Positions 1 to 64,000 of a DNA stretch of 64,000 bases are shown in pieces (position 1 is the stretch's first letter; each line of letters begins with the position of its first letter). The notes under the pieces are model-generated. The model saw only the letters and a list, made by a program, of their open reading frames with translations, searched no databases and was not told the origin of the DNA. The stretch covers positions 992,001 through 1,056,000 of the forward strand of contig CANLUL010000001.1 in the NCBI GenBank assembly GCA_947494305.1. Direction: 5' to 3'. The stretch comes from an uncultured Sphingomonadaceae bacterium. Its GTDB lineage: Bacteria > Pseudomonadota > Alphaproteobacteria > Sphingomonadales > Sphingomonadaceae. The position numbers and the translations under genes were made by a program.

Positions 1-222
1 ACCTTTGTCCGTGACGATGCGTTCTAGTACCCGAACTCGATGTTCCAAGCGTTCTGTATGAGCGGCATATTGAGCAGATTTTTCTGCAGTTTCCTGGCCG
101 AATGCAGTCAATTGCTTTTCTTTGAATTCCAAATTCCGTTGATGGGTTTTCATAAAGATACTGCCAACGACGGGAATGCCCACCACAATCATGAAAAAAC
201 CCAATATGAAAAAGCCGCTCAT
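1..222 (-). CDS. PspB-like membrane/coiled-coil protein, third paralogue (cut by window edge)
   Basis: The gene reads in from position 222 (ATG at 222-220) and runs off the left edge, so only the first 74 residues are visible. An N-terminal hydrophobic segment (about residues 3-23, beginning MSGFFILGFFMIVVG) is followed by a charged, helical stretch that ends in LEHRVRVLERIVTDKG. That last motif recurs in the two upstream genes and, in weaker form, in PspB and PspC. It starts 15 bases after the stop of the gene at 238-567, so it is probably the distal part of the psp operon. Its role is not known. By analogy with PspB it would sit in the inner membrane and contact PspA or PspC, which is inference. 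Confidence 0.7.
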   Translation of the reverse strand, partial: MSGFFILGFFMIVVGIPVVGSIFMKTHQRNLEFKEKQLTAFGQETAEKSAQYAAHTERLEHRVRVLERIVTDKG

Positions 223-237
223 TTTCTCAACTCTCTC

Positions 238-567
238 TCAATTCGTCCGCTTGTCCTGAAGTGCTTCGATTTCTTGCGTGAGACGATGGCTATCGTCAGT
301 TACAATCCGTTCCACGTTGGCCAAACGATCTTTCATAGATCCAATTTCAGCCCGTAGTTCTGCATTTTCCTGGGTCAGCAACTTCACGCGTTCTACTGCT
401 TCCTGATCGGATTTAGGATAAACCGATTGCCCCCACATTCCCTCAAGAGGGTAGCCATTTTTAATCTTCAGCCGTGTTGTATAAATCCAGCCTCCGACGG
501 CCAATACGCCCAATACAGCTACGAGGGGGAAAACTTCCGTTAGTATGAGTATTCTTTCCGGATCCAT
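238..567 (-). CDS. PspB-like membrane/coiled-coil protein, second paralogue
   Basis: A 109-residue protein with one predicted membrane segment (about residues 13-30, VFPLVAVLGVLAVGGWIY). Next come a short polar linker containing NGYPLEG and a coiled coil (about 57-107) with the motif VERIVTD and the ending EIEALQDK. The gene at 567-866 has the same plan (HGYPIED, LERIATD, EIEALREK), so the two are clear duplicates. Its ATG overlaps the upstream TGA as TGATG, implying translational coupling. The architecture resembles PspB of the phage-shock system but the protein is longer and diverged. The function is unknown. An accessory envelope-stress role is inferred from the operon only. Confidence 0.8.
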   Translation of the reverse strand: MDPERILILTEVFPLVAVLGVLAVGGWIYTTRLKIKNGYPLEGMWGQSVYPKSDQEAVERVKLLTQENAELRAEIGSMKDRLANVERIVTDDSHRLTQEIEALQDKRTN

Positions 568-866
568 CAGCTTTTCTCTCTTAGAGCTTCAATTTCATCA
601 GCCGTGCGTTTGGCGGGATCGGTCGCAATGCGTTCGAGGACTTGAAGGCGTTCTTGGAGGCGATCAATCTTGCCAACCAACTCTTCGTTTTCGCTAGAGA
701 GCAATTCTATCTTGCGTTGCTCTGAAGGATCCGTTTTTGAAATGATTTTTCCGTTATCATCTTCAATTGGATAGCCATGTCTGGCGCGGATCCAGTTATT
801 GACGATGCCACCAACAATACAAACTGCGATAATGGCGATAACTGATTCTGGGCTCCCCCAATTCAT
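567..866 (-). CDS. PspB-like membrane/coiled-coil protein, first paralogue
   Basis: A 99-residue protein with an N-terminal membrane helix (about residues 8-26, VIAIIAVCIVGGIVNNWI), the linker motif HGYPIED, and a heptad-patterned coiled coil from about residue 50 that carries LERIATD and ends EIEALREKS. It lies 25 bases downstream of pspC and is coupled to the next gene by a TGATG overlap. The tail of PspC (DMELYYTT, EIEKLR) has the same layout, so this motif appears to be a shared element of the whole locus. Likely an inner-membrane component of an extended Psp complex. That is inferred from context and not from a characterised homologue. Confidence 0.8.
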   Translation of the reverse strand: MNWGSPESVIAIIAVCIVGGIVNNWIRARHGYPIEDDNGKIISKTDPSEQRKIELLSSENEELVGKIDRLQERLQVLERIATDPAKRTADEIEALREKS

Positions 867-891
867 AATGTTTCTCCCTAAAAGCTATCTT

Positions 892-1275
892 CTACCGAAG
901 TTTCTCAATTTCGTTCGACAGCGAAGTATTCTTGGTTGTGTAATATAATTCCATGTCGGCGAGCTTGCGATCAATCTCGCGAAAACGCGACTTGATGTCG
1001 CGGCTCGTCCGCTGTGGTGATTGCCGGACACCTTGCCAAAACTTCAACTCCTCTGGGTCTCGGCTATAAAGTTCGATTGGTTTAGGGTCGGCAACCTTTG
1101 CGGTGATCCAATAGGCCAGTAGCGTCCATGGAAAAGCGAATGTCACGGTTGCGACTATCGCTGCCAATCGGATCCACATAACGTTGATACCGGTGTAATC
1201 TGCTATACCTGCGCAAACTCCGCTCCATTTAGCGCGTTGTTTATCAAGATAAAATTTGGTGCGGCTCGTGGACAT
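892..1275 (-). CDS. pspC: Phage shock protein C
   Basis: 127 residues. The N-terminal PspC domain is recognisable: FYLDKQRAKWSGVCAGIADYTG at about 8-29, then a membrane segment at about 34-57 (LAAIVATVTFAFPWTLLAYWI). The cytoplasmic C-terminal part is helical and ends in a short coiled coil (about 99-127). In the enterobacterial system PspC and PspB form an inner-membrane sensor that draws PspA away from the activator PspF when the membrane is stressed. It begins 2 bases after the pspB stop, so both are in one transcript under the sigma-54 promoter at 2632-2647. The identity of the PspC domain is secure. The sensor role is family knowledge. Confidence 0.9.
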   Translation of the reverse strand: MSTSRTKFYLDKQRAKWSGVCAGIADYTGINVMWIRLAAIVATVTFAFPWTLLAYWITAKVADPKPIELYSRDPEELKFWQGVRQSPQRTSRDIKSRFREIDRKLADMELYYTTKNTSLSNEIEKLR

Positions 1276-1277
1276 TT

Positions 1278-1577
1278 TCAGCGCCTTTCTTTCTGGAGTT
1301 CATCAAGCCGTTCCAAAGATGGAGACGGTATTTCGGAGCGGCTCGGCAATGCGGATTGCTTGTAATCAGGATTGTCCGCAGCCATGATACGTTCGATCGT
1401 ATCCATTCGGTCATCAAGACGGCGCGCCATGTGATGCAATTCTTCCAGTAGATTTTCGTCTTCATTGGTAATCGTTGCTGCGGTTTTCCACTTCGTAACA
1501 TAGTGGAATATCAACCAAGGCAGACCGATAAATATAGTTCCCATGACGATGGGAACGATGATCAGTTCTTCCTGCAT
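1278..1577 (-). CDS. pspB: Phage shock protein B
   Basis: 99 residues. The N-terminal membrane helix (about residues 4-26, ELIIVPIVMGTIFIGLPWLIF) is followed by a basic turn and a coiled coil containing LLEELHHMARRLDDRM and ERIMA, the classic PspB arrangement. Length is close to the usual 70-80 residues plus a polar C-terminal tail. The start ATG overlaps the pspA stop by one base (TAATG), so translation is coupled. In known systems PspB works with PspC in the inner membrane to sense loss of membrane integrity. Regulation is through the upstream sigma-54 promoter. Confidence 0.88.
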   Translation of the reverse strand: MQEELIIVPIVMGTIFIGLPWLIFHYVTKWKTAATITNEDENLLEELHHMARRLDDRMDTIERIMAADNPDYKQSALPSRSEIPSPSLERLDELQKERR

Positions 1578-2251
1578 TATTTGTCACCTTTCTTCATGGC
1601 TGCCTTCATGGCTTCTAATTCTTCATCCACCTGATCACTGGATTCCAGCGCAGCGATTTGATTTTCTAATGTCTGTGGTTGGCCTTCGCCCATTGTGAGC
1701 GCATCTGCGCGGCCTTCGGCAAAATCGACCTGACGTTCTAGATATTCAAATTTTGAGAAAGCATCATGTACCTTTTCACTATTGTACATCTCTCGAATTT
1801 TATATCGGTTCTCGGCACTTTCGAGACGGTTGACCAAGCTGCTTTGGCGAGACCGCGCTTCTTGCAGTTTCTTTTGCAGTTTGGCGATATCAGCCTCATT
1901 GGCATGAAGCGTATCTTCCAAAACTTTAACTTCGGATTTTAACTGGTCAGCCATATCGGATGCTTTGCGTTTTTCCAGCAATGCCGCTTTGGCCAAATCT
2001 TCACGATCTTTTGAGAGTGCCAGTTGTGCCTTTTCATTCCAGTCTTCGGTCAGATGCTCCAGCTTATCGATATGCCGACGCATTTCCTTTTGATCGGCGA
2101 TGGTTCGGGCAGCAGATGCGCGGACTTCGACCAGAGTTTCTTCCATCTCCAATATGATCATGCGTATCAGTTTGGATGGATCCTCCGCTTTATCGAGCAT
2201 GTCAGTGACATTGGCGGCGATAATATCGCGGGTTCTTGAAAAAATACTCAT
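1577..2251 (-). CDS. pspA: Phage shock protein A
   Basis: 224 residues, the normal length of the PspA/IM30 family. It opens MSIFSRTRDIIAANVTDMLD, the amphipathic membrane-binding helix, and continues as one long coiled coil with the conserved DPSKLIRMIILEMEETLVEV segment at about 23-42. PspA coats damaged inner membrane and also binds and inhibits PspF. The start at 2251 is chosen over an upstream in-frame codon because the family begins exactly here and a GGAG sits 7 bases before the ATG. The upstream extension would have no counterpart in the family. First large gene of the psp operon. It is separated by 170 bases from the small ORF at 2422-2586. Confidence 0.95.
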   Translation of the reverse strand: MSIFSRTRDIIAANVTDMLDKAEDPSKLIRMIILEMEETLVEVRASAARTIADQKEMRRHIDKLEHLTEDWNEKAQLALSKDREDLAKAALLEKRKASDMADQLKSEVKVLEDTLHANEADIAKLQKKLQEARSRQSSLVNRLESAENRYKIREMYNSEKVHDAFSKFEYLERQVDFAEGRADALTMGEGQPQTLENQIAALESSDQVDEELEAMKAAMKKGDK

Positions 2252-2421
2252 GGGTAAACTCCGGTAGTTTCTGGCAAGCGGCCTGGAAAGGTTCGAACGG
2301 TCAGGTTGCTTGTCATCTTTGTAAAATTCATTTTCAATAAAATCTACTTCTTCAATTTGAAAGGGGGGCCGGGTCTGCACTTCGGCAAGGGGGAAGGAAG
2401 GAGACCCGGCCATTTTTCCTG

Positions 2422-2586
2422 TCACGCTTTGTAGCTGACAGAAGGGGAAGCGGTGCCATCGGTTGAGATGACTGCACTGCCGGCCTCTGCTGGGCCAACC
2501 GCGCTAATCAATATGGTCATACCGAACAATACTACGGAGAGCATGGCAGAAAGGTCTGTTCTGCTGAGTTTTGAAATGTTTGGCAT
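2422..2586 (-). CDS. 54-residue hydrophobic peptide at the head of the psp operon
   Basis: Start ATG at 2586 follows a strong GGAGGA with 4 bases between. It lies about 35 bases downstream of the predicted sigma-54 start site. An alternative in-frame start at 2661 would lie upstream of the promoter and is rejected. The peptide has a polar N-terminus, one hydrophobic segment (about residues 14-31, AMLSVVLFGMTILISAVG) and then PAEAGSAVISTDG. This could be a single membrane anchor or a signal peptide cleaved near AEA, which would release a peptide of about 19 residues. I do not recognise a family. Its position as first gene under the Psp promoter suggests a stress-induced small membrane or exported peptide. 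Confidence 0.65.
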   Translation of the reverse strand: MPNISKLSRTDLSAMLSVVLFGMTILISAVGPAEAGSAVISTDGTASPSVSYKA

Positions 2587-2631
2587 GTGTTCCTCCAGAA
2601 ACCGATTGGTAATTTGATTTGACCCTAACAT

Positions 2632-2647
2632 TGCAGGAGGCGTGCCA
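2632..2647 (-). promoter_or_regulatory. Sigma-54 (-24/-12) promoter of the psp operon
   Basis: On the minus strand the bases read TGGCACGCCTCCTGCA. The sigma-54 consensus is TGGCACG, four bases, TTGC(A/T). Here the -24 GG and the -12 GC are exactly 10 bases apart and only one consensus position differs. The predicted start of transcription is near 2621, giving a leader of about 35 bases before the ATG at 2586. The gene for the matching enhancer-binding activator, PspF, is divergent and begins about 90 bases away, so PspF sites are expected in the A+T-rich stretch 2650-2735. Confidence 0.88.
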
Positions 2648-2737
2648 GTTTTATAAGCCATTGAAATATTGGGGTTAAAGTAATTTTTTGAAATCTGAAT
2701 ATAGTACTAATTGCTATTTAGTGGGAAATTATACTAT

Positions 2738-3784
2738 ATGTTGGGTATGGAACGCCAAAGTCAGTTTATCGGAGAGTCCGGCGCATTTCTGGATGCTGTT
2801 GAAAAAGCCAGTCGTGCTGCGCCTTTGGACCGTCCTGTTCTTGTAGTCGGGGAACGTGGGACTGGTAAAGAGTTAATCGCCGAACGATTACATCGCCTAT
2901 CGATGCGGTGGGATGGACCTTTGGTGACACTTAACTGTGCGGCCATGCCCGAAACTTTGATCGAGGCAGAATTATTTGGTCACGAAGCCGGCGCTTTTAC
3001 TGGTGCGACAAAGTCACGGGTAGGGCGCTTTGAGGAAGCCGATGGTGGCACATTGTTTCTTGATGAATTGGGAACATTGTCCAGCGGAGCGCAGGAACGA
3101 CTGCTGAGGGCCGTTGAATATGGCGAAATAACACGCATTGGTTCATCACGACCCACTAAAGTCGACGTTCGAATTGTGGCTGCCACCAACGCTAATCTTC
3201 CAAGAATGGCAGATGAAGGTACGTTTAGAGCAGATTTACTGGATCGCTTGTCGTTTGAAGTGGTTACTTTACCGCCGCTGCGGTTCCGTGAAGGGGACAT
3301 CTCTGTACTGGCTGATTATTTTGGACGACGAATGGCGGCGGAACTGGAATGGGTACAATGGCCTGGGTTGGGTCAGTTGGCATCGGAGGCGCTCGAACGC
3401 CACGAATGGCCAGGCAATGTCCGCGAACTCCGAAATGTGATTGAGAGAGCGGTTTATCAGTGGGAGGATTCTTCCCGGCCGATTGACCATATTATTTTTG
3501 ATCCTTTTGAATCGCCCTGGAAGCCAAAGGAGATGGCAACCAGAGAACATATTCCCAATATGGTCGAACCGGACCCAGTGCCCGCTGCGGAGAAACAACA
3601 ACCGGAAGCTGGTTTTGTTGAAGTTGATGATATGAAAGATGCGGTAGAAGCCTACGAAAAGCGGATATTGGAGTCTGCCATGGCAAAAAACCGCTACAAC
3701 CAGCGGCAAACCGCCAAATCGCTTAACCTTACATATGATCAATTGCGACATTCCTTAAAGCGTCACGACTTACTGGGAAGCTAA
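2738..3784 (+). CDS. pspF: PspF, sigma-54-dependent activator of the phage shock operon
   Basis: About 348 residues: an AAA+ domain directly at the N-terminus with no receiver or sensory domain, as in PspF. Visible motifs are Walker A GERGTGKE, the sigma-54 contact loop GAFTGA, Walker B GGTLFLDE and the arginine-finger region FRADLLDRL. A C-terminal Fis-type helix-turn-helix (about 320-345, RQTAKSLNLTYDQLRHSLKR) binds DNA. Divergent from the psp operon it controls. In known systems PspA binds the AAA+ domain and silences it until membrane stress occurs. The start is uncertain between 2738 and 2747 (the latter best matches the E. coli N-terminus). No strong ribosome binding site separates them, and an upstream TTG at 2711 looks less likely. 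Confidence 0.93.
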   Translation: MLGMERQSQFIGESGAFLDAVEKASRAAPLDRPVLVVGERGTGKELIAERLHRLSMRWDGPLVTLNCAAMPETLIEAELFGHEAGAFTGATKSRVGRFEEADGGTLFLDELGTLSSGAQERLLRAVEYGEITRIGSSRPTKVDVRIVAATNANLPRMADEGTFRADLLDRLSFEVVTLPPLRFREGDISVLADYFGRRMAAELEWVQWPGLGQLASEALERHEWPGNVRELRNVIERAVYQWEDSSRPIDHIIFDPFESPWKPKEMATREHIPNMVEPDPVPAAEKQQPEAGFVEVDDMKDAVEAYEKRILESAMAKNRYNQRQTAKSLNLTYDQLRHSLKRHDLLGS

Positions 3785-3805
3785 ATGAGGACTCCATCTC
3801 TTCCC

Positions 3806-3825
3806 ACTGTTGCTTGAACAACAGT
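3806..3825 (+). terminator. Perfect 7-bp hairpin after pspF, possible weak terminator
   Basis: ACTGTTG and CAACAGT form a perfect inverted repeat around a 6-base loop, 22 bases past the pspF stop. There is no run of T after it, so termination is uncertain. A protein-binding palindrome is equally possible. Confidence 0.35.
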
Positions 3826-3874
3826 AGTTTACGACCACCTATTGAAAAGTAACGGAGAAGGAGGTCTTGCCGAC

Positions 3875-5227
3875 ATGAATGAGGCAATTGCGACAAAAAG
3901 TCGCCGATCACTGTGGTCTCGCGCGAAGGACATGGCTTTAAAAGCGCCTCCGGAACGCAATAGATATGTCGACTTTCTCAGAGCATTTTCCATATTAGCA
4001 GTTGTGATTGGCCATTGGCTGGTTGCAGCACCCTATATAGAGGACGGAGCGGTAAAAGGCGGACATCTTTTAGGGATATTACCTTGGTCGCAATGGTTGA
4101 CCTGGGGATTTCAGGTTATGCCGATATTCTTTCTGGTGGGCGGTTTCTCCAATGGCGTTTCCTGGTCCGCCAATCGCCGGAACGATAGCACCTATGCCAA
4201 TTGGTTTACGGGCCGATTGCAGCGGCTGATCAATCCCGTTCTACCGTTATTCCTGATCTGGACCTTGTTTGCATTGTTCGGCACGGCAATTGGCGTCGAT
4301 CGTCAGATTGTAGAATTGGCCGCGCAATTGGCATTGATTCCCGTTTGGTTTCTGGCAGTGTATTTAATTGTAGCGGCGCTGGTTCCAATCACACACGCTG
4401 CCTGGAAAAGACTTGGTATGGCTTCTTTTTGGGGATTGGTGAGCGCGGCTGCAACCGTGGATATTCTGACCTACCGCTTCAGCATTCCTTACATCAATTT
4501 TATCAACTTTGCCTTTGTTTGGTTGGCTGTGCATCAATTGGGTTATGCTTGGAGTGACGGGCTTTTTTCAAATTCAAAACGCGCTCTTATCTTGGGGATT
4601 GGCGGATTAGTATCATTGGGTTTGATAGTCGGATTTGGACCGTACCCGGTGGCTATGATCGGCATTCCCGGTGAGGACATCAGCAATTCCATGCCACCAA
4701 CAATTGCACTGCTTTCCTTGGGTATCATGCAAACCGGTTTTGCACTTGCCCTGCAACCCGCCATGCAAAAATGGCTTAGTGGCATACATGCATGGACAGC
4801 GGTGGTTCTGATCAACGGTATGATCATGACGGTTTATCTCTGGCATCTTACCGCTTTTGTGCTGGTTATGGTTGGTGCTTGGTTGTTGGGCGGTATTGGA
4901 TTGGAAGTGGCGCCTGGGAGCGGAGCCTGGTGGCTAGCGCGACCGATCTGGTTTGCCCTCTACATTGTTGCACTTATGCCATTGATCATGATCTTTGCCC
5001 GATATGAGCAGGCCAGTCCAAAGACAATTGATATCATGCCGCATTGGCGTTTAGTAACTGGGCTGCTGCTAATTTGTTTTGGATTGGCGGCAACCGCAGC
5101 AATTAGCATTGCTAGTCCGCTTGGTGTCACGGGTGTCCGTCTATGGGTGGTTGCGCTGCCGTTTATTGGAGCAGCGCTGGCAGGCTTTGGGCCGATCCAT
5201 GCTTTGGTCAAAAAAGTTATTCCATAA
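3875..5227 (+). CDS. Acyltransferase 3 family integral membrane protein
   Basis: 450 residues, mostly hydrophobic with about ten membrane segments. The N-terminus carries the family signature RYVDFLRAFSILAVVIGHW (about residues 30-48), including the conserved Arg and the GH pair. Members of this family transfer acyl groups to sugars, lipopolysaccharide, exopolysaccharide or peptidoglycan from the cytoplasmic to the outer face of the membrane. The substrate here cannot be told. The ATG at 3875 is preferred because AAGGAGG lies 10 bases upstream. An in-frame TTG at 3842 would precede that site. It is monocistronic, ending at a strong terminator shared with the convergent gene. Confidence 0.85.
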   Translation: MNEAIATKSRRSLWSRAKDMALKAPPERNRYVDFLRAFSILAVVIGHWLVAAPYIEDGAVKGGHLLGILPWSQWLTWGFQVMPIFFLVGGFSNGVSWSANRRNDSTYANWFTGRLQRLINPVLPLFLIWTLFALFGTAIGVDRQIVELAAQLALIPVWFLAVYLIVAALVPITHAAWKRLGMASFWGLVSAAATVDILTYRFSIPYINFINFAFVWLAVHQLGYAWSDGLFSNSKRALILGIGGLVSLGLIVGFGPYPVAMIGIPGEDISNSMPPTIALLSLGIMQTGFALALQPAMQKWLSGIHAWTAVVLINGMIMTVYLWHLTAFVLVMVGAWLLGGIGLEVAPGSGAWWLARPIWFALYIVALMPLIMIFARYEQASPKTIDIMPHWRLVTGLLLICFGLAATAAISIASPLGVTGVRLWVVALPFIGAALAGFGPIHALVKKVIP

Positions 5228-5228
5228 A

Positions 5229-5252
5229 AAAAGGGGCACAATGGCCCCTTTT
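5229..5252. terminator. Bidirectional rho-independent terminator
   Basis: AAAAGGGGC and GCCCCTTTT form a perfect 9-bp stem around a 6-base loop. The A and T tracts let it act on both strands, which suits its place between the convergent genes ending at 5227 and 5273. Confidence 0.88.
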
Positions 5253-5272
5253 CAATCTTGATGTTGCTGCAA

Positions 5273-5836
5273 CTAGCCGCCGTTAAAGCTAACCATTGTG
5301 TAGAACATTGGCAGGGACAATAGTGTATTTGTCCGGGATGCCATCATTGCCATTTTGGCAGCCGCCGCCTTTGCATCTGGTTCTGCATCAACTATCCCCA
5401 GCACTTTCTTCTGGTTGGGCCAAATAATGAACCAAACATTGGCCGCCATGATGATCGCAATCCACATGCCGACGCCAATCATGGTGTAAGGCGCCTGCAA
5501 AGTTAGGGCAGGAACGAGATATTTTGAGAACATGGCTACAAACAGACCGGTCACCACCGTGAGCAATGCGGCCCAACGGAAATAGAAAAGCGCAGATGGA
5601 GCGATATGCTTTGATACCGCAGGTTTTTGATCATCCGGAATGTTCGGCATTTGCGGTACTTGGACAAAGTTGAAATAGTAAAGAAGGCCGATCCATAGAA
5701 CGCCAAAGAACAAATGCGCCCATCTCATGACAGAGTTGGCGGTCACTTCACCGGGATGCAATCCCAGCATGAGTGCTACTGTTAGTATCAAACTAACAAT
5801 CAATACTGCGTTTAGATTTCCAAAAAACTTTGCCAC
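5273..5836 (-). CDS. Urate oxidase N-terminal domain-type membrane protein
   Basis: 187 residues with four to five membrane segments. The segment RWAHLFFGVLWIGLLYYFNF (about 39-58) matches the heme-binding-like membrane domain seen at the N-terminus of PuuD urate hydroxylases (Urate_ox_N). In PuuD this domain is fused to a cytochrome c. Here the protein ends without a CxxCH motif, so it is the membrane domain alone, and no purine genes are nearby. An electron-transfer or heme-membrane role is possible but unproven. Conserved His (in RWAH) could be a heme ligand. Convergent with the acyltransferase and divergent from sodB. Confidence 0.65.
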   Translation of the reverse strand: MAKFFGNLNAVLIVSLILTVALMLGLHPGEVTANSVMRWAHLFFGVLWIGLLYYFNFVQVPQMPNIPDDQKPAVSKHIAPSALFYFRWAALLTVVTGLFVAMFSKYLVPALTLQAPYTMIGVGMWIAIIMAANVWFIIWPNQKKVLGIVDAEPDAKAAAAKMAMMASRTNTLLSLPMFYTMVSFNGG

Positions 5837-6008
5837 GATAGCTCCCCCTTACGTTTAGATGTAAAAGCCTATTATCGAATTGCCGGGCACATGTCACCCC
5901 GTTCAACGACGACTAGTAAATATGAGCATAAGTGCAGTTGAAGACGCTCCGCACTATCCTCATATGCAGCCTATCGAAAACCCCTCTAAACAACGGAGAC
6001 TTAACTTA

Positions 6009-6617
6009 ATGGCCTTCTCACTTCCGGAACTTCCTTACGCTAAGACCGCCTTTCACGATCTAATTTCCGAAGAAACCTTCGATTACCACCATGGCAAACA
6101 CCACAATGCTTATGTAACCAAGGCTAACGCATTGGTTGCTGCCGATGAGAACCTGCAAGGTAAATCGCTGGTTGAGTTGATCAAATCTTCGTCAGGCGGA
6201 TTGTTCAACCAGGTTGGACAGATATGGAACCATAGCTTTTACTGGCTATGTCTGAGCCCGGAAAAGAAAGAACCATCCGGAAAACTGGCTGAGATGATCA
6301 ACGATCAATTTGGCTCTACCGACGCATTGATCGACAAGTTGAAAGCAGAAGCCACAGGCCATTTTGGCAGTGGTTGGGCATCGCTCAATCTTGATGGGGA
6401 TAAGCTAGAAATTACATCTTATCATGATGCAGATTGTCCGATTGCCCATGGCCATACACCGTTGCTAATTTTGGATGTATGGGAACATGCCTATTATGTG
6501 GATTATCGCAATGCACGCCCGGATTACGCAGAAGCGATTTTGCGTAATGCTATAGATTGGGATTTCGTAGCAGAAAATCTCGATGGTAACGGAGCAGATC
6601 GCGCCAATCAGAGTTAA
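6009..6617 (+). CDS. sodB: Iron superoxide dismutase
   Basis: 202 residues, full length for Fe/Mn SOD. It starts MAFSLPELPY, and shows HHGKHHNAYV (about 27-36, metal ligand His) and DVWEHAYYVDY (about 158-168, ligands Asp and His). The Gly/Gln pattern (SSGGLFNQVGQIWNHSFYW) points to the iron form. It converts superoxide to oxygen and peroxide in the cytoplasm. ATG 6009 follows GGAG with 10 bases between and matches the family N-terminus. A 29-residue in-frame extension from the ATG at 5922 is possible but has no family support. A strong terminator follows. Confidence 0.97.
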   Translation: MAFSLPELPYAKTAFHDLISEETFDYHHGKHHNAYVTKANALVAADENLQGKSLVELIKSSSGGLFNQVGQIWNHSFYWLCLSPEKKEPSGKLAEMINDQFGSTDALIDKLKAEATGHFGSGWASLNLDGDKLEITSYHDADCPIAHGHTPLLILDVWEHAYYVDYRNARPDYAEAILRNAIDWDFVAENLDGNGADRANQS

Positions 6618-6637
6618 GTCAAACCAATCAAATAGTC

Positions 6638-6668
6638 AAAGCGGATGCGTCTAAGATGCGTCCGCTTT
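6638..6668. terminator. Terminator between sodB and yciB
   Basis: AAAGCGGATGCGTC pairs with GATGCGTCCGCTTT (14-bp stem, two G-T pairs, 3-base loop) and is followed by T residues. The right arm lies inside the last codons of the convergent yciB gene, so the hairpin serves both transcripts. Confidence 0.85.
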
Positions 6669-7295
6669 TTCTTTGTCTGCTTTGTCGTTGTCATCACCCT
6701 CTAGATTCAATCCCTCTTTCATCAACATGGGGATGTTGGCGATTGCAAAAATGAAGGTGAGGGGCAACATACCCCACAGCTTGAACCCGACCCAAAAATC
6801 CCATGTCTGGGTGCGCCAGATGAGTTCATTGAGAAATGCAGAAGCCACGAAAAACAGGGTCCAGTTGATCGTGAGTTTGCGATATCCGTTGTCTGAAAGC
6901 CCAGGATAGGCTGTTCCCAATAGCATTTTTAGCAAAGGCCGACCGGTCCACATTCCAAAAATCAAAACAGTTGCAAAGATGAAGTAGACAATTGTTGGTT
7001 TGATTTGAATGAAAGTTTCGTTCTGGAACCAGAGGGTAGCAGCACCAAATATTGTAACAAGGCCGCCGGAAACCCAGAGCATGGGAGAAATCTTACCCAT
7101 TTTCACCCAGGATATGATCAACGCGACGATCATCGCCACCATGAAAGCTGACGTAGCAGCCAGAATTTTAAACAATTGGGGTTCTGGTGCAAAGCTATTG
7201 ACCAAAAAAAAGACCAAAAGCGGTCCAAAGTCCAAGGCAAAACCCAGTCCCTTATTTTCTTCCTTCGGGCTTTTAATGACCTGCTCTTCGCTCAC
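6651..7295 (-). CDS. yciB: YciB/IspZ family inner-membrane protein (septation protein A)
   Basis: 214 residues with five membrane segments. The N-terminal LGFALDFGPLLVFFLVN is typical of YciB, as are the internal KPTIVYFIFA and the C-terminal FWVGFKLWGMLPLTFIFAI. The family is linked to septation and envelope integrity in proteobacteria, and the molecular activity is unknown. The start overlaps the ftsY stop by 4 bases, giving the common alphaproteobacterial order mtaB-ftsY-yciB. The C-terminal tail is rich in Asp and Lys. Confidence 0.9.
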   Translation of the reverse strand: MSEEQVIKSPKEENKGLGFALDFGPLLVFFLVNSFAPEPQLFKILAATSAFMVAMIVALIISWVKMGKISPMLWVSGGLVTIFGAATLWFQNETFIQIKPTIVYFIFATVLIFGMWTGRPLLKMLLGTAYPGLSDNGYRKLTINWTLFFVASAFLNELIWRTQTWDFWVGFKLWGMLPLTFIFAIANIPMLMKEGLNLEGDDNDKADKEKADAS

Positions 7296-8221
7296 TTTGT
7301 TACTCCAGCAATGGCCGCAGCAACCTCTTCTGGGTCGAACGGCCGTAAATCTTCAATAGTCTCACCCACACCTATAGCATGGATCGGCATATCAAACTGT
7401 TTGGCTGCGGCAACCAACACACCGCCGCGCGCAGTGCCATCCAATTTGGTCATAATTAGACCAGTAACATTTGCCACTTCTTTAAAAACCTCAATCTGCG
7501 ACAAAGCATTTTGACCGGTTGTCGCATCTAGGACCAAGACCACATCATGCGGCGCTTCTGGATTGAGTCGACCAAGTACCCGTCGAATCTTGTCCAATTC
7601 GTCCATTAATTCTGTCCGATTTTGCAGGCGGCCAGCTGTATCAACGATTAATACATCAATGCCCGTCGCAGTAGCCTGTTTCACACCTTCATAGACGATA
7701 CTGGCACTGTCACCGCCTTCAGGCCCCGATATAATGGGAACGCCAAGGCGTTCCGCCCAAATTTTCAACTGGCCAATGGCTGCAGCACGAAAGGTATCGC
7801 CAGCTGCCAGCATCACACCATAATCCTGTTCAAGAAACAAATGTGCCAGCTTGGCAATTGTCGTCGTTTTTCCCGAGCCGTTTACACCAATCACCAGAAT
7901 GACTTGTGGACGCGGGAAAGCATCAATTTCGAGTGCTGCGGCTACCGGGTCCAGAATTTTGGCAATTTCAGTTTGAATAATCTCTTTGACGGCGGTCTCG
8001 GTTAAACCTTTTTCAAATCGCTCGGTCGATAGTTTTTCGCGAATAGATGCCGCTGTTGATGGACCCAGATCGGACATTATTAGTGCGTCTTCAATATCGT
8101 CGAGCGTAGCGTCATCCAGTTTGGCCTTGGTAACCAATCCGGTGAGGTTTTCTGAAAGTCGAGAAGATGTCTTGCCAAAGCCGCCAAATAGACGCTCTGT
8201 CCAACCGGGTTTATCACTCAT
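7292..8221 (-). CDS. ftsY: FtsY, signal recognition particle receptor
   Basis: 309 residues: the NG domain of an SRP GTPase with a very short N-terminal region, lacking the long acidic A domain found in enterobacteria. Motifs include the P-loop GVNGSGKTTTIAKLA (about 113-127), DTAGRL and TKLDGTARGG. It docks ribosome-SRP complexes at the membrane by a reciprocal GTPase interaction with Ffh, whose gene lies 4 kb away on the other strand. Overlaps mtaB by 4 bases (ATGA). Confidence 0.97.
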   Translation of the reverse strand: MSDKPGWTERLFGGFGKTSSRLSENLTGLVTKAKLDDATLDDIEDALIMSDLGPSTAASIREKLSTERFEKGLTETAVKEIIQTEIAKILDPVAAALEIDAFPRPQVILVIGVNGSGKTTTIAKLAHLFLEQDYGVMLAAGDTFRAAAIGQLKIWAERLGVPIISGPEGGDSASIVYEGVKQATATGIDVLIVDTAGRLQNRTELMDELDKIRRVLGRLNPEAPHDVVLVLDATTGQNALSQIEVFKEVANVTGLIMTKLDGTARGGVLVAAAKQFDMPIHAIGVGETIEDLRPFDPEEVAAAIAGVTK

Positions 8222-9498
8222 GCAAGAACCTTTGCGCGTAAATTTTCGCTTTTTACCGAGACTATCGAAGCATTGACTATCTGGCCTTGTTCAACCGGAT
8301 TATCAAATTCTACTTTTGCAAAGTTTTCAGCATAGCCGGATCTACCCGATGTCTCGACCAGCACTGATAGTTCCTTGCCAACCATTTGTTCAAGCCAGAT
8401 GCGCTTCCGCTCACTGACTTTGTTCCGAAGCCGCCTGGCTCGATCTTTGATGATTTGTCCATCCACTTGCGGCATTTTGGCGGCTGGTGTCCCTTCGCGT
8501 GGAGAATAAGGAAAGATATGCCCGTGAACGATGTCGCATTGATCGATAATATCGAGACTCTGTTCAAACATTGTTTCGGTTTCGGTTGGGAAACCGGCAA
8601 TTATGTCAGCTCCGATTGTAATTTCAGACCTTACAGATTTTAACCGGGCGACCAGATCAATAGCTTGATCTCGGCTATGTCGCCGCTTCATCCGTTTCAG
8701 AATCATGTCATCACCAGATTGCAGAGAAAGGTGGATATGCGGCATCAACCGTTTTTCGCAAGTGAGAAGTTCAAACATCCGTTCGTCAATTTCGATACCA
8801 TCTAACGACGACAGTCTCAGACGGGGGAGATCTGGAACATTGCTAATAATTCGCTCCAGCAGCATGCCTAACGTCGGTTTTCCGGGAAGGTCAGGACCAT
8901 AGCTCGTCACATCTACCCCAGTCAGGACAACCTCTCGGAAACCCTTGTCCACCAGGGCTTTTATCTGGTCGACAATCTGCCCTGCGGGTACAGAGCGACT
9001 ACTGCCTCGGCCATAGGGAATAATACAAAACGTACAACGATGGTCGCATCCATTTTGGATTTCGACAAAGGAGCGAGAACGTTCGGTAAAGGCACTGACC
9101 ATATGCGGCGCAGTTTCCTTGATTGCCATGATGTCAGATACCCGGATGTCAGATCGATTGGTATCTAGTCCAAATTTGAAATTGGCCGGATCGTACTTGT
9201 CAAAATTGCCAACAACCGCAGTTGCTTCAGGCATTTGTTCAAACATTCGAGGATCAATTTGCGCTGCACATCCCGTTACGATGACATTCTTGTGAGGATT
9301 GTTCTTTTTCGCTCTACGAACGGCTTGCCGCGTTTGCCGGACAGCTTCGTTGGTTACGGCACAGCTGTTCACAATGATGAGATCGTTAGTATCCACATTG
9401 CTGTTTTTCAGATTCTGTCGAACGGTTTCACTTTCCGCGATATTCAATCGGCAGCCCATGCTGATTATCTCAGGTTCGTTCACCGAAAACTGCTCCAA
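8218..9498 (-). CDS. mtaB: MtaB, tRNA (N6-threonylcarbamoyladenosine37-C2) methylthiotransferase
   Basis: 426 residues with the three-domain plan of methylthiotransferases. The N-terminal domain holds three cluster cysteines (about C16, C46, C77). The radical-SAM motif GCDHRCTFC (C151, C155, C158) follows. A TRAM-like C-terminus ends with the segment containing VETSGRSGYAENFAKVEF. It inserts a methylthio group into t6A37 of tRNAs reading ANN codons. The MtaB rather than MiaB or RimO subgroup is chosen from the SMGCRLNIAES start and from the dapF-mtaB-ftsY context usual in alphaproteobacteria. Its start overlaps the end of dapF by 19 bases. Confidence 0.92.
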   Translation of the reverse strand: MEQFSVNEPEIISMGCRLNIAESETVRQNLKNSNVDTNDLIIVNSCAVTNEAVRQTRQAVRRAKKNNPHKNVIVTGCAAQIDPRMFEQMPEATAVVGNFDKYDPANFKFGLDTNRSDIRVSDIMAIKETAPHMVSAFTERSRSFVEIQNGCDHRCTFCIIPYGRGSSRSVPAGQIVDQIKALVDKGFREVVLTGVDVTSYGPDLPGKPTLGMLLERIISNVPDLPRLRLSSLDGIEIDERMFELLTCEKRLMPHIHLSLQSGDDMILKRMKRRHSRDQAIDLVARLKSVRSEITIGADIIAGFPTETETMFEQSLDIIDQCDIVHGHIFPYSPREGTPAAKMPQVDGQIIKDRARRLRNKVSERKRIWLEQMVGKELSVLVETSGRSGYAENFAKVEFDNPVEQGQIVNASIVSVKSENLRAKVLA

Positions 9499-10286
9499 TC
9501 AGCTTCGCCCTTGAACACGTATGTAGCAGGGCCGCTCATCATGATCGGGCCATCTTCTTCCCAGCTGATAGACAATTCGCCGCCGGGCAAGGTTATAGAA
9601 ACGGGACTGGAGACCAAGCCGCGCTTGATTGCAGCAACAGCGGTTGCGCATGCCCCGGTCCCACACGCTTTGGTCAAGCCAACGCCGCGCTCCCAAACAT
9701 GCAGTTTCAATCCCCTTTTTGTCTGGCTGGCTATATTGACATTGATCCGTTCCGGAAAAAGAGGATCAATTTCTATCTGCGGCCCCAATCGATCAAGTTC
9801 GACTTTGTCCGCGTCATCTACAAAAAATACAACATGCGGATTACCAACATTCACTGCAACTGGATTTTCGAGATCTTCCCAACCAATGGGCATATCCAAA
9901 CTATCCATTGCGTAAGCTAGCGGAATTGAATCCCATGCAAAGCGCGGCGCTCCCATATTGACGGTTGGATTTCCATTGGCAGTAGTACCAGAGAGCAATC
10001 CGCCAGATGTTTCAATTGTAATGTCGTCTCCGAGAAGTGCCACAACACACCGCGATGCATTGCCGCAAGCCTCTACTTCTCCGCCATCAGCATTAAATAT
10101 CAACATCCTGACATCGGCTTTGGCGGATTGTTTTAGAACAATCAGTTGATCACACCCAATACCATTGTGGCGATTGGCAATATTTGAAGCCATAACAGTG
10201 GTTATGTCCAAATCGTCGGCACGAGCATCAATGATGACAAAATCATTGCCCAAGCCATGCATTTTATGAAATTGCCCTTTGGTCAT
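9480..10286 (-). CDS. dapF: Diaminopimelate epimerase
   Basis: 268 residues. N-terminal FHKMHGLGNDFVIID, first catalytic cysteine in ACGNASRC (about C74) and second in ACGTGACA (about residue 210) are all present. It interconverts LL- and meso-diaminopimelate, the last common step to lysine and the peptidoglycan crosslinking residue. First gene of the dapF-mtaB-ftsY-yciB run. asd, an earlier enzyme of the same pathway, is at 16.4 kb. Confidence 0.97.
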   Translation of the reverse strand: MTKGQFHKMHGLGNDFVIIDARADDLDITTVMASNIANRHNGIGCDQLIVLKQSAKADVRMLIFNADGGEVEACGNASRCVVALLGDDITIETSGGLLSGTTANGNPTVNMGAPRFAWDSIPLAYAMDSLDMPIGWEDLENPVAVNVGNPHVVFFVDDADKVELDRLGPQIEIDPLFPERINVNIASQTKRGLKLHVWERGVGLTKACGTGACATAVAAIKRGLVSSPVSITLPGGELSISWEEDGPIMMSGPATYVFKGEADWSSFR

Positions 10287-10342
10287 GCAGGGCGATGTAG
10301 GGATGTGACCCGATTAAGTCCAGAAATTCGCAGTTAGACTTT

Positions 10343-12028
10343 TTATCCGACTTTCCGTTCTAGAAACACCGGAGCACCTGTTTGCTCGTCATCAATGGAA
10401 GGTTCAGTCGGTCGGGGTTCAGGAACCCGCTGTGCTGGCAAAAGATTTCGTTCCGCCAATATTTTCCGCGTTTGTTCCATAGAAAGCGGACGCCCATAGT
10501 ACCAGCCTTGCCCTTTGGCACAGCCAATATTTCGTAACTCGGTTTCTATATCACGATCTTCGATACCTTCTGCGGTAATGGGCATTCCTAGACTTTCGCC
10601 CAAGCCGGTAATTGCTTTGACAATCGCGGCACTTTCAGAATTTTCCAAAATGGAAGATACGAAACTGCGATCTATTTTAATTCTATCAAAGGGCAGGGCG
10701 CGGAGGTGAGCCAGAGAACTATAGCCGGTCCCAAAGTCGTCCAATGCGATTCGAATACCTTGGTTTTTTAGGCTGCCAACAATAGATTGGGCCAAACTCA
10801 AATTCTCAAACAAAGAGCTCTCAGTTATTTCGATCTCTAATCGGTTTGGCGGATACCCAGTTTCCACCAAAAGTTTGACAATTTTCTGTGCCAACCAAGG
10901 GTCCAACAACTGCACTGGTGAGATGTTTACAGAAACTGTGAGCGATTGATCCCAGTTTTTTGCTTCTTCAAAAGCTTGACGCAATATGCTTAGAGACAAT
11001 TCCCCAATCATTCCGGTTTCTTCGGCAATTGGAATAAAGACTTCCGGGGAAACGAGGCCCTGTGTTGGCGATTCCCAGCGCGCCAACATCTCAAATCCTG
11101 TCAACTTACCAGTTGCTAGATCAACTTGCTGTTCAAAATAGGGGACAAATTCACTCTTCGGAATTCCGGTACGCATTCCGGACTCTAAGGTGTTCCTTGT
11201 TTGAAGCTCCTGCTCCATTGACGTGTCGAACCAGCAAAACCGATTCCGCCCTTGTTTTTTTGCGCTGTACATTGCGATGTCTGCACGTCGCATAAGGACA
11301 TCGACACCTTCGTCTTCAAGGTCAAATCGCGACATTCCTATTGATGTTGTAACAACCAGATGATTACTATTTTCCACAATTGGTGCGGCGATACTGTCGA
11401 TTAGGTCGTCAGAAATACGATCGACCATTTCCGGTTGATCGGGATCGAAAATAAAGGCGCATGCGAATTCATCTCCGCCCAACCGCGCCAATAGATTATT
11501 AGGTGGAACGACGTTGGCAATTCTCTGAGCCACTTCCTTAAGGACGACATCTCCTGCGCTGTGTCCGTGGACATCATTTACATTTTTAAAATTGTCTAGG
11601 TCGAGCATCAAGAATGCTATACTTTTGTTCTTTCTTTGAGCGAGAGAGATCATCTCAGATGTTCTCTCTGTCAATGTTCTGCGATTTAGAAATCCAGTGA
11701 GGGGGTCGGTTGCCGCCAAAGAATGGGCTCTTTCTTCAGCCGCTGTTCGTTCAGTAATTTCTGAAGAAAGGTCGCGATATCGTCTCCATCCAAATAGAAT
11801 GAGAGCAATGTTGAGTAGAAAAGCTGAAACCAGCAGGTTCTCGCTGCCACCTCCGTAGCCTGCCATTGATTTGATAGAGTCGGACATCACAGTGCTACCC
11901 GTTCCGACAAACATCAAGATTGCAACAAGAACTATACTACCTGTTACGACATCTCGGCGTGCAGAGACCGCATGCTTGTTTTTGTCTTTTGCTTTCGGCT
12001 CTACAGAACGCTGTTGCACCATATTCAT
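10343..12028 (-). CDS. Membrane GGDEF/EAL cyclic-di-GMP protein
   Basis: 561 residues. Two membrane helices (about 29-46 and 64-81) are followed by a GGDEF domain with DPLTGFLNRR near 108 and an intact LGGDEFA at about 183-189. An EAL domain follows, with EMLARWES in place of EAL, NISPVQ, EITESS, DDFGTGYSS and KIDRSFV. The main EAL metal ligands are present, so phosphodiesterase activity is plausible. The RxxD inhibitory site that usually precedes GGDEF by five residues is missing. The protein may therefore make, degrade or switch between making and degrading c-di-GMP at the inner membrane. No sensory domain beyond the short membrane module is visible. Monocistronic. Confidence 0.9.
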   Translation of the reverse strand: MNMVQQRSVEPKAKDKNKHAVSARRDVVTGSIVLVAILMFVGTGSTVMSDSIKSMAGYGGGSENLLVSAFLLNIALILFGWRRYRDLSSEITERTAAEERAHSLAATDPLTGFLNRRTLTERTSEMISLAQRKNKSIAFLMLDLDNFKNVNDVHGHSAGDVVLKEVAQRIANVVPPNNLLARLGGDEFACAFIFDPDQPEMVDRISDDLIDSIAAPIVENSNHLVVTTSIGMSRFDLEDEGVDVLMRRADIAMYSAKKQGRNRFCWFDTSMEQELQTRNTLESGMRTGIPKSEFVPYFEQQVDLATGKLTGFEMLARWESPTQGLVSPEVFIPIAEETGMIGELSLSILRQAFEEAKNWDQSLTVSVNISPVQLLDPWLAQKIVKLLVETGYPPNRLEIEITESSLFENLSLAQSIVGSLKNQGIRIALDDFGTGYSSLAHLRALPFDRIKIDRSFVSSILENSESAAIVKAITGLGESLGMPITAEGIEDRDIETELRNIGCAKGQGWYYGRPLSMEQTRKILAERNLLPAQRVPEPRPTEPSIDDEQTGAPVFLERKVG

Positions 12029-12196
12029 TTCCCACTGAATTTATTTGGCCCTAATGCGCCAAAAACTCTCAATTTCTGGTTAACATTGGCTTACTACAGC
12101 TCAATTCAGGGGTTGCAGAGAGAAAGAACATTCTCTAAGCGCCCTCCAAAGAACATTTTTGTTCTGTTTGTAACATTTAGAGTTCCATAACTCACA

Positions 12197-12232
12197 CGTC
12201 GGTTAGCGAGGTTTCGCCCACCGGCGTTTTTT
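12197..12232 (+). terminator. Terminator-like hairpin with T6 upstream of ffh
   Basis: CGTCGGT pairs with ACCGGCG (one wobble), with an inner GCGA/TCGC stem, and six T follow at 12227-12232. The only gene to its left is on the opposite strand, so a plus-strand terminator here implies a short transcript beginning within 12030-12190, either a small RNA or a leader that can end before ffh. Confidence 0.5.
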
Positions 12233-12267
12233 GCGTTGGACTATTTTGAAGAAAGAAAGGCGAGCAT

Positions 12268-13728
12268 ATGTTTGACAAGTTAAGTGATCGCCTTGGTGGT
12301 GTCTTTGACAAGCTGCGTGGCCGCGGTGCGCTGAAGGAAGAAGATGTCCGTGCGGCTATGCGAGAAGTGCGGATTGCGCTCCTGGAAGCCGATGTAGCTC
12401 TCCCAGTTGTCAAAGAATTTGTCGAAAAGGTGACCGAGCAGGCAGTTGGTCAATCTGTTCTGAAATCGGTTACCCCAGGCCAGCAAGTCGTTAAAATCGT
12501 CAATGACGGTCTGACTGAAATGTTGGGATCCGAGGTTAGTGAACTCGATCTTGCCGTTGCTCCTCCCGCCATTATCATGATGGTCGGACTTCAGGGATCT
12601 GGTAAAACAACCACAACTGCGAAAATTGCCAAACGACTGAAAGATAAAGAGAATAAGAAGGTTATGATGGCCTCGCTCGATGTCAATCGTCCGGCGGCGC
12701 AAGAGCAATTGGCCGTTCTTGGTGAGCAGATCGACGCCGCGACATTGCCGATTGTTGAGGGCCAACAGCCGGTAGAAATCGCAAAACGCGCGCTGCAAGC
12801 CTCCAAATTGCAGGGCTTTGACGTTCTGATGCTCGATACAGCAGGTCGCCTGCACGTTGATCAGCAATTGATGGACGAGATGAAGGCGGTCGCAGACGTT
12901 TCTACCCCGCAGGAAATCCTGTTGGTGGTTGACAGTCTGACCGGTCAAGATGCCGTTAATGTGGCACAAAACTTCTCTGACCAGGTGGATTTGAGCGGTG
13001 TCGTTCTCACCCGAATGGATGGCGATGCACGCGGTGGTGCAGCTCTTTCCATGCGTTCGGTTACCGGTAAACCGATCAAATTCGTTGGTGTTGGCGAAAA
13101 GATCGATGCGCTGGAAGAATTTCATCCTGAGCGCGTTGCGGGCCGTATCCTTGGCATGGGCGATGTGGTCAGTCTGGTCGAAAAAGCGGCACAGGTTGTA
13201 GATAAAGAAGAATCCGAAGCGCTCGCGGAGAAAATGCTCAAAGGGCAGTTCGATCTGAACGATTTGCGCTCTCAGCTACGTCAAATGACAAAAATGGGCG
13301 GTCTTGGTGCTCTGGCATCGATGATGCCGGGCATGAAAAAGGCCAAGGCAGCGATGGCCGGTGGGGCCGATGATAAGGCTCTGGTCCGGATGGACGCGAT
13401 TATTGGTTCGATGACCAAGGAAGAGCGAATTCGTCCAGGCCTGCTCAACGCCAAACGCAAACGGCGGGTAGCCATTGGTTCGGGCACAACGGTGCAGGAT
13501 GTGAACAAGCTTCTGAAAATGCATCAGGAAATGTCCAAGGCGATGAAACGCATCAAGAAAATGGGCGGTATCAAAGGGTTGATGTCTATGTTTGGCGGAG
13601 GCGGCGGTGCTGCGGAAGCCGGCATGGGTGGGCAGGGCGGCGGAATGGCCGGAATGCCGGGCCTTCCTGACATGTCCCCGGGCAATCTTCCTCCTGAATT
13701 ACAAGATTTATTGAACAAGAAGAAATGA
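12268..13728 (+). CDS. ffh: Signal recognition particle protein Ffh
   Basis: 486 residues. The N and G domains show the P-loop GLQGSGKTTTTAKIA (about 107-121), DTAGRL and TRMDGDARGGA. The methionine-rich M domain follows (about 300-440), with the FDLNDLRSQL and RKRRVAIGSGT RNA-binding parts and a Gly/Met-rich tail. With 4.5S RNA it binds signal sequences as they leave the ribosome and delivers them to FtsY. It leads the ffh-rpsP-rimM-trmD-rplS block, an order common in alphaproteobacteria. Confidence 0.98.
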   Translation: MFDKLSDRLGGVFDKLRGRGALKEEDVRAAMREVRIALLEADVALPVVKEFVEKVTEQAVGQSVLKSVTPGQQVVKIVNDGLTEMLGSEVSELDLAVAPPAIIMMVGLQGSGKTTTTAKIAKRLKDKENKKVMMASLDVNRPAAQEQLAVLGEQIDAATLPIVEGQQPVEIAKRALQASKLQGFDVLMLDTAGRLHVDQQLMDEMKAVADVSTPQEILLVVDSLTGQDAVNVAQNFSDQVDLSGVVLTRMDGDARGGAALSMRSVTGKPIKFVGVGEKIDALEEFHPERVAGRILGMGDVVSLVEKAAQVVDKEESEALAEKMLKGQFDLNDLRSQLRQMTKMGGLGALASMMPGMKKAKAAMAGGADDKALVRMDAIIGSMTKEERIRPGLLNAKRKRRVAIGSGTTVQDVNKLLKMHQEMSKAMKRIKKMGGIKGLMSMFGGGGGAAEAGMGGQGGGMAGMPGLPDMSPGNLPPELQDLLNKKK

Positions 13729-13771
13729 TTCCAAATATTTGATTTTATTGAGTTTATGAAAGGTAATTTGA

Positions 13772-14317
13772 ATGTCAGTAGCAATTAGAATGTCCCGTGG
13801 CGGGTCTAAGAAACGTCCTTATTACAAGATCGTGATTGCCGATGTCCGCGCGCCACGCGATGGTAAGTTTATCGAGCGTATCGGAAGCTATAATCCGTTG
13901 CTCGCCAAGGATGACGAAAAGCGCGTTGTTCTGGACGTTGATCGCGCGAAACATTGGCTAAGCGTTGGCGCCAAGCCGTCTGACCGTGTTGCTCGTTTCC
14001 TTGATGCTGCCGGTTTGATGAAACGTGAAGCACGCAACAATCCAAACAAAGCGAAGCCAGGCGAGAAAGCCACTGAGCGTCTGGAAGAGAAAGCTGAAAA
14101 AGCAGCTGCTGCTGAAGAAGCGGCCAAAGAAGCTGCTGCAGCTCCTGCTGAAGAAGCACCAGCAGAAGAAGCTGCTGTTGAAACACCCGCAGAAGAAACT
14201 CCTGCTGCTGCAGAAGCCGCGCCAGAAGCACCTGCCGAAGAAGCGCCTGCTGAGGAAGCAAAAACCGAGGAAGCGCCTGCTGAAGACGCTCCTGCAGAAG
14301 ACAAAGCCGAAGGTTAA
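13772..14317 (+). CDS. rpsP: 30S ribosomal protein S16 with long Ala/Glu tail
   Basis: 181 residues. The first 80 or so are standard S16 ([28 protein letters not shown]). The remaining about 95 residues are a low-complexity, acidic tail built from repeats of the type [10 protein letters not shown]. Normal S16 is 80-90 residues. Extended versions are known in alphaproteobacteria, but this one more than doubles the protein. The base sequence in the tail is a near-repeat of GCT/GAA codons. Between ffh and rimM in the ribosomal/secretion operon. Confidence 0.95.
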
Positions 14318-14320
14318 TCC

Positions 14321-14809
14321 TTGGCTGATTCTGGACCGGACAAACCCGTCCCCCTTGCCGTCATAATTGGCGCGCATGGGGTGACCGGGGAAGTTCGGCT
14401 CAAGCTGTTTACCGATGGTCTCGACAATCTGAAACAGCACAAGCAATACAACGGCGGCGCATTGACGCTCAAGTCCGTCAAGCCTCATAAAATGGGCGCG
14501 ATTGCGCGAATAGCCGAAATCACCGATCGCAATGGCGCAGAGGCGGCGAGAGGAACCGAGCTAACCGTTCCGCGCTCTGCCTTGCCAGCGCTCGATGATG
14601 ATGAATTCTATCATATTGACATCATCGGTCTGCGCTGTGTCTCCGATACTGGCGAAGAGTTGGGTAAGATTTTTGCGATTTATGAATTTGGAGCCGGCGA
14701 TGTGATCGAGATAGAACGTGCCAGCGGAAAAAAATTCATGGTACCAGTGAAGGCGATTGATATGCGCGGTGATCCGGCGATTGTGCAGGCGGAGTTTGTT
14801 GAAGCGTGA
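14321..14809 (+). CDS. rimM: Ribosome maturation factor RimM
   Basis: 162 residues, starting at TTG 14321 just after the rpsP stop. The N-terminal RimM domain is seen as VIIGAHGVTGEVRLKLFTD (about 14-32). The C-terminal PRC-barrel shows DDDEFYHIDIIGL and KKFMVPVKAIDMRG. It helps assemble the head of the 30S subunit and binds S19. The weak TTG start close to the rpsP stop suggests it is kept at a lower level than the ribosomal proteins. Confidence 0.94.
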   Translation: MADSGPDKPVPLAVIIGAHGVTGEVRLKLFTDGLDNLKQHKQYNGGALTLKSVKPHKMGAIARIAEITDRNGAEAARGTELTVPRSALPALDDDEFYHIDIIGLRCVSDTGEELGKIFAIYEFGAGDVIEIERASGKKFMVPVKAIDMRGDPAIVQAEFVEA

Positions 14810-15096
14810 CCAGTCCGATATTCTATATTGCCCTAATTGTTGTTCTGGCGGCTTTGCCCGCCACAGTTGGCTGGAATGTTGCTAAAAAGCGAGAACAATT
14901 TGGACGCATGGCCGGAGCAATCATTGGCGGTCAGACGCTTCTGACGCCCGGTATAGCCTTGATCGCGTTTTCCCAAGATCGCGCGGCTGATGAAAATTCT
15001 CTTCAAACAATCATTATCTACGGTGCGATGGCATTAGCGATCTCGATCATGACTTTTGTTTTTCTAGAGATCAGAAAAACACACAGAGAAAGATGA
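14806..15096 (+). CDS. Small membrane protein between rimM and trmD
   Basis: 96 residues from a GTG that overlaps the rimM stop as GTGA. Three hydrophobic segments are visible (about 4-23, 38-54, 68-87), with a positively charged C-terminus (RKTHRER). No family is recognised. Overlap with rimM and the short gap to trmD (19 bases) say it is co-transcribed. In most alphaproteobacteria rimM and trmD are adjacent, so this is an insertion into a conserved operon. The reading frame has ordinary codon use and is likely real. Confidence 0.65.
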
Positions 15097-15115
15097 TCTG
15101 GTAGAGCATGGATTA

Positions 15116-15859
15116 ATGACCTTCACCGCCCAAATCTTGACCCTATATCCGGAGATGTTTCCCGGACCGCTTGGTACCTCATTGGCGGGCAGGGCGCGAG
15201 AAGAAGGAAAGTGGGCTCTTAACACAGTAAATCCTCGCGATTTCACCACAGACAAGCACCGCAGTGTGGATGATACACCTGCGGGTGGCGGAGCAGGTAT
15301 GGTTTTACGGGCTGACGTCATGGCGACTGCTGTGGATTTTGCTTCTGGAAAACAACCAAACGCCCCAATCCTGGCCATGACTCCCCGCGGAAAACCGCTG
15401 ACACAGGCCCGCATTCGCGATATATCTTCCGGTCCCGGTGTCACCATAATCTGCGGTCGTTTCGAAGGATTTGACGAGCGATTGTTCGAAGGACGCAACA
15501 TTGAACAAGTCTCGATCGGAGACTATGTCTTGTCCGGCGGAGAAATGGGCGCTTTGGTGCTTTTAGACGCTTGCATTCGTCTGTTTCCCGGGGTAATGGG
15601 CGCGACTGCTAGCGGAGATGACGAGAGTTTCGAACACGGAATTCTGGAATATCCGCAATATACCCGACCTCAAATATGGGAAGGGCGCATAATCCCTGAA
15701 GTCTTGCGATCGGGGGATCATGCGAAAATAGCTGCTTGGCGGAAACAAAGGGCAGAGGAAGATACACGGCTAAGGCGGCCGGATTTATGGGAGCGTCGCA
15801 GGGATGCTTCGGATCAGTCGCCCTCTGGTGCGCAAGGAAAAGATAAAGATAAGGAATAG
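15116..15859 (+). CDS. trmD: tRNA (guanine37-N1)-methyltransferase TrmD
   Basis: 247 residues, the normal length. N-terminal [40 protein letters not shown] and the knotted AdoMet-binding region with [19 protein letters not shown] (about 130-148) are all present. It makes m1G37 in tRNAs and prevents +1 frameshifting. Start ATG 15116 matches the family. It is 3 bases from rplS. Confidence 0.97.
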
Positions 15860-15862
15860 GTC

Positions 15863-16303
15863 ATGAACCTGATTCAAACATTAGAAAAAGAAGCGGTCGA
15901 TGCATTTGGCGCTTCTAAAGAAATTCCCGAATTTCGCGCCGGCGATACGCTGCGCATTGGTGTTCGCGTTGTAGAAGGCGAACGGACACGTACCCAAAAT
16001 TTTGAAGGTGTGTGCATCGCACGTACCAATCGCGGCATGGGTTCGAACTTCACCGTACGGAAAATTTCCTTCGGCGAAGGTGTTGAACGTGTATTCCCGC
16101 TATATTCCCCTAATATTGAAAGTATTACAGTGGTTCGCCGCGGTATTGTACGCCGTGCGAAGCTATACTATCTGCGCGGCCGTACCGGTAAGAAGGCCCG
16201 TATTGCGGAACGCCGTTTGAACGCGCCGAAAGATGCGGCTACAACAGCCAAACCGGCACCAAAGGCAGAAGAGAAACCAGCTGCGAAGGACGCTGAAGCT
16301 TAA
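15863..16303 (+). CDS. rplS: 50S ribosomal protein L19
   Basis: 146 residues. The core shows [20 protein letters not shown] and the C-terminal [15 protein letters not shown]. About 28 residues of an Ala/Lys/Glu/Pro-rich tail follow (ending PAAKDAEA), a milder form of the extension seen in S16. Last gene of the translation block, closed by a clear terminator at 16330. Confidence 0.97.
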
Positions 16304-16329
16304 ACCAAGTTAGCTTCTAAAGAAATTCC

Positions 16330-16367
16330 AACAGCCGGTTCTCCAAAACGGAAAACCGGCTGTTTTC
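16330..16367 (+). terminator. Terminator of the ffh-rplS block
   Basis: AACAGCCGGTT and AACCGGCTGTT form a perfect 11-bp stem with a 13-base loop, followed by TTC. It stands 27 bases after the rplS stop, just ahead of asd. Confidence 0.85.
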
Positions 16368-16390
16368 ATATTGAACACAGGAAAAGTTTC

Positions 16391-17416
16391 ATGGGTTACA
16401 AAATTGCCGTAGTCGGCGCGACCGGGAATGTCGGGCGCGAAATGTTGAACATACTTGCTGAACGCGAGTTTCCTTATGACGAGATCGCTGCGGTGGCCTC
16501 TTCCCGATCACATGGGATGGAGATTGAAATTGGCGATACGGGCAAGATGCTCAAAGTACAGAATATCGAACATTTCGATTTTTCTGGCTATGATATTGCC
16601 CTGTTTGCTGCCGGCTCTGGACCAACAAAGGAATTTGCCCCCAAAGCAGCGGCCGCGGGCTGTACAGTGATTGATAACAGCTCTCTGTACCGCATGGATC
16701 CCGATGTACCTCTTATCGTACCGGAAGTGAATCCGGAGGATATCGACGGCTATACCAAGCGTAATATTATCGCTAATCCGAACTGTTCAACTGCTCAGAT
16801 GGTTGTAGCGTTAAAACCGCTCCATGATGCGGCAAAGATTAAGCGGGTGGTCGTGTCTACCTACCAGTCTGTTTCCGGCGCCGGTAAAGGCGGGATGGAT
16901 GAGCTTTTTGAACAGTCTCGTGCCATTTTTGTCGGCGATGAAAAAACAAATCAAGTGTTTACCAAGCAAATCGCGTTCAACGTGATCCCGCATATCGATG
17001 TGTTCCTGGACGATGGGTCGACCAAGGAAGAATGGAAAATGGTCGTCGAGACCAAGAAGATCCTTGATTCCAAGATCAAACTATCGGCGACCTGTGTTCG
17101 GGTGCCGGTATTTGTTGGGCACAGTGAGTCGATCAATATCGAGTTCGAAAACGAACTTAGCGCCAAAGATGCTCAGGCTATTCTCCGCGATGCACCTGGC
17201 ATCATGCTGGTCGATAAGCGCGAGGATGAAGGCTATGTCACGCCGGTAGAATGCGTAGGCGATGGCGCCACTTATATCAGCCGTGTCCGCGAAGACCCAA
17301 CGGTTGAGAATGGATTGAATATCTGGTGCGTCAGCGACAACCTGCGCAAAGGTGCTGCTCTCAATGCGGTGCAGATAGCTGAGTTATTGGGGCGTAAGCA
17401 CTTGCAGAAGGGGTAG
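16391..17416 (+). CDS. asd: Aspartate-semialdehyde dehydrogenase
   Basis: 341 residues. NADP-binding GATGNVGREML (about 10-20), catalytic Cys in NPNCSTAQM (C132) and the substrate segment containing SVSGAGKGGMDEL are visible. It reduces aspartyl phosphate to L-aspartate 4-semialdehyde, the branch point to lysine, threonine, methionine and diaminopimelate. The product would also feed the carboxyspermidine enzymes encoded at 42-45 kb. Own transcription unit between two terminators. Confidence 0.97.
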   Translation: MGYKIAVVGATGNVGREMLNILAEREFPYDEIAAVASSRSHGMEIEIGDTGKMLKVQNIEHFDFSGYDIALFAAGSGPTKEFAPKAAAAGCTVIDNSSLYRMDPDVPLIVPEVNPEDIDGYTKRNIIANPNCSTAQMVVALKPLHDAAKIKRVVVSTYQSVSGAGKGGMDELFEQSRAIFVGDEKTNQVFTKQIAFNVIPHIDVFLDDGSTKEEWKMVVETKKILDSKIKLSATCVRVPVFVGHSESINIEFENELSAKDAQAILRDAPGIMLVDKREDEGYVTPVECVGDGATYISRVREDPTVENGLNIWCVSDNLRKGAALNAVQIAELLGRKHLQKG

Positions 17417-17434
17417 TCTGGTAGTTTGTATTAC

Positions 17435-17466
17435 TGTCCGCTTAAACTGAAAAGCGGACATTTTTT
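17435..17466 (+). terminator. Terminator of asd
   Basis: TGTCCGCTT and AAGCGGACA form a perfect 9-bp stem with an 8-base loop, and TTTTTT follows. The T run overlaps the stop codon of the convergent transporter gene. Confidence 0.92.
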
Positions 17467-18298
17467 AGCCGATTGAAAGGAATACCACGCCCCCGGTCAC
17501 CGTGATGGCTCCCACTATTTTTTGCAGAGTCATCTTTTCACTCAAAAAGAATATGCCAATTAACGCCGCAAACAAAATGCTGGATTCGCGAATAGCGGAA
17601 ACACCACCCATGGTTGTTAAGCTCATCGCCCAAACTGCAATACAGTAACCAAGTGTTCCCAATAATCCGGCCACAACAACCAACGCGCCTTCTTTTCCTC
17701 GCGGTAAACTGGGTGCCCGTCGCCTTATCGCAACATATGATATCGGAATAAGAAAGCCTGCGACAACGGCCTGCCATGCTGCATATCCTGTGGCGCTCTC
17801 TGCTACGCGAACACCCAGGCCATCGACTACCATATAGCTGGCAATGAACAATCCAGCTGCAAGGGCTGCAAAGATCGATTTTGTGTCTGGTCGATTGTTT
17901 CCCATTGCGAGAAAAAGAATACCCAATGAAACCAGGACAATTCCGATCAGACTAAGGTAGCCGGGTAGTTCACCTGCAAAGAGGGCCGCTCCAAGAGTAA
18001 CCAATAGAGGCGCACTACCGCGCGCTATTGGATAGACGCTGGCCAGATCGCCATCACGGTAAGCGCGAACCAAGAACAAGCAATATCCTATCTGTAGTAA
18101 AGATGACAAAACCAGATAAGGCCAGCTGGCTGATGCGGGCGGCTCTAAGAAAAAGGCGAAAGGTAACGCGGCTGACCCTCCAACCAAGCATATGATAGCA
18201 ATCGACCAAAGGCGATCTTCTCCACTCTTTACAACAGCATTCCAACTTGCATGAATGAGTGCTGATGCAAGGAGCAGGCCAACGACGATTGGAGACAT
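17465..18298 (-). CDS. EamA/DMT-family transporter
   Basis: 277 residues, almost entirely hydrophobic with ten predicted helices in two halves. The first half opens PIVVGLLLASALIHASWNAV, the typical EamA signature, and the second ends with SEKMTLQKIVGAITVTGGVV. Such drug/metabolite transporters export amino acids, purines or other small molecules. The substrate cannot be predicted here. Convergent with asd and separated from the next divergent gene by 188 bases. Confidence 0.85.
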   Translation of the reverse strand: MSPIVVGLLLASALIHASWNAVVKSGEDRLWSIAIICLVGGSAALPFAFFLEPPASASWPYLVLSSLLQIGYCLFLVRAYRDGDLASVYPIARGSAPLLVTLGAALFAGELPGYLSLIGIVLVSLGILFLAMGNNRPDTKSIFAALAAGLFIASYMVVDGLGVRVAESATGYAAWQAVVAGFLIPISYVAIRRRAPSLPRGKEGALVVVAGLLGTLGYCIAVWAMSLTTMGGVSAIRESSILFAALIGIFFLSEKMTLQKIVGAITVTGGVVFLSIG

Positions 18299-18486
18299 AT
18301 CGGCCTTTCAATTACGCCGGTTTTTGAGTGTTCCGTTTGGATCGGTTGAAAGTGAATTACAAGCGCGCACTGGCGCTAATAAAAAACCTGCACAAAATTC
18401 ACTACGGTTTTTCTATTGTTTGCTTTTGTGCCCTAATCAGACATTGGAACTTGCCATCATATCCTATCCCGGTGCAATGAACCGAA

Positions 18487-19134
18487 ATGACACTACAAGC
18501 AGATGTATATTGGTCCTTCCGTTCTCCCTACAGCTATCTGGCGACCCGGCGATATGTGGAGCTGACGGAAAAATATGACCTGCAGGTAAACCAGCGTTTC
18601 GTTTATCCGCTGGCAATCCGTGAACCGGATTTCTTTGAAAAGAACCACCCCAATTGGCTTGGTTATACTTTCAAAGATATCTTTCGCGTCGCGCAGTTCA
18701 TGGATATCCCAATGGCACCGCCCAATCCAGATCCAATTGTTCAAGATATTGCGACCCGAAAAATAGCCGCTGAACAGCCCTTTATTTTTGAATTGACCCG
18801 CATGGGGCAGGCGGCCTCGCGGAGGAAAAAGGGACTGGAGTTTGCCAATGAGGTGTCACAACTTATCTGGGGCGGATCCGCTGGCTGGAACGAAGGCGAA
18901 CATCTTGCCAAAGCCGCAGGACGTGCGGGATTGGATATCGATGAACTTCGGTCGGAAGCCAATATACAATCCGAAGAATTAGATGCTGAAATTGCCGACA
19001 ACCAAAAAGCGTTGGAAGCCGCCGGTCATTGGGGGGTACCGACTTTGGTCTTTGAGAATGAACCATTTTTCGGACAAGATCGTATCGAGATCGCTCTATG
19101 GCGAATGAAGCAGAGCGGTCTTAGGGAAAGCTAA
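18487..19134 (+). CDS. 2-hydroxychromene-2-carboxylate isomerase-like (DsbA-fold) protein
   Basis: 215 residues in the thioredoxin-like DsbA/HCCA isomerase family. The N-terminal motif WSFRSPYSYLATRRY (about 9-23) carries the serine (S13) that replaces the usual cysteine and binds glutathione in HCCA isomerases. The C-terminal HWGVPTLVFENEPFFGQDRI is also typical. The named enzyme acts in naphthalene breakdown, but no other aromatic-degradation genes are present, so the true substrate is unknown. Likely glutathione-dependent. Confidence 0.78.
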   Translation: MTLQADVYWSFRSPYSYLATRRYVELTEKYDLQVNQRFVYPLAIREPDFFEKNHPNWLGYTFKDIFRVAQFMDIPMAPPNPDPIVQDIATRKIAAEQPFIFELTRMGQAASRRKKGLEFANEVSQLIWGGSAGWNEGEHLAKAAGRAGLDIDELRSEANIQSEELDAEIADNQKALEAAGHWGVPTLVFENEPFFGQDRIEIALWRMKQSGLRES

Positions 19135-19320
19135 AGATTGGACTTTCCTACAAGGGATCCAGGCGTTAGGCTTCGGCTAAGCCAATATTGCTATTGATTT
19201 CATCGACAGCAGTTTTTCAAGTTCGAGTACCAACCGTTGGGAAAAGCCAAAAAAGGCCATTCCTTGGTGGCAAGTTAGTCAAGTTTGAGGATATGCACCG
19301 ATGAACTCAGGTCCAACGCA

Positions 19321-20073
19321 ATGAGTGTTTCTGGTTGGAACTTTTCATCTTTCGATGGTGTAAATCTCAAAATCCATGAAATGGGGGAGGGTAGACCTGT
19401 GATCCTTCTTCATGGCCTGTTCTCCAATGCAGATACAAACTGGATCAAATTTGGCCATGCTGCAAGACTGGCTGCTGAAGGCTTTCGGGTCATTATGCCC
19501 GATTTACGAGCTCATGGTGATAGCGAAGCGCCGCATGGCGCAGAAGCTTATCCTGAAGATGTTCTAGTCAAAGACATTGTCGCTTTGATCGAATATCTCG
19601 ACCTTGATACTTATGACCTCGGCGGTTTTTCCTTGGGTGCCCGTACAACCGCAAAATTACTTGCGAATGGCGTTAAACCGAGAAAGGCAATTCTAGCAGG
19701 TATGGGATTGGAAGGGCTCTCTGGATGGGAAAGACGACAAGATTTTTTCCTTCGTGCGATTGCTTTGAAAGATGAAGTGAAGCGAGGCGATCCTCATTGG
19801 CTGGCAATACAGTTTATGAAGAGCCAGAAAGTGGATACAATCGCGGCAGGGCATTTGCTCAAGACATTTTCGGATGTGTTAGAGGAAGAAATTAGGACTA
19901 TCGAAACTTCGAGTTTAATCCTGTGCGGATCCGAAGACCGGGATAATGGTGATCCAGAAAAACTGGCGATGCTTCTATCGAATGGAAAGCATGTCGTGAT
20001 CCCCGGAACCCATATGAGCAGTGTTACGAAAGAAGAACTAGGACAACAAATGGTCAGTTTTTTGACGGAATAG
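19321..20073 (+). CDS. Alpha/beta hydrolase
   Basis: 250 residues with the hydrolase fold: oxyanion region LLHGLFSNADTNW (about 29-41), nucleophile elbow GGFSLGART (S104), acid near GSEDRD and catalytic His in PGTHMSS. It may be an esterase or lipase-like enzyme of unknown substrate. The ATG at 19321 matches where homology begins. An in-frame start at 19285 would add 12 residues that look unrelated. The next gene follows after 9 bases, so the two are probably co-transcribed. Confidence 0.82.
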   Translation: MSVSGWNFSSFDGVNLKIHEMGEGRPVILLHGLFSNADTNWIKFGHAARLAAEGFRVIMPDLRAHGDSEAPHGAEAYPEDVLVKDIVALIEYLDLDTYDLGGFSLGARTTAKLLANGVKPRKAILAGMGLEGLSGWERRQDFFLRAIALKDEVKRGDPHWLAIQFMKSQKVDTIAAGHLLKTFSDVLEEEIRTIETSSLILCGSEDRDNGDPEKLAMLLSNGKHVVIPGTHMSSVTKEELGQQMVSFLTE

Positions 20074-20082
20074 GGAGGTAAT

Positions 20083-20610
20083 ATGAGGGGACTAATTCAC
20101 TGGCGCTATTTCTGGATTTTCTGGGGAGCCGGGATGGCTTTGTTTTTGTTTCTCGTGGCTTCTGGCGGTGCGCTCCAAACTGAGGTTGCTCCGGGTGGGA
20201 TATTGGATCATCAGGCTGCTGGAACTGCTGATCGCGTTAACGCAATTCAGAAAAGTTGGGTAGATGCAGGAGTCTTATCCCAAGCAAAACTCGGTATGAT
20301 CGGGGACCTGACCTTCATACTTCTCTATTCGCTGGGTGGGATTATTGGTGGCCGTTTGCTCTGGCAGCAAGCTGGCTCGCCATCGCTTAAAAAATTCGGG
20401 CTTCTGATAATAGTCACATATTTTGCTTTTTTCATCACAGATTATGGTGAAACGGTCAGTCAATTTGTTCAGCTTATGCAAGGAGAGGGTAGTGATATTC
20501 TGGCTGGAATAGCTGCCTTCTTGCGGCCCATTAAGGCAGTCAGTTGGATCGCGGGAACCCTCATGATTTTGATCGCTTTAATTTGGTTCTGGCGCGACCA
20601 ACGTGCTTGA
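20083..20610 (+). CDS. Four-helix membrane protein of unknown function
   Basis: 175 residues with about four membrane segments (15-35, 66-88, 101-120, 145-168). It starts at an ATG preceded by GGGAGG 4-9 bases upstream. No family is recognised. It directly follows the alpha/beta hydrolase and may share its transcript. Confidence 0.65.
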   Translation: MRGLIHWRYFWIFWGAGMALFLFLVASGGALQTEVAPGGILDHQAAGTADRVNAIQKSWVDAGVLSQAKLGMIGDLTFILLYSLGGIIGGRLLWQQAGSPSLKKFGLLIIVTYFAFFITDYGETVSQFVQLMQGEGSDILAGIAAFLRPIKAVSWIAGTLMILIALIWFWRDQRA

Positions 20611-20667
20611 CCTGTAGCCAATAAAGTTTCAGTTTAAACCAAATACCATTGAGTAGAGGATTACACT

Positions 20668-22506
20668 ATGAAGTCAGCCGTATCTATTTTTGCGATCGCA
20701 GCAATGTCTGCTGCTGTTCCAGCCATGGCGATGCCGACGGACAAAGAAAAACAAAGAGAATATGAAAACCCTACGGCTGATGACGCAAAAAATTATGTCG
20801 AAGAAACTGAAAAAGAGATGTTTGACTTTTCCGTCGATGCAGGACGTACTTACTGGATAAACTCTACATACATAAATGAAGACACAGATGCATTGGCTGC
20901 GAAAGTTGGCGCCGAAGGGACAACCAAGTCAGTAAATGCAGCAATAGACGCCGCTCAGTTCAAGGATGTTCCTGGCATTGATCCAGTGACCAAACGCAAA
21001 CTGGATAAGCTGCGTGGGGGTATTGTATTGCCTGCGCCTGCTGTTCCTGGCGCTGCGGAGGAGCTAAACACGATAGCGACGCGACTGAATTCTGCATATG
21101 GTAAAGGCAAAGGAACGTTGAAAGGGGAACCCATAAACGGCTCCGATATTGAAGCTGCCATGGGGACAAATCGCAATCCCGCTGAACTTTCAGAGATGTG
21201 GGAGAGTTGGCACACGCAGGTTGGTAAGCCGATGAAAGATGATTATGCCCGTATGGTAGAAATTGCCAACGAAGGCGCTCAAGATCTTGGTTTTTCGGAT
21301 GTCGGCGCGATGTGGCGTTCAGGCTATGATATGCCGGCCGATGATTTTGCGGATTTGATGGACAAGCTCTGGTTACAGGTGAAACCGCTTTACGATGAAG
21401 TGCATTGTTACACGCGGAGCAAACTCAACGAATATCATGGCGACGAGGTACAGGCTGCTTCTGGTCCGATCAGAGCTGATTTACTCGGCAACATGTGGGC
21501 CCAGGAATGGGGTAACATTTATGACATAGTGGCACCCAAAGGTGCGGGTGACATTGGATATGACACCACAGAGCTTCTCAAAGCTAAAGACTATGATGCC
21601 ATCAAAATGGTGAAAGCGGGCGAGGGGTTTTTCTCTTCATTAGGGTTTGAACCATTACCCGAAACATTCTGGAAACGGTCACAATTTACAAAACCAGCAG
21701 ATCGCGAAGTGGTTTGCCACGCCAGTGCCTGGAATATCACCAATATCGATGATGTGCGCATCAAAATGTGCATTAAGATCAATGGTGATGACTTTACTAC
21801 CATTCATCATGAGCTTGGGCATAATTACTACCAACGTGCTTACAACAAACAAAGCTTTCTTCATTTGGATGGAGCCAATGATGGCTTTCATGAAGCGATT
21901 GGCGATATGATCGCTCTGTCCATTACACCAGAATATTTGGTGCAGGTTGGATTGCTCGAGGAAGACAAAGTTCCTGGAGCAGACAAGGATTTGGGTCTGT
22001 TACTCCGCCAGGCCATGGACAAGGTTGCATTTCTTCCCTTCGGCTTGCTTGTCGATAAATGGCGCTGGAATGTCTTTTCCGGGGCAGTTCAACCCGATGA
22101 CTATACCAAGGCATGGCATGATCTAAAACTACAATACCAGGGTATTACACCGCCCGTTGAGCGGACTTCTGATCAGTTCGACGCAGGTGCAAAATATCAC
22201 ATTCCTGGAAACACTCCCTATTCGCGCTATTTCTTGGCACGGATCCTTCAATTCCAATTCTACAAAGCAGCTTGTGATGAGGCTGGTTGGAAAGGGCCGC
22301 TCCACCGATGCTCTTTCTATGGTAACAAGGATGTTGGCGCAAAGTTAAATGCAATGCTGGAAATGGGTGCGTCCAAACCTTGGCCGGATGCCTTGGAAGC
22401 TTTTACCGGTACACGTGAGATGGATGGATCAGCGATGATCAGTTATTTCGCCCCGTTGATGGATTGGTTGAAGGAAGAAAATAAAGGCAAATCTTGCGGA
22501 TGGTGA
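20668..22506 (+). CDS. M2 family peptidyl-dipeptidase (ACE-like zinc protease), secreted
   Basis: 612 residues. A signal peptide is clear (MKSAVSIFAIAAMSAAVPAMA). The catalytic zinc motif HHELGH lies at about residues 380-385, and the third ligand glutamate is in the downstream HEAIGD (about 409-414). Overall length and the ending match the angiotensin-converting-enzyme family. It should cut dipeptides from the C-termini of peptides in the periplasm. Followed within 27 bases by a reductase gene. Confidence 0.92.
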   Translation: MKSAVSIFAIAAMSAAVPAMAMPTDKEKQREYENPTADDAKNYVEETEKEMFDFSVDAGRTYWINSTYINEDTDALAAKVGAEGTTKSVNAAIDAAQFKDVPGIDPVTKRKLDKLRGGIVLPAPAVPGAAEELNTIATRLNSAYGKGKGTLKGEPINGSDIEAAMGTNRNPAELSEMWESWHTQVGKPMKDDYARMVEIANEGAQDLGFSDVGAMWRSGYDMPADDFADLMDKLWLQVKPLYDEVHCYTRSKLNEYHGDEVQAASGPIRADLLGNMWAQEWGNIYDIVAPKGAGDIGYDTTELLKAKDYDAIKMVKAGEGFFSSLGFEPLPETFWKRSQFTKPADREVVCHASAWNITNIDDVRIKMCIKINGDDFTTIHHELGHNYYQRAYNKQSFLHLDGANDGFHEAIGDMIALSITPEYLVQVGLLEEDKVPGADKDLGLLLRQAMDKVAFLPFGLLVDKWRWNVFSGAVQPDDYTKAWHDLKLQYQGITPPVERTSDQFDAGAKYHIPGNTPYSRYFLARILQFQFYKAACDEAGWKGPLHRCSFYGNKDVGAKLNAMLEMGASKPWPDALEAFTGTREMDGSAMISYFAPLMDWLKEENKGKSCGW

Positions 22507-22532
22507 ACTGTGTTGACTGATAGGCTATTTCG

Positions 22533-23438
22533 TTGATTGACAGGCGTGCCTTCGTTGCTGGTACTGCAATCAGTGGCTTTCTCCTGTCATCCAACAGCCT
22601 TAATTCCACTCAATCGTTATTGCTGCGAACTATCCATTCTTCTGGAGAATCCATTCCGGCTATCGGGATGGGTAGTTGGCTGACGTTTGATACCGGTAAC
22701 GACCCAGAGGCGCTGTCCGTTCGCACGGAGATATTGCGGATATTCCTACAATGTGGTGGTTGCCTGATCGACTCTTCCCCCATGTATGGTTCCTCACAGT
22801 CTGTCATTGGAAAAGCGTTATCTAGGTTGGACAACACTACGTCTGTTTTTGCTGCTGATAAGGTTTGGACTAACGGCAAGGAACAGGGGCAAAAGCAGAT
22901 TCAAGAAAGTGTTGAAAATTGGCGGGTTCCCAGATTTGATTTGCTGCAAATCCACAATCTCGTGGATTGGGAAACACAATTGGAAACATTGTTCGAAATG
23001 AAGGATGCAGATCGCCTACGCTATGTTGGCATAACAAGCTATGATGGCTTGAGATACGATCAGCTTGAACGCATTATGATTAAGCATCCCATCGACTTTG
23101 TTCAATTCAGCTACAATATAGCTGATCGAAGAGCGGAAGATCGCCTGCTTCCCATAGCAAAGGAGCGAGGGATATCTGTAATTATCAATCGTCCGTTTCA
23201 GGAGGGGCGGTTGACGCGGAAAGTTGCCGGTAGAAATCTGCCCTCATCGGCGAAAGAAATAAAAAGCAAAAGTTGGGCGCAGTACATGCTGCAATGGATC
23301 GTCTCAAATCCAACTGTAACGGCTACAATTCCTGCAACAAGCAGGGTAGATCATATGAAGGAAAATATTGGTGTCCTTCATAAGCCGATCCCAGATTCCA
23401 ATCTGAGGGAAAGAATGGCGCGAGACTTTATCGCCTGA
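22533..23438 (+). CDS. Aldo/keto reductase with Tat-like leader
   Basis: 301 residues. The leader MIDRRAFVAGTAISGFLLSS has a twin-arginine pair before a hydrophobic stretch, suggesting Tat export. The catalytic tetrad of aldo/keto reductases is visible: D80 and Y85 in CLIDSSPMYG, K110 in AADKVW, H141 in LQIHNLVDW. The start is a TTG at 22533 with no strong ribosome binding site, and no later start would keep the leader. An exported cofactor-bound AKR next to an exported peptidase is unusual, but a functional link is not evident. Confidence 0.82.
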   Translation: MIDRRAFVAGTAISGFLLSSNSLNSTQSLLLRTIHSSGESIPAIGMGSWLTFDTGNDPEALSVRTEILRIFLQCGGCLIDSSPMYGSSQSVIGKALSRLDNTTSVFAADKVWTNGKEQGQKQIQESVENWRVPRFDLLQIHNLVDWETQLETLFEMKDADRLRYVGITSYDGLRYDQLERIMIKHPIDFVQFSYNIADRRAEDRLLPIAKERGISVIINRPFQEGRLTRKVAGRNLPSSAKEIKSKSWAQYMLQWIVSNPTVTATIPATSRVDHMKENIGVLHKPIPDSNLRERMARDFIA

Positions 23439-23460
23439 TCCCGCGCCAATTCTATATAGG

Positions 23461-23937
23461 CTAAAGCTGTTCCAGCATATAATCGGCGGCGCTGACTTTA
23501 AAGTCGCCCGGTGCTTCAACATTGACTTCTTCAACAGTGCCATCATTGACAATCAAAGAGAAACGCTGGCCGCGTTGCCCCATACCAAAACCACTACCGT
23601 CCATCTCAAGTCCAAGAGCGGAAGCAAGCTCGCCATTTCCATCTGCCAGCATAGTCACAGCTTCTGAGCCGTCACGATCGTTCCAAGCTTGTAAGACAAA
23701 AGCATCGTTTACGGCAGTACAAGCAATTTCATCTACACCTTTGGCTCTCAACTCATCAGCTTTTTCTACATAGCCGGGGAGGTGTTTTGCAGAACAAGTA
23801 GGGGTAAATGCGCCTGGAACTGAGAACAAAGCCACTTTCTTACCGGCGAAATATTCACTGGAACTGACCTGCTGAGGTCCTTCCGCAGTTGCTTTGACTA
23901 AATTAACCTCTGGGATTTTATCACCTTTGTTGATCAT
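23461..23937 (-). CDS. Peroxiredoxin, Prx5/glutaredoxin-type
   Basis: 158 residues. The peroxidatic cysteine is in VPGAFTPTCSAKHLPGY (C48), and a second cysteine at about C73 (IACTAVND) is typical of this group. It reduces hydrogen peroxide and organic hydroperoxides, using glutathione or glutaredoxin. Divergent from yqgE, convergent with the aldo/keto reductase. No OxyR-like site could be recognised by eye. Confidence 0.93.
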   Translation of the reverse strand: MINKGDKIPEVNLVKATAEGPQQVSSSEYFAGKKVALFSVPGAFTPTCSAKHLPGYVEKADELRAKGVDEIACTAVNDAFVLQAWNDRDGSEAVTMLADGNGELASALGLEMDGSGFGMGQRGQRFSLIVNDGTVEEVNVEAPGDFKVSAADYMLEQL

Positions 23938-24069
23938 GATGTGCTCCTTGTAAGAATTTATCTTTGTTTCGATACGAGAGGTATGTCGGTTTTAGAAACT
24001 ATAATTGCAAGCAATATGCTCATATATATTCTGCTGTCCTAATCATTGTCGACACACTAATATGAGGAC

Positions 24070-24627
24070 ATGGTTGAACCGCGATTTTTCTCTGGCCAAT
24101 TCCTTCTGGCAACTCCTGGAATGGGGGACCCACGATTTTCTCGTTCGGTTATCGCCATCTGCTCTCATGATGAGAACGGTGCTCTGGGCATAAACATCGG
24201 CGACACTTCCGACGAGATAACCTTTCACGGAATTTTGAAGCAGTTCGATATCGAAACTTCTGGGGTAGAAGACCAACTTGTATATCTGGGCGGTCCGGTT
24301 GAAACGCAGCGAGGATTCATCTTGCATAGCCTCGACATGAATTTGTCTGATACTTTGCAAGTGGGTGATCGCTGGGGATTAAGCAGTTCGGTTGATATTT
24401 TGCGAGCAATAGCAAAAGGCCGCGGGCCAAAGCTATGGCTTGCTGCTCTTGGTTATGCAGGATGGGGCGAGGGTCAATTGGAATATGAGCTGACCCAAAA
24501 TGGATGGTCCATTGTCGATGGTGATGCAGAGTGGCTCTATAACGCAGCTGATGACAAGTGGTTAGAAGCTTGGCAAGCGCAAGGCATTGATCCTGCGCAA
24601 CTATCAGCAGGATTTGGCAGCGCCTGA
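24070..24627 (+). CDS. yqgE: YqgE/AlgH family protein (UPF0301)
   Basis: 185 residues with the family signature FFSGQFLLATPGMGDPRFSR (about 6-25), LYLGGPV-like VYLGGPVE and the C-terminal GYAGWGEGQLEYEL. It is conserved across proteobacteria. The biochemical role is not settled, although AlgH was once linked to alginate regulation. Start ATG 24070 fits the family. Confidence 0.93.
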   Translation: MVEPRFFSGQFLLATPGMGDPRFSRSVIAICSHDENGALGINIGDTSDEITFHGILKQFDIETSGVEDQLVYLGGPVETQRGFILHSLDMNLSDTLQVGDRWGLSSSVDILRAIAKGRGPKLWLAALGYAGWGEGQLEYELTQNGWSIVDGDAEWLYNAADDKWLEAWQAQGIDPAQLSAGFGSA

Positions 24628-24727
24628 ATAATGTATCTTTGGTGAACCCAGCTTAACCTGAACTGTTAAAACATCGCTAATCGCCTGCGCGCAACTTGAT
24701 AGTCCTCAATAGGAAGGGGACGTTTCA

Positions 24728-25216
24728 ATGATAAAAAAGAAAATATTAGCCGTCGCAGTGGGGTGCATGGCCATGACAAGCACAGCACAGGCCGCATGTT
24801 GGACGCCAGCAGAAGCAGATGCAGCCACCGTAAGGGAACTTCAGTTGCGCATGATGGTAGCGGCTCTGAGATGTTCAAAATCGGAACATGATGTTTTGTA
24901 CGAATATAATCGGTTTGTCGGCAGCAAGAAACCGTTACTAAAAATGGGAAACAATGTGCTGCGCTCACATTTTGCGAAAGGCAAAACTGGAAAGCAGGCC
25001 ATGAAAGCGTATGATAAATTCGCCGTGACGCTTGCGAATAAATATGGGGCAGGGTCCGGGGATTTATCCGAATGTGAATCAATGCACAATCTAGCTAGAA
25101 CATCGGCCAATAGTGTAGACGAGCATCTTGCACTGGTCAGCATTGCACAGCGGTACGGCATTTCATCGAAATTACCGGGTGGCCGTTGTGGTATTGTGAT
25201 TGCTTCGCGCGACTAA
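24728..25216 (+). CDS. Secreted protein of unknown function
   Basis: 162 residues with a signal peptide (MIKKKILAVAVGCMAMTSTAQA, cleavage after AQA). Four cysteines remain in the mature part (in AACWTP, LRCSKS, SECESM and GGRCGI), enough for two disulfides. Otherwise alpha-helical, basic. Unrecognised. Similar small secreted proteins are common in sphingomonads. AGGAAGGGGACG ends 8 bases before the start and supports it. It stands ahead of ahcY, separated by an A+T hairpin. Confidence 0.72.
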   Translation: MIKKKILAVAVGCMAMTSTAQAACWTPAEADAATVRELQLRMMVAALRCSKSEHDVLYEYNRFVGSKKPLLKMGNNVLRSHFAKGKTGKQAMKAYDKFAVTLANKYGAGSGDLSECESMHNLARTSANSVDEHLALVSIAQRYGISSKLPGGRCGIVIASRD

Positions 25217-25231
25217 ACGCAACAATATTAT

Positions 25232-25255
25232 AAATATAAAGAAATCTTTATATTT
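25232..25255. terminator. All-A/T hairpin after the secreted-protein gene
   Basis: AAATATAAAG and CTTTATATTT form a perfect 10-bp stem with a 4-base loop, 16 bases after the stop. Lacking G-C pairs, it would be a weak terminator at best. It may instead open the DNA near the ahcY promoter. Confidence 0.4.
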
Positions 25256-25291
25256 GCTTCCAATTTCACTTAAAGCTATAGAATGATCAAA

Positions 25292-25318
25292 TGCCGCATC
25301 GGGTTATCCGATGTGGCA
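25292..25318 (+). promoter_or_regulatory. Hairpin in the ahcY leader
   Basis: TGCCGCATCGG and CCGATGTGGCA form an 11-bp stem with one G-T pair and a 5-base loop. It ends 25 bases before the GTG start of ahcY and 16 bases before its AAAGGAG site. It does not match the SAH, SAM-II or SAM/SAH riboswitch patterns I know, so a role in controlling ahcY is only a possibility. Confidence 0.45.
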
Positions 25319-25342
25319 ATTCATTTTTAAAGGAGACTTTAA

Positions 25343-26755
25343 GTGGCGACGGTCGAAGCGAAAGCTAAGCATGATTATGTTATCAAAGATATCTCTCTAG
25401 CCGAATTCGGGCGTAAAGAAATTGAGATTGCCGAAACGGAAATGCCAGGACTAATGGCCTTGCGGGATGAGTTCGGTGCCGAAAAACCTCTTAAAGGTGC
25501 GCGCATTACTGGCTCTTTGCACATGACCATCCAAACCGCAGTTTTAATTGAAACTCTGTTGGAACTTGGCGCAGATGTTCGTTGGGCATCGTGCAATATT
25601 TTCTCGACCCAAGATCATGCAGCTGCAGCGATTGCAGACGGCGGAACTCCTGTTTTTGCCATCAAAGGCGAAACCCTTGAAGAATATTGGGCATATGTTG
25701 AGCGCATTTTCGACTGGGGTCAGGAACAGACCTGCAATATAATTCTTGATGATGGCGGTGATGCCACCATGTTTGCACTTTGGGGCGCGCGTGTTGAAGC
25801 TGGCGAAGAATTGTTCACACCGGAAAACGAAGAAGAAGAGGTGTTTTGTGCAACCTTGACTCGTTTCCTTGCAGAACGTCCCGGATATCTGACCGAAACG
25901 GTTAAAAACATTAAAGGCGTTTCAGAAGAAACAACGACTGGTGTTCATCGGTTATATGAGCTGGCAAAAATTGGGAAACTGCCATTCCCCGCGATCAACG
26001 TAAATGACAGTGTTACCAAGTCAAAATTCGACAATCTTTATGGTTGTAAAGAGTCTCTCGTAGACGCAATCCGCCGTGCAACCGATGTTATGCTGGCTGG
26101 TAAAGTGGCTTGTGTGGCTGGCTTCGGTGATGTCGGAAAGGGTTCAGCACAGTCGTTGAGAAACGGCGGCGCCCGCGTTTTGGTGACTGAAATTGATCCA
26201 ATTTGTGCTTTGCAAGCCTCCATGGAAGGTTTTGAAGTTGTGACAATGGATGAGGCAACACAACGCGCTGATATTTTCGTAACAACGACAGGCAACAAAG
26301 ACGTTATAACCGTTGATCATATGCGAGATATGAAAGACCGCGCTATCGTTTGTAACATCGGCCATTTTGACAGCGAAATTCAAATCGGTGGCCTGAAAAA
26401 CATGAAATGGACCGAAATCAAACCACAGGTTGATGAGGTCGAATTTCCTGATGGCAAGAAATTGATTGTGTTGGCTCAAGGGCGTCTTGTAAATCTTGGT
26501 TGTGCTACCGGTCACCCAAGCTTTGTTATGTCAGCAAGCTTCACCAATCAGGTGCTTGCACAGATCGAACTATGGGTGCGCCCTGAACAATATCAGAACG
26601 ATGTTTATGTTCTCCCAAAACATCTGGATGAGAAAGTTGCGGAGCTGCATTTAGCCAAGCTTGGCGTTAAGCTGACAAAATTGTCTGAAGAACAGGCAGA
26701 CTACATTGGCGTTGGTGTAGAAGGTCCATTCAAACCAGACCATTACCGTTACTAA
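25343..26755 (+). CDS. ahcY: Adenosylhomocysteinase
   Basis: 470 residues, full length. It opens [27 protein letters not shown]. Recognisable motifs are the NAD-binding [17 protein letters not shown] (about 260-276), the substrate stretch [20 protein letters not shown] and the C-terminal [10 protein letters not shown]. It splits S-adenosylhomocysteine into adenosine and homocysteine and relieves product inhibition of methyltransferases, several of which are in this window. The GTG start follows AAAGGAG with good spacing. A hairpin precedes it and a terminator follows. Confidence 0.98.
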
Positions 26756-26762
26756 AACTACA

Positions 26763-26795
26763 AACCGGATGGGACAGAAATAGCCTCATCCGGTT
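26763..26795. terminator. Terminator between ahcY and the lytic transglycosylase
   Basis: AACCGGATG and CATCCGGTT form a perfect 9-bp stem around a 15-base loop. It lies between two convergent genes. The tail is only moderately T-rich (GCTCTTGTATTTT). Confidence 0.75.
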
Positions 26796-26813
26796 GCTCT
26801 TGTATTTTGCTTG

Positions 26814-28559
26814 TCAGCGAGACGTAAATTGAGTCTTACGTTTTCCTGGCTTGCTAGGGAAGCTAGGCCATTTGTTTTGCGCCAAAGTATTGGCACTAGC
26901 TGATTGTATCCCTGCTTGATGCTCATACATCCAGTAATTTCTCAATATGATGGAGACATATCCACGAGTTTCCACATATGGGATGCTTTCCATGAAAAGC
27001 AGTGGATCATCATTGTCCCGCACTTCGCTATTCCAACGTTGGACCGCACCTGGGCCTGCATTGTAAGCAGCGGCGATCTTCGGCAGTTTTCCGCCAGTTA
27101 TTGAAGAACGACCCAAATATTCCAAATAAGATTGACCATATTCTAGGTTTGTAGAAGGCTTGAACAACTGAGATTTCTCAAAGCGTTTTCCATTGGCCTT
27201 GGCAATATCGCCAGCTGTTCCAGGGCGAACTTGCATCAGACCAATTGCGTTGGCTGGACTGACAGCTTTCACACGAAAAGCAGATTCTTGAAGTGCATGC
27301 GCATATACCAGAGCTGGATCGACCCGCCATCCTCCATCAGGCTTCCATTTAGGAGCCGGAAAACGAGCCTGCGCATCTGGGCGAAACCCTCGCGGCGCAT
27401 GATGAGCTAACCACAATTGAGTGCGAGGTAGGCTAAGTTCTCTTGCCAATTTTAGGAGCGCTGTATGATCAGCGCTGTCGCCAATCGTTGCTTGGTGCCG
27501 CAACACTTCATCGGCGAGCGATTCTTTACCGATTTCAACCAGCGCAATTGCCGCACGAACATTTTCATGCCGCTTTAGACTGCGCCAGTCTGATTTTTCA
27601 AATTCGGAAGCAGAGTGAGATTTAGCATTCTTCATGCCTAATGCCTTGGCTGCAAGCAAACCGTAGAAACTATCATCTTGTTTGGCTGCAGTTTGTAGTT
27701 TGCCTTGCACTTTCTGAGGTTGCCCACATTTTATGTCTGCTCTTGCACCCCAATAGAGGCCAGCAGCTTCCAGCTCTGGATTATCTGCTCGACGCGCGAC
27801 TTTATCAAATGCTGATGCTGCGGTCCGGCAATCATTCAAGCGCCATGCAGCCAAGCCAGAGACCCAATCGGCGTGGACAACCCAAGATCCGCTACCCTGC
27901 TGGGCTTTTCTGGCCATGCGTAGCGCTGCGCGATCGTTATTTTCAATATAGTAGGACCAAGCAACACGTTGTTCGAGTTCGGTGCGCGTTTCTGAGGTCA
28001 GCGAACTACTTTTTCCATTGAGCAAAGTTTCCGCAGCGGAAGGGGAATCACTTTTGATATGTCCGATAATCTGACTACGAAGACTATTGGCCAAGCTATC
28101 TGTTCCAACCGCTTTCGGTTTGGATCGAATAGGTGTGCCAGGAACGTAAGACAGGCGGCGGCGTTGCGGCAGGGTGGGAAGAATTTGCGCCCCTCGCTTT
28201 TCGGCAAGTCGGCCCAACTGTTCTGCCTGCGGTATTTGAGGAGATCCGTTAACAAGTGTAAGAAGCGGTCCCAATTCAGCACGCGGTGAATTGACGTCGA
28301 GGAAATATTCCGCTTGTGCAATGGGTTTTAACGGGCTGCTTGGTGCCTTTTCAATTAAGTTTTTGGCTTCTGCCCAGTTCCGGGACTCCATGGCACCGAA
28401 AAGCGCGCGATAATGCTCTGAATGGCTTTGTTTGATCTGCGAAGGCACATCCTTTGAGATGGCGGCGCTGTTATAAATAGCGGCTCCCCCATCGTCTGCC
28501 ATGGCAGGTGTTAAAGGAAGCGTTATCAATGCGGTCGTAATAGCTAGTTTAAATTTCAC
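26814..28559 (-). CDS. Soluble lytic murein transglycosylase
   Basis: 581 residues. A signal peptide (MKFKLAITTALITLPLTPAMA) is followed by a long helical superhelix region and a C-terminal SLT domain with the catalytic glutamate in LQESAFRVKAVSPANAIGLM (about 423-442), then YNAGPGAVQRW. It cuts peptidoglycan between MurNAc and GlcNAc to form anhydro ends, in the periplasm. Coupled by ATGA overlap to the upstream UDG-like gene. Ends beside the ahcY terminator. Confidence 0.93.
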   Translation of the reverse strand: MKFKLAITTALITLPLTPAMADDGGAAIYNSAAISKDVPSQIKQSHSEHYRALFGAMESRNWAEAKNLIEKAPSSPLKPIAQAEYFLDVNSPRAELGPLLTLVNGSPQIPQAEQLGRLAEKRGAQILPTLPQRRRLSYVPGTPIRSKPKAVGTDSLANSLRSQIIGHIKSDSPSAAETLLNGKSSSLTSETRTELEQRVAWSYYIENNDRAALRMARKAQQGSGSWVVHADWVSGLAAWRLNDCRTAASAFDKVARRADNPELEAAGLYWGARADIKCGQPQKVQGKLQTAAKQDDSFYGLLAAKALGMKNAKSHSASEFEKSDWRSLKRHENVRAAIALVEIGKESLADEVLRHQATIGDSADHTALLKLARELSLPRTQLWLAHHAPRGFRPDAQARFPAPKWKPDGGWRVDPALVYAHALQESAFRVKAVSPANAIGLMQVRPGTAGDIAKANGKRFEKSQLFKPSTNLEYGQSYLEYLGRSSITGGKLPKIAAAYNAGPGAVQRWNSEVRDNDDPLLFMESIPYVETRGYVSIILRNYWMYEHQAGIQSASANTLAQNKWPSFPSKPGKRKTQFTSR

Positions 28560-29332
28560 TGGGCCCCAATCCTTGTCAATTGCTGCAAATCCTTCCAGGC
28601 TTCGGTCTTCAATTCTGGTCTTGCTAAAAGGATCCGCGGATGAAACGTAACAATTGCCTCTGTTTTGGACGAACTATGGTTAATAAATTGTTTCTTTTGG
28701 CGGGCTGTAAGCAAATCTTCACCAAAAAAAGCATGGCTGACTGTATCTCCAAATAGGATGATCCGCTCAGGTCTGATCAATGCAATCAAATGCAGGGCCC
28801 GATCTAGTAACGGCTTCATGCGATGCTTTGCTATCCTTCCATCAACGGGTCTTCCCAGTGCTAGAGGGAAATGAAAACACTGTTCCAATTCCGTTCCCAG
28901 AGCCTTCATCATATTTTGAACCAAGACACTAGAGTTCTGGGAAAAGTGTGATGCCACGCCTTGATTCACAGTTTCCGGCATTGCTGATACGAGCATATAT
29001 TTAGGTTCAACTTGACCTTCTGGAACAACAAATTCCCTTGCCGAGCTTTTTTCAACCAAATTTTCAGGCTTCTGAAGCCATTGCAAAAACGCACCTATTT
29101 CATTGGGGAAAACCGGCGTATCTTCAAAAACGGCCGTTTCTTCTTGAAGTTTGGCCATTGAGGCTGGTTGATCGTCAATAGTGACGGCTTTTGGCTGGAT
29201 AGTCTCCTTCAACAGAGAATCCGGTGTTTCGGCATAGTTTAAGTCTACGCCAGCCAACGACCACCAGTGTTGTAGACTAGCTATATCAGTTGATGATGGC
29301 GCATTGGCGTTATTTTTTTCGGAAAAAATCAC
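28556..29332 (-). CDS. Uracil-DNA glycosylase superfamily protein, degenerate
   Basis: 258 residues from a GTG start. The C-terminal part matches the family 4/5 UDG fold: ILFGDTVSHAFFG and the closing motif TFHPRILLARPELKTEAWKD (about 228-247), which carries the usual H in motif B. The N-terminal 100 residues are low in similarity, and the expected motif A (GEAPG-type) reads MLVSAMPETVN. No cluster-binding cysteines are seen. The enzyme may therefore have lost or changed base-excision activity. Overlaps the lytic transglycosylase by 4 bases, an order I have not seen explained functionally. Confidence 0.65.
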   Translation of the reverse strand: MIFSEKNNANAPSSTDIASLQHWWSLAGVDLNYAETPDSLLKETIQPKAVTIDDQPASMAKLQEETAVFEDTPVFPNEIGAFLQWLQKPENLVEKSSAREFVVPEGQVEPKYMLVSAMPETVNQGVASHFSQNSSVLVQNMMKALGTELEQCFHFPLALGRPVDGRIAKHRMKPLLDRALHLIALIRPERIILFGDTVSHAFFGEDLLTARQKKQFINHSSSKTEAIVTFHPRILLARPELKTEAWKDLQQLTRIGAQ

Positions 29333-29460
29333 ACATGCACAGAGTCACGTGTTGACGAATAGGTCAATTGCTGGCCATGCAGATTTGTGATCAGTGGGTT
29401 GCGGTTTGCGGCAAGCTGCATGTATGAGAATTTTTGGAAGTTAAGCATAGGAAGACCAAT

Positions 29461-31110
29461 ATGAGTGAGCGAGAATCAATGCCTTATGACGTTGTCATTG
29501 TCGGCGGCGGTCCAGCAGGACTGAGTGCAGCGATCCGGTTCAAACAATTGGCCGACGAAGCTGGCAAGGATTTGTCTGTCTGTATACTTGAGAAGGGCTC
29601 CGAGATTGGAGCACACATTCTGTCTGGTGCTGTTATCGATCCGAAAGCTTTAGATGAGTTAATTCCAAATTGGCGGGATGAAGATTGTCCTCTTGCCGAA
29701 ACACCAGTGACTGAAAACCATCACTGGATACTGACCAAGAAAAAGCAATTTTCCATGCCACATCTGATGACACCTGGATTCATGCACAACAAAGGTACCT
29801 ATACCGGCTCATTGGGAACCCTTTGTCGGTGGTTAGGCGAGCGAGCGGAAAATATGGGCGTTGAAATTTTCCCTGGGTTTGCAGCAGCCGAGATTCTCTA
29901 CAATGACGATGGATCGGTGAAAGGAGTTGCAACCGGAGATATGGGAATCGCGCGTGATGGTAGCAAAAAGTCCGAATATGAGCCCGGACTGGAACTTCAT
30001 GCAAAATACACGTTTTTTGCAGAAGGCGCACGTGGACATCTGACCAAGCAGCTTAAACCGAAATTTGCATTAGACGCAGACTGCCAGCCACAAATTTACG
30101 GCCTAGGCATAAAAGAGCTATGGGATATAGATCCCGAATTGCATGAACCCGGTAAGGTAATTCATACACAAGGCTGGCCTCTTGATGAGGCCAATGGGGG
30201 CGGATTTCTCTATCATCAAGCCAATGGTCAGGTAGCTTTGGGTTTTGTGACTTGGCTTAACTATGCCAATCCTTATCTATCGCCATTCGAAGAAATGCAG
30301 CGTTGGAAAACCCATCCAGCGATTAAGAAATTTCTGGAAGGTGGAAAGCGCGTTTCCTATGGTGCTCGGGCGATTAATGATGGTGGTTATCAATCTGTAC
30401 CGAAGCTCACTTTCCCAGGCGGAGCACTTATTGGGTGTTCTGCAGGGTTTGTGAATGTACCGAGGATCAAAGGGACCCATACTGCGATGAAAACCGGTAT
30501 GATGGCAGCAGAGGCCGCTTATGAGGCAGTTATTGCAGAACGCGAGAGTGATGAGCTAACCGCCTATCAAGACGCTTATGACAATAGCTGGGTCAAGGAA
30601 GAATTGCGCGTTGTTCGGAATGTTCTGCCTGCGGTTGAAAAATATGGCAACGTTCTGGGCACGATACTCTCCGGCATAAATATGTGGGCTGAGAATTTCA
30701 AAATCAAAATGCCCTTTACGATGAAACATCATCCCGATCATGAGTCATTGAATCGCAAGGAACATGCGCGGCCTATTGATTACCCCAAGCCGGATGGCGT
30801 CATCAGCTTTGATCGGTTGTCATCGGTGTTTTTATCCAACACCAATCATGAGGAAGATCAACCCGTACATCTTCAACTTAAAGATCCGGATGTACCGATA
30901 CAGAGCAATCTTCCTATCTTTGATGAACCAGCCCAACGATATTGTCCTGCAGGGGTTTATGAAATCGTTGAAGAAGGTGATGAAAAGATATTTCAGATAA
31001 ACGCGCAAAACTGCGTTCATTGCAAAACATGCGATATCAAGGACCCCACACAAAACATCAACTGGGTTGTTCCCGAAGGTGGCGGAGGTCCCAACTATCC
31101 GAATATGTAG
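29461..31110 (+). CDS. Electron transfer flavoprotein-ubiquinone oxidoreductase
   Basis: 549 residues. FAD-binding VVIVGGGPAGLSAAIRF is near residues 12-28. The central ubiquinone-binding region follows, and the C-terminal 4Fe-4S domain holds CPAGVYE and NCVHCKTCDIKDPTQNI with all four cysteines. It passes electrons from ETF (fed by acyl-CoA dehydrogenases) to ubiquinone at the inner membrane. ATG 29461 is chosen for the AGGAAG 7 bases upstream. An earlier in-frame TTG at 29434 would precede that site. The end overlaps the next gene by 44 bases. Confidence 0.95.
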   Translation: MSERESMPYDVVIVGGGPAGLSAAIRFKQLADEAGKDLSVCILEKGSEIGAHILSGAVIDPKALDELIPNWRDEDCPLAETPVTENHHWILTKKKQFSMPHLMTPGFMHNKGTYTGSLGTLCRWLGERAENMGVEIFPGFAAAEILYNDDGSVKGVATGDMGIARDGSKKSEYEPGLELHAKYTFFAEGARGHLTKQLKPKFALDADCQPQIYGLGIKELWDIDPELHEPGKVIHTQGWPLDEANGGGFLYHQANGQVALGFVTWLNYANPYLSPFEEMQRWKTHPAIKKFLEGGKRVSYGARAINDGGYQSVPKLTFPGGALIGCSAGFVNVPRIKGTHTAMKTGMMAAEAAYEAVIAERESDELTAYQDAYDNSWVKEELRVVRNVLPAVEKYGNVLGTILSGINMWAENFKIKMPFTMKHHPDHESLNRKEHARPIDYPKPDGVISFDRLSSVFLSNTNHEEDQPVHLQLKDPDVPIQSNLPIFDEPAQRYCPAGVYEIVEEGDEKIFQINAQNCVHCKTCDIKDPTQNINWVVPEGGGGPNYPNM

Positions 31111-32770
31111 CGCTCTCGCCTTTTTTGTTTCGTTTGCCCTTGCGCTGGTTGGTCCAGTGCAAGCAAAACGAACGGATGATGATTCCAGATTGTTGCAACG
31201 TTATGTTGAGGCACGGCTTGCTGAGGTTGGGGGACAGTCTGAGACAGCTCTCTCAATCTATCAGGATTCACTTAAGCAAGAACCGAACAACATTCTAGTG
31301 GCCGGGAAAACCTATGTCGGGGCGATAGAAAATGGGAATTGGCAGCTAGCATTGAAAGCCGTTCGGTCTATTGAACTGGGCGGTAATCTGGAAAAAGAAA
31401 TGCCTGCTTTACTATTCGCAGACGCGTTTCTCAAACAAGATTGGTCGTCTTCTGACACCGCACTCAGCGAATTGACAGAATTGGGTAATTTTGCATTTCT
31501 CGTTCCTATTCTCAGAAATTGGGTGGGGATTGCAAAAGATGATCAAAGTGAAATTTCATTTGCTGCAATAGAAGAAGATAGAACGGCTAGCTACTATCTT
31601 GATGAGCAACGCATCCTTCAATTGCTAGCATCTGGCAATAGTCAGGAAGCGTTGCGAACACTGCGTGATGTGATTGAGCGCAATGAAGTGCGGATGTCAC
31701 CTGTTCGAATGATTGCGGCGCGACATTTTATCGCTAGAGATCAGTTGGAAATTGCCAAAGAAATTTTGGCGGCGCAAAGAACTGTCGCTGAACGCCAATT
31801 GCTGACCATGATCAACTCCGGGGAAGGTCGATTAGCCGCGCAAGAAGTGACCGCAAACATTGGCACTGCATTTACATTTCATCGACTCTCTGCAGATTTA
31901 GGCACGCAAAGAGCCGAGTTTCTATCGCTTGTAATGGCCCAGATTGCTTCAAACATAGTTGGAAAAAATGATTTTAGTCAATTGGTGCTGGGCAGAGCTT
32001 ATTCGGCGACATCCAATGGCGATCGGGCACGAAAAGCCTATCAGAAAATAAGTTCCTCCAGTCCCTATTTTATCATCGCGCGCAATGCGGAAATTGGCAG
32101 TTTTATCGGAGACAAAAGTTTCCCAGAGGCTTTGGATAGAATTGAAAGTCAGATTTCTGACCAGCCAACCCTTGCGGAGCTACATGTTTTAAAGGGACAA
32201 GTTTACCAAGGGAAAGGAGACTTCAACGGAGCCGCGGCTGCTTTTCAAGAAGCAGTATCGTTAGCGACAGAAGCACAATATTCGAAAGCTGCACTGGCAA
32301 GCTATTATCTTGCGCTTGGAAGCGCACAGGAGCAATCTGGAGCCTGGCCTGCAGGCCTTCGCTCTCTGGAAAAAGCGAATGAGCTACTTCCCAATTCGGC
32401 CAACATCCTAAACTATTTGGGATACGCTCAGCTCGAACGCAGGGAAAATACCGAAGAAGCCATGCAGGCTATTCGACAGGCTCATAAGCTGCGGTCATCA
32501 TCTGCGGCCATTACCGATTCCTTAGGGTGGGGCTATTTTCTTGTCGGAGAACATGAAAAAGCCGTCAATTATTTGGAAAGAGCCCTGGCCGGGCAACCAA
32601 AAGATCCAACGATAAACGAACATTTGGGCGATGCATATTGGACAGTTGGTCGAAAATATGAAGCCCGTTATGCTTGGAAAACAGCCAAATTGTTTGCTGA
32701 AGAATCTGATGGAGAGCGGTTGCTTGCAAAAATTGATCTAGGCCTCACGCCTGAACTAACGTCTCCGTGA
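31067..32770 (+). CDS. Periplasmic TPR-repeat protein
   Basis: 567 residues. A signal peptide (ending VGPVQA) is followed by a superhelix of tetratricopeptide-like helices across the whole length. The clearest TPR units are in the last 200 residues (e.g. LHVLKGQVYQGKGDFNGAAA and DSLGWGYFLVGEHEKAVNYL). The start is uncertain: TTG 31067 or GTG 31079, both inside the ETF-QO gene, with no distinct ribosome binding site. It is coupled to ispE by a GTGA overlap. It likely acts as a scaffold in the periplasm. Partner unknown. Confidence 0.8.
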   Translation: MFPKVAEVPTIRICSALAFFVSFALALVGPVQAKRTDDDSRLLQRYVEARLAEVGGQSETALSIYQDSLKQEPNNILVAGKTYVGAIENGNWQLALKAVRSIELGGNLEKEMPALLFADAFLKQDWSSSDTALSELTELGNFAFLVPILRNWVGIAKDDQSEISFAAIEEDRTASYYLDEQRILQLLASGNSQEALRTLRDVIERNEVRMSPVRMIAARHFIARDQLEIAKEILAAQRTVAERQLLTMINSGEGRLAAQEVTANIGTAFTFHRLSADLGTQRAEFLSLVMAQIASNIVGKNDFSQLVLGRAYSATSNGDRARKAYQKISSSSPYFIIARNAEIGSFIGDKSFPEALDRIESQISDQPTLAELHVLKGQVYQGKGDFNGAAAAFQEAVSLATEAQYSKAALASYYLALGSAQEQSGAWPAGLRSLEKANELLPNSANILNYLGYAQLERRENTEEAMQAIRQAHKLRSSSAAITDSLGWGYFLVGEHEKAVNYLERALAGQPKDPTINEHLGDAYWTVGRKYEARYAWKTAKLFAEESDGERLLAKIDLGLTPELTSP

Positions 32771-33618
32771 AAACCGATACCCAAATCAAACATTACGAAA
32801 CCGGATATGCCAAGCTCAATATGGCTTTGCATGTCCGGCGCCGTTTATCGAATGGATACCATGAACTGGAAACAATTTTTGCCTTTGTCGACAAAGGCGA
32901 CTTGATTACGGTTTCTCCCGCACAGAATTTGGCACTGACCATTTCCGGACCATTTGCCGATAGCTTGGAAATTCCGAACAACTTAATTCTGACAGCCGCT
33001 CGATTGTTACAAAAAGAACACAATATTTCCGTTGGTGCACAACTGCATTTGACAAAAAACCTACCAGTCGCATCAGGTATTGGTGGAGGGTCTGCTGATG
33101 CCGCAGCAACATTACGGTTGCTAAACAGATATTGGAAACTTAGCCTACCGCTGAATGAACTCAAAACTTTGGCCAAACCGTTGGGAGCCGATGTTCCTGC
33201 TTGCATAGTTAGTGAAAGTGCATTTGGGCGTGGTATCGGCCAAGACCTAGAGCCATTGGGCGACAACTATTTTTCAGGCAAACATGTCCTTCTCGCCAAC
33301 CCTTTGATAGGCATTTCTACCAAAGAGATATTCGAAAAGTGGAATGGCATAGATTCTGGAGCGCTATGTTTAGAAGATATGTCGCAAGTGCTTATTAATG
33401 GCAGAAACGATCTGCAAGCAATTGCTATGGATCTTGATAATTCGATTGCTCCGCTATTGTTGGCAATTAGAGATACCAACCCGATATCAGCAAGAATGTC
33501 TGGGTCCGGCGCGACTTGTTTTGGTATTTACGAAAGTTCTGATCTGGCCGAAACGGCCGAAAGGAAAATTCAGTCTTCAATAAAAAGAATTTGGACAATG
33601 ACAGGTCAGTTAAGATGA
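32767..33618 (+). CDS. ispE: 4-diphosphocytidyl-2-C-methyl-D-erythritol kinase
   Basis: 283 residues in the GHMP kinase family. N-terminal GYAKLNMALHVRRR binds substrate. PVASGIGGGSADAAATLRLL (about 102-121) is the ATP-binding GHMP motif, and ARMSGSGATCFGI is near the C-terminus. It catalyses the fourth step of the MEP isoprenoid pathway, feeding ubiquinone and the carotenoids usual in sphingomonads. Begins with GTG overlapping the previous stop. Ends in an ATGA overlap. Confidence 0.96.
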   Translation: MKTDTQIKHYETGYAKLNMALHVRRRLSNGYHELETIFAFVDKGDLITVSPAQNLALTISGPFADSLEIPNNLILTAARLLQKEHNISVGAQLHLTKNLPVASGIGGGSADAAATLRLLNRYWKLSLPLNELKTLAKPLGADVPACIVSESAFGRGIGQDLEPLGDNYFSGKHVLLANPLIGISTKEIFEKWNGIDSGALCLEDMSQVLINGRNDLQAIAMDLDNSIAPLLLAIRDTNPISARMSGSGATCFGIYESSDLAETAERKIQSSIKRIWTMTGQLR

Positions 33619-34340
33619 GTTCGCCATTTGAGATTCGCGGTGTCCCGAAAAAAAATGGGATTATGATTGTGGTCGACCATGCTTCGAATCAAGTTCCGGC
33701 AGATGTGAATTTAGATATTCCTTCTGATTTGATGACTGACCACATTGCACATGATATCGGCACCACAGAAATTGCGGAATTAATGTCCCAGGAGGGAGAT
33801 TGTCTTGCGATTCTGGGAGGCTATTCTCGTCTTGTTGTAGATTTGAATCGCTACCCGGATGAGCAAAATGTGATCCCATTAGTCAGTGACGGAGTGGAAA
33901 TTCCCGGAAATCAAATCGATGCACAGCAACGATTGGAGAGGTTGAGCCATTACTTTCATCCCTACCATGATCGCCTAAAGCAGCTGATATCTGAGGTGCA
34001 GCCTCGATTGCTGTTGTCACTACATAGCTTCACACCCAAATTGCGAACCAACCAGGGTGTTGTTCGCCCTTGGGATATTGGTGTCTTGTACAACGAGTAT
34101 GAGCTGGCATCAAAGTTGGCGCTTCAACATCTTGAATCGGAAGAAGTGGTCGCCGGAGATCAACTGCCTTATTCGGGAAAAGATCTGAATGCGACTATGA
34201 ACCGTCAGGCAGAAGCCATTGGGCAGCCCTATTTTGGGGTCGAGGTTCGACAGGATTTAATATCCTTTGAAACCGGGCAACGGCGATTTGCAGATATTTT
34301 ACAGCGAACTTGTGACAAAGTGCTTTCTGGGCTTGCGTGA
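33615..34340 (+). CDS. N-formylglutamate amidohydrolase family protein
   Basis: 241 residues. The N-terminal IMIVVDHASNQVP and the following DHIAHDIGT belong to the family that hydrolyses N-formyl-L-glutamate, the last step of one histidine-breakdown route. No other hut genes are near, so the real substrate may differ. ATG 33615 overlaps the ispE stop (ATGA). An in-frame ATG at 33591, still inside ispE, would add eight residues. Confidence 0.85.
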   Translation: MSSPFEIRGVPKKNGIMIVVDHASNQVPADVNLDIPSDLMTDHIAHDIGTTEIAELMSQEGDCLAILGGYSRLVVDLNRYPDEQNVIPLVSDGVEIPGNQIDAQQRLERLSHYFHPYHDRLKQLISEVQPRLLLSLHSFTPKLRTNQGVVRPWDIGVLYNEYELASKLALQHLESEEVVAGDQLPYSGKDLNATMNRQAEAIGQPYFGVEVRQDLISFETGQRRFADILQRTCDKVLSGLA

Positions 34341-34392
34341 CGAGCGCAGATTTGGAAGGGTTCTCGAACAATAATCTAAATCGGACAGAATC

Positions 34393-36114
34393 ATGACCCG
34401 CAAATTCGACAAATCGAAACTTCCCAGTCGGCACGTTAGTGTGGGACCGGAACGCGCGCCTCAGCGCAGCTATTATTATGCAATGGGAATGACGGAAGAG
34501 GATATTGCCAAACCATTTGTTGGCATTGCTTCTGCGGGCAATGACAGCGCCCCATGCAATACCCTATTGGATGCACAGGCAGATGTTTCTCGGCAGGGTG
34601 TAATCGAAGCTGGTGCGACACCACGGCGTTTTAACACCATCACAGTGACCGATGGCATTGCCATGGGTCATCAGGGTATGAAATCCTCGCTTGTTTCACG
34701 CGAAGTTATTGCGGATTCTGTTGAGCTAAGCGTTCGTGGGCACTGCTACGACGCTGTAATTGGTTATGCCGGATGCGACAAAAGTTTGCCCGGTATGATG
34801 ATGGCAATGCTCAGATTAAACGTACCTTCTATTTTCGTTTACGGCGGTTCGATTCTTCCAGGACGTTTTCATGATAAAGACGTAACCGTGGTCGACGTAT
34901 TTGAGGCCGTTGGTCAGCATAGTTCTGGCAATTGCCCGCTTCAGGAATTGATCGAGTTAGAGAAAGTGGCTTGCCCCGGTCATGGTGCCTGTGGTGGTCA
35001 GTTTACCGCCAATACGATGGCTTGTGTAGCTGAGGCCATCGGCCTTTCGCTTCCCAACAGCAATATGGCACCGGCACCCTATGAGAGCCGCGATGACATG
35101 GCGATGGCAGCTGGACGTCAGATTGTCGATTTGATTGAACTTAACCTGAGACCCAGAGATATCTGTACTAAAGAAGCTTTCATCAATGCAGCGCGCGTCG
35201 TTGCGGCGACCGGCGGATCGACAAATGCGGCGCTACATCTTCCGGCAATGGCCAGCGAAGCGGGCATCGACTTCGATCTTTTTGATGTGGCGGAAATTTT
35301 CAAATCCACTCCATATTTGGCCGATCTAAAACCTGGCGGCAAATATGTGGCAAGAGATATGCATGATGCTGGCGGTGTCTATATGCTCATGAAAACCATG
35401 ATGGATGGCGGACTATTAGATGGTGATTGTATAACAGTTACTGGAAAGACACTGGGCGAGAATATTGAAGAGATTACCTGGAACCCAGATCAGAAAGTCA
35501 TCTACAGCATCGACAACGCCATCACGGAAACTGGCGGTGTTGTTGGCCTGAAAGGTTCGCTTGCTCCAGAAGGCGCCATCGTAAAGGTAGCGGGAATGGA
35601 ACGCGTCCAATTTAGCGGCCCAGCTCAAGTTTTCGAATGCGAAGAAGATGCGTTTGCAGCGGTTGAAAATCGAGAAATCAAAGAAGGTTCTGTCGTTATT
35701 ATCCGAAACGAAGGCCCGAAAGGCGGACCCGGTATGCGGGAAATGCTTGCTACAACAGCGGCACTTTATGGGCAAGGCATGGGTGAGAAAGTAGCATTGA
35801 TAACCGACGGCCGTTTCTCGGGCGCGACACGGGGTTTCTGCATTGGACATGTGGGTCCTGAAGCCGCGGATGGCGGCCCGATTGGCTTAATCGAAGAGGG
35901 CGATATGATTCATATCGATGCAGCCGCCGGCACTATTGACCTGGACGTCGACGACGAGACGCTGGATAAGCGCCGGTCTGCGTTTAGGCAGACTGAAAAT
36001 AATTATGGATCAGGTGCATTATGGCGTTATGCACAAAATGTTGGTCCCGCCTATAAAGGCGCAACAACACACCCTGGAGCAAAGGCGGAAAAGCATGTCT
36101 ATGCGGATATTTAG
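34393..36114 (+). CDS. ilvD: Dihydroxy-acid dehydratase
   Basis: 573 residues, full length. The three iron-sulfur cysteines are visible: in PCNTLLDAQ (about C55), [12 protein letters not shown] (about C128) and [18 protein letters not shown] (about C200). It makes the 2-keto acids that lead to valine, leucine and isoleucine. The last 20 bases overlap a lipoprotein gene in another frame. A 52-base gap precedes it, with no clear terminator. Confidence 0.97.
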
Positions 36115-36562
36115 TGGCCTGACAGCCTTGTTACTGATTACAGCCTGCAGTGGTGATCCTGACAATGAAGTTCTGGCAGAAGCAGAAGAGCGTGCAGCTG
36201 CAAATGCTCCTGATGATGGCAGGATTGAGTGCGCTGTAAGTGGCGATACCAACTTTACGCGTGGCTGTGAAACAGAACGACTGTCTGGGGAGAACGGAAC
36301 GACATTGATCATCCGGCATCCGGATGGCGGCTTTCGTCGATTTAATGTTCTGACCGATGGTCGCGGTTTGGAAGCGGCTGATGGATCGGAAAAAGCCAAA
36401 ATCGAGATTGTTGAATCTCGCAAAATTCGAATTAGTGTTGGATCAGACATTTACATTATGCCCGCCAAGGTAAAGTCCAACAGTGCGCCAGAAGCGACCG
36501 CAGATATATCTACCAAGTCAGTTGATTTGCCGGCTGCTGCCGGAGATCAAGAATCCGAGTGA
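36095..36562 (+). CDS. Small lipoprotein
   Basis: 155 residues. [23 protein letters not shown] is a type II signal with a LITAC lipobox, so the protein is acylated at the cysteine (about C18) and anchored in the inner or outer membrane. The mature part contains a small beta-rich domain with two cysteines (IECAVSG, RGCETER) and a Ser/Ala/Thr-rich tail. Unrecognised beyond that. The start at 36095 lies within the end of ilvD. The following gene overlaps by 4 bases. Confidence 0.78.
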
Positions 36563-37962
36563 TCAACAACGGATACATTCTGTCGGCGGCTGAAATGCTT
36601 GCTGCAGAGGGAAAGTTGATTGAACAAGGAACGAGCGTCGAAACGCTCATGGAGCGCGCGGGGCAGGGCGCCGCGCAGCAAATCTGGCGAGTGTCACGTG
36701 ACCTACCTACTCTGGTACTTTGTGGGCCAGGAAACAATGGAGGCGATGGCTATGTTATTGCTGAATGGATGCGCAACAAGGGTGTTTCAGTCTCCGTCGC
36801 CGCCGCTGGAGACCCTAAAACAGATGCAGCCAAAAATGCCTGTTCACTGTGGAATGGTGACACGGTTTCTATCGATGCGGTTAAACCGTACGCTCAAATT
36901 GTTGACTGCCTATTTGGCACTGGATTGCAACGGCCCATCACTGGGAAGCTGCTGGAAACATATCTAAGGCTTTGTGCGAGTGCCAAAAAATGTATCGCTG
37001 TTGATATTCCCAGTGGAATCGAAGCCGACACAGGTCAATTGCTGAATGAAGTTCCAAATTTTAATCTGACGATTGCTTTGGGAGCGACTAAACCGGCACA
37101 TTTTTTGGAGCCCGCTCGCTCAAAAATCGGTCATGTCATGCAAGTGGATATTGGAATCGAAGCTAACAGCACCATCAGGCTGCAAAGCAAACCGGTAATT
37201 CCCATGCCAAGAACGATGGATCACAAATACACCCGAGGATTGGTTGCGATTGTTGCTGGCGAAATGCACGGAGCGGCAAAACTGACTGCGTTGGCCGCGC
37301 AATCTTCAGGTGCCGGCTATGTAAAAATATTTGCTTCGTCAGATTTGGAAACCCTGCATTCGAGCATCGTTGTGAATAGCTATAATGATCCGCAGCAGCT
37401 GTCGGAGTTGTTGAGCGATCATCGTATTGGTGCAGTAGCAATCGGACCAGGCCTTGGACGGCTCGATGGTGCAAGGGCAGTTATCGCTCAAGTCTTGGAA
37501 TGCAAATCTGATCTGGTTTTAGATGCGGACGCATTAACGGTATTGGGAGACAGTTTTGTCCAGCAGGTAAAAACGCGCACGCAGGCGATAATTGCTACGC
37601 CTCACTCGGGCGAATTTGGTGCAATCAATGGAGCCTCTAGTGTAAGCAAAATCGATGATACGATTGCGTTGGCCAAAGCTGCCAATACCACAATATTACA
37701 CAAGGGTTCGGACACTGTGATATCTGATGCGAACGGAAATGCGGCGCTTTCAACCTCTCCGAACTCCTGGCTTTCAACAGCAGGAACGGGAGATGTTCTA
37801 ACGGGAGTTATCGCAGCCCGCCTTGCCAATGGAGTTGAACCGTTTGAAGCTGCCAAACAGGGGCAGTGGCTCCATAGCCGTGCGGCTCAATTGGCGGGGC
37901 CATCGTTTTCTCCGGAAATATTAATCCGCTTCCTTCCACAAGCAATGGCCGAGTGCTTGTGA
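36559..37962 (+). CDS. nnr: Bifunctional NAD(P)HX epimerase / dehydratase
   Basis: 467 residues with two domains. The N-terminal YjeF_N epimerase (about 1-205) shows LMERAGQGAAQ, LCGPGNNGGDGYVIAEWM and VDIPSGIEADTG. The C-terminal ADP-dependent dehydratase (about 215-467) shows TRGLVAIVAGEMHGAAKLTA, IGPGLGR, ATPHSGEF and the GTGDVLTGVIAARLANG motif. Together they repair hydrated NADH and NADPH. GTG start overlaps the lipoprotein stop. Confidence 0.95.
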   Translation: MINNGYILSAAEMLAAEGKLIEQGTSVETLMERAGQGAAQQIWRVSRDLPTLVLCGPGNNGGDGYVIAEWMRNKGVSVSVAAAGDPKTDAAKNACSLWNGDTVSIDAVKPYAQIVDCLFGTGLQRPITGKLLETYLRLCASAKKCIAVDIPSGIEADTGQLLNEVPNFNLTIALGATKPAHFLEPARSKIGHVMQVDIGIEANSTIRLQSKPVIPMPRTMDHKYTRGLVAIVAGEMHGAAKLTALAAQSSGAGYVKIFASSDLETLHSSIVVNSYNDPQQLSELLSDHRIGAVAIGPGLGRLDGARAVIAQVLECKSDLVLDADALTVLGDSFVQQVKTRTQAIIATPHSGEFGAINGASSVSKIDDTIALAKAANTTILHKGSDTVISDANGNAALSTSPNSWLSTAGTGDVLTGVIAARLANGVEPFEAAKQGQWLHSRAAQLAGPSFSPEILIRFLPQAMAECL

Positions 37963-39170
37963 TAAATCCGGAACAAGACAATTTGATAACACGCGTTGCT
38001 GCCAAAGGTGATGGCGTAACATCAGATGGCCGTTTTGTGGCATTTTCAGCTCCGGGAGACCAACTTGCTGACGACGGTGGGTTAATAAAAGGATCGCATC
38101 ATATAGAAGCGGTGTGTCAACATTTTCAACAATGTGGTGGTTGTAGTCTTCAACATCTTGATGCGGAAACCTACTCACAATTTGTAAAAGAACGCGTCGC
38201 CAACGCTCTTGAAGGTCAGGATGTCTTTGTAGAAAAAATTCACCCTCCTTTAATATCAAAACCAAATAGTAGAATAAGAGCCAGCTTGCGTGCCGCAAAA
38301 ATCGGTAGTGAACTTAAACTGGGTTTTAGCGGCGCCGGAAGCCACCGGATCGTCGATATGCAGCAATGCGAAATATTACATCCTGATCTGTTCGCCGTAA
38401 TCAAACCTCTGCGCACGTTTTTGGACACCGTCGCACGCAAAAAACATGATTTTAACATTGAGATGACCCTCGTCGATCAGGGTGTCGACTTGACCATCAA
38501 GAACCTTCAGCCGGAAGGCTTGGAGGCCTTTGAAAGACTATCCAAATTTGCCCAGGACGCGGGGCTGGCTCGCCTATCGATCGATAGCGGATATGGTCCC
38601 GAGACACAGTGGGAACCAGTGCCAGTTACCGTTACATTTGGTGGTATCGCAGTTTCATTTCCGCACGGTGCATTCCTGCAACCCACCGAAGACGGAAAAA
38701 ACGTCTTGATATCTCGCATGCAGGAAGTTGTTGGAGATGCCAGACTGGTTGCGGACCTTTTTTCTGGCCTGGGTACTTTTGCACTCAGCTTGGGGAACGA
38801 GCGTAAAATATATGCTGCGGAAGCGTCTCGGGACACGATCGGCGCCGTAAAATTGGCCTCCAATAGTTCCGATCGTCAAGTTTTTGCAGAACATCGTGAT
38901 TTGTTTAGACGTCCTCTCTCAAACGATGAATTGAATAGATTTCATGCAGTCATACTGGATCCACCGCGAGCTGGTGCAAGAGATCAGGTCACGCAATTGG
39001 CACAGTCTAGTGTTGAAAAAATATGCTATATTAGTTGCAATCCAGCTAGTTTTGCGCGTGATGCCAAGACATTATGTTCAGCGGGCTATCAATTGAAACA
39101 AATCTGGCCAGTGGGACAATTTTTATGGTCCACACATGTTGAGCTCGTTTCCCATTTCGAACGGGCTTGA
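37959..39170 (+). CDS. Class I RNA m5U methyltransferase (RlmD/TrmA family)
   Basis: 403 residues. Cysteines C53, C59, C62 (CQHFQQCGGC) plus about C137 (MQQCEIL) would bind a 4Fe-4S cluster. VADLFSGLGTFALSL binds AdoMet, DPPRAG is motif IV, and the catalytic cysteine is in YISCNPASF (about C360). It methylates U in 23S rRNA (RlmD-like) or tRNA. The fine substrate is not decided. GTG 37959 gives the usual 4-base overlap with the previous stop. A GTG six bases upstream is an alternative. No terminator: its stop abuts the convergent nitrilase stop. Confidence 0.9.
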   Translation: MINPEQDNLITRVAAKGDGVTSDGRFVAFSAPGDQLADDGGLIKGSHHIEAVCQHFQQCGGCSLQHLDAETYSQFVKERVANALEGQDVFVEKIHPPLISKPNSRIRASLRAAKIGSELKLGFSGAGSHRIVDMQQCEILHPDLFAVIKPLRTFLDTVARKKHDFNIEMTLVDQGVDLTIKNLQPEGLEAFERLSKFAQDAGLARLSIDSGYGPETQWEPVPVTVTFGGIAVSFPHGAFLQPTEDGKNVLISRMQEVVGDARLVADLFSGLGTFALSLGNERKIYAAEASRDTIGAVKLASNSSDRQVFAEHRDLFRRPLSNDELNRFHAVILDPPRAGARDQVTQLAQSSVEKICYISCNPASFARDAKTLCSAGYQLKQIWPVGQFLWSTHVELVSHFERA

Positions 39171-40139
39171 TTAGTCTTCTGCGGATTTATTCCAGACCAC
39201 CCCTGGCTGCGGGTTCGTGTTAACGTTCAACTCAAACACATCAGCACGTGAATAGTGGCCATCGGTGTCTAGGGCGGCTTTGGCTTCTCTATTTGCCGAT
39301 ATGTCTATTTCGGCATGAAGGATTGTATCTGATGTGTCGGCTTCGGCCAGAATGGATCCATCGGGTGCGATGATCATGCTCCCACCAAATTGCAGTTGCT
39401 GGTCCGGAATTTGCTCTATTAACTCAAAAGCATCTTGATTGCCGCCTACTGCAACAAGTCCTTCCAAAAGGTCCTGACGGTGCAAAACTGTTCCGGCTGC
39501 CAATACATGACACCCTCCCTCGAAAGCATAGTGACGTGAGGCAATCGCATAAGTCTCGCGTACTGTAGGCCAAGCGGAAATGTGTACATCTTCGACCAGA
39601 TTATGCATAGCGGCCCGGGCTAGGGGCATCCAATGTTCCCAGCAAATCAAATTTCCTGTGTTTCCCCAAGTCGCTTCATGTACGTTCAAAGTTGACCCAT
39701 CACCGCGATTCCAGACCAAACGTTCTCCGTGCGTCGGCACCAGTTTACGATGATTTAGCGGTTTCATTCCGGCTCGAAAGATCATTTGATTATTGTAAAG
39801 GCTCGATCTTATGCGTTCATGTGCACCAATTGAAATGATCAATTCATGCTGATCAACAATGTCTTGTAACGGAGCAAATCGTGGATCTTTGTCCACTATG
39901 GCCTGTTCCAGCAATATTCGGTGCAGTGCTTTGGTACCTGGATGATCCCAAAGTGCCGCATCGGGTGCTTCATCTAGCCAGATCGGATATCCGCCCAAAA
40001 ATGTTTCACCAAAAGCAATGATTTTGGCGCCATCAGATGCGGCCTTTTCGGACAATTCAATCACTTGTTTGATTCCGTCGTCAATGAACAACGGGATGGG
40101 GGCTGCCTGAACAATTGCAACGCGCATTGGATTGAGCAT
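39171..40139 (-). CDS. Nitrilase family carbon-nitrogen hydrolase
   Basis: 322 residues with the Glu-Lys-Cys triad: E45 in FGETFLGGYPIW, K132 in HRKLVPTHGER, C166 in NLICWEHWMPLAR. The GETFLGGYPIWL and CWEHWMPL motifs match true nitrilases (nitrile to carboxylic acid) and not the amidase or carbamoylase branches. Start at 40139 or at an ATG 12 bases further in. It is followed by no gene on its strand and sits downstream of two MAPEG genes. Confidence 0.87.
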   Translation of the reverse strand: MLNPMRVAIVQAAPIPLFIDDGIKQVIELSEKAASDGAKIIAFGETFLGGYPIWLDEAPDAALWDHPGTKALHRILLEQAIVDKDPRFAPLQDIVDQHELIISIGAHERIRSSLYNNQMIFRAGMKPLNHRKLVPTHGERLVWNRGDGSTLNVHEATWGNTGNLICWEHWMPLARAAMHNLVEDVHISAWPTVRETYAIASRHYAFEGGCHVLAAGTVLHRQDLLEGLVAVGGNQDAFELIEQIPDQQLQFGGSMIIAPDGSILAEADTSDTILHAEIDISANREAKAALDTDGHYSRADVFELNVNTNPQPGVVWNKSAED

Positions 40140-40145
40140 ATCCGT

Positions 40146-40574
40146 TTAGAAAACAGCCATAGCCGCACGTATAACGAGGGCATACATACAGATACTAGCG
40201 ACCAAGAAGATGACGAAGCGTGGTGTCGTGTTAATGGTGGCCTGAAAAATCGAATGTACAATCCGCAGGGCAACATAAGCGCAAGCCAGCCAAAAATTGA
40301 GCCCATCACCCATGTCTATAAAGGCGAGCAACAGGCAGACAGCATAGAAAAGTGTCGGCTGTTCATGCAGATGATTGTAATTATGTGCTTTCCACTGAAT
40401 TTTAGCAGGTAGATGTTCTTCCAACTTACCCGGTGTCATCGCTTCGTCTGCCTGTTCTTTGGGCAGCTTTAATATTGCCGGAATTCGCGTCGCGTACATC
40501 CAAATGTACATCACCATAGTCCAAAGCATCAGGCCTACCATTGGCGCCAGTATCAAGCTGTTATCGTCGATCAT
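40146..40574 (-). CDS. MAPEG family membrane protein (copy 1)
   Basis: 142 residues with four membrane helices. The MAPEG signature lies at about residues 62-75, KAHNYNHLHEQPTL, followed by YVALRIVHSIFQATINT. The family includes glutathione-dependent membrane enzymes (transferases, leukotriene and prostaglandin synthases). Glutathione use here is suspected, not shown. The gene at 40625-41056 is a homologue with the same motif, so the pair arose by duplication. Confidence 0.82.
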   Translation of the reverse strand: MIDDNSLILAPMVGLMLWTMVMYIWMYATRIPAILKLPKEQADEAMTPGKLEEHLPAKIQWKAHNYNHLHEQPTLFYAVCLLLAFIDMGDGLNFWLACAYVALRIVHSIFQATINTTPRFVIFLVASICMYALVIRAAMAVF

Positions 40575-40624
40575 TTTTGCATTCCCCGGAATATCTATTC
40601 GATGTTAGCTAGAACTTACGCGGC

Positions 40625-41056
40625 CTAAAATAATGTAGCCCAAACAGCGTTGGTAGCCATTACTATTAGGCAAACTGTCGCCGCTACAAAAAGCAGGAAC
40701 CGAACTTTGACCAAGTTTACCGTAACCTGCCATAGGCTGTGGACAATCCGCAGTCCGACATAAGCCCATGCTAGGTAGAGATTTAGCCCGTGTCCTGCCT
40801 CTGCCATCGCTAATATCAATACGGTGGCATAAAAGATTGTCGGCTGTTCCATGAGGTGCGTGTAATTATGCGATTTCCAGTTCACCTTGTCCGGCAATAC
40901 ACCTTCGAGGTCCTGGCCCCGACCTCCCGGTGGCGCTTCACTTAAATCCGCCCCACTAGATTTCATTGCTGGAAGCCGGGTTCCTGCCATCCATAACAAC
41001 ATTATCAATGTCCAAAGCACCAGAACTGCTGCTGGTGCCAGAATTGCGGTGCTCAT
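40625..41056 (-). CDS. MAPEG family membrane protein (copy 2)
   Basis: 143 residues, same four-helix plan and motif (KSHNYTHLMEQPTIFYATV at about 62-80) as copy 1. The loop after the first helix differs most (SGADLSEAPPGGRG). The two copies are 50 bases apart in tandem. Function as for copy 1. Confidence 0.82.
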   Translation of the reverse strand: MSTAILAPAAVLVLWTLIMLLWMAGTRLPAMKSSGADLSEAPPGGRGQDLEGVLPDKVNWKSHNYTHLMEQPTIFYATVLILAMAEAGHGLNLYLAWAYVGLRIVHSLWQVTVNLVKVRFLLFVAATVCLIVMATNAVWATLF

Positions 41057-41136
41057 ATCGAAGTCCCCAAACTCTAAATGAAAGGGGAAGGTGCGTCAGC
41101 TTTTGTAAATTGTCAAATGCAACCTAATTTGCTGTC

Positions 41137-42330
41137 TTAAGCACCTGGGAAGGATAGGATATTTTCACGATCGGAACGATCAAGATTTTCTCCACTATAC
41201 AGACTATCCATCGGCTCGTCGGAAACAATATGACCTTCAATTGCTGCATAGCCATTGAATTTGGTTCGCATAGCGGAACCATATGCCCCTATCATCCCAA
41301 TTTCTATATAGTCGCCCGACTTGATATTTTCTGGGAGGATAAACGGTCCTGCCATATGGTCCATATCGTCACAAGTCGGGCCATAAAAACTATATTCAAT
41401 GCCAGATTTCGTATCACACCCGATTAATCGGACGGGAAAACGCCATCCGATATGAGCCGCATCAAACAACGTGCCGTAAGCGCCATCATTTATGTACAAG
41501 TCTGAACCGCGTCGTTGTTCAACTTTTACAATTAGGCTGTTATATTCAGCGGACAATGCGCGACCTGGTTCACACCAAAGTTCGGCGGAATAGCTGATTG
41601 GCAAATCTTCAAAAGTGCGGTCAATTGCTGAAAAATAGTGGTTGAGAGACGGTGGCTCCATATCGGGATAAATGGAGGGGAAACCGCCGCCTACGTTAAC
41701 AATATCAATGGTTACCGATGCCTCGACAATAGCGGAGCGCACGCGTTCCAGTGCATTGACATAAGCTAAAGGTGTCATTGCCTGACTACCTACATGGAAA
41801 CAAATACCCAATTGCTCGGCAACCTGCCGTGAACGCTGGAGCAAGGATATAGATTCATCGACCTCAATACCAAATTTTGAAGCAAGACTGATTTCGGCAA
41901 ATTCTGAAGCGACTTTGATCCGGATGCAAAGCGTCAGATCATTGGCACGGTCCGTTGCTTGTTGAATTTTTTCCAGCTCTTCGATTGTATCGAGGGAAAA
42001 TATCCGAACGCTATGGTCGTTATAGGCCTCCGCTATCATCTGCTTGGATTTTATAGGATGCATGAAGCAAATTACCGCGTCAGGAAGCAAGGCACGAACG
42101 AGCCGAACTTCCTCGATGGATGCTACATCATAGTGGGTTACACCTTCATCCCAGAGTAATTGTAATAGTTCCGGTGCAGGGTTGGCCTTGACTGCGTAGA
42201 GCGATTTTCCCGGAAACTGATCAAGGAAATAGCGCGCTGCTCGCCGAGCAGCGTGCGGGCGATGAAGCAATACTGGAATGTCTGGACAAAGAGCCTTTGT
42301 CAGCTCCTCAGCATTATGAAAAATGTGCAA
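41137..42330 (-). CDS. PLP-dependent ornithine/lysine-type decarboxylase (alanine-racemase fold)
   Basis: About 397 residues in the fold-type III decarboxylase family. PLP lysine K48 is in SLYAVKANP, FHVGSQ and VGGGFPSIYPD are present, CEPGRALSAE binds cofactor phosphate, and YGPTCDDMD (about C335) is the substrate-site cysteine of ornithine decarboxylases. It should make putrescine from ornithine (or cadaverine from lysine). No ATG is available. TTG 42330 is chosen for the AGGGGG 9 bases upstream. A TTG at 42360 would precede it. Last gene of the polyamine operon. A 115-base leader with competing hairpins precedes it. Confidence 0.88.
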   Translation of the reverse strand: MHIFHNAEELTKALCPDIPVLLHRPHAARRAARYFLDQFPGKSLYAVKANPAPELLQLLWDEGVTHYDVASIEEVRLVRALLPDAVICFMHPIKSKQMIAEAYNDHSVRIFSLDTIEELEKIQQATDRANDLTLCIRIKVASEFAEISLASKFGIEVDESISLLQRSRQVAEQLGICFHVGSQAMTPLAYVNALERVRSAIVEASVTIDIVNVGGGFPSIYPDMEPPSLNHYFSAIDRTFEDLPISYSAELWCEPGRALSAEYNSLIVKVEQRRGSDLYINDGAYGTLFDAAHIGWRFPVRLIGCDTKSGIEYSFYGPTCDDMDHMAGPFILPENIKSGDYIEIGMIGAYGSAMRTKFNGYAAIEGHIVSDEPMDSLYSGENLDRSDRENILSFPGA

Positions 42331-42445
42331 CGCAAGGGACCCCCTAAAAACCAGTTTCAATCAAACGCTGCCTTGCGGTTTGGAAGCCCCCTTGGGGCAG
42401 CGGAAAAGCGCCTATATGGTTGGTTTTTTAATCTGTAAAGGGGAT

Positions 42446-43618
42446 TCAGCTCAATCGATCTCGGAAAGTCGTCCAGTCAAATTCCTTCACGCAACGCAGT
42501 TCATCTGTTTCGCTGTTCCAAAGCCAGATTGAGGGCAGGGGAACGCCATTAAATGTGTTCATTTTGACCATAGAATAATGCGCTTGATCAAGAAACGCGA
42601 TCCGTTGTCCAACCTGCGGGCCTTCTGGGAGTTTATAGTCACCGATAATGTCCCCTGCCAGGCAACTGGGTCCACCTAAGCGAACCAATGGCCCTTCACC
42701 CTGTTCATTGAGCATTGCAGGGCGGTAAGGCGCTTCAATGACATCCGGCATATGGCAAGTGGCAGATACATCAGTGATCGCAACAGGCATGTCATTATTG
42801 AAAATATCGAGTACCTCTCCAACCAAGATCCCGGCATCCAGAGCGATCGCTTCGCCGGGTTCTAAATATGTCTGACAACCGGTTGTCTCCTGAACATCAT
42901 ATAGAAATTCTATCAACTCATCGCGTTGATAGTCAGCGCGTGTGATATGGTGACCGCCACCAAAATTCAGCCATTTCAGGTCTTCTACTACATGTTCGAT
43001 ATAAGGAACTATGGCTTCCCAAGTGCGGTTTAAAGGTTCGAAATCCTGTTCACATAATGTATGAAAGTGCAGCCCTTCGACCGCATCCATATGTTCCTCG
43101 GTCAGTTGATTGATTGGAAAGCCAAGACGGCTATGCGGCTGACAAGGGTCATATTTTGCAATCTCACCTTCGGCATGAAGTGGGTTTACACGCAATCCCA
43201 ACTCAAATTGCTCTCCGGCATCACGTAGGCCGATGATCGTGGGTGATAGTCTTGCAATTTGATCTGGTGTATTGAAGATAATGTGATCAGAAAGGGCCGC
43301 TATCTCAGGCAATTCATGTGGTTTGAAAGCCGGGGAATATGTCGCGATTTCACCTTGATATTTGTCAAAACCAAGCCGTGCTTCCCAAAGGCCGGAAGCG
43401 CTGACCCCATCGAGATGTTCACTAACCAGTTCAGAAAGCTCCCACATTGAAAAGGCCTTCAGCGCCGATAGTATTTTGGTGCCAGAACGATCTTTAACAT
43501 CCTGCAGTATTTCCAAATTCGAACGCAATTTGGCTTCATCTATGACGAATGCCGGGGAAGGCACTCTGTTAAGATCAAATTGCGCAAATGCGCCGGGATC
43601 ACCTGCCTGGGTTTTCAT
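42446..43618 (-). CDS. nspC: Carboxynorspermidine/carboxyspermidine decarboxylase
   Basis: 390 residues, fold-type III PLP enzyme. The lysine is K54 (KILSALKAFSMW). GLHFHTLCEQ, WLNFGGGHHITRADY and YLEPGEAI are typical of NspC. It removes the carboxyl group from carboxyspermidine or carboxynorspermidine to give the polyamine. ATG 43618 lies 2 bases after the dehydrogenase stop, so the two genes are coupled. A longer frame overlapping the previous gene was rejected. Confidence 0.94.
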   Translation of the reverse strand: MKTQAGDPGAFAQFDLNRVPSPAFVIDEAKLRSNLEILQDVKDRSGTKILSALKAFSMWELSELVSEHLDGVSASGLWEARLGFDKYQGEIATYSPAFKPHELPEIAALSDHIIFNTPDQIARLSPTIIGLRDAGEQFELGLRVNPLHAEGEIAKYDPCQPHSRLGFPINQLTEEHMDAVEGLHFHTLCEQDFEPLNRTWEAIVPYIEHVVEDLKWLNFGGGHHITRADYQRDELIEFLYDVQETTGCQTYLEPGEAIALDAGILVGEVLDIFNNDMPVAITDVSATCHMPDVIEAPYRPAMLNEQGEGPLVRLGGPSCLAGDIIGDYKLPEGPQVGQRIAFLDQAHYSMVKMNTFNGVPLPSIWLWNSETDELRCVKEFDWTTFRDRLS

Positions 43619-43620
43619 AA

Positions 43621-44838
43621 TTAGAAGCTCAATGGCCCCGCGAGTTCTTCCAACTTCCATGGCAAACCATGTTCATTGAGCATCGCCATAAATGGATCAG
43701 GGTCAAATTCCTCCATATTAAATACTCCGTTTCCTTGCCAGGTGTCTCGCAGCATCAATGCTGATCCAATCATGGCTGGCACTCCCGTTGTGTAGCTTAC
43801 GCCCTGATTACCGGTTTCTCTATATGCGGCTTCATGGCTGCATATGTTCTTCACATAGAGAGTTTTTTGAACGCCATCTTTTTCACCGGTGGCAATGACG
43901 CCGATATTCGTTTTGCCCTTGGTTGTCTCGCCAAGACTAGCGGGTTCGGGCAACACGGCCTTTAGGAACTGAAGTGGAACTATCTTTTGCCCTTCATACT
44001 CAATTGGATCGATCGAAGTCATGCCGACATTTTGAAGAACCTCGAGATGCGTTAGATACGCTTCTCCAAAGGTCATCCAGAAACGGATGCGTTGAATTTC
44101 CGGAAGATGTGTTTTGAGACTCTCGATTTCCTCATGATACATCAGGTACATATTTTTTGGACCAACGCCCTCAAAATCAAATTGCTGCTTGTGAGACAGT
44201 GCGGGGGTTTCCACCCAATCACCATTTTCCCAATGCCGGGCGGCTGCGGTAATTTCACGAATATTAATTTCGGGGTTGAAGTTGGTGGCAAAATGTTGCC
44301 CGTGATCGCCGCCATTACAGTCGAGAATATCCACTGTATCGATCCGGTCAAAATGATGTTTCTTCAGCCAACAGGTAAAGACGCTTGTAACGCCCGGATC
44401 AAAGCCGGAACCCAACAAAGCCATGATCCCAGCGTCCTTGAATCGATCATGATACTCCCACTGCCATTTATACTCGAACTTTGCTTCATCACGCGGTTCA
44501 TAGTTTGCGGTATCAAGATAATCGGTTTTGGTTGCAAGACAGGCATCCATTATCGGAAGGTCTTGATAAGGCAGCGCCAGATTGACCACGAGCGATGGTT
44601 TCTCGTGTTCAATTAGAGCCGTCATTGCGGGTACATCATCTGCATCAATCGCGCCCGTTTGAATATCAATACCGGTACGCTCTTTGACCGACTGTGCAAT
44701 CGCATCACATTTAGACACAGTTCGACTTGCTAGAAATATATCTGAAAACGGGCCGCTGCCCGATGCAATTTGTTGCGCCATTTTGTGAACTGCAACCGAA
44801 CTGACACCGCCAGCGCCAACGACTAGGACTTTGCTCAT
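43621..44838 (-). CDS. Carboxynorspermidine/carboxyspermidine dehydrogenase (saccharopine dehydrogenase family)
   Basis: 405 residues. Nucleotide-binding VLVVGAGGVSSVAVHKMAQ at 4-22, YLDTANYEPRDEAKFEY at about 96-112, then DCNGGDHGQHFATNFNPEIN, which marks the carboxynorspermidine branch rather than lysine catabolism. It joins aspartate semialdehyde to putrescine (or diaminopropane) with NADPH. First gene of the operon, ahead of nspC and the decarboxylase. ATG 44838 is chosen to fit the Rossmann start. An ATG at 44850 adds four residues. Divergent from the dehydratase gene, 52 bases away. Confidence 0.93.
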   Translation of the reverse strand: MSKVLVVGAGGVSSVAVHKMAQQIASGSGPFSDIFLASRTVSKCDAIAQSVKERTGIDIQTGAIDADDVPAMTALIEHEKPSLVVNLALPYQDLPIMDACLATKTDYLDTANYEPRDEAKFEYKWQWEYHDRFKDAGIMALLGSGFDPGVTSVFTCWLKKHHFDRIDTVDILDCNGGDHGQHFATNFNPEINIREITAAARHWENGDWVETPALSHKQQFDFEGVGPKNMYLMYHEEIESLKTHLPEIQRIRFWMTFGEAYLTHLEVLQNVGMTSIDPIEYEGQKIVPLQFLKAVLPEPASLGETTKGKTNIGVIATGEKDGVQKTLYVKNICSHEAAYRETGNQGVSYTTGVPAMIGSALMLRDTWQGNGVFNMEEFDPDPFMAMLNEHGLPWKLEELAGPLSF

Positions 44839-44890
44839 ATTTGGACTCATTCTTCTGGAGAAAAATTTACCGAGCATATAGGAGGTCGGC

Positions 44891-45868
44891 ATGACAGAAG
44901 AAAGACTTTTGAACCCTGGCCGCAAACCTTCTAAAGAGGGGGTTGAACGCGCCGCTGGCAAGGTTGCCAAAATCCTGGCCCCAACGCCATTGTTGCCCTT
45001 AACATGGAATGGGAAAACGATCTGGTGCAAGGCCGAAAATCTGCAACCCATTGGCGCATTTAAAATTCGCGGCGGATGGCATCGTTTGACCGATCTGACG
45101 GAAGATCAGTGCAAAAAAGGTGTGGTTGCTTTTTCTAGTGGAAATCACGCGCAAGGCGTTGCTTGGGCCGCAAAACAACTGGGTGTTCCTGCCACGATAA
45201 TTATGCCGGAAGATGCGCCAAAGGCCAAATTGGCAAATACCAAAGCGTTGGGCGCGACGGTCATCACTTATGATCGAATGTCCGGCGCTCGCGAACAAAT
45301 GGCAAATGATATCTCATCCGAGACGGGTGCTGTGGTGGTTCCTAGTTTTGACGATCCCTGGATTGTTGAAGGGCAGGGTAGTTGCGGGCTTGAGATAAAG
45401 AATCAAATGATCGCGCAAACCGGCTCCGCACCAGATCAAATCATCGCCTGTTGCGGTGGTGGTGGATTGGCAACGGGCTCAGCTCTCGCGAACCCAGATG
45501 CAGCTATTTACGTCGTCGAACCAGTCGGTTGGGACGATATGAAAAGATCATTGGAAGGCGGCCGCATTGTCCCGGTTGATGACAATCCACCAGATACCGA
45601 GTGTGATGCTCTGCAAACATTGCAAGTTTCACCAATTACCTTTGATATCCTGAAAGAACGCGGAGCAGTTGGAGTGGCTGTTACGCCGGATGAAGTGCAT
45701 CATGCGATGCGCCTTGCCTTTGAAAAATTGCGTATTGTTCTGGAACCGGGCGGCTCTGTTGCATTGGCTGCCGTTCTTGCGGGAAAGGTTGAAACAACAG
45801 ACTATACGGCCGTCACACTATCAGGCGGCAATGTGGATCCGGAGCTATTCGCCAAAGTTATTGCTTAG
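44891..45868 (+). CDS. Threonine/serine dehydratase family (PLP, fold-type II)
   Basis: 325 residues. PLP lysine K58 in GAFKIRGGWHRL, SSGNHAQGVAWAAKQLG, the phosphate-binding CCGGGGLATGSALA and LSGGNVDP are present. It lacks the C-terminal regulatory domain of biosynthetic IlvA, so it is the short catabolic type, acting on threonine, serine or a hydroxy-amino acid. AGGAGG stands 5 bases before the ATG. Its end overlaps the convergent ligase gene by 4 bases. Confidence 0.88.
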   Translation: MTEERLLNPGRKPSKEGVERAAGKVAKILAPTPLLPLTWNGKTIWCKAENLQPIGAFKIRGGWHRLTDLTEDQCKKGVVAFSSGNHAQGVAWAAKQLGVPATIIMPEDAPKAKLANTKALGATVITYDRMSGAREQMANDISSETGAVVVPSFDDPWIVEGQGSCGLEIKNQMIAQTGSAPDQIIACCGGGGLATGSALANPDAAIYVVEPVGWDDMKRSLEGGRIVPVDDNPPDTECDALQTLQVSPITFDILKERGAVGVAVTPDEVHHAMRLAFEKLRIVLEPGGSVALAAVLAGKVETTDYTAVTLSGGNVDPELFAKVIA

Positions 45869-47439
45869 GTCACCATGGCTTTAAGGGTCGCAACATGATC
45901 AGCCTCTTCGGCAGGCTTGTCGGTGCGAATACGGGAAATGCGCGGGAAACGCATGGCAAGGCCAGATTTATGCCGTTTGCTTTCATGAATGGAGTCAAAC
46001 GCCACCTCAAACACCAATGTCTTTTCTACTTCTCGCACAGGTCCAAAACGGTCGATGGTGTTTTGGCGGACAAAGCGATCAAGCATTTTCAACTCCTCAT
46101 CGGTAAATCCAGAATATGCTTTGCCTACCGGATATAGCTCACCATCATCGGTCCAGCACCCGAACGTATAGTCGGAATAAAAGGAAGATCTTTTTCCTGA
46201 ACCGCGCTGTGCGTACATCATCACGCAATCGGCAACGAGCGGGTCCCGTTTCCATTTATACCAGAGCCCTGTTTTTCTGCCCGCTATATATGGACTGTCT
46301 TTGCGTTTGAGCATGACCCCTTCAATCGCAGCACTGCGTGCACCTTTTCGAATCTGGGCGAGATCATCGAAGTCCTTGGCTTCCAGGAGTGTCGAGATAT
46401 CAAAAAACTGATCATTTAACTTTGGAACGAAAGTTTCAAGTGAGTTGCGCCTATCCATCCACGATTGCTCACGCAGATCTATTTCCTGCTCAAACAAAAT
46501 ATCATATAGCCTAACAAATGCAGGATATTCGGCCATCATTTTCGCTGAGACTTTTTTGCGTCCAAGACGCTGTTGTAAGGCATTGAAGCTCGCCGCTTCT
46601 CCTCCTTGAAATTCCCCACGAACGAGCAATTCACCATCCACCACACCGTCACGATCAAACCCAGTGGCAACCTCTGGAAAGGCGGCGGTAATATCATCAC
46701 CACCACGGCTGTATAGCCGTGTTTCGCCGTTAGCGTGGGAAAGCTGAATCCGAATACCGTCCCATTTCCATTCCGCTGCATAGTCTTTTAGATCAACCGT
46801 GCGTTCTTCCAGAGGATGAGCGAGCATGAATGGCCTGAAAAATGGAATGCCAGAGAGGTCCGGCTTGTCGGATTTACCTTCAGCCCAGTCAAAAAGTTCG
46901 CGATAGGGAGGCTTTAAAGCATGCCAAACTTCTTCGACGTCCTCGACTTCCATATCAAAGGCTTTTGCAAAGGCAGTTTTGGCAAGCCTTGCCGAAACCC
47001 CGATACGCATGGCTCCCGTTGCAAATTTTAGCAGTGCAAAGCGACCATTTGAATCCAGCCTATCCATCAACTCCGCAAGAATTGAGGGTGCTTTCGCGCG
47101 CGATGTTGCCATCAATATTGAGACAACTTCATCGACAGTGGGCGGCTTAGTATCGGAGGCAATATCTTGTTCTGGCCAAATCAATGCAACAGTTTCCGCT
47201 GTATCTCCCACAAAATCACGGCTTAGTTTATAAAGTTGCTCATCGACACGTTCGGCAACCATTTTTCGAACCGCAGAGATTTTTACGGTTGGGAATTCTA
47301 ACTCGCCACTCAAAGCGGCCAATACCCAACCACGATCTGGATCAGGAGCCAATTGAAGATACTGGACAATTAGTGTCAGCTTGCCGTTACGCGACCGAGT
47401 GTAGATTAAACGATCCAAAAGCTCAGAAAAGACCAGCAC
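45865..47439 (-). CDS. ATP-dependent DNA ligase (ligase-exonuclease pair)
   Basis: 524 residues. An N-terminal DNA-binding domain precedes the catalytic core with lysine motif I EWKWDGIRIQL (about 230) and EGVMLKRKDSPY. The nucleotidyl-transfer motif WYKWKRDP and an OB-fold C-terminus follow. This is the bacterial ligase that is usually encoded with a beta-lactamase-fold exonuclease, a Lhr-type helicase and a phosphoesterase, proposed as a repair set. GTG start overlaps the exonuclease stop by one base. No helicase gene follows. Confidence 0.92.
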   Translation of the reverse strand: MLVFSELLDRLIYTRSRNGKLTLIVQYLQLAPDPDRGWVLAALSGELEFPTVKISAVRKMVAERVDEQLYKLSRDFVGDTAETVALIWPEQDIASDTKPPTVDEVVSILMATSRAKAPSILAELMDRLDSNGRFALLKFATGAMRIGVSARLAKTAFAKAFDMEVEDVEEVWHALKPPYRELFDWAEGKSDKPDLSGIPFFRPFMLAHPLEERTVDLKDYAAEWKWDGIRIQLSHANGETRLYSRGGDDITAAFPEVATGFDRDGVVDGELLVRGEFQGGEAASFNALQQRLGRKKVSAKMMAEYPAFVRLYDILFEQEIDLREQSWMDRRNSLETFVPKLNDQFFDISTLLEAKDFDDLAQIRKGARSAAIEGVMLKRKDSPYIAGRKTGLWYKWKRDPLVADCVMMYAQRGSGKRSSFYSDYTFGCWTDDGELYPVGKAYSGFTDEELKMLDRFVRQNTIDRFGPVREVEKTLVFEVAFDSIHESKRHKSGLAMRFPRISRIRTDKPAEEADHVATLKAMVT

Positions 47440-48437
47440 TAATCGTCTTCCTCTTCACGTCCGATCATCGACAGCGCCTTGGCCTTCATCTGGTTCAACC
47501 CACACCAGCGCACCAACGCATCTTCCCGGCCATGGGTTACCCACGTTTCCGATGGAGCGACCTCTGCGATGGTTTGTGTCAATTCATCCCAGTCGGCATG
47601 ATCGGACATGATGATAGGGAGTTCTACATTACGCTGGCGCGCTCGTTGCCGAACGCGCATCCATCCAGATGCCATGGCGGTAACCGGGTCAGGCAATCTC
47701 CGGCTCCAACGATCATTTAAGGCGGAAGGCGGAGCAAGCACGATCTGTCCGCGCATATCTTCTTTTGGAGTTTCCAGAACAGGACGGATATCTCCCAGTT
47801 GAACGCCAAGTTCGCTATAGAGATTGCACATCTTTTCCAGTGCGCCGTGCAGGTAGATTGGGTCATTATAACCTGCCTCGCGAAACTCCCCAATTACGCG
47901 CTGTGCTTTTCCCAGAGCATAGGCGCCAACCAAAACACAACGATCTGGGTTGCCCTTTTTTACCTCGAGCAATTTTGCAATCTCTTCACTGGTTGGAGGA
48001 TGGCGAAAGACTGGCAATCCAAAAGTTGCCTCGGTTATGAAGATGTCACACTGCAAAACTTCAAACGGTGCACAGGTTGGGTCATGCCGTCGTTTATAAT
48101 CACCAGTGGCAACCACCTTTTCCCCTTGATACTCCATCAATATCTGAGCGGATCCCAGAACATGCCCAGCGGAGTGATAGCTAATCTTTACACCGCCCAT
48201 TTCGATACCGCTGCCGAAGGGAACCGGGTTTCCCAAATCTATTCCATAGCGGAGATTCATAATCGCCAGCGTTTCAGGCGTTGCCCAAACATTCTCGTGG
48301 CCTCCACGGGCATGGTCAGCATGACCGTGGGTTACCAGAGCATTCTCCACTGGACGCATCGGGTCAATCCAGGCCTTTGCCGGTTTCACAAATATTCCGT
48401 GCGGATGGGGTTCTATCCAGTGAGAATTAGAAGACAT
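47439..48437 (-). CDS. Ligase-associated DNA exonuclease (metallo-beta-lactamase fold)
   Basis: 332 residues. The metal motif THGHADHARGGH (H37, H39, D41, H42) and further SAGHVLGSAQ and ATGDYKRRHDPT are typical of the beta-CASP-like nucleases. IMSDHADWDEL near the end holds another metal ligand pair. It is encoded just before its ligase partner. ATG 48437 is preferred; nine residues of the longer frame upstream are not needed for the fold. Confidence 0.92.
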   Translation of the reverse strand: MSSNSHWIEPHPHGIFVKPAKAWIDPMRPVENALVTHGHADHARGGHENVWATPETLAIMNLRYGIDLGNPVPFGSGIEMGGVKISYHSAGHVLGSAQILMEYQGEKVVATGDYKRRHDPTCAPFEVLQCDIFITEATFGLPVFRHPPTSEEIAKLLEVKKGNPDRCVLVGAYALGKAQRVIGEFREAGYNDPIYLHGALEKMCNLYSELGVQLGDIRPVLETPKEDMRGQIVLAPPSALNDRWSRRLPDPVTAMASGWMRVRQRARQRNVELPIIMSDHADWDELTQTIAEVAPSETWVTHGREDALVRWCGLNQMKAKALSMIGREEEDD

Positions 48438-48524
48438 TATTTGCCTATGTACTGTATACTCCAAAGTGCCAACATGTCTGTAGGGCTAGGTCAAAGTGGA
48501 TGTCTTTCACCAAAAGATGTTATC

Positions 48525-49337
48525 CTAGAGGGTTTCAAAATGGCTTAAACCGTATTTCAGAAGAGATGCTTCAAATGGGAGGACTTTTTCTAGTTCACTG
48601 GTCGTCACAAAAATGTTCCGGTGAGTTTCTCGAGGCCATTTCAAATGCTCGGTTAAATGAGCAATACGCTTTGCGATTCCTTTTGCTCCATCTACAAATT
48701 CGATGGGACGATTGATAACAGACTGTAACTCTTCCTTCACTAGAGGAAAATGGGTGCAGGCAAGGATAATCGTATCAATCTCATCGCCGCCATCCTGAGA
48801 AATCAATCCGTCGGCTGCTGCCCTGATGACGGCCATGTCAGGATTTTCATTCTTTAACTTCGCTTCGGCTGCATAGACCAGTTCCGGCGCACCAAACCGG
48901 ATCAATTTTTTGTCCGCAGCAAATTCAGCCGCCAATCGGTCCACATAAGGTTGTCTTATCGTCGCTTTTGTACCGAGCAATCCAATTGTACCAGTTTTTG
49001 ATATTTGACTAGCGGGTTTTATCGCTGGAACTGTACCCACAACCGGTAAATCTAGCGCAGACCGGACATGCTCCAGAGCAATGGTCGAAGCAGTATTACA
49101 GGCAATAGTGACAATCTCCGGTTGATATCTTTCTACTAACCGTCCCAATATGGCTGGAATTCTTGAAGCCAGCTCCGCTTCCGATTTCATGCCATATGGC
49201 AAGCCGGCATAATCAGCCGCATAAATGAATGGCGCGTTGGGAAGTAACAATCGGCTTTCTTTCAGCACGGATAGTCCGCCGACTCCAGTGTCAAAGAACA
49301 ATAATGGCTTCTCGCCCAACAGATTTTCCGAAGGCAT
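48525..49337 (-). CDS. murI: Glutamate racemase
   Basis: 270 residues. FFDTGVGGLSVLKE at 14-27, the first catalytic cysteine in IACNTASTIA (C80) and the second in LACTHFPLVK (about residue 190). It supplies D-glutamate for peptidoglycan. Stands alone between the exonuclease gene and the divergent plsY. Confidence 0.97.
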   Translation of the reverse strand: MPSENLLGEKPLLFFDTGVGGLSVLKESRLLLPNAPFIYAADYAGLPYGMKSEAELASRIPAILGRLVERYQPEIVTIACNTASTIALEHVRSALDLPVVGTVPAIKPASQISKTGTIGLLGTKATIRQPYVDRLAAEFAADKKLIRFGAPELVYAAEAKLKNENPDMAVIRAAADGLISQDGGDEIDTIILACTHFPLVKEELQSVINRPIEFVDGAKGIAKRIAHLTEHLKWPRETHRNIFVTTSELEKVLPFEASLLKYGLSHFETL

Positions 49338-49480
49338 TTCTTACCATTGGCAACGCGACAACAATTCTGCAACCGTTCAATTCGTCGCGCAAGACCTTGA
49401 GCTTACCTGTTTTTACAACCTGTTAAGGTTGCTCCAATGATGTTTAGCCGATAGCGGAGCTTTCAAGGGGGACTAATCAG

Positions 49481-50074
49481 ATGCAATCCATGTGGATTGA
49501 GCCAGTATTGGCGACTCTATTTGGCTATTTGCTGGGATCTATCCCTTTTGGGCTTTTGCTCACTCAGCTAACAGGTGGTGGCGACCTGCGGACCCAAGGG
49601 TCGGGTAATATCGGTGCAACCAACGTTTTGCGAACTGGAAACAAAGCGATCGCCGCACTGACATTGTTGCTCGACATCGGGAAAGGCTATCTCGCCGTTT
49701 ACGCCGCTAGCCATTTTTCAGAAGGCCTGGGCATTCTTGCAGGGATGGGCGCATTTCTAGGACATTTATATCCAATCTGGCTGCGCTTCGCCGGGGGCAA
49801 AGGCGTCGCTACTCTTCTAGGCATTGTATTGGCGCTCAGCTGGCAGGCGGGTTTGATATTCGCGGTCATCTGGATCGTTACGCTTGCTATCTGGCGATAT
49901 TCTTCCCTAGGCGGGATGCTAGCTTCGCTGTCCGTCCCGGTCAGCGGGGTTATATTGGAACAATATCCCTGGGTGCCCATGTATATCGGATTTGCAGTTT
50001 TGGTTTTATGGAAACATCGATCCAATATTGAACGCCTGATGGCGGGAGAGGAACCCAAAGTCGGTTCTTCTTGA
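49481..50074 (+). CDS. plsY: Glycerol-3-phosphate acyltransferase PlsY
   Basis: 197 residues with five to six membrane segments. The three PlsY motifs are clear: GSIPFGLLL, GSGNIGATNVLRTGNK (about 43-58) and FAGGKGVATLLG. It transfers acyl from acyl-phosphate to glycerol 3-phosphate, the first acyl step of phospholipid synthesis. AAGGGGGA precedes the ATG. dprA starts inside its stop. Confidence 0.96.
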   Translation: MQSMWIEPVLATLFGYLLGSIPFGLLLTQLTGGGDLRTQGSGNIGATNVLRTGNKAIAALTLLLDIGKGYLAVYAASHFSEGLGILAGMGAFLGHLYPIWLRFAGGKGVATLLGIVLALSWQAGLIFAVIWIVTLAIWRYSSLGGMLASLSVPVSGVILEQYPWVPMYIGFAVLVLWKHRSNIERLMAGEEPKVGSS

Positions 50075-51207
50075 ACGAGGACACGGTTCGCGATCAATTT
50101 AGCCAAAATGATTTTGATCGGCTTCGGCTCATCAGATCAGCGAATATTGGCCCGGTCACTTATGTCCAGCTTTTGAAGCGGTTCGGTTCTGCTGAGCGAG
50201 CATTGAATGCCATTCCTGATTTGGCGCGTCGGGGAGGGGGCAAAGCACCGCGCATCGCCGATGCCAATGTGATTCAATCTGAGATTCAAGATATTGAAAG
50301 GCTGAAAGCCAATCTTCTATTCATTGGTGATCAGAAATATCCTCGATTGTTGGCTGAACTGTCTAACGCGCCCCCGATATTGATTTATCGAGGATCCCTA
50401 TCTCATCTGAACAAACCGATTATCGCCATTGTCGGAGCTCGTAATGCTTCGGCGGCGGCCTGCCGGTTTGCCCGTGATTTGGCAAATAGTCTCAACACTG
50501 CTGGAGCGACCGTTGTCTCGGGATTGGCACGTGGAATTGATACTGCGGCGCATCAGGGTTCCCTTAGCGGCTCGACTATTGGAGTGATTGCCAGCGGAAT
50601 TGATATCTATTATCCACCTGAAAACAAAGAATTGCAGGAGCATGTTTCAGAGCAGGGGTTGTTGCTTTCAGAACAACCTCCCGGAACCGAACCAAGAGCG
50701 CGGCATTTTCCGTATCGCAACCGAATTATTGCTGGAATGGCTGCTGGCACCGTTATTGTCGAAGCTGCACCGCGATCTGGTTCATTGATAACAGCCCGAA
50801 TTGCAGCAGAAGCGGGTAGGCATGTTATGGCAATACCCGGTTCACCTCTCGACCCAAGATCTAGAGGTTGCAACAATCTTATTCGAGAGGGCGCGACCTT
50901 AGTGCAGTGCGCTGAAGATGTGATGGAGCTTGTCCAAAATTTTGATGATCGTGCTGCAGTTGCCAATCAAAAATACAATCGTGATGGCGACTTCAATTCA
51001 AATGTCAGAGAACAGGACAATGATGATGCCACTGACGGTGATAGGGAGATAGTGGGCAATCTCTTAAGCATCACTTCAGTGGCCGTAGATGAACTCATTC
51101 GGCAGTCTGGGATCAACCCTTCAACTATGCAACTTATTCTATTGGAATTAGAACTAGCAGGTAAAATTGTTCACCATGCTGGAGGCAAAGTAAGCCTTAA
51201 AAATTGA
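50071..51207 (+). CDS. dprA: DNA processing protein DprA
   Basis: 378 residues from a TTG that overlaps the plsY stop (TTGA). An N-terminal helix-hairpin region is followed by the Rossmann-like core with AIVGARNAS, SGLARGIDTAAHQGSL (about 150-165) and FPYRNRIIAG, and a C-terminal winged helix (about 325-375). It loads RecA on single-stranded DNA taken up during transformation. The pairing with plsY is common in alphaproteobacteria. Confidence 0.95.
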   Translation: MNEDTVRDQFSQNDFDRLRLIRSANIGPVTYVQLLKRFGSAERALNAIPDLARRGGGKAPRIADANVIQSEIQDIERLKANLLFIGDQKYPRLLAELSNAPPILIYRGSLSHLNKPIIAIVGARNASAAACRFARDLANSLNTAGATVVSGLARGIDTAAHQGSLSGSTIGVIASGIDIYYPPENKELQEHVSEQGLLLSEQPPGTEPRARHFPYRNRIIAGMAAGTVIVEAAPRSGSLITARIAAEAGRHVMAIPGSPLDPRSRGCNNLIREGATLVQCAEDVMELVQNFDDRAAVANQKYNRDGDFNSNVREQDNDDATDGDREIVGNLLSITSVAVDELIRQSGINPSTMQLILLELELAGKIVHHAGGKVSLKN

Positions 51208-51314
51208 CAGTCAGCAAATTCTATCTATTTACGCGCATCACTAAATGCCCTTGACTGGGGACAGATTCCAATAAACCCTCGCGTGTATATGTGAGAGAAA
51301 TGAAAAGCGGAAAC

Positions 51315-53885
51315 ATGCAATTAGTTATCGTTGAGTCCCCGGCAAAAGCCAAAACTATCGAAAAATATCTGGGCAAAGATTTTAAGGTTCTTGCCTCTGT
51401 TGGCCATGTTCGTGATTTGCCGCCAAAAGACGGCTCCGTTGATCCCGACAATAATTTTGAAATGATCTGGCAGCCTTATGCCAACAAGACAAAAGAGCTA
51501 AAGGCGATTGCAGATAACGCCAAGAAGGCTACTCGATTGATCCTGGCGACTGACCCTGACCGAGAAGGTGAAGCGATTAGCTGGCATGTTCAGGAAGTCT
51601 TGAAAAAACGGAAAGCTCTTCCCGAAAAAGTTGATCGCGTGACATTCAATGCCATCACTAAAGCTGCCGTCACCGAAGCTATGGGGCAACCACGCGAGTT
51701 AGATACCGATCTTATTGATGCATATCGTGCACGCCGGGCTTTGGATTACCTGGTTGGTTTCACATTGTCTCCGGTTCTTTGGCGTAAATTGCCCGGCGCA
51801 AAATCTGCGGGCCGCGTACAGTCTGTTTCCTTACGCCTTATTGTCGAGCGTGAACGTGAAATAGAAGCTTTTAACCCCGTCGAATATTGGTCGATCACTG
51901 CTCAGATGGAGCAGGGCGGACAAGCTTTTGAAGCTCGCCTCACTGTTCACAAAGGTGACAAACTCGGCAAGCATGATTTGGCCAATGAAGAACAGGCAAT
52001 GGCTGCTAAGCAAGCCGTTGAAAATGGTCTGTTCACGGTTGAAACAGTTGAAACTAAACCGCTTACCCGCAACCCGCCGCCGCCATTTACGACGTCAACC
52101 ATGCAGCAGGATGCGGCGAGCAAACTCGGTTTCTCCGCTAGCCACACGATGCGAATTGCTCAGCAACTCTACGAAGATGGCGCCATTACATATATGCGTA
52201 CTGACGGTGTGCAAATGGATGGCAGCGCGATTTCCGAAGCGCGCAAAGCGATTTCGGACCGTTATGATGCCAGTTATGTTCCGGACAAGCCCCGTATTTA
52301 CAAAAGCAAAGCCAAGAATGCCCAAGAGGCGCACGAAGCCATTCGCCCAACGAACTTTTCTAAAGATACGGCGGGTAGCGGAGATCATGCCAAACTCTAC
52401 AGTCTGATTATGAAGCGCGCGATGGCCAGTCAAATGGCCGCCGCTCGTCTGGAAAGAACCACTGTTGATATGCTAGATGGGTCAGGTCAAACTGGCCTGC
52501 GGACAACGGGACAGGTTGTTAAATTTCCAGGGTTTTTGGCTCTATACCAGCAAGGCCGTGAAGATGCCGATGACAAGGATGGCGGCTTGCTTCCAGCAAT
52601 GAACAAGGGCGACAGTCCTGCAAAGAAACTGGTCGAAGCCAATCAGCATTTCACTCAACCTCCACCGCGTTACAGCGAAGCCAGCTTGGTCAAGAAAATG
52701 GAAGAATTGGGTATCGGCAGACCATCGACCTATGCTTCGATCATCAAGACACTCAAAGACCGTGCCTATGTTCGGACGGAGAGCAACCGTTTCTTTGCTG
52801 AAGATAGCGGGCGGTTGCTAACCAGTTTTCTGGAACGGTTTTTTGAACGTTATGTTGCCTATGACTATACCGCCGGTCTCGAAGAAGAGCTGGATGATGT
52901 CAGTGGCGGCCGTGCGCAGTGGCAGAAAATTCTGGAAGCCTTCTGGCATGATTTCAAACCGAAGACCGCAGAAGTCATGGAAAAACTGCCATCTGATGTG
53001 ACGGCTGAGCTCGATAAATTCCTTGAGCCCTATCTTTTCCCAGAAAAGGAAGATGGCACGGAAGCTAGGCTTTGTCCGCGCTGTGAGGAAGGAAAATTGG
53101 CACTCAGGGGCGGTCGTTTTGGTGCGTTTATTGCCTGTTCCAACTATCCGGAATGTAAATATACTCGCCGCTTTGGACAAGGCGGTGGAAGCGCTGATGA
53201 AGATGAAGGTCCACAAGAGCTGGGCATCGATCCGGACACCGAAGAGAAAATTGAGAAAAAGGTTGGCCGCTTTGGCCCATATGTTCAAAAAGGAGAGGGC
53301 AAAGAAGCCAAGAGATCTTCAATTCCCAAAGACATTCCCGCGGAAGATTTTGGTCTAGAATGGGCGGTCAAATTGTTATCACTGCCCCGCGAAGTTGGTA
53401 TTCATCCTGAATCCGGTGAACCTGTCATGGCACAATTGGGGCGCTATGGTCCCTATCTTAGCCATAACAAAAAATCGGCTAGTCTTGAAAGCACGATGGA
53501 AGTGTTTGAAATCGGCATGAATGCAGCTGTTGCCAAGTTGGCCGATGCAGCGAAAAAAGGACCAGGTCGCGGACGCGGCAAGATGGAACCGCTCAAAATA
53601 ATGGGCAAACATTCCAGAACCGATGAAGAAATCAAATTGATGGATGGTCGCTATGGTCCCTATGTGACCGATGGTACGACCAATGCTTCTCTGCCGAAAA
53701 CAGTTGATAAAGACGAATTGACGCTGGAAGAAGCGGAGCAATTGATTGACGCTAGAGCCGCCAAGGGACCAGCCAAGAAGCGCAAGAAGAAGGCCGCTCC
53801 CAAAAAGAAAGCGGCAGCAAAGAAAAAGCCTGCGGCAAAGAAGAAAGCACCAGCCAAGAAAAAGGCGCCAGCGAAGGCTAAGTAG
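51315..53885 (+). CDS. topA: DNA topoisomerase I
   Basis: 856 residues. TOPRIM domain (VIVESPAKAKTIEKYLGKDF at the start; DPDREGEAISWH), catalytic tyrosine in TYMRTDG (about residue 293), zinc-ribbon CPRCEEGKL...CSNYPEC (about 585-612) and two further repeats lacking cysteines (GPYVQKGEG, YGPYLSHNK). The last about 40 residues are an Ala/Lys/Pro-rich basic tail. ATG 51315 is chosen because homologues begin MQLVIVE. In-frame ATGs at 51291 and 51300 are alternatives. Its stop touches the convergent era stop, so no terminator fits. Confidence 0.96.
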   Translation: MQLVIVESPAKAKTIEKYLGKDFKVLASVGHVRDLPPKDGSVDPDNNFEMIWQPYANKTKELKAIADNAKKATRLILATDPDREGEAISWHVQEVLKKRKALPEKVDRVTFNAITKAAVTEAMGQPRELDTDLIDAYRARRALDYLVGFTLSPVLWRKLPGAKSAGRVQSVSLRLIVEREREIEAFNPVEYWSITAQMEQGGQAFEARLTVHKGDKLGKHDLANEEQAMAAKQAVENGLFTVETVETKPLTRNPPPPFTTSTMQQDAASKLGFSASHTMRIAQQLYEDGAITYMRTDGVQMDGSAISEARKAISDRYDASYVPDKPRIYKSKAKNAQEAHEAIRPTNFSKDTAGSGDHAKLYSLIMKRAMASQMAAARLERTTVDMLDGSGQTGLRTTGQVVKFPGFLALYQQGREDADDKDGGLLPAMNKGDSPAKKLVEANQHFTQPPPRYSEASLVKKMEELGIGRPSTYASIIKTLKDRAYVRTESNRFFAEDSGRLLTSFLERFFERYVAYDYTAGLEEELDDVSGGRAQWQKILEAFWHDFKPKTAEVMEKLPSDVTAELDKFLEPYLFPEKEDGTEARLCPRCEEGKLALRGGRFGAFIACSNYPECKYTRRFGQGGGSADEDEGPQELGIDPDTEEKIEKKVGRFGPYVQKGEGKEAKRSSIPKDIPAEDFGLEWAVKLLSLPREVGIHPESGEPVMAQLGRYGPYLSHNKKSASLESTMEVFEIGMNAAVAKLADAAKKGPGRGRGKMEPLKIMGKHSRTDEEIKLMDGRYGPYVTDGTTNASLPKTVDKDELTLEEAEQLIDARAAKGPAKKRKKKAAPKKKAAAKKKPAAKKKAPAKKKAPAKAK

Positions 53886-54779
53886 CTATTTGACCCAATC
53901 GAGGCCCAAGTCCTCATATAGCGAACGGTCTTCGTCCCAATTCTCACTGACCTTTACGTGAAGGTAGAGATGCACCTGGCATCCGAGGATATTGCCTAGC
54001 TCTTCGCGGGCTTTTGCGCCAATTTCTTTGATTTGATGGCCACCTTTGCCCAAGACGATCGCTTTCTGGCTAGCCTTTTCGACCAGGATTTGCTGGTGAA
54101 TCTCCAATGATCCATCAGGACGCTGCTTATATTGCTCCATCGCGATCGCGATGGAATAGGGCAGTTCAGCATGTAGTTGGCGAAAAACTTGTTCACGAGT
54201 GATCTCTGCTGCCAACAGACGTTCGCTGGCATCTGAAACTTGATCTTCCGGGAAGTGCCAAGGTCCTTCTGGCATTCCGTTGATCAAATAAGATTTCAGT
54301 TCTTCTAAACCATCTCCGGTTTTGGCGCTGACAAAATAGGTTTCGTCAAAATCGCAAATGTCGTGAAGTTTGGAAACATGGTTGAGCATCTTGTCTTTGG
54401 CCGCGATATCGACTTTGTTCATTACCAGAATAGTTTTTTCTTCCCGGTGCTTTATTCGCTCTGCAATAGAGGTCACTTTGGGGCCAAGACCACCTCTAGC
54501 ATCAACCAGAAACACTATAAGATCAGCATCTTCGGCACCTTCCCAGGCGGCTGATACCATCGCGCGATCCAGGCGCCTGCGCGGTTCAAAAATACCCGGC
54601 GTGTCGACCAGGAGTATCTGTGTTTCATCTTCAACAGCAATGCCCAGTAATCGCGTTCGCGTGGTTTGCGGTTTGGAGCTGGTAATCGCTACCTTTTGAC
54701 CGATCAAAGCGTTGATCAGGGTAGACTTTCCTGCATTAGGTGCGCCAATCAGCGCAACGACACCGCATTTTTTAGTCAT
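53886..54779 (-). CDS. era: GTPase Era
   Basis: 297 residues. G1 GAPNAGKST (about 12-20), G3 DTPG, G4 NKVD and the C-terminal KH domain with KGGHQIKEIGAKAREEL. It binds the 3' end of 16S rRNA during 30S assembly. It follows rnc by a 4-base overlap (ATGA), the usual lepB-rnc-era order. Confidence 0.97.
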   Translation of the reverse strand: MTKKCGVVALIGAPNAGKSTLINALIGQKVAITSSKPQTTRTRLLGIAVEDETQILLVDTPGIFEPRRRLDRAMVSAAWEGAEDADLIVFLVDARGGLGPKVTSIAERIKHREEKTILVMNKVDIAAKDKMLNHVSKLHDICDFDETYFVSAKTGDGLEELKSYLINGMPEGPWHFPEDQVSDASERLLAAEITREQVFRQLHAELPYSIAIAMEQYKQRPDGSLEIHQQILVEKASQKAIVLGKGGHQIKEIGAKAREELGNILGCQVHLYLHVKVSENWDEDRSLYEDLGLDWVK

Positions 54780-55447
54780 GCAAATTTTTCCAAAAATAGT
54801 TTAGCCGCATCAGTTTGTGCCGCTTGAATAGAGGATGCCGTTGCTTCGGCTTCGCCAACCTTACTTACACTGACCCGGACGCGAAATTGCAGATCGTGGT
54901 GAGGACCAGTTTTTTCAACAAGATCATATTCTGGAACCTTGCGATTATTAGCCGCGGTCCATTCCTGTAAAGCTGATTTCGGATGCTGTGCATCTTTCGA
55001 AGTACCACTGATATGAGCGCTCCAGTGTTTCAATATGAACTGCTGTGCAGCTTCAAAATCATGATCGAGATAGACCGCTCCAATAAGCGACTCCATTACA
55101 TCGCCCAATACTTTGGCACTTTGACGCGCACCGTCGTCTCTTGCTTGCTTACCCAGCAACAAATGATTGGACACGCCTATAGAACGTGCAATCTCACCGC
55201 AAAATTTACCCGAAACCAACCCGTTAAGACGCTGCGACAGCTTTCCCTCTGGTTCGCTTGAATAGCGCCCATACAACTCTGAGGCGATTGTAAGTCCCAA
55301 GACACGATCACCCAAAAACTCTAGCCGTTGATAATCTTCTTCTCCAAAACTGCCGTGGGTTACAGCCCGAGAGTAAAGCGCAATATCTTTGGGTTTCCTG
55401 CCCACAATATCGCGTATCCATTGAGAGAACTTTTCGATGTCGCTCAA
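54776..55447 (-). CDS. rnc: Ribonuclease III
   Basis: 223 residues. The nuclease motif RLEFLGDRVLGLTIASELY (about 43-61) and the second metal cluster VMESLIGAVYLD (about 118-129) are intact. A double-stranded RNA-binding domain follows. The start is taken as TTG 55447, which overlaps the lepB stop (TTGA) and has GGAGAAGGA just upstream. A TTG at 55471 would put that site inside the gene. Processes rRNA precursors and structured RNAs. Confidence 0.95.
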   Translation of the reverse strand: MSDIEKFSQWIRDIVGRKPKDIALYSRAVTHGSFGEEDYQRLEFLGDRVLGLTIASELYGRYSSEPEGKLSQRLNGLVSGKFCGEIARSIGVSNHLLLGKQARDDGARQSAKVLGDVMESLIGAVYLDHDFEAAQQFILKHWSAHISGTSKDAQHPKSALQEWTAANNRKVPEYDLVEKTGPHHDLQFRVRVSVSKVGEAEATASSIQAAQTDAAKLFLEKFA

Positions 55448-56247
55448 AATCCTTCTCCAATGCGTTCCCAACGCGCTGCACTAAACCAAGTCCATGGTTT
55501 AATCCATTCGACAGAACCATCGGTGGAGAAGACCATCACTAGTGCCCGTCCCACCAAGTTTTCTTGAGGCACCATACCAATGGCTTCCCCTTCTCGGGCT
55601 GGGAAGCGGCTATCAGCGCTGCGATCGCGATTGTCCCCCATTAGGAACATATATCCCTCAGGTACGACAAATGCCTCGGTCGTATCGCCTTCGGACCCTT
55701 CATAGATATCCAGAATGTTATAGCTTGCACCATTGGGCAGAGTTTCACGATATTGTGGATATCGGCAAATTTTCTGCTGTTTATCATTCACCGCTTCAAA
55801 CTCATCGCGAAAACATGGACTATTGTCCGATACCAGATGGACAAAGCTTTCAATCGGCTCACGCCGGACATCCGTTCCGTTGATAGAGATGACCCCATTA
55901 TCGACCTTTATAATGTCGCCGGACAACCCAATGACACGCTTGATATAGTCATCTTGGGCAGACGGTGGGGCCTTGAATACCACTACATCTCCTGGGGTCG
56001 GAGCGTTTGCCATCACACGCCCGGGGATTAACGGGACGCTGAAAGGCAGGCTATATTTGGAAAATCCATACGGCCATTTTGCCACCAACAAGTAGTCTCC
56101 GACCATTAGCCGAGGTTGCATAGATTCCGAAGGTATATTGAACGGCGAAACGATGAAGCTGCGCAGGATGATCATGAAAATCGCAAGCTTAATCAGGAAG
56201 CCCATAAATTCACGGGTTTCAGATTTTTTTCCTGTACGGTCAGTCAT
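55444..56247 (-). CDS. lepB: Signal peptidase I
   Basis: 267 residues. One membrane helix (about 15-36) precedes the catalytic serine S42 in NIPSESMQP. The lysine is K103 in DDYIKRVIGL, and the closing box is GDNRDRSADSRF. It removes signal peptides at the periplasmic face. First gene of lepB-rnc-era. Confidence 0.97.
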   Translation of the reverse strand: MTDRTGKKSETREFMGFLIKLAIFMIILRSFIVSPFNIPSESMQPRLMVGDYLLVAKWPYGFSKYSLPFSVPLIPGRVMANAPTPGDVVVFKAPPSAQDDYIKRVIGLSGDIIKVDNGVISINGTDVRREPIESFVHLVSDNSPCFRDEFEAVNDKQQKICRYPQYRETLPNGASYNILDIYEGSEGDTTEAFVVPEGYMFLMGDNRDRSADSRFPAREGEAIGMVPQENLVGRALVMVFSTDGSVEWIKPWTWFSAARWERIGEGF

Positions 56248-56387
56248 GCCGCCCCTTTGATGATATTCCTACGATTGGTCAACCCAATCAAGAGATACAT
56301 CAGATAGGAATCCTCTTGTTCCATCGTTGGCTGATAGCTAGGTGATTTTTAGAACCAATGTTTGGTGTTTGGAAGAGGGTAGACACA

Positions 56388-57881
56388 TTGACGCTTTGGA
56401 ATAACATCAAAGAATATCCCAAAGCCTCTATTTTGAGTCTGTTTCAAACGGATGCAAAACGAGCAGAGAGTTTTTCCTTTGCTCATGACGGAATATTTTT
56501 CGATTTTTCTAAAACCCATCTCACTGCTGATTTACTGGATAAGTTTGGCGCGTTGGCACAATCGCTCGGAATTGATCAAAAGATAAGCGCATTGTTATCC
56601 GGGGAACGCATAAACGTCTCGGAGAATAGGGCTGCCGAGCATAGCGCGGAGCGCGGTGTCGGTGCGGAAACGAGCATAGAGAATGCCCAGTTGCTACAAA
56701 ACCGAATGAAGGCGCTTATCGGTGCTATCGATGCCGGCGCCTTGGGTGAAATTGAACATATTATTCATCTGGGTATCGGTGGTTCTGCTCTGGGACCGGA
56801 ATTGCTGATCGATGCGCTCAAGATCGGTGATGAAAAATATGACACAGCCGTTGTTTCAAATATTGACGGCAGTGCGCTTGAACCAGTTCTGGAAAAATTT
56901 GATGCGCATAAAACCCTTCTTGTCGTTGCGTCTAAAAGCTTCACCACAGCCGAGACCTTTCTAAACACCGAATCGGTGTTGTCCTGGATGAAGCAGGAAG
57001 GTGTGGACGATCCGTTTGGCAAGATCGTAGCACTTACCGCGGATCCCGAAAAAGCACTTGAGTGGGGCGTAGATGAAAGCCGCATCCTGCCGTTTTCGGA
57101 AACGGTCGGCGGGCGATACTCAATCTGGTCTTCCATCGGATTTAGCGTTGCGCTTACGCTTGGGGTTGAGGCTTTTGAAGACTTGCTCGCTGGTGCGAAA
57201 ACGATGGACGAACATTTTCGCGACCAACCCTTTGAACAGAACCTTCCCGTGCTTGCTGCTTTTTGTGATCAATATTATCTACAATCTTGTCAGTATGAAA
57301 CGCGAGCAGTTTTTTCGTATGATGAACGCCTCCGTCTGCTTCCGGACTATCTCCAGCAGCTCGAAATGGAGAGCAATGGGAAGTCTGTTTCTATTGAAGG
57401 GGAACAGCTCACGCTCAATTCCGCACCCATCACTTGGGGCGGTGTCGGAACGGACGCACAGCATGCCGTATTTCAGTTACTGCATCAGGGAACCCAGGTT
57501 GTCCCGGTTGAGTTTTTAGCTGTGTCAGAGTCAGGGCACTCTTTGGATCCTGCCCATCATCAAGGCTTACTGTTAAACTGTTTCGCGCAGGGTGCCGCTT
57601 TGATGGCCGGTAAGCCGTCGGATGATCCGCACCGAAATTATCCTGGTGATAGGCCTTCTGTAACCATTTTATTGGAACAGTTAGAACCCTCAACGCTAGG
57701 AGCTCTGCTAGCTTTTTACGAACATCGTACCTTTGTAAATTCTGCATTACTGGGCATAAATCCATTTGACCAATTCGGCGTCGAGCTTGGTAAAGAGATG
57801 GCACGTAAATTGTCGGATACCGATGGTAACCAACTAGATCCTTCAACCGAACAATTGAAAAAGCGGGCCTTTGGCGCCTGA
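56388..57881 (+). CDS. pgi: Glucose-6-phosphate isomerase
   Basis: About 497 residues. Substrate-binding motifs: IGIGGSALGPELLIDAL near residue 124, SKSFTTAETFLN, ETVGGRYSIWSSIGF, and the C-terminal SGHSLDPAHHQGLLLN with the catalytic His. It interconverts glucose 6-phosphate and fructose 6-phosphate. TTG 56388 is preferred because GAGGG lies 8 bases upstream and homologues begin near TLWNNIK. ATG 56358 gives 10 more residues and cannot be excluded. gor follows after 17 bases. Confidence 0.95.
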   Translation: MTLWNNIKEYPKASILSLFQTDAKRAESFSFAHDGIFFDFSKTHLTADLLDKFGALAQSLGIDQKISALLSGERINVSENRAAEHSAERGVGAETSIENAQLLQNRMKALIGAIDAGALGEIEHIIHLGIGGSALGPELLIDALKIGDEKYDTAVVSNIDGSALEPVLEKFDAHKTLLVVASKSFTTAETFLNTESVLSWMKQEGVDDPFGKIVALTADPEKALEWGVDESRILPFSETVGGRYSIWSSIGFSVALTLGVEAFEDLLAGAKTMDEHFRDQPFEQNLPVLAAFCDQYYLQSCQYETRAVFSYDERLRLLPDYLQQLEMESNGKSVSIEGEQLTLNSAPITWGGVGTDAQHAVFQLLHQGTQVVPVEFLAVSESGHSLDPAHHQGLLLNCFAQGAALMAGKPSDDPHRNYPGDRPSVTILLEQLEPSTLGALLAFYEHRTFVNSALLGINPFDQFGVELGKEMARKLSDTDGNQLDPSTEQLKKRAFGA

Positions 57882-57898
57882 GTAACAGGGAAATTAAA

Positions 57899-59251
57899 AT
57901 GTCTGAATTTGATTATGATCTTTTTGTCATCGGCGGCGGATCCGGCGGCGTTAGGGCGGCACGTATCTCTGCAACGCATGGCGCAAAAGTAGCTATCGCC
58001 GAAGAATATCGAATGGGTGGTACTTGCGTCATTCGCGGCTGTGTTCCCAAAAAAATGTTGGTGTACGGATCACATTTTGCCGAGGATTTACACGAAGCAG
58101 AACGTTTTGGCTGGGATATCGAAGGCGCAAAATTTGATTGGCCGCGTTTGCGCGATATTGTGCAAACCGATATTGATCGGCTTGAAGGATTGTACGGAAA
58201 TACATTGGGCAATGTCGGCGCTGAAATCATCAAACAACGCGCTGTGATAACCGGGCCCAATGAAGTGAAGCTGGCTGATGGAAAAACGGTCACGGCAAAA
58301 TATATACTTGTCGCAACCGGAGGCTGGCCTGCCAGTGCCCGATGTGAAGGTGAAGAACATGCGCTGACGTCTAATGAAATTTTCCATCTAGAAGAAAAAC
58401 CGGAAAGCATCATCATCGTAGGCGGTGGTTATATTGCGAACGAGTTTGCCGGTATTTTCCATGCATTTGGTAGCGATGTCACTGTGGCGAACCGATCCGA
58501 AAAAATTCTACGACCCTATGACCAAGAAATTGTCGGCAAGTTACAGGAAATGGGCGAAGCCAAGGGTATCAAATACCGCCTTGATGCGCCGTTGGAAAAG
58601 ATCGTCAAAAATGATGATGGAACTGTCACAGTCCACTTCAAAGATGGCGGCGAACCGCAAACCGCCGACGTTATCATGGTCGCCACAGGTCGTGTCCCCA
58701 AAAGTGGCGATATGGGCTTGGAAGAAGTTGGTGTCGAGCTGGATAAATCAGGCGCCATCGCTGTTGGCGACGATAACAAATCCAACATAGATAGCATTTA
58801 TGCTGTGGGTGATGTAACCAACCGTGTACAACTCACGCCGGTTGCCATTCGCGAAGGCCATGCTTTTGCGGACACCGTATTTGGCAATAATCCACGCACT
58901 ATTTCTTATGACAACATCCCATCAGCTGTTTTCTCTAGCCCACCGATTGCTGCGGTTGGTTTGACGGAAGACGAGGCTCGTGAAAAGTTTGGCGATGATA
59001 TCAAAGTTTACAAGAGTGACTTCCGTCCGATGAAAAACGTGGTTTCGGGACGAGAAGAACGTGGTCTCTATAAGATGATCACCCAAGGCCCCGATGAAAC
59101 CGTCATTGGCCTGCATATGATTGGACCAGAAAGTTCAGAAATCCTGCAAGGCGCTGCAGTCGCCGTGGTAGGCGGGATGCCGAAAAAGGTTCTGGACGAT
59201 GTTGTCGCTATCCACCCCAGCATGGCCGAAGAGCTGGTTCTTTTTAAATAA
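57899..59251 (+). CDS. gor: Glutathione-disulfide reductase
   Basis: 450 residues. FAD-binding VIGGGSGGVRAARIS, the redox-active pair in GGTCVIRGCVPKK (about 40-52), NAD(P)-binding VGGGYIANEFAGIF and the C-terminal HPSMAEELVLF with the catalytic His-Glu. The RxxxxxR arrangement after the second Rossmann motif (ANRSEKILR) fits NADPH use. Recycles glutathione in the cytoplasm and would support the peroxiredoxin and MAPEG/HCCA-type enzymes. Confidence 0.95.
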   Translation: MSEFDYDLFVIGGGSGGVRAARISATHGAKVAIAEEYRMGGTCVIRGCVPKKMLVYGSHFAEDLHEAERFGWDIEGAKFDWPRLRDIVQTDIDRLEGLYGNTLGNVGAEIIKQRAVITGPNEVKLADGKTVTAKYILVATGGWPASARCEGEEHALTSNEIFHLEEKPESIIIVGGGYIANEFAGIFHAFGSDVTVANRSEKILRPYDQEIVGKLQEMGEAKGIKYRLDAPLEKIVKNDDGTVTVHFKDGGEPQTADVIMVATGRVPKSGDMGLEEVGVELDKSGAIAVGDDNKSNIDSIYAVGDVTNRVQLTPVAIREGHAFADTVFGNNPRTISYDNIPSAVFSSPPIAAVGLTEDEAREKFGDDIKVYKSDFRPMKNVVSGREERGLYKMITQGPDETVIGLHMIGPESSEILQGAAVAVVGGMPKKVLDDVVAIHPSMAEELVLFK

Positions 59252-59344
59252 CCGAACAAATTTACAGGCGATCAAAAAAATGAATGTTGTATTGGTGTAG
59301 TATAACAGTATATCAGTAATTTCTTATCAAAGGAGATTGCTATC

Positions 59345-59839
59345 ATGATTTTGGTTTCTCTAGCTTCATTCAGCATTGCGGCAGCGGCCCCCATAGCATC
59401 CAGTGAATCGGGTATTGTAAAACCGGCAGAAATTGAATTTGGGGCATCGATAGAACAAACCCAAACGAGATTGACAGACCGCTGCGAAACAATGAAAATT
59501 CTCAGTTTCGATCCACCCCGCGTTCCGATTGCCAAAGAAACGCACAGTCAGATCGATTGTTTTGGATTTGAATTCATGGGTGAGCCACGAAAGGCCGAAT
59601 TTGTATTCGTTGATGGCAAGTTGCAGTTATCTTGGATTATGGTTGATGTGAACGATCAGGCCCGGATTATTACCGCTATGCAAAAACACTATCAGACTAA
59701 AGGGATAGCCAACACGGCAGTAGTTGCTTTTCCTGAGTTTCGGACAGCTTGGCGATTTGAACCGCCAGAAGTACTTTACTACTCGGAAGAAGTGGCTCCG
59801 GCATTCGAAAAAATGTTCAGCGCAGCAGAATCTGAGTAG
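59345..59839 (+). CDS. Exported protein of unknown function
   Basis: 164 residues. A short signal peptide (MILVSLASFSIAAAAPIAS) follows a good AAAGGAG site 9 bases before the ATG. The mature part has two cysteines (RCETMK and IDCFGF) that could pair. I recognise no family. It stands between gor and pccB with gaps of 93 and 141 bases, so it is probably transcribed alone. Confidence 0.7.
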   Translation: MILVSLASFSIAAAAPIASSESGIVKPAEIEFGASIEQTQTRLTDRCETMKILSFDPPRVPIAKETHSQIDCFGFEFMGEPRKAEFVFVDGKLQLSWIMVDVNDQARIITAMQKHYQTKGIANTAVVAFPEFRTAWRFEPPEVLYYSEEVAPAFEKMFSAAESE

Positions 59840-59906
59840 GTTAACCAGCGGGGTACAACGCTACGTTAAAGGTTGTTTCCATCGCAACTAAATCCACGAT
59901 ATTAAT

Positions 59907-59921
59907 GCAATTGACGATTGC
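59907..59921. promoter_or_regulatory. Short inverted repeat upstream of pccB
   Basis: GCAAT and ATTGC surround five bases, 60 bases before the pccB start. It could be an operator for a propionyl-CoA-responsive regulator, but the sites I know (TTTGCAAA type) are not matched. Confidence 0.2.
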
Positions 59922-59980
59922 CTAACCCGCTTTGAATTGACTAGGGAAATGCGAAACTAGCGATTCACCCCGGGGGACCA

Positions 59981-61507
59981 ATGCAAGATATTATCGATCA
60001 ACTCGAAGCCAAGCGTGAACAAGCGCGTTTGGGCGGTGGCCAAAAACGTATTGATAGCCAACATGCAAAGGGCAAACTAACCGCTCGCGAACGGTTGGAA
60101 ATATTGTTTGATGAAGGCTCGTTTGAAGAGATCGATACCTATGTCGAACATAATTGTGTCGACTTTGGCATGGAAGAAACCAAAATACCGGGCGACGGTG
60201 TTGTAACCGGGTCTGGAACGATCAATGGCCGACTGGTTTTCGCCTTTTCACAGGATTTTACCGTTTTCGGCGGTTCTTTGTCAGAGCGTCATGCCGAAAA
60301 GATCTGCAAGGTGTTGGATAACGCCATGAAGGTTGGTGCTCCGGTCATTGGTCTGAATGATTCCGGCGGCGCACGTATTCAGGAGGGTGTGGCGTCTCTG
60401 GGCGGTTATGCAGAGGTATTCCAGCGCAATGTGCTAGCCAGCGGCGTTGTGCCCCAATTGTCTCTCATAATGGGCCCCTGTGCGGGCGGCGCGGTCTATT
60501 CACCTGCCATGACCGACTTCATCTTCATGGTGAAGGATAGCAGCTATATGTTTGTCACCGGACCCGATGTGGTCAAAACGGTAACCAACGAAGTAGTAAC
60601 GCAGGAAGAACTGGGCGGGGCGATTACCCACAGCACCAAAACGAGTGTCGCCGATGTCGCCTTTGAGAACGATATTGAGGCATTGCTGGCTGCGCGTGAT
60701 TTTATCGACTTCATGCCGCTTTCTAACAAAGAAGAAGTGCCTGAGCGTCCGACTGCAGATCCATGGGACAGACTGGAGGAAAGCCTCGATACGCTGATCC
60801 CGGCCAATGCGAACCAACCCTATGATATGCATGAAGTCATCCGCAAAATGGTGGATGAGGGCGACTTTTTTGAAGTGCAGCCCAAGCATGCCGCCAATAT
60901 CATCTGCGGCTTTGGCCGGATGGAGGGCAAAACCGTCGGCATCGTCGCCAATCAACCCATGGTGCTGGCCGGCGTGCTTGATATTAACTCGTCGAAGAAA
61001 GCGGCGCGTTTTGTCCGCTATTGTGATGCGTTTAACATTCCGATAGTGACATTGGTTGACGTTCCCGGCTTCTTGCCCGGCACCGATCAGGAGCATAATG
61101 GCATCATCAAACATGGTGCAAAGCTGCTCTTTGCCTATGCCGAAGCTACGGTGCCGAAAATCACCGTGATCACGCGAAAAGCCTATGGTGGTGCCTATGA
61201 CGTCATGGCTTCGAAGCACCTACGCGGCGATCTGAACTATGCATGGCCGACCGCCGAAATCGCTGTGATGGGCGCAAAGGGTGCGGTGGAGATCATCTTC
61301 CGCGGCAAAACCGAGGAAGAAATCGCGGAACGCACGGCTGAATATGAAGCGCGCTTTGCCAATCCATTTGTTGCGGCGCAAAAGGGTTTTGTGGATGAAG
61401 TGATCATGCCGCATTCAACGCGGCGCAGGGTGGCTTTGGGGCTACGGAAGTTGCGGAACAAGGAGTTGGAGAATCCTTGGAAGAAGCATGATAATATTCC
61501 GTTGTAA
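59981..61507 (+). CDS. pccB: Propionyl-CoA carboxylase, beta (carboxyltransferase) subunit
   Basis: 508 residues. [20 protein letters not shown] near the start, [45 protein letters not shown] and [20 protein letters not shown] mark the carboxyltransferase family, and the size fits the propionyl-CoA subunit. It joins carboxybiotin to propionyl-CoA to give methylmalonyl-CoA. The methylmalonyl-CoA epimerase gene at 63264 belongs to the same pathway. The gene becomes G+C-richer in its last third. The alpha subunit is not in the window. Confidence 0.94.
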
Positions 61508-61516
61508 ATTTGACCG

Positions 61517-61552
61517 ATGCCAATCCGATTAACAACCCATCGTGATGATATC
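61517..61552 (+). pseudogene. Relic copy of the first 12 codons of the DUF808 gene
   Basis: These 36 bases match 62061-62096, the start of the DUF808 gene, at 27 positions with no gap, from the ATG on. Read in frame they give MPIRLTTHRDDI against MPTGLVALLDDV. Most differences change amino acids, as expected for a copy freed from coding constraint. It has no ribosome binding site and runs directly into the repeat at 61557. Confidence 0.5.
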
Positions 61553-61556
61553 TCCG

Positions 61557-61655
61557 CCTCCTCGGTCATTGCGAGCGTAGCGAAGCAATCCAGGGCGTCG
61601 CTTGGTCTCTCTGGATTGCCGCGTCGCCTTCGGCTTCTCGCAATGACGGAGGTGG
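61557..61655. repeat. Compound palindrome A, left of the GIY-YIG gene
   Basis: Outer arms GTCATTGCGAG (61565-61575) and CTCGCAATGAC (61637-61647) are perfect complements. Inner arms CAATCCAG (61586-61593) and CTGGATTG (61611-61618) are too, with a 17-base loop. Imperfect pairing extends to both ends. The left half is 27 of 29 identical to that of repeat B, in the same orientation. It resembles a dispersed intergenic palindrome seen in many alphaproteobacteria. Confidence 0.85.
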
Positions 61656-61666
61656 GGAGGTCGTGA

Positions 61667-61957
61667 ATGATGCAGCCTGCGGTTTATATTATGGCGAACA
61701 AACGGAATGAGACGCTTTATACTGGTGTGACCTCCAACCTTCCTGCACGGGTTTGGCAGCATCGGGAGGGAGTAGCCGATGGATACACGAAACGGCATGG
61801 TTGCAAGATGCTTGTCTGGTATGAAATGCACGAAACAATGGAGTCGGCAATTTTGCGGGAAAAACAGATCAAGGCTGGATCACGGAAAAAGAAGTTGGCA
61901 CTGATTGAAGAGAATAACCCGCAGTGGGAGGATTTGTTTAGTGACATCGTACAATAA
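61667..61957 (+). CDS. GIY-YIG domain nuclease-like protein
   Basis: 96 residues, a stand-alone GIY-YIG domain. The signature is VYIMANKRNETLYTGVT (about 6-22), in which Y7 and Y18 are the paired tyrosines. R28 in LPARVWQH and a glutamate in MESAILREKQIK (about 58-69) complete the usual active site. Homologues of this small class are often annotated as endonucleases, and their true role is unknown. Its GGGGAGG site comes just past repeat A, 6 bases before ATG 61667 (a second ATG follows at once). Its TAA ends one base before repeat B. Confidence 0.9.
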   Translation: MMQPAVYIMANKRNETLYTGVTSNLPARVWQHREGVADGYTKRHGCKMLVWYEMHETMESAILREKQIKAGSRKKKLALIEENNPQWEDLFSDIVQ

Positions 61958-62042
61958 CGTCATTGCGAGCGTAGCGCGGCAATCCAGAGCGGTACACGCA
62001 GACGCTCTGGATTGCCGCGTCGCTGCGCTCCTCGCAATGACG
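61958..62042. repeat. Compound palindrome B, right of the GIY-YIG gene
   Basis: Outer arms CGTCATTGCGAG (61958-61969) and CTCGCAATGACG (62031-62042), inner arms CGGCAATCCAGAGC (61977-61990) and GCTCTGGATTGCCG (62004-62017), all perfect, with a 13-base loop. The right half has six more bases between inner and outer arms than the left, the same asymmetry as in repeat A, so both copies point the same way. Confidence 0.9.
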
Positions 62043-62060
62043 AAGAGGGACCTTGCATAA

Positions 62061-63005
62061 ATGCCAACCGGATTAGTAGCCCTTCTCGATGATGTCGCAG
62101 CGATAGCGAAAGTCGCGGCTGCGTCTGTGGACGATATCGGTGCCGCCGCCGCGCGGGCTGGTGCCAAGTCCGCCGGTGTGGTGATTGATGACGCCGCGGT
62201 GACACCGACCTATGTCACGGGCTTCCACCCGTCCCGCGAGCTTCCGATGATCTGGAATATCGCCAAGGGGTCGATCAAGAACAAGCTGCTCTTCTTGCTG
62301 CCCGCTGCGGTGTTGCTGGGGCAGTTTGCACCGTTTCTGATCCCGTTCATCCTGATCATTGGCGGACTGTTCCTCTGTTATGAAGCGGCGGAGAAGGTGC
62401 TGGAATGGCTCCATATTGACGAGAGTACCAAGCATGACGAACCCGCAATACTCGAGGGCGAGGGGCGCGAGGAGGAGATGACCGCCGGTGCGATCCGCAC
62501 CGATTTCATCCTGTCCACCGAAATCATGGCCATCGCCCTGTCCGAAGTCACCGAGGAAGTCTGGTGGCAACAGGGGATCATTCTCGCGCTGATCGGCGTG
62601 GTTATTACGGTCGTGGTCTATGGCGCGGTGGCGATTATCGTGAAAATGGACGATGTCGGACTGCATCTTGCGACCGAGAAAGAGGGCGCACTGGCGTCGT
62701 TCGGGCGTGGTTTGGTGAATTTCATGCCGAAACTACTGACTGCGATTTCGATTATCGGTACGCTGGCGATGGCCTGGGTTGGCGGTGGTTTGCTGGTCCA
62801 CAATATCGCAGCGGTGGGCTGGCATGGGCCAGAGCATCTGATCGATATTATCTCGCATCCGCTGGTCGGACTGTTCCCCGAAGGCGGGCAAACATTTGCC
62901 AGCGGGATCAGCTTTGCGGTGCTTTCCGGAATCATGGGCGTCGCCATCGGCGCGGTTATCGCACCGCTGGTGCACAAAGTCTTTCCTCATGGAGAAGCAC
63001 ATTGA
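62061..63005 (+). CDS. DUF808 family (YedI-like) membrane protein
   Basis: 314 residues. It opens with LVALLDDVAAIAKVAAASVD and AGVVIDDAAVTPTYVTGF, the DUF808 signature, followed by about six membrane segments. The function of the family is unknown. G+C is clearly higher than in neighbours (42 of 60 bases at 62101-62160 against 26 of 60 at 59641-59700), which suggests acquisition from a relative with higher G+C. Its first 36 bases exist in a second, decayed copy on the far side of the GIY-YIG unit. GAGGGA lies 10 bases before the ATG. Confidence 0.9.
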   Translation: MPTGLVALLDDVAAIAKVAAASVDDIGAAAARAGAKSAGVVIDDAAVTPTYVTGFHPSRELPMIWNIAKGSIKNKLLFLLPAAVLLGQFAPFLIPFILIIGGLFLCYEAAEKVLEWLHIDESTKHDEPAILEGEGREEEMTAGAIRTDFILSTEIMAIALSEVTEEVWWQQGIILALIGVVITVVVYGAVAIIVKMDDVGLHLATEKEGALASFGRGLVNFMPKLLTAISIIGTLAMAWVGGGLLVHNIAAVGWHGPEHLIDIISHPLVGLFPEGGQTFASGISFAVLSGIMGVAIGAVIAPLVHKVFPHGEAH

Positions 63006-63030
63006 GTTGCCGATCAAAGGTGTCAATCAA

Positions 63031-63267
63031 ATGATTCATTTGGTTACGGTCGGCTTTGCTATCGCGTTTTTTTTACTGGGCAAATCAGTGCGCAATGACC
63101 TGAAGAAGGAACGAAGTACGGTTTATAGTTATCGAGGAACCGACACGGCTTCGCGAAAAAAAGAACCGATAGGTTTTTGGTTCAACGTATGGACGAAGTT
63201 GATCGTTGCCTTAGCTTTAATCGTGACGGTAACGCTAAACCTTTATGTGGAGTTGTTTGAATCATGA
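63031..63267 (+). CDS. Small two-helix membrane protein
   Basis: 78 residues with two hydrophobic segments (about 2-17 and 56-75) around a basic loop. ATG 63031 follows AAGGTG with 8 bases between. A longer frame starting inside the DUF808 gene was rejected. It overlaps the epimerase gene by 4 bases (ATGA), so it is probably co-transcribed with it. Unrecognised. Base composition returns to the local norm here. Confidence 0.65.
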   Translation: MIHLVTVGFAIAFFLLGKSVRNDLKKERSTVYSYRGTDTASRKKEPIGFWFNVWTKLIVALALIVTVTLNLYVELFES

Positions 63268-63698
63268 AACTAGGGCGTATGAACCATATTGGGGTAGCGA
63301 CACCTGACCTTGATGCCTCGATTGCATTTTATCGCGATGTTATGGGCGCAACAGACATTACAGAACCTTTTGTTCTGGAATCGCAAAAAGTCCGCGTCTG
63401 CTTCGTAAATACGCCAGGCCAGGACGGCTCGGAAGGCACGCAGGTCGAGTTGCTGCAACCTACAGAAGCCGATAGCGCTGTCGGAAAATGGCTGGAAAAG
63501 AATCCATTAGGCGGACAACATCATATGTGCTTTGAAGTTCCGGACATTCATGCTGCAAAACAGGAATTTGAGGCGATGGGCAAACGCGTCCTCGGCGAAC
63601 CTCGCATTGGCGCACATGGAACGCTTATCTTTTTTGTGCATCCCAAGGATATGGGCGGGATGCTAACCGAAATTATGGAAACACCAAAGGATCACTAA
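63264..63698 (+). CDS. mce: Methylmalonyl-CoA epimerase
   Basis: 144 residues of the glyoxalase/VOC fold. NHIGVATPDLDASIAFYRDV at the start gives the first metal His. QVELLQP holds the glutamate, HHMCFEVPDI the second His and MLTEIMET the last glutamate. It converts (S)- to (R)-methylmalonyl-CoA between propionyl-CoA carboxylase (pccB, 1.8 kb upstream) and methylmalonyl-CoA mutase. Coupled by a TAATG overlap to the next gene. Confidence 0.93.
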   Translation: MKLGRMNHIGVATPDLDASIAFYRDVMGATDITEPFVLESQKVRVCFVNTPGQDGSEGTQVELLQPTEADSAVGKWLEKNPLGGQHHMCFEVPDIHAAKQEFEAMGKRVLGEPRIGAHGTLIFFVHPKDMGGMLTEIMETPKDH

Positions 63699-64000
63699 TG
63701 ACCTATGAAACAATCAAACTCGACATTGCAGACAATGTCGCGACCATCACGCTGAACAGGCCTGAACGGCTGAATGCCATGCCGCCGCAAATGGCGGAAG
63801 AAATCGGGGATGCTTTGGATCAGATCGGCGATGCGCGCTGTGTCTTGATCACAGGCGAAGGACGGGCCTTTTGCTCGGGAGCAGATTTAGCCGCTCGCGG
63901 AGAAGGTGCTTCGATTACCGGTGGGCAGGGCGCCCATCGCGGTTTAACCCGGTCGTACAATCCGCTGATGATGAAACTGGCAAGGCTGCCAATACCGGTG
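63698..64000 (+). CDS. Enoyl-CoA hydratase/isomerase family protein (cut by window edge)
   Basis: 101 residues visible, running off the right edge. ATITLNRPERLNAM near residues 15-28 and VLITGEGRAFCSGADLAARG near 49-68 are typical crotonase motifs, with the oxyanion-hole Gly of CSGADL. It may act in beta-oxidation or in the propionyl-CoA pathway. Its ATG overlaps the epimerase stop by one base, so they share a transcript. Confidence 0.9.
   Translation, partial: MTYETIKLDIADNVATITLNRPERLNAMPPQMAEEIGDALDQIGDARCVLITGEGRAFCSGADLAARGEGASITGGQGAHRGLTRSYNPLMMKLARLPIPV

Follow-up and report, generated by a model that had tools for sequence, protein, structure and literature searches.

Among the closest described counterparts of the locus reported here is the REPtron, in which a RAYT (TnpA-REP) gene is tied to its own REPs. 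According to the passages on these systems in PMC8049555 and PMC8266576, RAYT is a HUH/Y1 tyrosine transposase, its REPs carry the tag GTAG and are dispersed as inverted doublets (REPINs), the gene is kept vertically, and the enzyme is specific for its REPs. As reported in PMC8049555, REPINs are more numerous in those E. coli genomes that have RAYT, and none of 300 genomes has fewer than 69. Another group of repeats, the CGTC REP superfamily, was surveyed in 2013 (Di Nocera, De Gregorio, Rocco 2013, PMC3733652). In the main text of that survey, these REPs are defined by a terminal unpaired tag (CGTC or TGTC), a stem of 8-9 bp and a loop of 4-5; they are mainly alphaproteobacterial and also occur in Neisseria, where they include dRS3, and in other phyla. 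The survey states that they are not associated with transposase genes and concludes that a dedicated transposase is lacking; the mobilising enzyme, if any, was left open, and the term GIY-YIG does not occur in the main text (PMC3733652). Outside preprints and most subscription journals, none of the publications listed by full-text search, as judged by titles, opening lines of abstracts and selected passages, connects GIY-YIG genes with REPs, RAYTs, REPINs, dRS3 or CGTC repeats. For Moraxella, a RayT gene and a GIY-YIG gene are listed side by side among clade-specific genes, and no link between them is drawn in the part of the paper concerned (PMC9465073).

The locus lies in a stretch of 64,000 nucleotides from an uncultured Sphingomonadaceae bacterium, referred to here as the window (Table 1). 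Its left doublet consists of the REP GTCATTGCGAG..GCAATCCAG, a short spacer and the inverted REP CTGGATTGC..CTCGCAATGAC. An earlier note on this DNA had described two palindromes in the same orientation, with left halves identical at 27 of 29 positions, and between them a complete 96-residue GIY-YIG gene and little else. Both descriptions were confirmed: the first 29 bases of the two doublets show 2 differences, the left palindrome measures 99 nt with its outer arms, and the ORF fills 291 of the 311 bases separating the doublet cores. The compound palindromes of that note are present where it placed them; what it missed is that each of them consists of paired REPs of the kind that the 2013 survey named CGTC (PMC3733652). 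With up to one mismatch, GTCATTGCGAG occurs five times in the window against 1.56 expected, a count reached in 1 of 100 shuffles, and all four exact copies are at this locus; therefore, the palindromes are not a product of chance.

Table 1. Features of the locus, in positions of the window.
Feature	Position	Strand	Remarks
Left REP doublet (REPIN-like) core, GTC..GAC	61565..61647	+	83 nt; 99 nt with outer inverted arms (61557-61655)
Right REP doublet core	61959..62041	+	83 nt; same orientation as left doublet
GIY-YIG nuclease gene, ATG start, 96 aa	61667..61957	+	Pfam PF01541, residue conservation, predicted structure, fold match
Codons of residues 66-77 (KQIKAGSRKKKL), the patch covarying with palindrome type	61862..61897	+	Candidate REP-specificity determinant
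Decayed copy of the DUF808 gene start (41 bases, 62061-62101)	61517..61557	+	30/41 identical

The four REP units of the window begin with CGTC in three cases and with GGTC in one. Like the CGTC REPs, as characterised in the main text of the survey, the repeats described here have a CGTC/TGTC tag, AT at the first two stem positions, a CCA tail, mostly paired units and an alphaproteobacterial centre of distribution; AT, the CCA tail and the pairing were all found in the window units. The stem is different: instead of the 8-9 bp given in PMC3733652, the window units have five perfect pairs (ATTGC/GCAAT) and an irregular inner part. Because this stem is short and irregular, the window type is best called CGTC-like and may be an uncatalogued variant. 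The palindromes of many other GIY-YIG lineages have longer perfect stems. Records of N. aromaticivorans, A. lipoferum and S. meliloti, which the survey names as hosts of CGTC REPs (PMC3733652), were examined here and have the gene between palindromes. In comparison with the REPtron (PMC8049555, PMC8266576, in the passages cited above), the enzyme gene is likewise flanked by its own REPs and the REPs are likewise dispersed as doublets, whereas the enzyme is a GIY-YIG protein and not a Y1 transposase, and the tag is GTC and not GTAG. The specificity of enzyme for REP, supported here by covariation, and the vertical maintenance of the gene would be further parallels. The pairing would be new in joining REPs, much as in a REPtron, to an enzyme unrelated to RAYT.

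The duplicate of the DUF808 start lies directly left of the left doublet and aligns with a score of 19, the top of 500 shuffles being 15; it is possibly the scar of an insertion, and nothing else resembling a target-site duplication was seen at this slot. In another genome of the genus (G007, locus L226), the DUF808 start appears by eye to be duplicated too, running into REP sequence.

Fourteen exact copies of GTCATTGCGAG were found in the 3.35-Mb window genome. By reading of the matches, these would fall into five full doublets, a further doublet of which one arm has decayed, and three stray matches; the GIY-YIG gene is flanked by two of the full doublets. No match to the Y1 transposase family (PF01797) was obtained in the window genome, by which a hidden RAYT was ruled out, nor in six of the eight genomes with the window-type gene. 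The window genome has two further small GIY-YIG genes, and one GIY-YIG domain in a 667-residue frame that, judged by its length, is taken to be UvrC. One of the small genes (L013) has a copy of a different palindrome, GTGCTCCGGGCGAAGACCCGGAGCCC, on each side. In the other (L014, G000 C1:215820-216095), the conserved Glu is replaced by Ala and the flanks have no shared word. This gene alone suggested that gene integrity is tied to flanking REPs, an idea that was dropped, since over 240 loci no relation was seen between active-site integrity and flanking palindromes (palindromes at 167/225 intact and 12/15 broken genes).

The window gene belongs to the GIY-YIG nuclease superfamily according to Pfam, active-site residues and fold. 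The protein matches PF01541 with an E-value of 1.6e-15 and 57.6 bits (cut-off 22.6). It has Y7, Y18, R28, H32, E65 and N84, residues with a catalytic role in the GIY-YIG family; each of these six positions is kept in 236 to 239 of 240 proteins. The AlphaFold2 model has a mean pLDDT of 95.4, and the nearest solved folds are UPF0213 BH0048, Slx1 and the UvrC N-domain. In the predicted structure, residues 66-75 form the end of the helix that bears E65 and the turn into the next helix. UPF0213-like proteins (PDB 1ZG2) have a small single-domain GIY-YIG fold as the window protein does, and they constitute a different subfamily. Their C-terminus, of the kind GWSRAKKEAL in the weak matches described below, is absent from the window protein, which reads AGSRKKKLALIE.

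A protein search (E 1e-6) gave matches in 64 of 98 genomes, the window's included, with up to 7 per genome. From the longer list of loci, 92 were examined, three of them in the window genome; those skipped were in part near contig ends or lower-ranked. Among the first 30, the eight with at least 66% identity (five genera, two families, window included) carry TCATTGCGA on both sides. The other 22 have no such site within the stretch read, and at 17 of them another word of 14 or more bases, mostly palindromic, is common to the 400-base flanks. The earlier note had proposed counting how often repeats lie beside the gene relative to controls, and they proved far commoner at this gene family: an exact word of at least 14 bases was common to both 200-base flanks at 68/92 loci but at 2/244 control ORFs and 5/613 random segments drawn from the same loci and contigs. 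When bacterial genomes were scanned with the window's clade, in part through the motif REKQ(I/V)KAG, 557 loci were confirmed; at the best 80 of these, GTCATTGCGAG (up to one mismatch, within 200 bases) was present on both flanks in 70, on one in 7 and on none in 3. For control segments, the figures were 5/1318 for both flanks and 38/1318 for at least one, as against 77/80. These 80 named loci are mostly alphaproteobacterial, and some are labelled Pseudomonas, Nitrosomonas, Nitrospinaceae and others.

The association extends across the phylum. An even draw of 249 Pseudomonadota genomes had protein matches in 66. Among the matches listed, with repeat hits of the window's genome and of G045 left out, 68 full-length ones (at least 114 bits) and 20 weak ones (at most 60.4 bits) were examined, the latter group being presumably UPF0213-like. 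A common flank word of 14 or more bases was found at 44 of the 68 full-length matches and in 10/605 control segments; 24 of the 68, as well as 24 of the 92 loci above, had none. The palindromes of different lineages differ in sequence and share one build, GT(C/G), hairpin, (T)CC. Units of this build stood on both flanks at 104/240 loci, as counted with a relaxed detector (a strict version found none in the window's own clade), compared with 1/1411 control segments and 0/20 UPF0213-like genes; at least one flank had a unit in 110/1411 control segments. The nearest unit was mostly forward upstream and inverted downstream, with many exceptions where full doublets were present. Thus, the pairing, which the earlier note had seen at a single locus, is present there and characterises a whole family with many palindrome types. 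That the association of gene and palindromes is real we hold to be practically certain. Chance or general palindrome density as its source was ruled out by the same-contig controls.

Records with the gene from a plasmid collection (9 of 33) were read by eye. Palindromes stand on both sides of the gene in Neisseria gonorrhoeae, Aeromonas, Azospirillum, Rhizobium, Novosphingobium, Sinorhizobium and the cyanobacterium Planktothrix. In Spirosoma (Bacteroidota), a doublet lies upstream and a different small palindrome downstream, and the Photobacterium record has no palindrome near the gene. The N. gonorrhoeae record (NZ_CP119140.1, L361) is labelled a plasmid and, at 2.17 Mb, has the size of a chromosome. 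At three other loci (L305, L304 and L267), the two flanks carry identical repeats of 71, 69 and 95 bases, respectively, the length of which suggests recent movement or gene conversion.

The relationship between palindrome type and protein sequence was then considered. For the 175 of 240 loci with a detected unit, the distances between palindrome arms correlated with those between proteins with a Mantel r of 0.61; without the motif-selected set (105 genes), r was 0.32, and 0 of 999 permutations reached either value. A protein tree from which residues 66-77 had been omitted requires 30 changes of palindrome class among 89 genes, and the minimum in 200 shuffles was 54. Paralogs in the same genome had a common arm in 4/52 pairs and nearest homologs in other genomes in 39/105, a comparison unmatched for distance (mean protein distance 0.46 versus 0.25); nearest homologs at a distance of at least 0.3 had a common arm in just 5/46. 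Because same-genome paralogs so rarely share an arm, the palindrome tracks the gene lineage more than the genome.

Within the protein, the residues most informative on palindrome class were S72, G71, K66, A70 and K75, with L17 and M9 close behind (56 of 72 dereplicated genes, in classes of 3 or more). As a predictor, the C-terminal part did not robustly surpass the N-terminal part: the partial r of 0.24 versus 0.18 was reversed (0.15 versus 0.19) at 72 dereplicated genes. In two sets fetched by similarity to the window protein or alignment A1, not by palindromes, GTCATTGCGAG was on both flanks at 12/12 loci of AGSR/GGSR proteins, which are mostly kin, and at 2/148 loci of other proteins; the two exceptions (L244, L259) look by eye like one-mismatch neighbours of another stem. 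The 80 named loci cannot test the patch motif fairly, since they were found partly through the motif given above; the 11 among them without GSR had GTCATTGCGAG on both flanks in 7 cases (with AGNR, ASSR or AGSP instead), on one flank in 1 and on none in 3.

Several proteins combine patch and backbone differently. The Pseudomonas proteins L177, L188 and L195 are nearest to the AGSR clade outside the patch, yet their patch is KKWNRxWK, and GTCATCCCCGCG-type units are found on both sides of L177 and L188 and downstream only at L195. L203, likewise nearest to the AGSR clade outside the patch, has the patch LYTRKKK, GTCATCATGAGG-type palindromes close by on both sides and one GTCATTGTGAG-like site farther downstream. 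L104 has a distant backbone, yet it has the AGSR patch and GTCATTGCGAA-type palindromes, its class having been set by hand from the flanks and its place in the tree being unsure owing to a long branch. From these sequences, three lineages seem to have switched patch and palindrome together, a count that is approximate, given the poor resolution of 80-column trees. Joint inheritance of a gene and its flanks would be enough to yield covariation of protein and palindrome and accounts for part of that observed; it is only the joint switches and the tree test without residues 66-77 that argue for more than this. The nuclease-repeat partnership proposed in the earlier note is thus upheld in respect of flank association and of covariation between palindrome type and protein; cutting or spreading of the repeat by the enzyme is what we infer.

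Taken as a whole, the gene and its two palindromes are best explained as one copy of a REP-plus-nuclease system, to which we give a probability of about 0.58. Since the palindrome sequence changes along with a few enzyme residues, the partner that had been missing for these repeats is probably the GIY-YIG enzyme. Each lineage of the subfamily would be specialised for a single REP sequence, built of a GTC tag, a hairpin and a TCC tail, and its gene often has this REP on either side, as an inverted pair or in full doublets. The nuclease would recognise its own REP through the patch at residues 66-77, beside the conserved Glu; on the strength of the covariation, recognition of its own REP is probable. 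It would most likely nick or cut the extruded or single-stranded REP, or a REP-like target, and repair or replication after the cut could then copy doublets to new places. That the nuclease mobilises the REP at all has roughly an even chance, with both the cutting and the copying that it would lead to being conjectural steps. Occasional recombination between flanking doublets may remove the gene and leave a solo doublet, as the states of the slot described below suggest. The enzyme would thus be the functional counterpart of the RAYT transposases of GTAG REPs, though unrelated to them.

The history of the slot bears on this. The DUF808 gene next to it was matched in 31 of 32 genomes of the genus, and 30 loci were read. 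A comparison of orthologous loci, also proposed in the earlier note, brought out full, solo-doublet and empty states: 4 loci hold the gene framed by two doublets, 3 have a solo doublet and no gene, 1 has a decayed solo doublet, 9 show an empty gap of 16 bases, and 13 contain other inserts. On the DUF808 tree, which covers 29 of the 30 loci, these states are intermingled. In G010, the sister of the window genome on this tree, the slot is an empty gap, and no GTCATTGCGAG..GCAATCC half-site was found anywhere in the genome. The carboxyltransferase gene on the other side of the slot also precedes the nuclease gene in G045 and G058, of two other genera, but not in G033 and G061. Probably, the gene has long been at this slot and was repeatedly lost; the alternative is repeated insertion of the gene there. 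Because one slot is kept in several genera, the gene itself appears to move rarely. Between the carboxyltransferase and DUF808 genes, the slot (L208-L237) is an insertion hot spot in the genus, the 13 other inserts giving gaps of 272-759 bases, and REP pieces lie inside one of them (L226). Elsewhere, a solo doublet before glmS was present in the window genome and in G021 only, of the 29 readable loci among 30 (L355 was unreadable); by eye, this doublet, the sole one compared, showed no clear target-site duplication.

Free-standing GIY-YIG homing genes are known, and they share with the window gene a stand-alone GIY-YIG gene and a patchy distribution. The gene could be a selfish unit that uses REPs as docking sites and is copied into a cut REP by double-strand-break repair, the REPs spreading by other means. 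We regard this as unlikely. It would explain why the gene sits precisely between REPs and why matches are distributed patchily with up to 7 per genome, and the solo doublets found there in related species may represent sites that are unoccupied; the full, solo and empty states fit homing, and they fit loss by recombination too. However, among the loci examined, the window-type gene occupies one locus in each of eight genomes despite the 11 to 119 half-sites that these genomes carry, its maintenance at one slot in several genera gives little sign of homing into many REPs, and in the six genomes devoid of a Y1 transposase match there is none to account for the spread of the REPs. No homing GIY-YIG endonuclease is known to us to be accompanied by a family of dispersed palindromes that corresponds to a patch of the protein.

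The REP-plus-nuclease reading also has to accommodate repeats in genomes where the gene was not matched. At least one half-site was found in 26 of the other 90 genomes, in which part of the GIY-YIG loci were examined, and some had many. The 34 genomes without a protein match had GTCATTGCGAG half-sites in 7 and CTGAAC-type units in 7, and the 64 with a match in 27 and 45, respectively. The earlier note had held that the partnership would fail if repeat-rich genomes lacked the gene altogether and had never had it; it survives this in part only, since 7 of the 34 match-free genomes (E 1e-6) still carry up to 35 GTCATTGCGAG half-sites, which fits loss of the gene and its original absence alike. 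Repeats can therefore outlast the gene or occur without it, which resembles the REPIN counts of E. coli genomes with and without RAYT as presented in PMC8049555.

Less likely than homing is a role in host maintenance, in which a structure-selective nuclease would act on REP hairpins and cruciforms, removing or resolving them, and its gene would lie near REPs for regulation, not for their spread. A fold near Slx1 and UvrC and the conserved position and active-site residues agree with this, but a general enzyme need not switch its patch together with the palindrome, nor need it be without a match in 34 of 98 genomes. Both this explanation and homing share the step of REP recognition with the REP-plus-nuclease system and diverge from it afterwards.

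The idea that the gene is a bystander, a dispensable gene in mobile intergenic slots at which REPs gather, with covariation due to shared descent and no functional link, is disfavoured and very improbable: the slot is indeed a hot spot with other inserts in 13/30 genus loci, and gene and flanks are inherited together, but same-contig control ORFs and segments seldom show the flank symmetry, and patch and palindrome change jointly on backbones that group elsewhere.

If the 96-residue nuclease is the partner within a REP-plus-nuclease system, this would answer which enzyme mobilises CGTC-type REPs and would give a function to a large family annotated merely as "GIY-YIG nuclease family protein"; REP systems would have arisen at least twice, with unrelated enzymes. 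It is an evenly balanced proposition that these are a second, independent class of bacterial REP replicators, which would employ a single-domain GIY-YIG enzyme instead of HUH, with a patch beside the catalytic Glu reading the hairpin, patch and hairpin changing together, and doublets arising as non-autonomous offspring by cut-and-repair. To our knowledge, no transposon uses such a copying route. The natural switches of protein and palindrome offer a putative recognition code. If the patch reads the REP, each protein should cut its own REP in preference to others, and GTCATTGCGA should be preferred by L104 even though its backbone is distant; if recognition is through residues 66-77, these should contact the REP stem.

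A different flank repeat, CTTCGACAAGCTCAGG-like in several cases, was observed at nine UPF0213-like genes (L311, L313, L314, L317, L320, L322, L324, L325 and L330). Overall, 9/20 genes of this group had a common flank word of 14 or more bases, compared with 10/605 control segments. UPF0213-like genes and their own repeat may be a second nuclease-palindrome pairing, and the principle of a GIY-YIG replicator may extend to these proteins with a different palindrome.
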